A stretch of DNA of 36,137 nucleotides from Campylobacterales bacterium. GTDB lineage: Bacteria; Campylobacterota; Campylobacteria; Campylobacterales; Sulfurimonadaceae. Below are positions 1 to 36,137 of the stretch, in pieces; position 1 is the stretch's first letter; every line of letters starts with the position of its first letter. Location of the stretch: contig JAJRVF010000176.1 in assembly GCA_024277395.1 (NCBI GenBank), forward strand, positions 1 through 36,137, read 5' to 3'. Below the pieces are notes generated by a model. It saw nothing but the letters and a program-made list of their open reading frames with translations, made no database searches and was not told the origin of the DNA. The translations under genes and the position numbers were made by a program.

Positions 1-63
1 AGATTTAATTGTAGTCGCACACCCTTCGCAGCGTATATTACTGACCTCTACCGTATAGCGCAA
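1..63 (-). CDS. Partial CDS, heavy-metal-associated (HMA) domain protein, N-terminus only
   Basis: The minus strand after the sucD stop reads (TTG start) L/M-RYTVEVSNIRCEGCATTIKS..., resembling the betaalpha start of HMA domains with a CxxC metal site. Truncated by the window edge; the start codon is inferred. Confidence 0.5.
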   Translation of the reverse strand, partial: MRYTVEVSNIRCEGCATTIKS

Positions 64-65
64 AA

Positions 66-941
66 TTACTTTTTTCCCAGAACTTCTGCCACTGCCTTGC
101 CTATTTCAGCGGGACTTACAACCACTTCGACGCCCGCTGCCTCCAATGCCTCCATTTTCTCTTTTGCCGTTCCAGCACCACCGGAGACAATAGCACCGGC
201 ATGTCCCATGCGTTTTCCTGCCGGCGCTGTTTGACCCGCAATAAACGCAACGACCGGTTTGTTAATATTTTCTTTAATAAAAGCCGCTGCCTGAATTTCA
301 AGATCACCACCGATCTCGCCAATCATCACAATCGCTTCTGTCTCAGGATCGGCTTCAAACATCGGTAGAAGCTGTTTGTATGAAAGCCCGATTATCGGAT
401 CACCACCGATACCTACTGCTGTAGAGATTCCATACCCTTCATTGCAGACCTGGTTGGCACCTTCGTAGGTTAATGTACCGGACTTCGAAATCAAACCGAC
501 ATTGCCCTTTTTAAAGATCATTCCCGGCATAATACCGATTTTACACTCTTGTGCCGTAATAATGCCCGGACAGTTTGGTCCGATTGTTTTCATACCATGT
601 TTGACAGCATAGGCTTTTGCCGCTTGCATATCACGAACCGGAGCACCCTCTGTAATAATCACAGCCAGATCAATATTGGCATCTGCCGCTTCCATTACCG
701 CATCGGCTACAAATGCCGGTGGTACAAAAATCATACTAACGGTTGCACCGGTAGAAGCAACTGCTTCCTTAACCGTGTTGAAAACCGGTTTGCCCAGATG
801 TTCCTGCCCTCCTTTATTGGGAGTAACACCGCCTACAATCTGTGTACCATACGCCAAGCACTGCTCTGCATGAAATGTTCCCTCTTTTCCGGTAAACCCC
901 TGAACAATTACTTTTGTATCTTTGTTAACTAGAATACTCAT
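66..941 (-). CDS. sucD: Succinyl-CoA ligase (ADP-forming) subunit alpha
   Basis: 291 aa full-length [30 protein letters not shown]..., active-site [14 protein letters not shown]; adjacent to sucC. Confidence 0.97.
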
Positions 942-947
942 TTTTAC

Positions 948-2120
948 CTACACTCCTTTCGCTGCAGCTACTGCTTTTGCAGCGCCGTCACCCAAGTCGG
1001 TACCAACAATAATATTGGCAATATTGGCATTTTTAAGAATCTCCGCCGCTTCGGGTGCATTGGTGCCATCAAGACGTACAATGACCGGTACATTCACATC
1101 GGTGATTTTAGTTGCCTCCAAAATACCGTTGGCAATGCGGTCGCATCGGACAATACCACCAAAAATATTGACAAAAATCGCTTTGACTTTTGGGTTTTTC
1201 AGAATAATCTCAAAACCCTTTGCTACGGTTTGTGCATTGGCACTACCACCGACATCCAAGAAGTTTGCCGGTGTGCCTCCCATATAATTAATGGTGTCCA
1301 TAGTTCCCATAGCCAGACCCGCACCGTTAACCATACAGCCAATCTCGCCATCAAGTGCAATATATGAAAGTCCGTATTGTGCTGCCTCGCGCTCATCAGC
1401 ATCTTCCTCGGAGATATCACGCATTGCTTCAATATCGGGATGACGGCCTAATGCCGAATCATCAAAGCCCATCTTGCCGTCAAGTGCCAAAAAGTCTCCC
1501 GATCCGGTTTTAATGAGTGGATTAATCTCAATCATTTCGGCATCTTTTTCCATGTAAAGCCTGTAGAGTTTGGATGCAAAATCAATCATTTTCTTTTGTT
1601 CGTTCTTATCGGTAATACCTAAAGCAAAAACCAGTTCTCGACCATGAAAACCCTGAAAACCAATAGCCGGATCAACCGCAATTTTAATAATCTTCTCCGG
1701 TGTATCATGAGCCACATCTTCAATAGCCATACCGCCTTCAGTGGACGCCATAATGACCGGCATCTCTTTGGCGCGATCGAGCACCACACCCAAGTAGAGT
1801 TCATCCTTAATATCGGCACCCTCTTCAATATAGACTTTTTGAACCAACTTCCCTTCCGGACCGGTTTGGTGCGTCACCAATGTCATTCCCAAGATCTCCG
1901 AAGCCAATGCTCTCACTTCTTCTAAATTTTTAGCGAGTTTGACACCGCCGCCAAGCCCACGGCCACCGGCATGAATTTGAGCTTTGACAACCCAGATATC
2001 TCCACCCAACTCCTTTGCATTAGCCACTGCCTCATCCGGCGTATTGGCAATGATACCCCGAGGGGTCGGCACATCATACTGGGCAAAAATCTGTTTTGCC
2101 TGATATTCATGTATATTCAT
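948..2120 (-). CDS. sucC: Succinyl-CoA ligase subunit beta
   Basis: 390 aa; MNIHEYQAKQIFAQYDVPTPRG..., ATP-grasp motifs, VNIFGGIVRCDRIANGI. Confidence 0.97.
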   Translation of the reverse strand: MNIHEYQAKQIFAQYDVPTPRGIIANTPDEAVANAKELGGDIWVVKAQIHAGGRGLGGGVKLAKNLEEVRALASEILGMTLVTHQTGPEGKLVQKVYIEEGADIKDELYLGVVLDRAKEMPVIMASTEGGMAIEDVAHDTPEKIIKIAVDPAIGFQGFHGRELVFALGITDKNEQKKMIDFASKLYRLYMEKDAEMIEINPLIKTGSGDFLALDGKMGFDDSALGRHPDIEAMRDISEEDADEREAAQYGLSYIALDGEIGCMVNGAGLAMGTMDTINYMGGTPANFLDVGGSANAQTVAKGFEIILKNPKVKAIFVNIFGGIVRCDRIANGILEATKITDVNVPVIVRLDGTNAPEAAEILKNANIANIIVGTDLGDGAAKAVAAAKGV

Positions 2121-2159
2121 TCATCTCTCCCTTGTTTAAGTTAAATTTTTCTACTGTAC

Positions 2160-3551
2160 CTACGCCTTAGGTGCGATCATCTCTTCCGGCACGACGTATT
2201 TATCAAATTCTTCAGCACTCAGCAGACCCAATTCAATAGCAGTCTCTTTCAGCGTTGCATTGTTTGCATGAGCCGTTTTTGCTATTTTTGCCGCATTATC
2301 ATACCCAACATACGGATTTAATGCCGTGACCAGCATCAATGAATTTTGTAGAAAGTGGTCAATCTTTTCACGCACCGGCTCAATTCCCACCGCACAATGG
2401 TCGTTAAATGACACAATGGCATCAGCCAACAAACGGCATGATTGCAAGTAATTATACGCAATGACCGGCTTATAGACATTGAGCTCAAAGTTCCCCTGCG
2501 ATGCCCCCATAGAAATGGTGACATCATTTCCAAACACCTGACATGTCACCATGGTGACTGCTTCGGCTTGCGTCGGATTAACTTTCCCCGGCATAATGGA
2601 TGAACCCGGCTCATTTGCCGGAATTTCAATTTCACCAATACCGCAACGCGGACCGCTGGCTAGCCAACGTACATCATTGGCAATTTTCATCATATCTGCT
2701 GCCAATGCCTTAAGTGCTCCATGTGAATAAACCAAAGCATCATGTGACGTAAGAGCATGAAACTTATTAGGCGCCGTCACAAATCGGTGTCCCGTCAATT
2801 CTGTAAGCTTGAGTGCAACTCGCTCTCCCAATTCAGGATGCGCATTAAGACCGGTTCCTACCGCTGTACCGCCAAGCGCCAATTCACGAACTGCTTCCAA
2901 AGAGTCTTGCGCCATTTTTTCGCACTTACTGAGCATCTCTACCCAGCCGCTAATTTCTTGTCCCAACGTCAACGGTGTAGCATCCTGTAGATGCGTACGG
3001 CCAATTTTAACTACTGCATCAAACTCTTTTGATTTTTTCTCTAGCGTAGCTTTTAGTTTTGCAACTGCCGGCAACACTCTTGTTTCCATGGCAATAACTG
3101 CAGCTACATGCAGTGCAGTTGGATATGTATCGTTGGATGATTGTGATTTGTTAACATCATCATTGGGATGCACCAGCTTTTCTGTTCGAAAATCACCTCC
3201 GAGAATCTCTGTAGCCCGGTTCGCCAATACTTCATTGTTATTCATATTCGACTGCGTACCCGAACCGGTCTGCCAAACGACAAGCGGGTAGTTGCCGTCA
3301 AGTTTTCCGCTAAGCATATCGTCAGCTGCTGCAGCGATCGCATCGGCTTTTTTGGCATCAAGTTTTCCTAGATCTTTATTAACCAGGGCAACCGCTTTTT
3401 TTAAGTAGGAGAAAGCACGGGTAATTTCATAAGGCATGGTCTCTTCACCAATGGCAAAATTATGAATGGAGCGCTGTGTCTGTGCTGCCCAATAGGCATC
3501 TACCGGTACTTGCATCTCTCCCATAGTGTCTTTTTCAATACGATACTCCAT
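2160..3551 (-). CDS. fumC: Class II fumarate hydratase
   Basis: 463 aa; [28 protein letters not shown], signature [13 protein letters not shown]. Confidence 0.96.
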
Positions 3552-3552
3552 C

Positions 3553-4518
3553 TTACTTCGCTCCTTTAAAAAAGTTGTTTTTGTTTAGTGTATCAATAAG
3601 AGACTGTACGGAGGCACATGATTTAGCAAACATTGCTTTCTCCTTATCATCAAGAGTGACTTCTATAATTTTTTCAGCTCCTTTGGCACCCAGCATAACC
3701 GGTACTCCTGAAACGACATCTTTAAAACCGTATTCACCGTCTAAATAGACAGCACAAGGATGAATCTGCTTGGTATCTTTTAAAATGGCTTCGACCATGA
3801 TCGAAGTTGATTTTGCGGGAGCATAATATGCTGAGCCGGTTTTCAAATGTGCTACTATTTCTGCACCGCCATGTCGTGTTCGTTTCACTATTTCAGAAAT
3901 TTCATCTTGACTTAACACATCGGAGAGTGGCACTCCTGCCACTGTTGAGTAGCGAGGAAGCGGTACCATATCATCGCCATGACCGCCCATGACGGATGCT
4001 CTGATTTGACCGCCGCCGTATCCTAGTTTCTCCTGAATAAACGATGCCATGCGTGAGCCGTCTAAAATTCCCGCCATACCGATAACACGATTCCGATCAA
4101 AGCCGCTCTCCTTAAGAGCAACATACGTCATAGCATCCAATGGATTGGAAACCATAATAATGATGGCATTGGGAGAATATTTCGCAACCCCTTCAATAAC
4201 CTCTTTGGTAATCTCAGCATTGATCATCAACAGATCATCACGACTCATCCCTGGAAGACGAGGACTTCCGGCAGTCACCACCACTACATCACAATTCGTA
4301 AGCTGTGACATATCTTCTGCAACACTTACTACAGTATGTGAACGTACTGCCGATGCTGCCTGCGACATATCCAATGCTTTTCCTTTTGCCACTTCAATCT
4401 TATTGTCTCGTAGAATAATTTCATGGGCAGACCCTAACATTGCGAGCGAGTAGGCAACGGTCGCACCGACATTTCCGGCACCGACAATTCCAACTCTTTT
4501 TCCTTGACTCATAAGCAC
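3553..4518 (-). CDS. mdh: Malate dehydrogenase (LDH-like)
   Basis: 321 aa; N-terminal [14 protein letters not shown] Rossmann motif, [27 protein letters not shown]. Confidence 0.95.
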
Positions 4519-4559
4519 TCCTTGATATCATAAATAATAAACCCATCATTCATATCAAA

Positions 4560-4601
4560 TATACTTAAACATACCGTACAAACACACTACACTTAAGTAT
4601 A
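4560..4601. promoter_or_regulatory. 9-bp perfect inverted repeat TATACTTAA-N24-TTAAGTATA upstream of mdh
   Basis: Arms at 4560-4568 and 4593-4601, in the icd-mdh intergenic region. Confidence 0.35.
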
Positions 4602-4674
4602 CTACTCTAAATAATAAAAAAGACGGTAGAGGTTTTCACCTTTTCTATAATGCCCATCAGCATCACAAAAAAGA

Positions 4675-4700
4675 TGAAACAGAGATGCATCTCTGTTTCA
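4675..4700 (-). terminator. Rho-independent terminator downstream of icd
   Basis: Perfect 26-nt palindrome TGAAACAGAGATGCATCTCTGTTTCA followed on the minus strand by TCTTTTTTGTG, just 3' of the icd stop. Confidence 0.75.
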
Positions 4701-4709
4701 GATGTGTAT

Positions 4710-6911
4710 TTAAATTGAGTTAATAATGGCGTTGAGCGTTGCTGATGGGCGCATCGCAATCTCAGCTTTGGCATCATCAGGATGAAAATAACCACCGATA
4801 TCTTGGGGTTTTCCCTCTATAGCCAAGAGCTCTGAAATAATAACATCTTCTTTTTCACTCAATGCTTTTGCTATAGGAGCAAATTTTGCAGCCAGCTCAG
4901 TGTTATCACCTTCAGCCAACGCCTTAGCCCAATACTGTGCAACATAAAAGTGTGATGCTTTATTATCAGGCTCACCGCATTTACGTGACGGCGCTTTATT
5001 GTTATCCAAGTAACCGTCGTTAGCAACATCCAATGCTGCCGTTAATGCTGCTAGTTTCGCATCATTATTCTTTTGTGAAATAAAACGTAGCGACTCAGCT
5101 AATGCTAAAAATTCACCTAAAGAGTCCCAACGAAGATGTCCTTCCGCTAAAAACTGATCGACGTGTTTTGGAGCCGAACCGCCGGCACCGGTTTCAAAAA
5201 GGCCGCCACCGGCAATCAATGGAACAATAGAAAGCATTTTAGCTGACGTTCCCAGTTCTAAAATAGGATACATATCGGTTAAGTGGTCACGGAGCACGTT
5301 GCCGGTTACGGCAATCGTATCTTTCCCTTCACGTACACGAGCATTGGTGTAAGCTGTTGCTGAAGCAACGTCCATAATGGGAAGTTCAAGTCCGCTGGTA
5401 TCGTGATCTTTTAGATATTCTTTGACTTTTTTAATGATATTTGCATCGTGAGCACGATTTTCATCTAACCAAAATACTGCCGGATTCCCTGTAAGGCGTG
5501 CACGTTCTACTGCTAAACGAACCCAATCTCTAATAGGAATGTCTTTAGTACGAGAGAGTCTCCAGATATCACCTTTTTCAACATTGTGACTCATTAGGAC
5601 ATTGCCCTTTTCGTCTTTGACTTCAACAACACCGTCCTCTTCAATTTCAAATGTCGTCGGGTGAGAACCGTACTCTTCGGCTTTTTGTGCCATCAAACCG
5701 ACATTAGCGACATTACCCATTGTTGTGACATCATACTGGCCGTTTTTCACACAATCATCTACCATACCTTGGTGAAATACAGCATACGAACTATCAGGAA
5801 TAACGGCGACACACTCTTGGGTTTTACCGTCTCGGTTCCACATTTTACCGCCGTCACGTACCACTACCGGCATGGATGCATCAATAATGATGTCATTCGA
5901 GGCATGAAGGTTGGTAATGCCGTTGTCAGAATCTACCATCGCCATTGGAGGCTGTTTGTCATATGTCGCCATAATAGCAGCTTCAATCTCGGCTTTTTTG
6001 TCGGCAGGAAGCTTTTCTAATTTTTTATAAAGATCGCCAAGACCCAAGTTTGAGTTGTAGCCGATCTCTTTAAATTCTGCCGCATACTTGTCAAACACAT
6101 CTTTAAAGTAAACTTCAACCGCATGACCGAACATAATCGGATCAGAAACTTTCATCATGGTAGCTTTAAGGTGCAGTGACCATAAAACACCGTTTGCCTT
6201 AGCATCGTCAAGTGTTTTCTGAAGAAATGATCGCAATGCTTTTTTAGACATAAATGTAGCATCAAGTACCTCTTTGTCTTGAACGTCATTAAGCTCTTTC
6301 AAACATTTGCCGTTGAGCTCGATAGTAACTTTTCCCGCGCCTTCTTTGATAACGGATTTTTCATTCGAAAAGAAATCACCCTTCCCTTCCATATGCGCTA
6401 CATACGCTTTTGACGGGCTTTCAAACGGTCGCAATTTGTGTGGGTTTTTCTGGGCGAATTTTTTTACTGCTGCTGCAGCACGACGATCAGAATTTCCTTC
6501 ACGAAGTACCGGATTTACTGCGGAACCCAGACAGGTAGAGTAGCGCGCCTGAATCTCTTTTTCTTCATCATTCTGGGGATCCTCGGGATAGTTAGGAATA
6601 TCATAACCTTGTCCCTGCAACTCTGCAATACAGTCTTTAAGCTGTGGAATTGATGCCGAAATATTTGGCAGTTTTATAATATTTCCATCGGGCTGCTGTA
6701 CTACTTTTCCGAGTTCAGCTAAATTATCTGGAACTTTTTGAGCATCAGTCAATCTTTCAGGAAATGTTGCAAGAACACGACCGGCAAGCGAAATATCACT
6801 TGTTGTCACATCAACACCTGCTTCTTTGGCAAATGCCTTTACTATAGGAAGTAGCGAGTAAGTCGCTAACGCTGGGGCCTCATCAATTACTGTCCAAATA
6901 ATCTTTGACAT
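4710..6911 (-). CDS. icd: Isocitrate dehydrogenase, NADP-dependent, monomeric type
   Basis: 733 aa; [28 protein letters not shown] typical of the monomeric IDH family. Confidence 0.96.
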
Positions 6912-7056
6912 GTTTGTACCTCTGTTTTGTTATTTTAGATGGTGTAGTGTATCACTAGGAAGGATAATATTTTCTATAACTTTTGCTAAAGCGAGCGGAA
7001 GTTTCTATAATGTGTAAAAATGAAACATTTTTAAGGGAAGAGCGATCCAAATTGTT

Positions 7057-8019
7057 TCATTTAGTAGCACTTCTAATTTTTTTAAGGTGCTCTGAGTAAT
7101 GGCGACTGTAAGAGTGGTGCCCTTTTTTGGTACGTACAAAATAAAGATAGTCACTTTTTTCCGGAAAAATTGCTGCTTTAATGGCATCTAAACCAACATT
7201 GCACACGGCATCTTTGGGAAGGCCCTCATTTTGATAAGTATTGTAGCTGCTTTCATCTTTACGAATACGCTCAGCTGTTACTTTTTGATGTGAATATTTT
7301 CCGTAATTGAGCGTGCCGTCCATCTGAAGCTTCATGCCGTGTTTAAGACGATTGCTGATCACAGAGCTGACGTAAGGCATATCTTCAATTGAAGCTGCCT
7401 CTTTTTGGATAACAGATGCTTTAATAACATAGTGATGCCATTTTTTTTCATTATACGTTCCAAAAATCTTCTCCGACCACGCTTTCATCTTTTTTTTGGA
7501 TTGATTGAGCAGAAGCAAAATGGTCTCTTTTTCCGAAAGGCCAATAGGTATTTTGTAGGTGTCGGGAACATAGGCTCCCTCCTTTACATGACTCAAATAC
7601 TGCGAATAATAGATGAGTTTGGAGCGGTTCAGATCCATTTGATCTGCCAAATCTTTTAAAAGAAAATACGTAGTTTCTCCGGGAATAAGCGTAAAATCTT
7701 TCATTGCCGCTTTTGCCGTAACCAATTTATAAAGAAAGTCTCCATGGCTCAGGTGCTCTTGTCCAATGTAGATCCAGCCATGCTGCGGCATACCAATAAG
7801 ACGGGCTATGTAGCCGTCTATAGGGGTGATGTCCATCCCTTTTTTTGTATTGAGATATGTTATAATCTTTTTTGTAGAACCTTGGGGTATATAGAGCACC
7901 TTTACAGAGGTCATGCTTAAGTTTAAATAGTAAAAGAGTGAGATGATTGCCAACAAAATTATTTCTATTATCCATATCACTCTGGTAGGCTTTATTATAT
8001 TCTTGACGGTATCATTCAT
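7057..8019 (-). CDS. mltG: Endolytic murein transglycosylase MltG (YceG-like)
   Basis: 320 aa; N-terminal TM segment, IPEG-like LIPGETTYFLL, ASVIQKEAASIEDMPYVSSVISNRLKHGMKLQMDGTLNYG. Confidence 0.92.
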   Translation of the reverse strand: MNDTVKNIIKPTRVIWIIEIILLAIISLFYYLNLSMTSVKVLYIPQGSTKKIITYLNTKKGMDITPIDGYIARLIGMPQHGWIYIGQEHLSHGDFLYKLVTAKAAMKDFTLIPGETTYFLLKDLADQMDLNRSKLIYYSQYLSHVKEGAYVPDTYKIPIGLSEKETILLLLNQSKKKMKAWSEKIFGTYNEKKWHHYVIKASVIQKEAASIEDMPYVSSVISNRLKHGMKLQMDGTLNYGKYSHQKVTAERIRKDESSYNTYQNEGLPKDAVCNVGLDAIKAAIFPEKSDYLYFVRTKKGHHSYSRHYSEHLKKIRSATK

Positions 8020-11000
8020 AGCGCTCTTTGTTATCCTTCAAAATGGCATTGTCATTGAGAAAGTTGATTTCTCATCCGTAAAAGCAAAAGAATTATACAT
8101 CAAATGGAATGAAAAACTATTAGTTAAAGTCGATAAACTCGAAATATCCGCACAAGGAAGCAGGTACCGACCTTCTTTTGATGTGGCTCTTGTAGAGAGC
8201 CTGCTTAAAAATAGCAAAATCTTTTTGACACTTTTTGAACGTATTGAGCTTTCTGAAATACATGTCAATGAGATTAACGGCTCCTTTTATTATGCCGAGC
8301 GTCAAGGAAAGCTCATAGCTAATTCCCGGCAATGGTCACTCTTAAGCCGACTCTCGTTCAAAAATAATCAGCTGCATGTTGCAATAGAGTCACTTCAAAA
8401 TCATCAATACCATACCAATGTTGACGGCACACTGACCATACATATGAATCGTAAAGCTATTGATGCATCACTCCAATGTCATATTGCCGATACTGCAGAT
8501 CTGGCCATTGCTGCAACAGCAACAACCAAAGCAATCTCATTTAATATTCACTCTCTGCAGCCCATAAAAAATCTTCTTCATGCTGTAGAGCCATTTGAGC
8601 TGGATCCAACCGTCATACTATGGGCAGTAAACAACATTGAAGCACCCGAGTATACACTTGAGTATCTTCGGGGGGTGTATGAGTTCAATCACCCTGATAC
8701 ACTTTTAGCAACACTTGAGGCTAAAGCATATCTCCCCAAAATGCATTACACCTTTTCACCCAATCTCGCCCCTATTGTCACGGAGTATACAAAGCTGCAT
8801 TTTAAAAAAGGGATCCTTCACATTCGTCCCCATAACGGCAGATACCGGCATCATCCTCTTCCTCAAAGTTATTTGGATATTGATTTCTCACAAAATGAAT
8901 TTTTTTTAGATGCTCATATTATTACTACAGCCCCGCTTGACGATGCTGTTTTACAAATATTAGATACTTATCATATTAAACTGCCTCTAAAACAGACTCA
9001 AGGAGTCACCCAAACCAATCTCAATCTGAATATCAATCTCCATACGCTTGATACAACTGCTCAAGGTGTTTTTAATATTACTGAAGGAGATGTGCTTTTT
9101 AAGGGAGAAACATTACATGTAAAAAACCTTGCTTTAAAACTTACAAATACACATGTTGATATTATGCAAGGAAGTATTGCTTATCAAACATATATTGATG
9201 CGGATATTCAGGGGTACCTGGATCCGGCAAAGCACCGTGCCAATCTCATTATCACACCCAAACACATCACCTTTCAAGGTACAACCCTTGACACCTCAAC
9301 ACTTCTACCGCAAGCCACCTATCAACTCAGCTCGCACAAAGAGACACTCGCTCTTAGTCATTCGCAATGGCTTTTAGACGGTCATCGTATCAATGTTGAC
9401 GCCTTTGAGGCTCCTTTTCGCTTCGAGGATTTTTCTCTCATCCTTCCTGGTATTGGAGTCACTTTTAAAGACACCGTTCAGGCCAAGATTTTCGGTGATA
9501 TCAACATTTCGCAGCACACTGCCAATATTGATCTCTCTCTCAATACGCTGCAGTATCATAAACTCTCTTTAGATGATGCAACCTATGACATTCATTTTCG
9601 CTACAAAGACGTTCTTACCATTAGCACGGAAGAGTTTGGACATTTTCAATATGATAACCAGCACATCAAAGTTGCACCGTTAGTACTTCGATACGACAAC
9701 CATCGTATTACTATTGAAAAGAGCAAGTTCTATATTCAAGATCGTATCAATTTCCAACTTCAGGGTGACTATATGACCCAAAAGCAACAGGGCACGTTTC
9801 AATTGGGCTATATACATACGTTTCCTCAGGAGCTCTACAGCAATAATAATGACCTCAATATCAGCTATAAAAATGTAAACGGCAGTCACCTTTTTACGGC
9901 TCCTGCTTTGAATGTATCGGCGCTCTTTTCATCACAGGGCTGGTGGATCAATATACCCGATATTTCCAATATTGCACGTTACTCTGCACTGCTACAGCGT
10001 AATGCTGTAGCAGAGGGCAACCTCACCATTCGCAGCACCGATACCAACGGTACCGTGACTTTCAATGCTGCACTGCATTATCCTTATGCTGTTTTAGTTG
10101 ATACTGAGACCTTTTTGTATGATTATAGTGTTGAGGGAAGCTACGATCACGGAGTTACCCGACTAAACATTAATAATAAATTACATGTAAACATTGCCGA
10201 TACCATCACCATCAATGCCACTGACATTGGATTTAATATTCCCGAACTTTCAAAACTCTTTGAAAATCAGCAAGAGAGCAATGCATCACACAATCATCTT
10301 ACACTCAATGCCACCGACAGCTTTCTGTATCTCTCCAAGAAACGACGGGCACCGATAGATGAGATGCGCCTATACAAAGATGGAGCAGTTATCTATGCCA
10401 CATTGCGGCATGCCGAAGGAACAGCACAGTTTGAGCTTGATGAAAAGCATAATTTTCATCTTTACGGTGATCAATTTAATGATACATTCATGAACAGTCT
10501 TTTAGCATTGGCAGAGCACCAAAAGGGATCTTTATACTTTTATATTTCCGGAACTCCGGAACTGTTTCAAGGTGTACTGCGTGTTAAAAAGACTATTTTA
10601 AAAGATTATAAGGTCATTAACAACGTATTGGCGTTTGCCAATACACTTCCGGCTTTAAGCACCTTCTCACTACCACAATACAGCTCCAAAGGACTGCGCG
10701 TTAAAGAGGCTTATGCCGGTTTTACCTATGAGCATGGCAATATTATGGTTCATGACATCAATATCAACTCCAAAGAGTTACGTATTCAAGGCAACGGTGA
10801 ATTCAATTTTAACAACAATAGCATAGAGATGCAGTTAGCTTTAAAAACCGATCTGGGAAGTACCCTTTCCAAGGTTCCCATTGTAGGCTACCTGCTCTTT
10901 GGTGATGACGGATCGGTCTCAACCACCTTGACACTCAGCGGAAAACTGGACAACCCTACTATTACCAATGCTGTGGCACAAGATATTATAGTCGCACCGT

Positions 11001-11059
11001 TTCAGCTGTTAAAACGTACTATCTTGTTGCCGGTACACTTAATTGAAAAAGTGCAGTAA
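7943..11059 (+). CDS. AsmA-like / DUF3971 envelope protein (YhdP/TamB-type)
   Basis: 1038 aa with an N-terminal TM segment, long beta-rich repeats, and a C-terminal AsmA-like region (ALKTDLGSTLSKVPIVGYLLFGDDGSVSTTLTLSGKLDNPTI). Divergent from mltG, as I recall for Cj0530/Cj0529c in C. jejuni. Confidence 0.8.
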   Translation: MIANKIISIIHITLVGFIIFLTVSFIALFVILQNGIVIEKVDFSSVKAKELYIKWNEKLLVKVDKLEISAQGSRYRPSFDVALVESLLKNSKIFLTLFERIELSEIHVNEINGSFYYAERQGKLIANSRQWSLLSRLSFKNNQLHVAIESLQNHQYHTNVDGTLTIHMNRKAIDASLQCHIADTADLAIAATATTKAISFNIHSLQPIKNLLHAVEPFELDPTVILWAVNNIEAPEYTLEYLRGVYEFNHPDTLLATLEAKAYLPKMHYTFSPNLAPIVTEYTKLHFKKGILHIRPHNGRYRHHPLPQSYLDIDFSQNEFFLDAHIITTAPLDDAVLQILDTYHIKLPLKQTQGVTQTNLNLNINLHTLDTTAQGVFNITEGDVLFKGETLHVKNLALKLTNTHVDIMQGSIAYQTYIDADIQGYLDPAKHRANLIITPKHITFQGTTLDTSTLLPQATYQLSSHKETLALSHSQWLLDGHRINVDAFEAPFRFEDFSLILPGIGVTFKDTVQAKIFGDINISQHTANIDLSLNTLQYHKLSLDDATYDIHFRYKDVLTISTEEFGHFQYDNQHIKVAPLVLRYDNHRITIEKSKFYIQDRINFQLQGDYMTQKQQGTFQLGYIHTFPQELYSNNNDLNISYKNVNGSHLFTAPALNVSALFSSQGWWINIPDISNIARYSALLQRNAVAEGNLTIRSTDTNGTVTFNAALHYPYAVLVDTETFLYDYSVEGSYDHGVTRLNINNKLHVNIADTITINATDIGFNIPELSKLFENQQESNASHNHLTLNATDSFLYLSKKRRAPIDEMRLYKDGAVIYATLRHAEGTAQFELDEKHNFHLYGDQFNDTFMNSLLALAEHQKGSLYFYISGTPELFQGVLRVKKTILKDYKVINNVLAFANTLPALSTFSLPQYSSKGLRVKEAYAGFTYEHGNIMVHDININSKELRIQGNGEFNFNNNSIEMQLALKTDLGSTLSKVPIVGYLLFGDDGSVSTTLTLSGKLDNPTITNAVAQDIIVAPFQLLKRTILLPVHLIEKVQ

Positions 11060-11060
11060 A

Positions 11061-11324
11061 CTACTCATTACGCAACACTTTCAGTACATCCACCTCAGAT
11101 GCCTTTTTTGCCGGATACCATGAGGAGATCAGCACAATAACAAAAGCACCACTGACAATCAGTGAAAAATCCAGAAGACTCAAATCCAGCGGCAGTGTTG
11201 AGGTAGGATAAACATCTTTGGGCAGTGAGACAATATCGAAACTGCTTAAAATCCATAGACCGCTTAATCCCGTCACAATCCCGACCGCAACACCACTAAG
11301 CCCAATAATAACTCCTAGCAGCAA
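11061..11324 (-). CDS. LolC/E-family ABC permease, C-terminal fragment (frame-shifted from 11315..12262)
   Basis: 87 aa; TM-rich tail ending SSWYPAKKASEVDVLKVLRNE, the typical MacB/FtsX/LolC-E C-terminus. Begins out of frame with the upstream fragment. Confidence 0.8.
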   Translation of the reverse strand: MLLGVIIGLSGVAVGIVTGLSGLWILSSFDIVSLPKDVYPTSTLPLDLSLLDFSLIVSGAFVIVLISSWYPAKKASEVDVLKVLRNE

Positions 11325-12262
11325 AAGAGCTTTTTAATCTCTATCTGAGAAGCTCCCAAAGAGATCAGCAAAGCAATTTCGGAACGTCGATTCATCACCG
11401 TCATCAACAACGACGAGATAATATTAATAGCAGCAATAAGAATAATCAACATTAAGACAATAAACAGTGCCGTCTTTTCCATCTCCAAAGCTGCAAAAAA
11501 ATTGGCATTATCTTCCCACCACCCTTTAATGCTGACGTTGGATGAGAGCTCTGCTTTGATTTTTTCAATATCTTTTTGTGGCGAGGGTGAGTATATATGA
11601 ATACCGTCATATTGGTTGGAGGGAATACGCAACACTTTTTGCAATGACTCTATTGTCGTATAGCTATAGGCTTTGTCATATGCTGAAAGCCCCGACTCAA
11701 AACTTCCCTGCACGACAAAACGCTTCATCTTGGGTGTTGCACCCAACCCACCGGGCTCCATCTGTGTAAAAATATAGGTCAATTTATCGCCTGGGTAGAG
11801 ATGATACTGCTCCATAATACTCTTGCCGACGATTACATCAAATCGATCCAGCTTCTTACCCTTGAGGGCCTCGGCCACTACACGGTTCACCTTGGCTTCA
11901 TCACTAAAATTAACTCCAAAAAGATATCCACCTTCAAACTGGTTGCCACTACGCGCAATGACCGGTGAAGAGACATAGGGGCTAAAGGAGAGCTCCGGAA
12001 ATTTACGCTCCAAGTCAAGCAGCAGCTCACTGTTGACACCACCGAAAAATCGGGGTAAAACGGTAAGAGGATAGTTCATCACCGTCAATTTTTTTTTAAA
12101 CTCGTTATCAAAACCGTTCATGAGTGCCATCGCAATTATTAACACCATGACCCCTAATGCAATGCCTAAAAATGCCAGCAGGGCAGAGAGAAAAATAAAA
12201 GGCTGATCGGAATCAAAACGTAAAAAACGTTTGACAAGATAGGGAACTAATGGTGTATTCAA
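11315..12262 (-). CDS. LolC/E-family lipoprotein-releasing ABC permease, N-terminal fragment
   Basis: 315 aa; N-terminal [11 protein letters not shown]...[28 protein letters not shown] and [30 protein letters not shown], then an abrupt LFCC*. Overlaps the secA 3' end by 4 nt. Confidence 0.85.
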
Positions 12263-14829
12263 GAAGCAAATGCACCTTTTTTAGGACCGCTCTTGCCGCA
12301 ACACTGTTTGTATTTTTTGCCGCTGCCGCACGGACACGGGTCATTGCGTGCAATTTTCTTGCCTTGCGGCTCATTTTCACCGCTGCTGTTAAGCGACATC
12401 TGCATCTCGCGCTGTCGCTGCTCTTGCTCCAGCTTAGCAGCAAACGCTTCAGCTTCGGCTTCGGCGTCTTGCATTTTAAATTGAATAATCTGCAGGGTTT
12501 TTATGGTCTCGTATTTAATTGTCTCTACCAACTCTGTAAAAAGATTGTAGCTCTCTTTTTTATACTCTACCAACGGATCTTTCTGATTGTACGCCCGCAG
12601 ACGAATACCGGTTTTCATGCTGTCCATAGCATACAGATGCTCACGCCATGCGCTGTCAAGTGCCTTAAGGTAGATCTCCTGCTCAATACTGGCAACGGTT
12701 TGAGCATCGAGAACCGACATTTTCTCATCATAACTTTGCTTCACCATGGCAATAAGCTCCGTGGCGACATCTTCATATTCTTTGCCGTTGAATGCTTCAG
12801 TATCGAGATCGAAATTGATCTCCTCTTTAAGCACCAAAGCCAGTTTTTCCAGGTTAAAATCTTCATGAGAAGCGCCATCATAAATATCACACTCCATCAA
12901 CGTCTTAAAGAGATATTCTTCACGAATTTCATTCACTTTGTTGCCAATATCAAATTCAGGGTCTAGCAAATCATTGCGAAACTTATAGACAATCTTACGC
13001 TGTTCATTAGCGACGTCATCGTATTCAACAATATTTTTACGCCCTTCAAAGTGAAGATTCTCTACTTTCTTCTGTGCTTTCTCCACTGCACGTGTTACCA
13101 TTTTTGACTCAATATATTCCCCGTCTTCAACCCCTAAACGCTCCATAATGCTTTTAATTTTGTCCGACCCGAAAATACGCAAGAGATTGTCTTCTAAGCT
13201 CAGGAAAAACTGAGTCTTTCCCGGGTCACCCTGACGACCGGAACGTCCTCGAAGCTGGTTGTCGATACGGCGGTTTTCATGTCGTTCGGTACCTAAAATA
13301 TACAAACCACCCAATGCTTTAACTTCATCACTAACCTTAATATCAACCCCACGACCTGCCATGTTGGTTGCAATGGTTACTGCACCCTTGGCACCGGCTC
13401 CTTTAATGATCTCACCCTCTTGCTCATGGTTTTTAGCGTTGAGCACCGTATGGGCAATCTTCTCTTTTTTCAATAAATCGTGCAGCAATTCCGATTTCTC
13501 AATAGAAGCCGTACCAATCAACATCGGCTGCCCTTTTTGCTGAAGCTCTTTAATCTGCATAATAACTGCTTCAAATTTTTCGGCTTCTGTTTTATAAATC
13601 AGGTCATTGAGATCATCACGAATAATAGGGACATTCGTCGGTATGGAAATAACATCAAGAGAGTAAATTTGAGAAAATTCTGTTGCTTCGGTTTGTGCGG
13701 TACCCGTCATACCGGCAAGCTTGTCATACATACGAAAGTAGTTTTGAAAGGTGATGTCAGCCAAGGTCTGCGTCTCTTCTTTAATTTCGACTCGCTCCTT
13801 GGCTTCTAGAGCTTGATGCAGCCCTTCCGAAAAACGTCGTCCCTCACTTAAGCGACCCGTAAATTCATCAACAATAACAACTTCTCCCTCCTTGACAACA
13901 TAGTCAACATCAATTTCAAAAAGATAATTGGCTTTTAATGCCTGATCTACATGATGCGAGAGTGCCGAGTTTTCCAGGGAGTACAGGTTCTCAACTTCAA
14001 AAAGCTCTTCTGCCTTGGCAATGCCCTCTTCCGTCATCAATACTACACGATCTTTCTCATCAACCGTAAAATGTTCATTTTTAACCAAGGCTTTGGCTAC
14101 CTGATCGGCTTTGAGATAGTTATCGAGTTTGCGGTCGGTTGGACCGGAAATAATCAAAGGCGTACGTGCCTCATCAATAAGAATAGAATCCACTTCATCA
14201 ACAATGACAAAGTGGTGGCCTCGCTGCACCATATGCTCTTTGGAATAGCTCATATTGTCACGTAAAAAGTCAAAACCAAATTCATTATTGGTTCCGTAGG
14301 TAATATCAGCCTCATACTGTTGTCGTTTCATCGCAGGATCATGCATATCTTCTAAAACAATACCGACGCTGTAGCCTAAAAACTCATAAAGAACTCCCAT
14401 CTCTTTACCGTCCCGTGATGCCAGATAGTCATTGACGGTAACCAGGTGTACCCCTTTTCCCGTCATAGCATTCAGTACAATAGGCAGGGTGGCGACCAGT
14501 GTCTTGCCCTCTCCCGTCTTCATTTCGGCAATACGCCCCTCATGCAATACCATCCCACCGATAAGCTGTACGTCAAAATGACGCATATTTAAAACCCGTT
14601 TGCTCGCTTCTCGCGTTATGGCAAAAGAGTAAACCAGTACATCATCAAGCGATTTTTCTTCAGACTTTACCTGCTCTTTAAGCGCTAAAAATGCAGCTTG
14701 GAGCTCCGCATCGCTCATTGCTTCATATTGAGCCTCTAGGGCATTGATCTGATTCACTCTCTTGCTATATTTTTTAAGTTCACGGTCATTTTGCGTTCCA
14801 AATATTTTTCCGAACATCGTCTGTAGCAT
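12259..14829 (-). CDS. secA: Preprotein translocase ATPase SecA
   Basis: 856 aa; [34 protein letters not shown]-terminal zinc motif [17 protein letters not shown]. Confidence 0.98.
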
Positions 14830-14979
14830 GGTAATATTGTCCTGTTCTCTCTCTTATTTTATCGCGATTGTACCACATTTAAAGATAACCCTTTGGTAAA
14901 GCGGCACTATTTATACTAATATTATTTAATATCTTAATCATTTACTATAAAGCTTTATTTTACATGTATACTTTCAGCT

Positions 14980-15495
14980 ATGAAAACATTACTCCTTTGT
15001 TTCGCTCTTGTTACAACACTTTGTGCCGAAGAGAATGAACTGTACAGCTTCCGTGCCGATTTCAATCAAAGTATTACGGATGAACATAACAAAACCATTA
15101 CCTATCGGGGCAGCTTGCTTGCCAAACGTCCCAGCTTCGCACTGTGGCGCTACGAAGAGCCTATTGAAAAAGAACTCTATGTGTACCACAACGTTGCAAC
15201 TATTATTGAACCGGAACTTGAACAAGCAATTATCAAGCGGGTCAACGACAACATTGATATTTTTAATATCCTTCACAATGCAACCGTACTCGATGCCAAC
15301 CACTCCGAAGCACACTACAATGACCAAAAGTTTCTGTTGGCATTCAACCCTGATCACGACCTTGCTTCAATCGCTTACCAAGATGAACTTGGCCATAACG
15401 TCACCATTCGTTTTTCGAAACAAGAATATAATTTTGATTGCAATACCACACCATTTAAGGCTGTTATTCCCGAAGGATATGATATTATAAAATAA
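14980..15495 (+). CDS. lolA: Outer-membrane lipoprotein carrier LolA
   Basis: 171 aa with signal peptide; FRADFNQSITDEHNKTITYRGSLLAKRPSFALWRYEEP; divergent from secA. Confidence 0.88.
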   Translation: MKTLLLCFALVTTLCAEENELYSFRADFNQSITDEHNKTITYRGSLLAKRPSFALWRYEEPIEKELYVYHNVATIIEPELEQAIIKRVNDNIDIFNILHNATVLDANHSEAHYNDQKFLLAFNPDHDLASIAYQDELGHNVTIRFSKQEYNFDCNTTPFKAVIPEGYDIIK

Positions 15496-15575
15496 TTTTT
15501 TTGCTAGAGTTGATTTGGCTCAACAAAACACTCCTCACTTTTAACTATACTTCCGAAAATATTCAAGGACATTAG

Positions 15576-16049
15576 ATGAGTGAATTTTTAAACAGTCAAG
15601 CTTCAGCTTATGAGAATCAGTTTCCACAGGGGCATCCCGTGCGTGTTTATCTTGAAGAGAATCTTCTTGTGCGTGATTATATCCGCCAGCTTCAAGCAAC
15701 CAGTATTGACAATAATCTAGAATTTTTTACCGAACTTTTTAATAAGCTTTCTACTGTTGAGCTGCACTTTGTACGTAAAGAGAATCAGCTCTTCCCTTAT
15801 TTGGAAAAACACGGCTGGACCAGTCCTTCTCAAAACATGTGGGCATTCCATGATCAAATTCGCGACGAGATCAAAGCAGCACGAAAAGCGCTCAAAAGCG
15901 GTGATACAGAAGCCATTATTATGACAACACAGACACTCTTTCGCTCATTGGAACATATCATGCAGGTTGAAGAGGGACGACTGCTTCCCAATGCACTGGA
16001 GCTTTTAAGTGAAGAGGAGTGGAAAGAGTTTCGTGAGGGTGACGAATAG
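15576..16049 (+). CDS. Hemerythrin HHE domain protein (hemerythrin module of a DUF438/COG2461-like protein)
   Basis: 157 aa; VELHFVRKENQLFPYLEKHGW, AFHDQIRDEI, LEHIMQVEEGRLLPNAL. Ends EFREGDE-TAG; the next ORF continues in the same frame. Confidence 0.8.
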   Translation: MSEFLNSQASAYENQFPQGHPVRVYLEENLLVRDYIRQLQATSIDNNLEFFTELFNKLSTVELHFVRKENQLFPYLEKHGWTSPSQNMWAFHDQIRDEIKAARKALKSGDTEAIIMTTQTLFRSLEHIMQVEEGRLLPNALELLSEEEWKEFREGDE

Positions 16050-16058
16050 ATTGGCTGG

Positions 16059-16559
16059 ATGTTTGAGACACCGCCGCCACCCTACCCTGAAGTTACGTAC
16101 ATTCATCCGAGCGACGATACGCAGCAGCGAAAGCTCCCGTTTGGTATTGATGATAAGACCCACTATGATGAGGGCTATTTAACACCGGCGCAGGTCAACT
16201 CCATTTTTAGAATTCTGCCTGTTGACATTACCTATGTCAACGAAAACGATCAAGTGGTTTTTTACAATCGCGGTGATGAGCGTGTTTTTCCCCGAAGTGC
16301 CGGTATTATCGGTCGTGAAGTAAAGTTTTGTCATCCGCCAAAAAGTGTCGATCAGGTACTCAGAATTTTAGAAGAGTTTAAAGCCGGAAGAGAAGATGTC
16401 GCCGAGTTCTGGATTCAGTTTAAAGGACAATTCGTCCACATTCAGTATTTTGCCGTACGCGATGAAGACGGTACTTACAGAGGGGTCATTGAGATGAGCC
16501 AGGATGTCACGCATATCCGCGCTCTTGAAGGGGAGCAACGGCTCCTTGACTGGAGTTGA
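16059..16559 (+). CDS. PAS domain protein (C-terminal module of a DUF438/COG2461-like protein)
   Basis: 166 aa; ILPVDITYVNENDQVVFYNRGDERVFPRSAGIIGREVKFCHPPKSVDQVLRILEEFKAG. Same frame as 15576..16049, with TAG plus three codons between. Confidence 0.8.
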   Translation: MFETPPPPYPEVTYIHPSDDTQQRKLPFGIDDKTHYDEGYLTPAQVNSIFRILPVDITYVNENDQVVFYNRGDERVFPRSAGIIGREVKFCHPPKSVDQVLRILEEFKAGREDVAEFWIQFKGQFVHIQYFAVRDEDGTYRGVIEMSQDVTHIRALEGEQRLLDWS

Positions 16560-16649
16560 CGGCAGCTCTTTAAGAGCAACCTTCCTCCTCCCTCTAGCAA
16601 AACATGCAAATCAAATCGAATATAATTTACATGTAAATGCGCGTATGTA

Positions 16650-19199
16650 TTAATCCAGCTTGTAGTCCGGAATCAGGTTAAAGTTAAGGTATTTATAGAT
16701 CTCCTCTTCTTTACCGCCAATTTTCTTAGGAACAATATTTAAATACTCCTCTTTTGTCGGCAAATAACCCAACATGGCACAAACAGCTGCCAGTTCTGCC
16801 GAGCCAAGATAGACTTGCGCTCCTTTGCCTAGGCGGTTATCAAAGTTACGCGTTGACGTTGAAAATACCACGGCATTATCGGCGACGCGTGCCTGATTTC
16901 CCATACATAAAGAACAGCCTGGAACCTCGGTACGTGCTCCTGCCGCACCAAAGAGTGAGTAGTACCCCTCTTCAGTCAACTGTTTTTCATCCATTTTTGT
17001 CGGTGGACAAACCCATAGGCGTGTCGGAACGGCACCCTCTCCTTTAAGTACCTCACCCAATGCGCGGTAATGGCCAATATTGGTCATACACGAACCGACA
17101 AATACCTCATTGATAATATGCGGACGCTTGGGATTGGCCAAAATTTCGGTTAATGTCGCTACATCATCCGGATCATTAGGGCATGCCAAAATCGGCTCAG
17201 TGATCTCGTTGAGATCAATCTCAAGCACGGCAGCATATTCGGCATCGGCATCGGCTTCCATTAATACCGGATTGGCAATCCACTCTTTCATTTTGTCAAT
17301 ACGACGCTGAATGGTGCGCTTATCTTCGTAACCGGATTCAATCATCTGCTCTAAAAGTGTGACATTTGATTTTAAATACTCCAGCACCGGCTCTTTATTG
17401 AGCTTAACGGTACACGCGGCAGCACTACGCTCTGCCGAAGCATCAGAAAGCTCAAACGCTTGTTCTGCCTTAAGATCAGGAAGTCCTTCAATTTCTAAAA
17501 TACGACCGGCAAAAATATTTTTCTTCCCTTTTTTCTCTACCGTTAAAAGTCCCTCTTTGATGGCTTGATGCGGGATAGCATTTACCAAATCACGCAACGT
17601 TATTCCCGGTTGCAACTCCCCTTTAAAGCGAACCAATACCGATTCCGGCATCGTCAGCGGCATTGAACCGGTTACCCCGGCAAATGCTACAATACCCGAA
17701 CCGCCCGGAAATGAAATGCCTATTGGAAAACGCGTATGGCTATCTGCACCGGTACCGACCGTGTCCGGAAGTACCATACGATTTAACCATGAGTGAATCA
17801 CCCCATCACCGGGACGAAGTGCCACACCGGAACGATTAGAGATAAAATCCGGTAGTGTATGGTGCATCACCACATCTGAGGGTTTTGGATATGCTGCCGT
17901 ATGACAAAATGACTGCATCACTAAGTCGGCATTAAAACCAAGAGCGGCAAGCTCTTTGATCTCGTCACGTGTCATCGGTCCGGTAGTATCTTGGGAACCG
18001 ACCGTTGACATTTCCGGCTCTACATACATGCCTGGACGCACGCCTGAAAGACCTGAAGCTTTACCAACCATTTTTTGTGCTAAAGTAAACCCTTTGCCTG
18101 TATCATCTGGCTGCTCTGCCGTTAAGAAAATATCACTCGGCCCCATACCTAAAACACTGCGGGCTTTCGAGGTCAATCCACGGCCAATAATAAGTGGAAT
18201 CCGACCACCCGCACGCACTTCATCGGTAATGGTATTGGGATTGAGTTTAAATGTGGCAATACACTGTCCATCTTTATGCGCTTCGCCTTTGTACGGATAG
18301 ATGTCAATCACATCACCTGTATTCATATTGGTCACATCCAGCTCTAAAGGAAGGGCACCCGAATCTTCTGCTGTTGCAAAGAAAATAGGAGCAATAGTAC
18401 TACCAAGGACAACCCCGCCGGTACGCTTATTCGGAACACCCGGAATATCTTCGCCCATGTGCCACTGCACCGAATTAATGCCTGATTTTCGCGAACTTCC
18501 CGTTCCTACGACATCACCGACATAAGCTACCGGATGCCCTTTTTTCTTCAGTTCGTTAATGGTGTTGATCGGATCATCCATTTTGGCTATTAACATTGAG
18601 TTGGCATGCAGCGGAATATCCGAACGGGTAAATGCTTCAGATGCCGGAGAGAGATCATCGGTATTGGTTTCACCCTCCACCTTAAACACGGTAACAGTAA
18701 TTTTCTCCGCCAACTCCGGTTTTGAAGTAAACCATTCGGCGTTGGCCCACGATGTCATCACCTCGGTTGCTGCAGCATTACCGGCTTTGTGAAGCTCTTC
18801 AACATCATTAAACGCATCGTACACCAACAGCGTCTTACTGAGTGCTTTTACCGCAGCAGTCACAACCGCTTCATTTTTAGAAGAGAGTGCATCAATTAAA
18901 GGTTTGACATTGTAGCCCCCAAGCATCATGCCCAGCATCTCTACTGCTTTTTCAGGAGCAATACAATCAACTGTAACAGCTTCAGAAGCCACATCATTTA
19001 AAAATGCCGCTTTGACATATGCAGCATCATCAACACCCGGTGCCACACGATTGGTTAGAAGATCTAACAGTTCATCCGTACAATTACTTTTAATCAGTTC
19101 AATTACCTCTGCTGTCTGTTCAGCCGAAAGTGGAAGGGGTGGAACGCCTAAGGTTTCGCGCTCAGCAACATGTGCCTTATACTCGTCTAAAAAAGCCAT
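16650..19199 (-). CDS. acnB: Bifunctional aconitate hydratase 2 / 2-methylisocitrate dehydratase
   Basis: 849 aa; [32 protein letters not shown] and [33 protein letters not shown]. Confidence 0.97.
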
Positions 19200-19330
19200 T
19201 ATGACTCCTGCATGAATTTAAATTTAAAAGACGATTATATCAGAAGAACAATTGAAGAAGTCGTATATGTTACAAAACTACTCATAAGTCAAAAAAGTAA
19301 TTGAACTTATGTGTAATATAGTGACATCTA

Positions 19331-21583
19331 TTAAAGAATTTCGCGATTCCCTTTGCTGTTGGGAGCAGACAGAACACCGCGTTGTTCTAACTGTTCAACA
19401 ATGTTAGCTGAACGGTTATACCCAATTTGGAGCTTTCGCTGCAAGTAGCTAATGGAGGTTTTTTTATCGGTCAATACCACATTTTTTGCCGCTTCATACA
19501 TAGGATCAAGTTCGCCCAAAGCTGCTCCGCCTCCTTCAGCAGAAGCACTTCCGTCATTCGGATCACTTAAAAAAGCATTGTTATATTGCGGTTCACGTTG
19601 CGCTTTGACAAATTCCACAATATGCTCTATTTCATCCTCGGAACTCCATGGTGCATGCAGCCGAATCAAGCCACTCACGCCCGGTGGTGTAAAAAGCATA
19701 TCGCCACGCCCCAAAAGCGATTCGGCACCCTGTGCATCTAAAATAATTTTACTGTCAACCTTCTGCCCTACTTTGTAACTAATACGCGAAGGGAGATTTG
19801 CTTTTATAAGTCCGGTAACAACATCAACACTTGGTCGCTGCGTTGCCACAATAAGGTGAATACCGCTCGCACGTGCCATCTGAGCCAAACGGGCAATCGA
19901 GAACTCCACATCTTTTCCGCTGGTCATCATAAGATCTGCGAGCTCATCAATAATCACGACAATATACGGCAGGGCTTCACCACCCTCTTTTTTAATTTCT
20001 TCATTATAGTTTTCAATATTTTTCGTACGACTCTCACTCATTAAAGCATAACGACGCTCCATCTCACCGACCATATTGCTTAGCGCGGCGATCGCCTGCT
20101 TGGCTTTGGTGATAACGGGAGTCAAAAGATGCGGAATATCATTATATATAGAAAACTCTAGCATCTTCGGATCAATCATCAGCAGACGCAATTGATCGGG
20201 AGAGTTTTTGTAGAGCAGACTTAAGATCATCGCATTTATACCTACGCTTTTACCACTACCCGTCGTTCCGGCGATTAGCAGATGCGGTAGTTTTTTCAAA
20301 TCAGTAATAAACGGTTTGCCGACAATATCTTTACCCAATGCAATCGTCAACGGTGAAGAGGCCTCTTTAAAAAGCTTGCTTTCAAAAATCTCTCGCAAGT
20401 AGATAGTCTCAACACTTTTATTGGGGATTTCTATGCCGACCACATCTTTACCCGGAATGGGTGCTTGAATACGTATGGTTTCTGCTTTAAGCGCCATGGC
20501 CAAATCATCTTGAAGATTTAAAATTTTAGAGACTTTGACATGGGCTGCCGGTTTAAATTCAAACGTTGAGACTACCGGACCCGCATAGGTGCGAATAACA
20601 TCGCCTTCAATCTTAAACTGTGCCAGCTTTTCGATGAGATGGCGGATTTTATCGTCAAGCTCTTTTTCATCAATGGCATTTTTTTGCTTGGGTGCTACGG
20701 CCAAAAAGTCCAGTTTTGGCAGTTTAAAGTTTTTGGGCTTTTCGGTTTTACCCTTGTCAATCTGCTCGAGAAGTTTTTTGTTCTCCTCAAGTTCTTCAAC
20801 AACAACAGCATGCTTACCCTCTTTCACTTTTTTTGCCAATGTCACTATAGTCGGCTTGTCGCTAGGGGCTTCTTGTGTTAAAGCGACAACAGCATCTTTC
20901 TGCGCAACAGAAGAAGATTCTATCTCTTTTTGAGATACTTTTCGATCCTCGTTCACCTCCGTTGCAGCTGCTGATAATGCGTTCTTGCGCGGTGTCGCCT
21001 GTTGTTTAGGCTCTGCTGGATGCTGCTTGACTACTGGGGGTCCAATCACCTCACGTGCTTCATCTTGGTTAAAAATAAATGCTTTCATTGGCTGCAATAG
21101 CTCATCTATGCCCTTGTCTACAATGAGTATAACAGACAAAGAGAGCGTCATTAACCAAACAACACCAACACCAAACAGACCGATATAAGGGGCAAGCATA
21201 TCAACAAAATTTCCGCCGAAACTGCCGCGCATTTCATTTTCTGCCACCATGGCTTGAAAAATAAGCAGCGAGAAAAAAAACAGAGCATAGGCAACCATCA
21301 GTTCAATACCTCTGCTGCTCACCATAGGATGACGGTAAAAATAATATAACGGAATAATTAAAACCAATAAATACACATAAGAAAGGGCACCGAATATTTG
21401 ATGATTGTATGATGCCACTAAAGAGCCAAAACTTCCAATAAGCTCAGCATCGGAAAGAATAGTAGCTACACCCAGGTATAAAAGCAGCCCTATTGTAATA
21501 ATAAAGAGTGTATCACGTAAAATGATATTTCCTTTGAAAAAGTAATAAAAAATAAATAAGAGTATATCAAAAAAGCTCCACAA
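19331..21583 (-). CDS. ftsK: DNA translocase FtsK/SpoIIIE
   Basis: 750 aa; N-terminal TM helices, Walker A AGTTGSGKSVGINA, Walker B VVIIDELADLMM, C-terminal gamma winged helix SISYLQRKLQIGYNRSANIVEQLEQRGVL. Exact start uncertain. Confidence 0.95.
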   Translation of the reverse strand: MWSFFDILLFIFYYFFKGNIILRDTLFIITIGLLLYLGVATILSDAELIGSFGSLVASYNHQIFGALSYVYLLVLIIPLYYFYRHPMVSSRGIELMVAYALFFFSLLIFQAMVAENEMRGSFGGNFVDMLAPYIGLFGVGVVWLMTLSLSVILIVDKGIDELLQPMKAFIFNQDEAREVIGPPVVKQHPAEPKQQATPRKNALSAAATEVNEDRKVSQKEIESSSVAQKDAVVALTQEAPSDKPTIVTLAKKVKEGKHAVVVEELEENKKLLEQIDKGKTEKPKNFKLPKLDFLAVAPKQKNAIDEKELDDKIRHLIEKLAQFKIEGDVIRTYAGPVVSTFEFKPAAHVKVSKILNLQDDLAMALKAETIRIQAPIPGKDVVGIEIPNKSVETIYLREIFESKLFKEASSPLTIALGKDIVGKPFITDLKKLPHLLIAGTTGSGKSVGINAMILSLLYKNSPDQLRLLMIDPKMLEFSIYNDIPHLLTPVITKAKQAIAALSNMVGEMERRYALMSESRTKNIENYNEEIKKEGGEALPYIVVIIDELADLMMTSGKDVEFSIARLAQMARASGIHLIVATQRPSVDVVTGLIKANLPSRISYKVGQKVDSKIILDAQGAESLLGRGDMLFTPPGVSGLIRLHAPWSSEDEIEHIVEFVKAQREPQYNNAFLSDPNDGSASAEGGGAALGELDPMYEAAKNVVLTDKKTSISYLQRKLQIGYNRSANIVEQLEQRGVLSAPNSKGNREIL

Positions 21584-21605
21584 TCAGGAGTTTTTTGACA
21601 AATTT

Positions 21606-23492
21606 TTAGAGATAATTTACTAAAGAGAGTTGAGAAATTTTAGAAACGGTCGAAAGTGTCGCCTGCTGATTGAGCTTGAGTTGTTCCAGACGCAAATAAG
21701 CTTCTGCAATATCAGTATCAATTACTTCAGAACGCAGGGTTTGCGTACTGACAAGCAGCATCTGTGTTCGTTCTTGAGCATTAGTAAGTGTATTGGAGTG
21801 TGCTCCCGATTCTGTCTGCATCCGAATCGTATGGTCTAAAAGATCATCAAGCATACTCAAGGCATTGGAAATACCGTTGTTTCTCGGATTATCTGCATTG
21901 CCGTCAGGATACCCCCGTGCCTCTTTTACTGCAAAAATCGCCTCATCAATAACACCGAAAAAATCGGTTTTTGGATCACGAACACTCAGCGCATTATTTG
22001 TATTAAATGTTGCCATAGCACCGTTGGTGTTCGTAAAATCATCACTGTTGTTGTCATACATAGCAATATTGGCCTGTGTAACTATATTATTCTTGTCAAC
22101 AAACTCAATACGCCCGTCTGTTGTCAGATTGACACTGGAATTGACATTAGATGCCTCGATGGCAGCACGATAAGAGGCATCATTGTCTGTTGGCACATTA
22201 TTGTTCATTGCCATATTAATAACATCGAGCAGTTGTCGGTAGGTCATATCGGCACCATCGGTATCGGCTCCGGCACCATTGGCAATATTGTAACTGTAAT
22301 CACCGCTTACCGTGGCCGGAGAACCAAAGCCAATATCAATATTAAAGGCACTTCCGTCAATACGATTGCCTTCAATATGCAATGTTGAGGAGAGGTTTGA
22401 AAAAACATCTGCCAGCTTTGTCTCGTCAACGGCAATACCATTGTTGGATGAGATGATTTGAGATACATTGGATGTCACACTTGCCCCATCCTGTGCGAAC
22501 AGCGTTCTGTCATAAATGGCAGCTTCAGTACCTGTTGCTGTAGCGGAGGGCGCCAAAGCGCTTTTATTAAATTCTTTAATAGTGCCGCCGAGCGTATCAA
22601 TATCGGTAGCTGTAGCCCCCGTATTGCCAACAATATGAAAATCCAATTTACTCGAACCTGTTGCTTTGTCTTTAATAGTGATATAACCGTTATTCATGCT
22701 TACGTCAACTCTGTCTCCGTAGGCATTGGCAATACCCCTTAGCAGATCATCTACCGTATCGGTGTCGTTAAGAGTAATAATCTCTTTAAATGTACTGCCG
22801 TCACTTTGCGTGCCGCGGATGTAGAAATTTTGAACCCCGCTGTTGCCACCCATTAAATCCAATATGGTGTCATTTGCCGTTATGGCCTGTGCTGTTGTTG
22901 CATGAATTGACTTTATGTTGGTACTCACCTCTCTATGCACACTTCCCTCATTGCCAAAAAAAAGATCTTGCCCCGTAATATTATATTTTTGCTGAACACC
23001 ATTGCCAAAAAATGCATTCATATCACCATCATTGCCTCGGTAGCTTCCGTCCGAATCAATAGGCTTGACACCGGTGTTGGTTCCGGAAAAAAGATACTTG
23101 CCGTCAATGGAAGTATTGGCAAGGCTCATTAAGTTTGTCTTCATCCCTTCAAGTTCAGCAGCCAAAGCATAATAGCTCTCCGCAGCATTCGTCTCATTGG
23201 CTGCAGCGAGCAATGTGGTTCGAAACGAACGCAATATATGCTCCATCTCACCAATAGTACTGTCAGTTTGGGTGCTGAATTTATAGGCTGCTTGAGAACT
23301 GTCGCGAACTTGGGTCAGGGTTGCAACTTCATCATCGAGTCGAAGTGTTTTTGAAAAAATTTCAGAATCTTCATGAGCATACTGAATGGTACGTCCTGAA
23401 GAGATTTGACGATTCACATCAAAAAGCTCTTTATTGAGTTGTGTATTGCTGGTGTCTATATTTTTATAGTACATTCCACTCGTAATTCGCAC
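21606..23492 (-). CDS. flgL: Flagellar hook-associated protein FlgL (HAP3)
   Basis: 628 aa; flagellin-like N-terminus MRITSGMYYKNIDTSNTQLNKELFDVNRQISSGRTI and C-terminal helical region; GTG start with a GGAGGT RBS. Confidence 0.88.
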   Translation of the reverse strand: MRITSGMYYKNIDTSNTQLNKELFDVNRQISSGRTIQYAHEDSEIFSKTLRLDDEVATLTQVRDSSQAAYKFSTQTDSTIGEMEHILRSFRTTLLAAANETNAAESYYALAAELEGMKTNLMSLANTSIDGKYLFSGTNTGVKPIDSDGSYRGNDGDMNAFFGNGVQQKYNITGQDLFFGNEGSVHREVSTNIKSIHATTAQAITANDTILDLMGGNSGVQNFYIRGTQSDGSTFKEIITLNDTDTVDDLLRGIANAYGDRVDVSMNNGYITIKDKATGSSKLDFHIVGNTGATATDIDTLGGTIKEFNKSALAPSATATGTEAAIYDRTLFAQDGASVTSNVSQIISSNNGIAVDETKLADVFSNLSSTLHIEGNRIDGSAFNIDIGFGSPATVSGDYSYNIANGAGADTDGADMTYRQLLDVINMAMNNNVPTDNDASYRAAIEASNVNSSVNLTTDGRIEFVDKNNIVTQANIAMYDNNSDDFTNTNGAMATFNTNNALSVRDPKTDFFGVIDEAIFAVKEARGYPDGNADNPRNNGISNALSMLDDLLDHTIRMQTESGAHSNTLTNAQERTQMLLVSTQTLRSEVIDTDIAEAYLRLEQLKLNQQATLSTVSKISQLSLVNYL

Positions 23493-23531
23493 AAAGCACC
23501 TCCACTCTATAGCTTGTTGGTCTTAACAGTA

Positions 23532-23558
23532 CTATCGACACAACACTAAAAATATTTA
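23532..23558 (-). promoter_or_regulatory. Candidate sigma-28 (FliA) promoter of flgL: TAAATATT-N11-GTCGATAG
   Basis: The minus strand has TAAA-N15-GTCGATAG, against the E. coli FliA pattern TAAA-N15-GCCGATAA (-10 matches 6/8), about 40 nt upstream of the flgL GTG. Confidence 0.5.
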
Positions 23559-23615
23559 CATGTATTTACAAGAGTTTAAGAAAAAAACAACTATGATGTC
23601 ACTCCCCGTTCATAT

Positions 23616-23702
23616 GCCAGTATGGTGAAATTGGTAGACACGTCGGATTCAAAATCCGATGGCTTCACGGCCGTGGCGGTTCGAGTCCGCCTACTGGTAC
23701 CA
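23616..23702 (+). tRNA. tRNA-Leu (anticodon CAA)
   Basis: GCCAGTA acceptor; anticodon stem-loop TCGGA-TTCAAAA-TCCGA; long class II variable arm GGCTTCACGGCC; T arm GGCGG-TTCGAGT-CCGCC; encoded CCA. The 1-72 pair is G:U. Confidence 0.95.
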
Positions 23703-23724
23703 CTCTTTTTTTATTAATACATGA

Positions 23725-23730
23725 TATAAT
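23725..23730 (+). promoter_or_regulatory. Candidate -10 element (TATAAT) for galU
   Basis: TATAAT 27 nt upstream of the galU ATG; RBS AGGAGA present. Confidence 0.5.
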
Positions 23731-23756
23731 CCCATCCAAATATAACAGGAGATTGT

Positions 23757-24593
23757 ATGATTCAAAAATGTTTATTCCCTGCTGCAGGCTACGGAACACG
23801 ATTTTTGCCCGCAACCAAGGCAATGCCTAAAGAGATGCTTCCCATTTTAACCAAGCCGCTTATCCAGTACGGCGTTGAAGAGGCAATGAATGCCGGGTGT
23901 AATGTTATGGCAGTGATTACGGGACGGGGAAAACGTGCTATCACCGATCATTTCGACATCTCTTATGAGTTGGAACATCAAATTCAAAACTCCTCCAAAG
24001 AGGTGCTGCTTCAAGAGATTCGCCATATTATTGCCAATTGCACCTTTACCTACACACGGCAAAATGAGATGAAGGGACTTGGTGACGCTATTCTTAAAGG
24101 CAATGTACTTGTAGGCAAGCAAGACCCGTTTGCCGTTATTCTAGCTGATGATTTGTGCGTAAATCCTGACGGTGACGGTGTCTTACGCCAGATGATTGAT
24201 CTGTATAATAAATACAGATGCTGTATTGTTGCTATTATGGAAGTTCCCAAGGACGAGATTCATAAATACGGTGTTATTGAAGGAAGCGTACTTGAAGAGG
24301 ATGTTTTTGTAGTCTCCAATATGGTTGAAAAGCCTGACAACGAGAGCGCTCCTTCAAATTTTGCCATTATTGGGCGCTATATTCTAACGCCCGATATTTT
24401 TACCGTGCTTCAAAAAACCAAGCCGGGGAAAAACGGAGAACTCCAAATCACCGATGCACTGTGCGAACAGGCAAAAAAAGGGATGGTGCTCGCTTACAAG
24501 TTTCAAGGAAAACGTTTTGACTGCGGCAGTGTTGAAGGTTTTGTTGAGGCAACCAACTATTTCTTTGAGAAAGAAAACGCTACTGCACCCTAG
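23757..24593 (+). CDS. galU: UTP--glucose-1-phosphate uridylyltransferase
   Basis: 278 aa; FPAAGYGTRFLPATKAMPKEMLPILTKPLIQYGVEEA. Confidence 0.95.
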   Translation: MIQKCLFPAAGYGTRFLPATKAMPKEMLPILTKPLIQYGVEEAMNAGCNVMAVITGRGKRAITDHFDISYELEHQIQNSSKEVLLQEIRHIIANCTFTYTRQNEMKGLGDAILKGNVLVGKQDPFAVILADDLCVNPDGDGVLRQMIDLYNKYRCCIVAIMEVPKDEIHKYGVIEGSVLEEDVFVVSNMVEKPDNESAPSNFAIIGRYILTPDIFTVLQKTKPGKNGELQITDALCEQAKKGMVLAYKFQGKRFDCGSVEGFVEATNYFFEKENATAP

Positions 24594-26250
24594 CTCTTTT
24601 TAAATGCCGGTGTATTGCTTCGGCTACCCGAAACGCATTGGCATAAATAGTCCATGTATAGGGCACACTGCCTCCTGTAGGCATAAAACTGGCATCGGTG
24701 ACATACAGATTTTCAAGCTCATGCGCCTTGCAGTTAACATCAAGTACCGAGGTGTTTGCATCATCTCCAAAACGGCATCCGCCCGCAACCAAATTGGGTG
24801 GCGGTGAAGAAGAGATTGAGTAAGATATATCAACGGCACCCATCTTCTGTAAAACAGTGACTGCTTTCTTTGCAAGATATTCACCCACTATAAGATCATC
24901 TTTATGGGCATTCAAATGAATCACACCCACGGGTATACCATACTTGTCTTTTACCTTATCATCAACGCTAACATAACAATCATCCGTAGGCAACCAGTCA
25001 TTGAAAACTTCAAAAGTCAGAACCCGTGATGCCGTTACTGCTTTATAAATCTTGTCTTGCAGTGCTACTCCCCATAATATCTTACCCGTGTCATCATAAA
25101 ACTGTCGTGTTGTACGAGAGATAATATTGGCATGTTCAAAAAGAAAATCAATGGTGCCTCCTTTTCGTTTTACACCCTCTTCACGGTACTCATACCAGTC
25201 TTGCAGCGAGCGGTTAAAAAAGAGTCCGGGCTGCATCAGCTCTTCTTGCTGCTGTCTGCTTAATGATTCAAAAATAAAACGCCCTTCCCCTGCACCGCCG
25301 GCAGAAAAAATTAAATTTTTTCCGACTTGACCGGCGTTATTGGCCATCCCATTAGGAAAATATCTGTTTCTTGAATTCAGAAGCAGTCGGCTGCTTTCTA
25401 TAGCTTGTGCCGCGACTACAAATATGGCAGCGGCAACATAATGACTTTTAAATTTTTTATCATAATAATAGACTCCGGTGATTTTTGTTTTATTGCTCTC
25501 AAGCTTATAGACAAAAACTTCACTGAGTATCTGTGCTTTGCATTGATTCAGAAGCGCCGCTCTGGCACTTCCCTTTGCTCCCGTAGCACATCCGTAACTA
25601 CCGCAAAAATTAGAATACGAACAGGCGTGACGCTTTAGCGCATCGACAGGAAGAATGGCACGAGGTGTCGGTATGCTATGATAACCTAAATTTTTACATG
25701 CAATATCAAACCATCGTGTCACCTTATTTTCTTCCAGACGTCGGTACGGAAAATTCTTGCTCGAACGCGGTTCGGCAAATGGATGCTTGACAACACTGCC
25801 CGAAACCCCAACAACTTTTTCTACTTTATCATAATAAGGCTCCAATAGGTCATAATCAATCGGCCAATCAGCAACATTGGCACCTTTAATATCACCAAAG
25901 ACTGTTCTAAGTTTAAAATCGTTAGGTTTCATACGATGGAAATATCCGCTCATTAAATTCGATGATCCGCCCACCATGGAACCATTCCAAAAGCTCCAGT
26001 TATACTCACTGCCAACATAACGTTTTGTAGTACCATCTTCAAGTCGCTCATTAATAACATGTTGCTCATCTTTAAGCAGTGGCGTGTAGAGGTTGCGACG
26101 ACTTACTGCCACTTCATCTTTGGTAAAATCGTCTTCGTTATACCAAGGACCTTTCTCCAAAACAATCACTTTAAATCCGGCGTTAGAGAGATCATGGGCA
26201 ACGGGAGCCGCACCGGCACCACTGCCGATAATGCAGACATCATAAATCAT
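24580..26250 (-). CDS. GMC-family oxidoreductase (gluconate 2-dehydrogenase flavoprotein-like)
   Basis: MIYDVCIIGSGAGAAPVAHDLSNAGFKVIVLEKGP (FAD-binding), GGSSNLMSGYFHR, C-terminal VTDASFMPTGGSVPYTWTIYANAFRVAEAI. Internal Met chosen as start because it gives an ATGA overlap with the upstream gene. Confidence 0.85.
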   Translation of the reverse strand: MIYDVCIIGSGAGAAPVAHDLSNAGFKVIVLEKGPWYNEDDFTKDEVAVSRRNLYTPLLKDEQHVINERLEDGTTKRYVGSEYNWSFWNGSMVGGSSNLMSGYFHRMKPNDFKLRTVFGDIKGANVADWPIDYDLLEPYYDKVEKVVGVSGSVVKHPFAEPRSSKNFPYRRLEENKVTRWFDIACKNLGYHSIPTPRAILPVDALKRHACSYSNFCGSYGCATGAKGSARAALLNQCKAQILSEVFVYKLESNKTKITGVYYYDKKFKSHYVAAAIFVVAAQAIESSRLLLNSRNRYFPNGMANNAGQVGKNLIFSAGGAGEGRFIFESLSRQQQEELMQPGLFFNRSLQDWYEYREEGVKRKGGTIDFLFEHANIISRTTRQFYDDTGKILWGVALQDKIYKAVTASRVLTFEVFNDWLPTDDCYVSVDDKVKDKYGIPVGVIHLNAHKDDLIVGEYLAKKAVTVLQKMGAVDISYSISSSPPPNLVAGGCRFGDDANTSVLDVNCKAHELENLYVTDASFMPTGGSVPYTWTIYANAFRVAEAIHRHLKRARVQ

Positions 26251-26747
26251 ACCAGTGCCTTTGAGGGACGCGGTTTTCCCGGGGTATGATGCAACCACTT
26301 CCAGCCAACTTCTCCAATATTTCCACCATAAACCGGATCACAAAGCATCGCTTCCATAATATAGGTCAACAACGTCGCTATCCAGCGCTCTCCCCACGAC
26401 TCTTTTGAAATACGTTGCAATAACGCCTGGCGCTGTGACGCATTCAAAGCGGTATAGCTCTTGTGATATTGTTCTTGAGAAGTTTCATTAAGCCATCGTT
26501 CACCGTTGCGAATAAATGCTTTGTGCTCTTGTGTTACCCGCGTTTCACGCATAACGCGCTTTAGGTATGTCGTAGCAGCAATCTCTTTAAGAGTCGGTAC
26601 CCCTGAAGATGCAGGAAACAAATCATGCTGCACCTGCGCGATGGTTTGCCATAACAGCGCATCGCCATGCAAGCGTTTCGGCAACACCAACGAGGCTGCC
26701 AACAACACAAGATGCTTCAATAAAAGACGTTTTGAAGATAAAAACAT
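26247..26747 (-). CDS. Gluconate 2-dehydrogenase subunit 3 family protein
   Basis: 166 aa with N-terminal hydrophobic signal (SKRLLLKHLVLLAASLVLP); translationally coupled to the GMC subunit, as I recall for C. jejuni Cj0414/Cj0415. Confidence 0.75.
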   Translation of the reverse strand: MFLSSKRLLLKHLVLLAASLVLPKRLHGDALLWQTIAQVQHDLFPASSGVPTLKEIAATTYLKRVMRETRVTQEHKAFIRNGERWLNETSQEQYHKSYTALNASQRQALLQRISKESWGERWIATLLTYIMEAMLCDPVYGGNIGEVGWKWLHHTPGKPRPSKALV

Positions 26748-26790
26748 AGCACATTGTACTATGTTTTTGTCAACGATCCGCTACGACACT

Positions 26791-28143
26791 TTATGACTTT
26801 AATGCTTCGTTTGAAGGTGATTTTGCTATATACTTCAGCCAGAAAAAACCAAAAAGTCCTGCAAATAAAGAGGCCGAAAGTATGCCCACCTTTGCTTGAA
26901 AAATCAATTCGTCACTTCCGGCAAACGCCAAGTCTGCAACAAAAATCGACATGGTAAAGCCGATTCCACCAAGAAAAGCGACACCAAAAACCTGACTCAT
27001 GCTACTCCCTTCGGGAAGCTTGGCGATGCCCAGTTTAATTGCCAGCCATGCAACACCGGCAATGCCAAGAACTTTGCCCAGAATTAATCCGGCAATAATA
27101 CCGATCGACACCGGCGTGACAATGGTCTCTCCAATAGAAGAAAAATCGATAGAGATGCCGGCATTGGCAAGTGCAAAAAGCGGAATAACAATAAGTGCAA
27201 CGGGAAGATGCAGGTCATGTTCCAATCGTGAAGCAGGAGTGCCTACAGCATCAATACGGTCTTTAATATTTTGCAAAATGGCTTTCTGTTTTTCATGCAG
27301 CATGTAGGCCTTGCCTACGGGATAGGTATCGTACTCATCCAGTTGTGCTCTTGTCTCTTTTGTAAACTCTTCGGGCGGCTGCTTGGGCTTTGAAGGAATG
27401 GCCATTGCCGCAATAACACCGGCTATGGTCGCATGAACACCCGACTCAAGCATAAAAAACCACATAAAAAGTCCCACAATAAAATAGGGCAAAATCATAT
27501 GAATGCCCACGCGGTTGAGCACTATCATGACCAAAAAGAAGAAGCCGGCCAAACCTAATGAAAGCAGATGAATCTGTTCGGTATAAAACAGCGCAATCAC
27601 AATAACCGCACCCAAGTCATCGACAATTGCCAAAGCCACTAAAAAAGTTACCAAGGCAGGTGAAACCCGATTGCCAAGAAGCACCAAAGCAGAAATAGCA
27701 AACGCAATGTCCGTTGCCATCGGAATACCCCAGCCACCGGCACCTTCTCCGCCGTAGTTAATTCCCGTATAAATAAGCGCGGGCACTACCATGCCTCCAA
27801 TAGCAGCCAAAATAGGCAAGATGGCGACTTTAATGTTAGAGAGTTCTCCAACTAAAATCTCTCTTTTAATCTCCAGTCCGATAATAAAGAAAAAAATCGC
27901 CATCAGTCCATCATTAATCCAATGGTGAATACTGTGTTCGAGATGCCAATCACCAATGGCAATATCTACTTTAGTATGAAAGAAGTGGGCATAGGTTTCA
28001 GCAAACGGCGAATTGGCAAGCATCAAGGCCATAACGGTCATAAACATCAACACAATACCGGTTGTGGTCTGTGCATGCAAAAAATGCTCAAACGGTGTGG
28101 CAATTTTTTTAAAAGTTTTTTCCCACGGCGCGTACAGTTTCAT
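26791..28143 (-). CDS. nhaA: Na+/H+ antiporter NhaA
   Basis: 450 aa; GIVLMFMTVMALMLANSPF, FFFIIGLEIKREILVGEL, ATDIAFAISALVLLGNRVSPALVTFLVALAIVDDLGAVIVIALFYT. Confidence 0.95.
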   Translation of the reverse strand: MKLYAPWEKTFKKIATPFEHFLHAQTTTGIVLMFMTVMALMLANSPFAETYAHFFHTKVDIAIGDWHLEHSIHHWINDGLMAIFFFIIGLEIKREILVGELSNIKVAILPILAAIGGMVVPALIYTGINYGGEGAGGWGIPMATDIAFAISALVLLGNRVSPALVTFLVALAIVDDLGAVIVIALFYTEQIHLLSLGLAGFFFLVMIVLNRVGIHMILPYFIVGLFMWFFMLESGVHATIAGVIAAMAIPSKPKQPPEEFTKETRAQLDEYDTYPVGKAYMLHEKQKAILQNIKDRIDAVGTPASRLEHDLHLPVALIVIPLFALANAGISIDFSSIGETIVTPVSIGIIAGLILGKVLGIAGVAWLAIKLGIAKLPEGSSMSQVFGVAFLGGIGFTMSIFVADLAFAGSDELIFQAKVGILSASLFAGLFGFFWLKYIAKSPSNEALKS

Positions 28144-28164
28144 CGGTTTCCCTTAAAGTTTTTT

Positions 28165-28193
28165 TTCTGACATCAGAATTTCAAGCATGAAAT
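28165..28193. promoter_or_regulatory. Two abutting inverted repeats upstream of nhaA: TTCTGA-CA-TCAGAA and ATTTCA-AGCA-TGAAAT
   Basis: 28165-28178 and 28178-28193, 22 nt upstream of the nhaA ATG. Confidence 0.4.
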
Positions 28194-28236
28194 ATAGCAT
28201 AAATCCTATTTGTTTTAGCGGTAATCTACACAATAT

Positions 28237-28845
28237 CTACTGTATAAAAGCATATCCGGTCTCCGGAGTGATCGTTACAACCACATTCCCTTCGCTCCCA
28301 CCGCTAAAGGTAATATTACAGGCATTTGCCAGCAGTCTGTTGGCCGGATACGAAACGGCATCACCGCTTATATCACCCAATAGCGGTCGTCCAAGATGGT
28401 CAAACGTAATAATCAGCGGATTGGCGCCTGCACATCCGCCGCCAAAAGAAATGCTGACATCATACTCACCGTTGAGATCAAGCTCTTGTGTTTTGTTTCC
28501 ATCATTGGCAATGACACCTCCATCAAGACGTTTGTTATTATCTAGCGGATTGGTTGCCAGTTCACTCCAAACCAGATCACCGTCCAAATTGGCATCGCTG
28601 CCAATCGTGTATTGTCCGTTTGAGTGAAGTCGCATCTGCCAACGCGCTAAAAACCAGTTGGCAGTATTGGGATCATACTGATCTTCTACCATGGCTAGAT
28701 GTTGTGCATAGCGGAGATGATTGAGAAACTGCTGTGCCGCTTCACCGTTTGTATCACGTTGAAATGCCGGCGCCACCGTTGCCGCCAAAATACCGATAAC
28801 CACAATGACAATGACCAGCTCAAGCATGGTGAAGGCTTTTTTCAT
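28237..28845 (-). CDS. Type II secretion / type IV pilin-like pseudopilin
   Basis: 202 aa; class III prepilin signal MKKA^FTMLELVIVIVVIGILAATVAPAF. Confidence 0.85.
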   Translation of the reverse strand: MKKAFTMLELVIVIVVIGILAATVAPAFQRDTNGEAAQQFLNHLRYAQHLAMVEDQYDPNTANWFLARWQMRLHSNGQYTIGSDANLDGDLVWSELATNPLDNNKRLDGGVIANDGNKTQELDLNGEYDVSISFGGGCAGANPLIITFDHLGRPLLGDISGDAVSYPANRLLANACNITFSGGSEGNVVVTITPETGYAFIQ

Positions 28846-28942
28846 CTTAATTCCTTAAAATTCATAAATTATAATATTTTTATTTCTTTCCCTTATTGTA
28901 GCATATTCAGCATAGGATGAGATTAATATAACCAATTAAACC

Positions 28943-28971
28943 TTGAATAGAACGCGCTAACAAGCTATAAT
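28943..28971 (+). promoter_or_regulatory. Candidate sigma-70 promoter of dnaJ: TTGAAT-N17-TATAAT
   Basis: -35 at 28943-28948, -10 at 28966-28971; dnaJ starts at 29003. Confidence 0.6.
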
Positions 28972-29002
28972 TCCAAAAAAATTTACATGTAGGTCTATTA
29001 CT

Positions 29003-30115
29003 GTGGAAACATTAAGTTATTATGAAATTTTAGAAATCACACAATCAGCAACGAAAACTGAAATTAAAAAAGCCTATCGTAAAATGGCGAAAAAATATCA
29101 TCCCGATGCCAATCCCGATGATGCTGAAGCCGAACATAAATTTAAACTTTGCAATGAGGCATACCAGGTCTTAAGTGATGATCAGCAGCGAAGTATTTAT
29201 GATCGTTATGGCAAAGAAGGGCTTCAAGGTACCGCCGGGCGCAGCTCCGGATTTAGCGGTTTTGATGATCTTGGTTCCATGTTTGAAGAGATGTTTGGCG
29301 GCGGAGGCAGCCGTCGTTCACAACGAAATGGTGACAAATATGCGCTGGATCTCGCCACACAGATGGAGATCAGTTTTCATGAGGCAGTCTTTGGATGCAA
29401 TAAAGAAATCAATTTTCGATACAAAAAAGCGTGCCGCAGCTGTAAAGGAACCGGAGCCAAAAACGGCAAGCTCACATCCTGCCATCAGTGTGGCGGTAAA
29501 GGTCAGATCTATATGCGTCAGGGATTTATGACCTTTTCACAAACATGCCCGGCCTGTCACGGCGAAGGCAGCAGTGCTGCAGAACAGTGTCCTGATTGTC
29601 ACGGGCAAGGTTTTGAAGAGATCAATGAAACCGCTACCATCAACGTTCCTGCCGGCGTTGACAGTGACAATCGTCTTCGTGTCTCAAGCAAAGGCAATAT
29701 TAGCAAGAGTGGCACACGCGGCGATCTTTACGTTACCTTTTATGTCCAGCCCGATGAGCATTTTATTCGTCGTGACAATGATGTCTATTTGGAGGTACCG
29801 GTCTTTTTCACGCAAGCTATTCTGGGTGAAAGCATCAGCATTCCGTCACTCACCGGTGAGTTGACGCTGCAACTTGATGTCGGCACTAAAGACAAACAGA
29901 CATTCCGCTTTAGGGGCGAAGGCATTGCCGATGTACACGGGCACGGAAAAGGTGACCTTGTTGCTCAAATCACCCTCACCTATCCTAAAAAGCTTAATGA
30001 TGCCCAAGTGGAACTGCTCTCAAAACTGCAAGAGTCTTTTGGACTTGATGAAGCAAAACCGCATGAAGGTATTTTTGAATCAACATTTGACAGAGTCAAA
30101 AGCTGGTTCAAGTAG
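29003..30115 (+). CDS. dnaJ: Chaperone DnaJ
   Basis: 370 aa; J domain with HPD, G/F region, four CxxCxGxG-type zinc motifs; GTG start. Confidence 0.97.
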
Positions 30116-30127
30116 AAATATCTGTGC

Positions 30128-32434
30128 TTACGCCTTTGTCTCATTCTTGTTAACGACATACTCTTTAATGTATGCCGCAATAACAAAGGCAAATATAATA
30201 CCATAAGTCACCGGCACAAAATCAGGGATCGGTACCGGGTCGCCTTTGGCATAGGAGTGCATTCCTGCCAAATAGTAGTTGACACCAAAATAGGTCATAA
30301 TCACTGATGTGAAAGCCAACAGCGATACAACGCTGTAAATATAGTCTGAGTATAGCGATTTAATGAAACGTAAGTGAATCACCACGGCGTAAACCAAAAT
30401 AGTTACCAATGCCCAGGTTTCTTTAGGATCCCAACCCCAATAACGACCCCAGCTTTCATTGGCCCAAACACCTCCCATAAAGTTCCCGACTGTCAGCAAG
30501 ATCAAACCAATCATCAGACTCATTTCGTTAATAGCATTGAGCTCTTTAATAGAGAGCGAAATTTTATGTGAATTAGCAGTATTTTTGACAATAAAAAGGA
30601 TCAGTGTAATAAATCCGAGCAACGCTCCTAGTCCCAAAAATCCGTAACTTGCCGTAATAATGGAGACATGGATACTCAACCAGTATGAATTGAGTACCGG
30701 TGCCAATGTCGTAATTTGCGGATCCATCCAGTTAAGATGCGCCACAAATAAAATAAGTCCGGTCAAAATACTCGTTGATGCTAAAGTAATAGGTGAATTT
30801 TTAGCAAAAATAAAGCCGGCAAACACCGTTGCCCACGCAATGTAGATCATAGATTCATAGCCGTTGGACCACGGAGCATGTCCCGAAATATACCACCGAA
30901 CGGCCAAACCGGCCGTATGGGCAACAAAAAAGAGAACAAGAAGCAGCAAAGCGCTTTTGGATGCCCACCCTATCTGAAAGCACGGTTTGATAATTTTAAC
31001 AAACGATAAAATCAGCAACACAAAACCGACTAAAAAGTAGAGTGGCCACAGCCGTTCAAAAAGCTGCGCATGGTTGTACCAAATTTCCAAATCTACTTTC
31101 ATGGCATCCGGATAGACCGCAACCCCGTAAAAATGCTGATATTTTGCGATATTTCCCAATGCGTCATCTGCCATGCTCCAGTCTCCGCTTTGGCGTGCCT
31201 CATCTACTGCCGTAAAATAGTTCATGGCAATGGCACGAATCCCTTCGGAGTCCACGGTTTCAAAGCTCTTCAATGCATCAATGGTAGCAAACCATTTATG
31301 TGTTTTGTCATTGGGACGCGGCCATATTTTCATTAAGGCACCTGAATATGCCATATAGGCAATATTGACGCGTTCATCAACTTTAAGCACGGCTTTATCA
31401 AACTTATTGCGCTTACCCGGTGATTTTCGCGTGGCTTCATCAACGTACTCTGCCAGTTTGTAGCCCTCTAGTGTATCGGGAAATTCAAAAAACTGTGAAA
31501 ACGAGGCAGTTTTGACACCCTTTTTGATGGCAATAATTTTATTGATCTCTTTATGCGATGTTTGAATCATGGTAATTTCACGCCATGCTTTGGGAGCCAT
31601 CATCATTCCTAAAAGAATCTGATTGGCATCAAGCCCCATCATGCTGTCGGAACGGTAGATTTTATTGACCACCTCCAGTGCGAGTGTATCCATTGGCTTC
31701 ATACGTCCGGCGGTATCTTGCACAATAAGTCTGCCAAATGCATCGGCGTGTTTTTTGTCAAACGAAAGCACCTCTTTAACAACAGGGCTTAACTCATCAG
31801 CCTCGCTCGGCACAGCAACCAAAAACAGTACTGCCGCCATCAGAGCTGCCGCCAGATTTTGATGCTCTCGAGCCGCCTTCAGTGCCTTGGCATTCAGTTT
31901 TCGGTAACGCCCCTTCAGCAGAAACGGTGAGAGAAACATGCCAATTGTCAGCATCGTATAGCCGATGTAGGTAATCAGTGTTCCGGGATCTTTATTGACA
32001 GAAAGCACCGTTCCTTGCTCATCCTGATCATACGATGACTGAAAAAAACGAAAGCCCTCATAATTCAATATGTTGTTCATATAGATGCGAAACGGACGCT
32101 CCACCATGTGACGCTTGTCAATCAGCACGACTTCACTGGCATAGGATGCGGGTGACATTGAACCCGGATAGCGCTCCAACTGAAAATCTTTTAGGTGCAG
32201 TGCAAACGGCAACTCAATAATACGCGCACCGTAAGTTATAGCTACTTTTGTCTTCCCGATATCACGGATTACGGCTCTACCTAAGACACCTGCTGCACCA
32301 AAAACCGTGACACGTTCGGTCACACTGCCATTGGTGATATCAAAAATCAATGCATCGCTTTCACGGTTGTTCATTCCTGAACCAACCGTCGCCGAAGCAA
32401 GTTTTTTAGTAGCATTGAGTTTAAAATCACGCAA
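30128..32434 (-). CDS. ccsA: Cytochrome c biogenesis protein CcsBA, C-terminal part (end of ResB/CcsB domain plus CcsA)
   Basis: 768 aa; CcsA WWD signature ANESWGRYWGWDPKETWALVTILVYAVVIHLRF. In frame with 32504..33256. The listed start is only a TTG. Confidence 0.85.
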   Translation of the reverse strand: MRDFKLNATKKLASATVGSGMNNRESDALIFDITNGSVTERVTVFGAAGVLGRAVIRDIGKTKVAITYGARIIELPFALHLKDFQLERYPGSMSPASYASEVVLIDKRHMVERPFRIYMNNILNYEGFRFFQSSYDQDEQGTVLSVNKDPGTLITYIGYTMLTIGMFLSPFLLKGRYRKLNAKALKAAREHQNLAAALMAAVLFLVAVPSEADELSPVVKEVLSFDKKHADAFGRLIVQDTAGRMKPMDTLALEVVNKIYRSDSMMGLDANQILLGMMMAPKAWREITMIQTSHKEINKIIAIKKGVKTASFSQFFEFPDTLEGYKLAEYVDEATRKSPGKRNKFDKAVLKVDERVNIAYMAYSGALMKIWPRPNDKTHKWFATIDALKSFETVDSEGIRAIAMNYFTAVDEARQSGDWSMADDALGNIAKYQHFYGVAVYPDAMKVDLEIWYNHAQLFERLWPLYFLVGFVLLILSFVKIIKPCFQIGWASKSALLLLVLFFVAHTAGLAVRWYISGHAPWSNGYESMIYIAWATVFAGFIFAKNSPITLASTSILTGLILFVAHLNWMDPQITTLAPVLNSYWLSIHVSIITASYGFLGLGALLGFITLILFIVKNTANSHKISLSIKELNAINEMSLMIGLILLTVGNFMGGVWANESWGRYWGWDPKETWALVTILVYAVVIHLRFIKSLYSDYIYSVVSLLAFTSVIMTYFGVNYYLAGMHSYAKGDPVPIPDFVPVTYGIIFAFVIAAYIKEYVVNKNETKA

Positions 32435-32503
32435 TACAAAATTGGTATCACCGGCAGTATAAAGTATGCGGGATTTCAGTACCTGTGTCGTTGAAGCATT
32501 TAA

Positions 32504-33256
32504 TTAACCGCTGAGCTGATCGTCCATTTGCAAATAGTGTAATGCCATTGGGTGGCTCATCTGCAGCTGATTATTCTCTATATGAATGTGAATGGTCTCT
32601 TTGTCAAAACGGTTTCCCGAATTAAAATCAATCACAAGATCCGAAGATTCAAAAAAACTCCCCTCTTCCAGTTGTACCCGTGTCGGTACTTTATCGTTGG
32701 TAATCATCATATTTAAAATAGCTTTTCCCTGCGGATCATCCACCAGTACATAAACAGCATTGGGAATATAATCTACCAACTTAACATCAATACCGCCGAC
32801 AGTCATTTCAAAATGGTTTTTGGAGTATTTCGAAAGTAAAATCGGCTCTTCTGAGGTGGTTACGCTTCCCTTTTGGGTAACGCTGACACCGATGTAGCTG
32901 TCGGAACTGACCATGGTATTGCTGGTTTCACCCTCTCGAATATGCATAATGCCTTCATAGCCGACATAGCGTGTCACGGCCGCACCGATTAAAATGACCA
33001 AAAACGAAACATGAAACAAAAACACCAAAAACTTCTGCTTCTGATACATTTTATATTGTATAATATTATACATGAGATTGCCTGCTAAGAGCAGCAGAAG
33101 CATCTCAAACCATAATGCATTATAGACCTCTGCTTTAGCCGTCATGGTTCCGTAGTCATTTTCAATAAATGTTGCATACCCGATAGCAACGGCAAAGATC
33201 AACATCAAGATTGCCATGGTTTTCATGGAACCCAATAGTTTTAAAATTTCTCTCAT
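32504..33256 (-). CDS. ccsB: Cytochrome c biogenesis protein CcsBA, N-terminal ResB/CcsB-like part
   Basis: 250 aa; MREILKLLGSMKTMAILMLIFAVAIGYATFIENDYG..., ResB-like TMs. Ends at a TAA that interrupts the frame leading into 30128..32434. Confidence 0.82.
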   Translation of the reverse strand: MREILKLLGSMKTMAILMLIFAVAIGYATFIENDYGTMTAKAEVYNALWFEMLLLLLAGNLMYNIIQYKMYQKQKFLVFLFHVSFLVILIGAAVTRYVGYEGIMHIREGETSNTMVSSDSYIGVSVTQKGSVTTSEEPILLSKYSKNHFEMTVGGIDVKLVDYIPNAVYVLVDDPQGKAILNMMITNDKVPTRVQLEEGSFFESSDLVIDFNSGNRFDKETIHIHIENNQLQMSHPMALHYLQMDDQLSG

Positions 33257-33350
33257 TCACACTCTCTTTTCAATAGGTCGCTGCAGCGTATTGTATTCAC
33301 CGTTTGCTAATCATCTTATAACATCTTCTTAAGCACTGTTTTAGTAAAGC

Positions 33351-36074
33351 TTATTTTAATTCACCCCACGTGCAACCCATATTCAGCGATACTTTCAAAG
33401 GAATATTTAAGGTATATATCTGCTCCATAACCTCTTTAAAGCGCAACGCCAAAGCCTCGGCTTTGTCGGCATCAGCCTCAAAAATCAGTTCATCATGTAT
33501 TTGCAAAAGCATTTTTACATGTAGATTTTCTTCTTGCACAAAGCGGTGGATACGGTTCATGGAAAGCTTAATCAAATCTGCTGCACTGCCTTGAAATACG
33601 GTATTAACACTCTCTCTGTCATAGGCTGCTTTGAGCATTGGGGTTGCCTTGGCATAGTCAAAATAACGACGGCGCTTTAAGAGTGTCTCGACATAGCCCT
33701 GCTCTTTGGCTTTTTCAACAATAGAAGCAAAGTAGTATTTGACAGTGGGAAAAGTCTCAAAATAACGGGTAATGATCTCTTTGGCCTCTTTGGTACTGAT
33801 CTGCAACGTCTCGGAGAGCTTCTTTTGTCCCATACCGTAGAGCAGCCCGAAGTTGACGGTTTTGGCAACCGAACGTTTGGCATCAGCATCGGCTTCACCA
33901 AAGAGTGCCACGGCAGTTTGACGGTGAATGTCTTTATTTTGCCTAAAAGCCTCTACCAGCACAGGATCCTGTGAAAAATGTGCCAGCAGTCGCAACTCAA
34001 TCTGTGAGTAGTCGATGCCAATAAGCATCTTTCCCTCTGCAGCTACAAAAGCTTCCCGAATCTTAACGCCGAGCTTGGTGCGTGTGGGAATATTTTGCAA
34101 GTTGGGATTTTTTGAGCTTAAACGTCCCGTTGCCGTTCCCGTCTGCACAAAAGAGGTATAAATACGAGAGTGTGCATCATTTTTTGCCAACTTTAAAAGG
34201 GGATCAATGTAGGTCGAATAGAGTTTATGCAAAGATCGGTACTGCAACAGCAGCGGTACAACAGGATGCGTATCAACCAGAGCATTAAGAACTTTTTCAT
34301 CGGTACTGTAGCCTGTTTTTGTTTTTTTAACAGCCTTAAGCCCCAGTGTTTCAAACAGTACTACACCCAACTGTTTGGTTGAGTTAATATTGAATTCACT
34401 CCCAGCCTGTGTATAGATAGCCTTGGTCAACTCGGCCAGCGACCTTTTTGTCTCTTCTTTAAATGCCTGCATGTAGGCAATATCGAGCTTAATACCCGCC
34501 CGTTCCATAGAGAGCAGTGTCTCAATAAAGGGATACTCCAATTCCGAAGCTACCGTTAATATTTCGGTTGCTCCGCGCTCTTGAAGCAGCTGTAAAAGTT
34601 TATGGTAGAGCCGCAGCGTAATCACGGCATCTTCAGCGGCATAACGGCAGGCATCTTCCAATTCAACCGATGCAAAGGTTTCTCCCTTTTTCACTGTCTC
34701 TTTAAAGGCAATCATCTCATGATCAAGAAGTGTTGCAGCCAGTTTGTCCAGACCCAAAGCACTTTGTGAATCAAGCAGCCAAGCCAAAACAATAGTATCA
34801 GCATAGACACCAACTGTTTCACGCTCTAAATAGCGGGTAATAAAGTGCAAATCAAACTTAATATTGTGACCGATTAGTTTACATGTAATCAAGTGGTTCA
34901 GTGCCGCTTTTGCCGCCTCTTCACCTACTTGTGCACCCACACCCAGATAGGAGTGTTTCAACGGTACATAATAGCCCTCATCCTCATGAAGTGCAAAACT
35001 AAAACCGACCAGCGCATCATGGTTGGGATCTAAACCGGTTGTCTCGGTATCAAATGCCACGATATCCGTAGAGGACACATTCGAGACAATGCGCTCAAGC
35101 ACTACCTCATCGGTAATCAGTGTAGCACAAAAATCACTGCCTTCAGAGGTGGCACTATTACGCTCTTCCGATTCAGCTGTACCAGAATCTCTAATCAGTT
35201 TTTTAGCATGCAGCACCCGCAAAACGGCATTCATCTCATATTTTTTGAGCTCATCGTAGAGAGGAATAAAAGGATTTACTTCCGTCATTGAGTAACATTC
35301 AAAGTCAAAGTGCTCATTAAAAAGATCGCGCTTTAGTGTCACCAGCTGCTGCGAACGCAAGGCATCCTCTTTAAAAGTACGAAGCTTTTGCTGTACACCC
35401 GGCGGTGTCACCTCATCAAGATGTTCATCAATATTGTGCAGTGAACCAAAGCGTTTCAGCAGCTTTTCTGCCGTGACCTTGCCGATACCTTTAACACCGG
35501 GAACATTGTCGGCACTGTCCCCAAGAAGCGCTTGATAATCAACAAACTGCGAAGGTTCAACTCCGTACTTCTTAAAACATGCCGCCTCATTCACTTCACT
35601 GCGTTTTATTGCATCGACCAGTACGACGCGGTCATCGTCAATAAGCTGACAGAGATCTTTATCGTGTGAGACAATACGAACAATCATACCTTGTGACACA
35701 GCAACCTTGGCTACAGAGGCAATCATGTCATCCGCTTCGTAATTTTCTTGGGAGAGTGTTTTAAAACCCATCTTTTCAATCCATTCAATAGCAATGGGCA
35801 ACTGCTTGGAAAGATCTTCCGGAGGCGGCGTGCGATTGGCTTTGTAGTTAGGATCGATCTTGTTGCGAAAGGTATCGCCTTTGGTATCAAGCGCAAATAT
35901 AATATAGTCGCTGCCGTGATCTTTGTGAAGTGATGCTATAAAGTTGACAAATCCCGTCAACAGACCGGTTGGAAACCCCTCTTTGTTGCTTAACGGCGGC
36001 AGTGCATAAAAACTTCTAAAAAAAAATCCAAACGTATCAATGACCGTGAGGACTTTACCCTTGTATATACTCAT
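33351..36074 (-). CDS. polA: DNA polymerase I
   Basis: 907 aa; N-terminal 5' nuclease, 3'-5' exonuclease motif FDTETTGLD, polymerase motifs RLSSKNPNLQNIPTR, DYSQIELRLLAHFS, QIHDELIFE. Confidence 0.97.
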   Translation of the reverse strand: MSIYKGKVLTVIDTFGFFFRSFYALPPLSNKEGFPTGLLTGFVNFIASLHKDHGSDYIIFALDTKGDTFRNKIDPNYKANRTPPPEDLSKQLPIAIEWIEKMGFKTLSQENYEADDMIASVAKVAVSQGMIVRIVSHDKDLCQLIDDDRVVLVDAIKRSEVNEAACFKKYGVEPSQFVDYQALLGDSADNVPGVKGIGKVTAEKLLKRFGSLHNIDEHLDEVTPPGVQQKLRTFKEDALRSQQLVTLKRDLFNEHFDFECYSMTEVNPFIPLYDELKKYEMNAVLRVLHAKKLIRDSGTAESEERNSATSEGSDFCATLITDEVVLERIVSNVSSTDIVAFDTETTGLDPNHDALVGFSFALHEDEGYYVPLKHSYLGVGAQVGEEAAKAALNHLITCKLIGHNIKFDLHFITRYLERETVGVYADTIVLAWLLDSQSALGLDKLAATLLDHEMIAFKETVKKGETFASVELEDACRYAAEDAVITLRLYHKLLQLLQERGATEILTVASELEYPFIETLLSMERAGIKLDIAYMQAFKEETKRSLAELTKAIYTQAGSEFNINSTKQLGVVLFETLGLKAVKKTKTGYSTDEKVLNALVDTHPVVPLLLQYRSLHKLYSTYIDPLLKLAKNDAHSRIYTSFVQTGTATGRLSSKNPNLQNIPTRTKLGVKIREAFVAAEGKMLIGIDYSQIELRLLAHFSQDPVLVEAFRQNKDIHRQTAVALFGEADADAKRSVAKTVNFGLLYGMGQKKLSETLQISTKEAKEIITRYFETFPTVKYYFASIVEKAKEQGYVETLLKRRRYFDYAKATPMLKAAYDRESVNTVFQGSAADLIKLSMNRIHRFVQEENLHVKMLLQIHDELIFEADADKAEALALRFKEVMEQIYTLNIPLKVSLNMGCTWGELK

Positions 36075-36137
36075 GCACGCATTGTATCAACAAGTTTATT
36101 AATCTCTTCTTCTAACAAAGAGACATCATAACCGGCC
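36071..36137 (-). CDS. Partial CDS, C-terminus of unidentified protein upstream of polA
   Basis: Minus strand reads ...AGYDVSLLEEEINKLVDTMRA* with its TGA overlapping the polA ATG (ATGA). Too short to assign a family. Confidence 0.4.
   Translation of the reverse strand, partial: AGYDVSLLEEEINKLVDTMRA

Follow-up and report, generated by a model that had tools for sequence, protein, structure and literature searches.

An in-frame amber codon between the hemerythrin and PAS modules of a Campylobacterota gene: a probable error of the assembled consensus

The sequence considered here, below called the window, is the whole of contig C131 (36,137 nucleotides) of a draft genome (MAG) that comprises 1.88 Mb in 193 contigs and is rated 93.6% complete and 1% contaminated; its kin are Sulfurimonas/Sulfurovum-type Campylobacterota MAGs. 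Positions 15576-16559 of the forward strand form a reading frame with a single interruption, TAG at 16047-16049. The hemerythrin (HHE) module precedes the stop (15576-16046; residues 1-157 of the family protein; Pfam PF01814, E 1.2e-11); the linker and the PAS module follow it in the same frame (16050-16559; residues 159-327, then the TGA terminator; PAS_10, Pfam PF13596, E 5.7e-27). Both Pfam scores exceed the cut-offs. A sequence-only reading of this DNA had described two open reading frames (15576-16049 and 16059-16559) that share one frame and are separated by one TAG at the boundary of the two modules; the sequence, the ORF positions and the two Pfam matches agree with this description.

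The same reading labelled the protein “DUF438/COG2461-like”. The hemerythrin-PAS chain implied by the label is present; a DUF438 domain was not found in the read-through protein (no Pfam match at E<=1e-3), and that part of the label is unsupported. The gene thus has the N-terminal HHE and the C-terminal PAS modules of the single-chain hemerythrin-PAS family (COG2461-like), with the chain broken by the TAG at 158, and shows no match to the DUF438 domain ahead of hemerythrin that defines DUF438/COG2461 proteins in the strict sense. In the alignment of relatives, H20, H92, E69, E132 and E133 are invariant and can be considered putative di-iron ligands. The AlphaFold model is moderate (mean pLDDT 72.5, the PAS part being poorly modelled); it predicts a helical bundle, mostly with pLDDT 77-97, for the N-terminal module, and nothing beyond the probable helical nature of this module is drawn from it. 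The gene belongs to an already known family and is ordinary within it, and the literature search on hemerythrin-PAS in Epsilonproteobacteria returned nothing on the hemerythrin-PAS protein itself.

Read through the stop, the frame matches its closest relatives over residues 1-327 with 80-84% identity. Position 158 is Glu (GAG or GAA) in 80 of 80 relatives, and each of the five closest uses GAG; among the columns of their alignment conserved to at least 97%, it is the one place where the window sequence departs. One chain runs through residue 158 in all 80 related loci, none of which is split into two genes there, and whole-genome searches of 40 relatives agree. This supports the earlier suggestions of a single hemerythrin-PAS chain and of one substitution at a Glu or Gln codon, Glu being the residue replaced by the TAG; the sister genomes were also checked for two independent genes with conserved starts, none were found, and the single-chain interpretation survives. 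Since all relatives have Glu158 and none is split at this residue, the TAG is a private one-base change. The dN of the PAS module to the relatives (0.04-0.08) equals that among the intact relatives, which suggests no decay, although the test is weak: the genomes are far apart, with dS close to saturation, and a break of recent date could not be seen in this way. An old pseudogene was rejected, as the PAS module bears no excess of replacements.

It could be proposed that translation reinitiates after the TAG at the ATG at 16059-16061, with separate hemerythrin and PAS polypeptides as the result. The ATG is 9 nt past the stop and the PAS module is still conserved; however, two separate genes were rejected in view of the absence of a split at residue 158 in any relative, and the Met in question is an ordinary conserved residue, the nearly invariant internal Met (IGWM) of the relatives. 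Judging from the alignment, this ATG is a mostly conserved internal codon rather than an evolved start. Neither is a ribosome-binding site well placed for it: no GAGG-like motif is present 5-9 nt ahead of the ATG, and the nearest one (GAGGGTGA) ends about 15-20 nt upstream, so the remark that no strong site lies near this codon was correct. Considering also that the origin of the stop is already accounted for by the genome-wide excess described below, we find reinitiation extremely improbable.

Amber suppression or TAG recoding would produce short and long forms of the protein. The observation in its favour is that prfA (RF1) was not found in the assembly and is present in 8 of 8 relatives searched; however, the neighbouring rpsT also had no match (in a search without a positive control, which is weak alone), and the assembly probably has a gap across rpsT and prfA. 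TAG ends 55 orthologues of the MAG at the position where they end in the same-genus genome G001, and it is therefore an ordinary terminator in the MAG; the internal stops are TAA and TGA as well as TAG. On these three grounds amber recoding was rejected. Moreover, an in-frame TAG at residue 158 is found in none of the 80 relatives, and no suppressor tRNA with a CUA anticodon was found in the scanned loci, which make up part of the genome. Neither readthrough nor a regulated two-form sensor nor recoding is likely, and the chance that this TAG is suppressed or recoded seems to us extremely small.

Two more genes of the window are broken. A second in-frame stop, TAA at 32504-32506 on the reverse strand, lies in a ccsBA-like cytochrome c biogenesis gene (ORFs 30128-33256) at a position where G001 has Glu. 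A one-base frameshift at 11317-11325, also on the reverse strand, splits the permease gene at 11061-12262 (ORFs 11061-11324 and 11315-12262), which we take to be LolC/LolE-like; the frame is open over 404-410 aa in G001, G004 and G005. Separately, the LolC/LolE-like gene of G003 consists of two overlapping pieces and is apparently frameshifted too. The two additional breaks in the window were the reason for the genome-wide comparison of stops.

About 228 genes were compared in both directions between 783 kb of the MAG (~42% of the genome) and 866 kb of G001. Stops in the first ~40-45 codons (mis-set starts) and at gene ends were set aside, as were two Trp-to-TGA changes in L204, where the 145-aa ORF concerned is probably antisense. 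Mid-gene stops were found in ~17 well-conserved genes of the MAG; in the reverse direction G001 has none, and its few stops fall within the first ~45 codons, as mis-set starts predict. Assigned by parsimony, as some of the stop codons differ at two bases, 15 of the 17 stops in the MAG are G:C>T:A changes of Glu, Ser or Gly codons to TAG, TAA or TGA. Going by the spectrum of changes between the two genomes themselves, this class should account for a share of 0.28-0.42 (binomial p of about 3e-7 to 1e-4). Mid-gene stops with the same base change lie in the genes of CTP synthase PyrG (L230) and ribosomal protein S1 (rpsA, L240), in hisC and fliG (both in L154), pstS (L213), a gspF-like gene (L206) and genes of RND transporters (L152 and L205), and a formate-dehydrogenase-like family is affected as well. 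The pyrG stop is at codon 148 of 542 (contig C44) and the rpsA stop at codon 476 of 553 (contig C54); no second full copy of PyrG or S1 was found in the MAG.

The missense changes point the same way: C>A changes number 863 versus 693 in reverse (z about 4.3), with transitions leaning in the opposite direction, under the presumption of near-stationary base composition (GC 43.8% and 43.4%). In the excess, nonsense relates to missense as 15:170, which is close to the unselected expectation of 0.09:0.72; therefore, the excess has not been filtered by selection. At the implied rate of ~1.5e-3 changes for each target site, the window, with about 11,000 coding codons, should hold 2.0 stops, and two are seen; as both are among the 17 from which the rate was derived, the agreement shows consistency but does not test the rate independently. 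The trinucleotides around the stops are mostly those that the available target codons would give and do not separate damage from mutation.

Since single-letter stops of the same chemical type are scattered in numbers through the MAG, the TAG most likely reflects a sequence error or DNA damage rather than a biological switch. We believe it quite probable that the gene is an intact single chain in the living organism and that the TAG is a G-to-T error of the oxidised-guanine type kept in the assembled consensus at low read depth. Oxidative damage ex vivo is reported to lead to G>T artefacts (PMC12390751). Guanine oxidised in the DNA or in the libraries would yield a G-to-T change, and low read depth, which we presume here, would let the erroneous T be retained in the consensus; the changes would then have arisen after sampling, by damage or in sequencing, and not in the cells. 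The sequence-only reading had listed a recent nonsense mutation, suppression and a sequence error as alternatives; the genome-wide G:C>T:A excess, the involvement of all three stop codons and the breaks in single-copy pyrG and rpsA favour the error and speak against suppression.

Alternatively, the sampled population may really have acquired the nonsense mutation recently, either during a natural burst of G:C>T:A mutator activity or as an isolated pseudogene event, which would leave it with a truncated hemerythrin protein. One G>T change suffices for the stop, the same class of change is in excess genome-wide, and the undecayed PAS module fits a very recent event. In addition, Fpg/MutM had no match in 21 of 21 clade genomes searched, and the defence against oxidised guanine may depend on MutY. 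However, MutY is full length in the MAG with its motifs kept (contig G000:C176), and a mutator due to mutY loss was rejected on this ground; the excess, as noted, looks unfiltered by selection. With its one pyrG copy interrupted mid-gene, a cell would normally depend on external cytidine, and it is therefore unlikely that a living population is fixed for all the changes. We regard a real mutation as rather unlikely. It is more doubtful still that the whole G:C>T:A load is real, i.e., that a natural oxidative hypermutator population, perhaps dying or DNA-damaged, acquired ~1 new stop per 5,000-6,000 codons, including genes thought essential.

Several observations count against the consensus error. 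The rpoB gene is intact, and so are the long SecA-, aconitase- and PolA-like ORFs of the window; ~1 stop per 5,500 codons allows for this. The LolC-like frameshift, being an indel, calls for a different type of error. Finally, cells might survive with an rpsA truncated so close to its end.

A separate case is the genome G008 (L045/L009), the hemerythrin-PAS gene of which has its own TGA at codon 23, near the N-terminus, where relatives have Gly; its mutY (TGA and TAA) and rpsA (TAA) contain stops as well. This genome may carry a similar error load, or it may be a real mutator with a broken mutY.

As a gene finding, the observation is ordinary, and the break in the hemerythrin-PAS gene is most likely not real. 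Its interest is that the MAG, rated 94% complete and 1% contaminated, bears a systematic load of G:C>T:A stops that are private to it and lie in well-conserved genes. When a split gene, a pseudogene or apparent recoding is read from an assembly of this sort, the reading can be false, and a comparison of the direction of nonsense changes with a sister genome provides a quick test for such a load.

The sequencing artefacts of oxidised guanine (G>T / C>A) show the same base change as the stops of the MAG and are blind to the effect on the codon; they are normally of low frequency in reads, whereas the changes in the MAG stand in a consensus, presumably of low depth. The hemerythrin-PAS proteins of Campylobacterota (Sulfurimonas, Sulfurovum, Sulfuricurvum and Arcobacter-type, MAGs and isolates) resemble the window gene over nearly the whole length at 61-84% identity and, in contrast to its TAG, all have Glu158. 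The PAS module (residues 196-320) is similar to PDB 2qkp, a PAS domain of an uncharacterised protein, the solved chain of which is the PAS part only. Both modules (residues 16-326, E 1.4e-45) are similar to the distant PF0695 of the archaeon Pyrococcus furiosus (PDB 3cax, an uncharacterised protein of the hemerythrin-PAS type, 369 aa), which, without a stop at the junction, is a single chain with Glu-Ile-Gly there and a longer linker.
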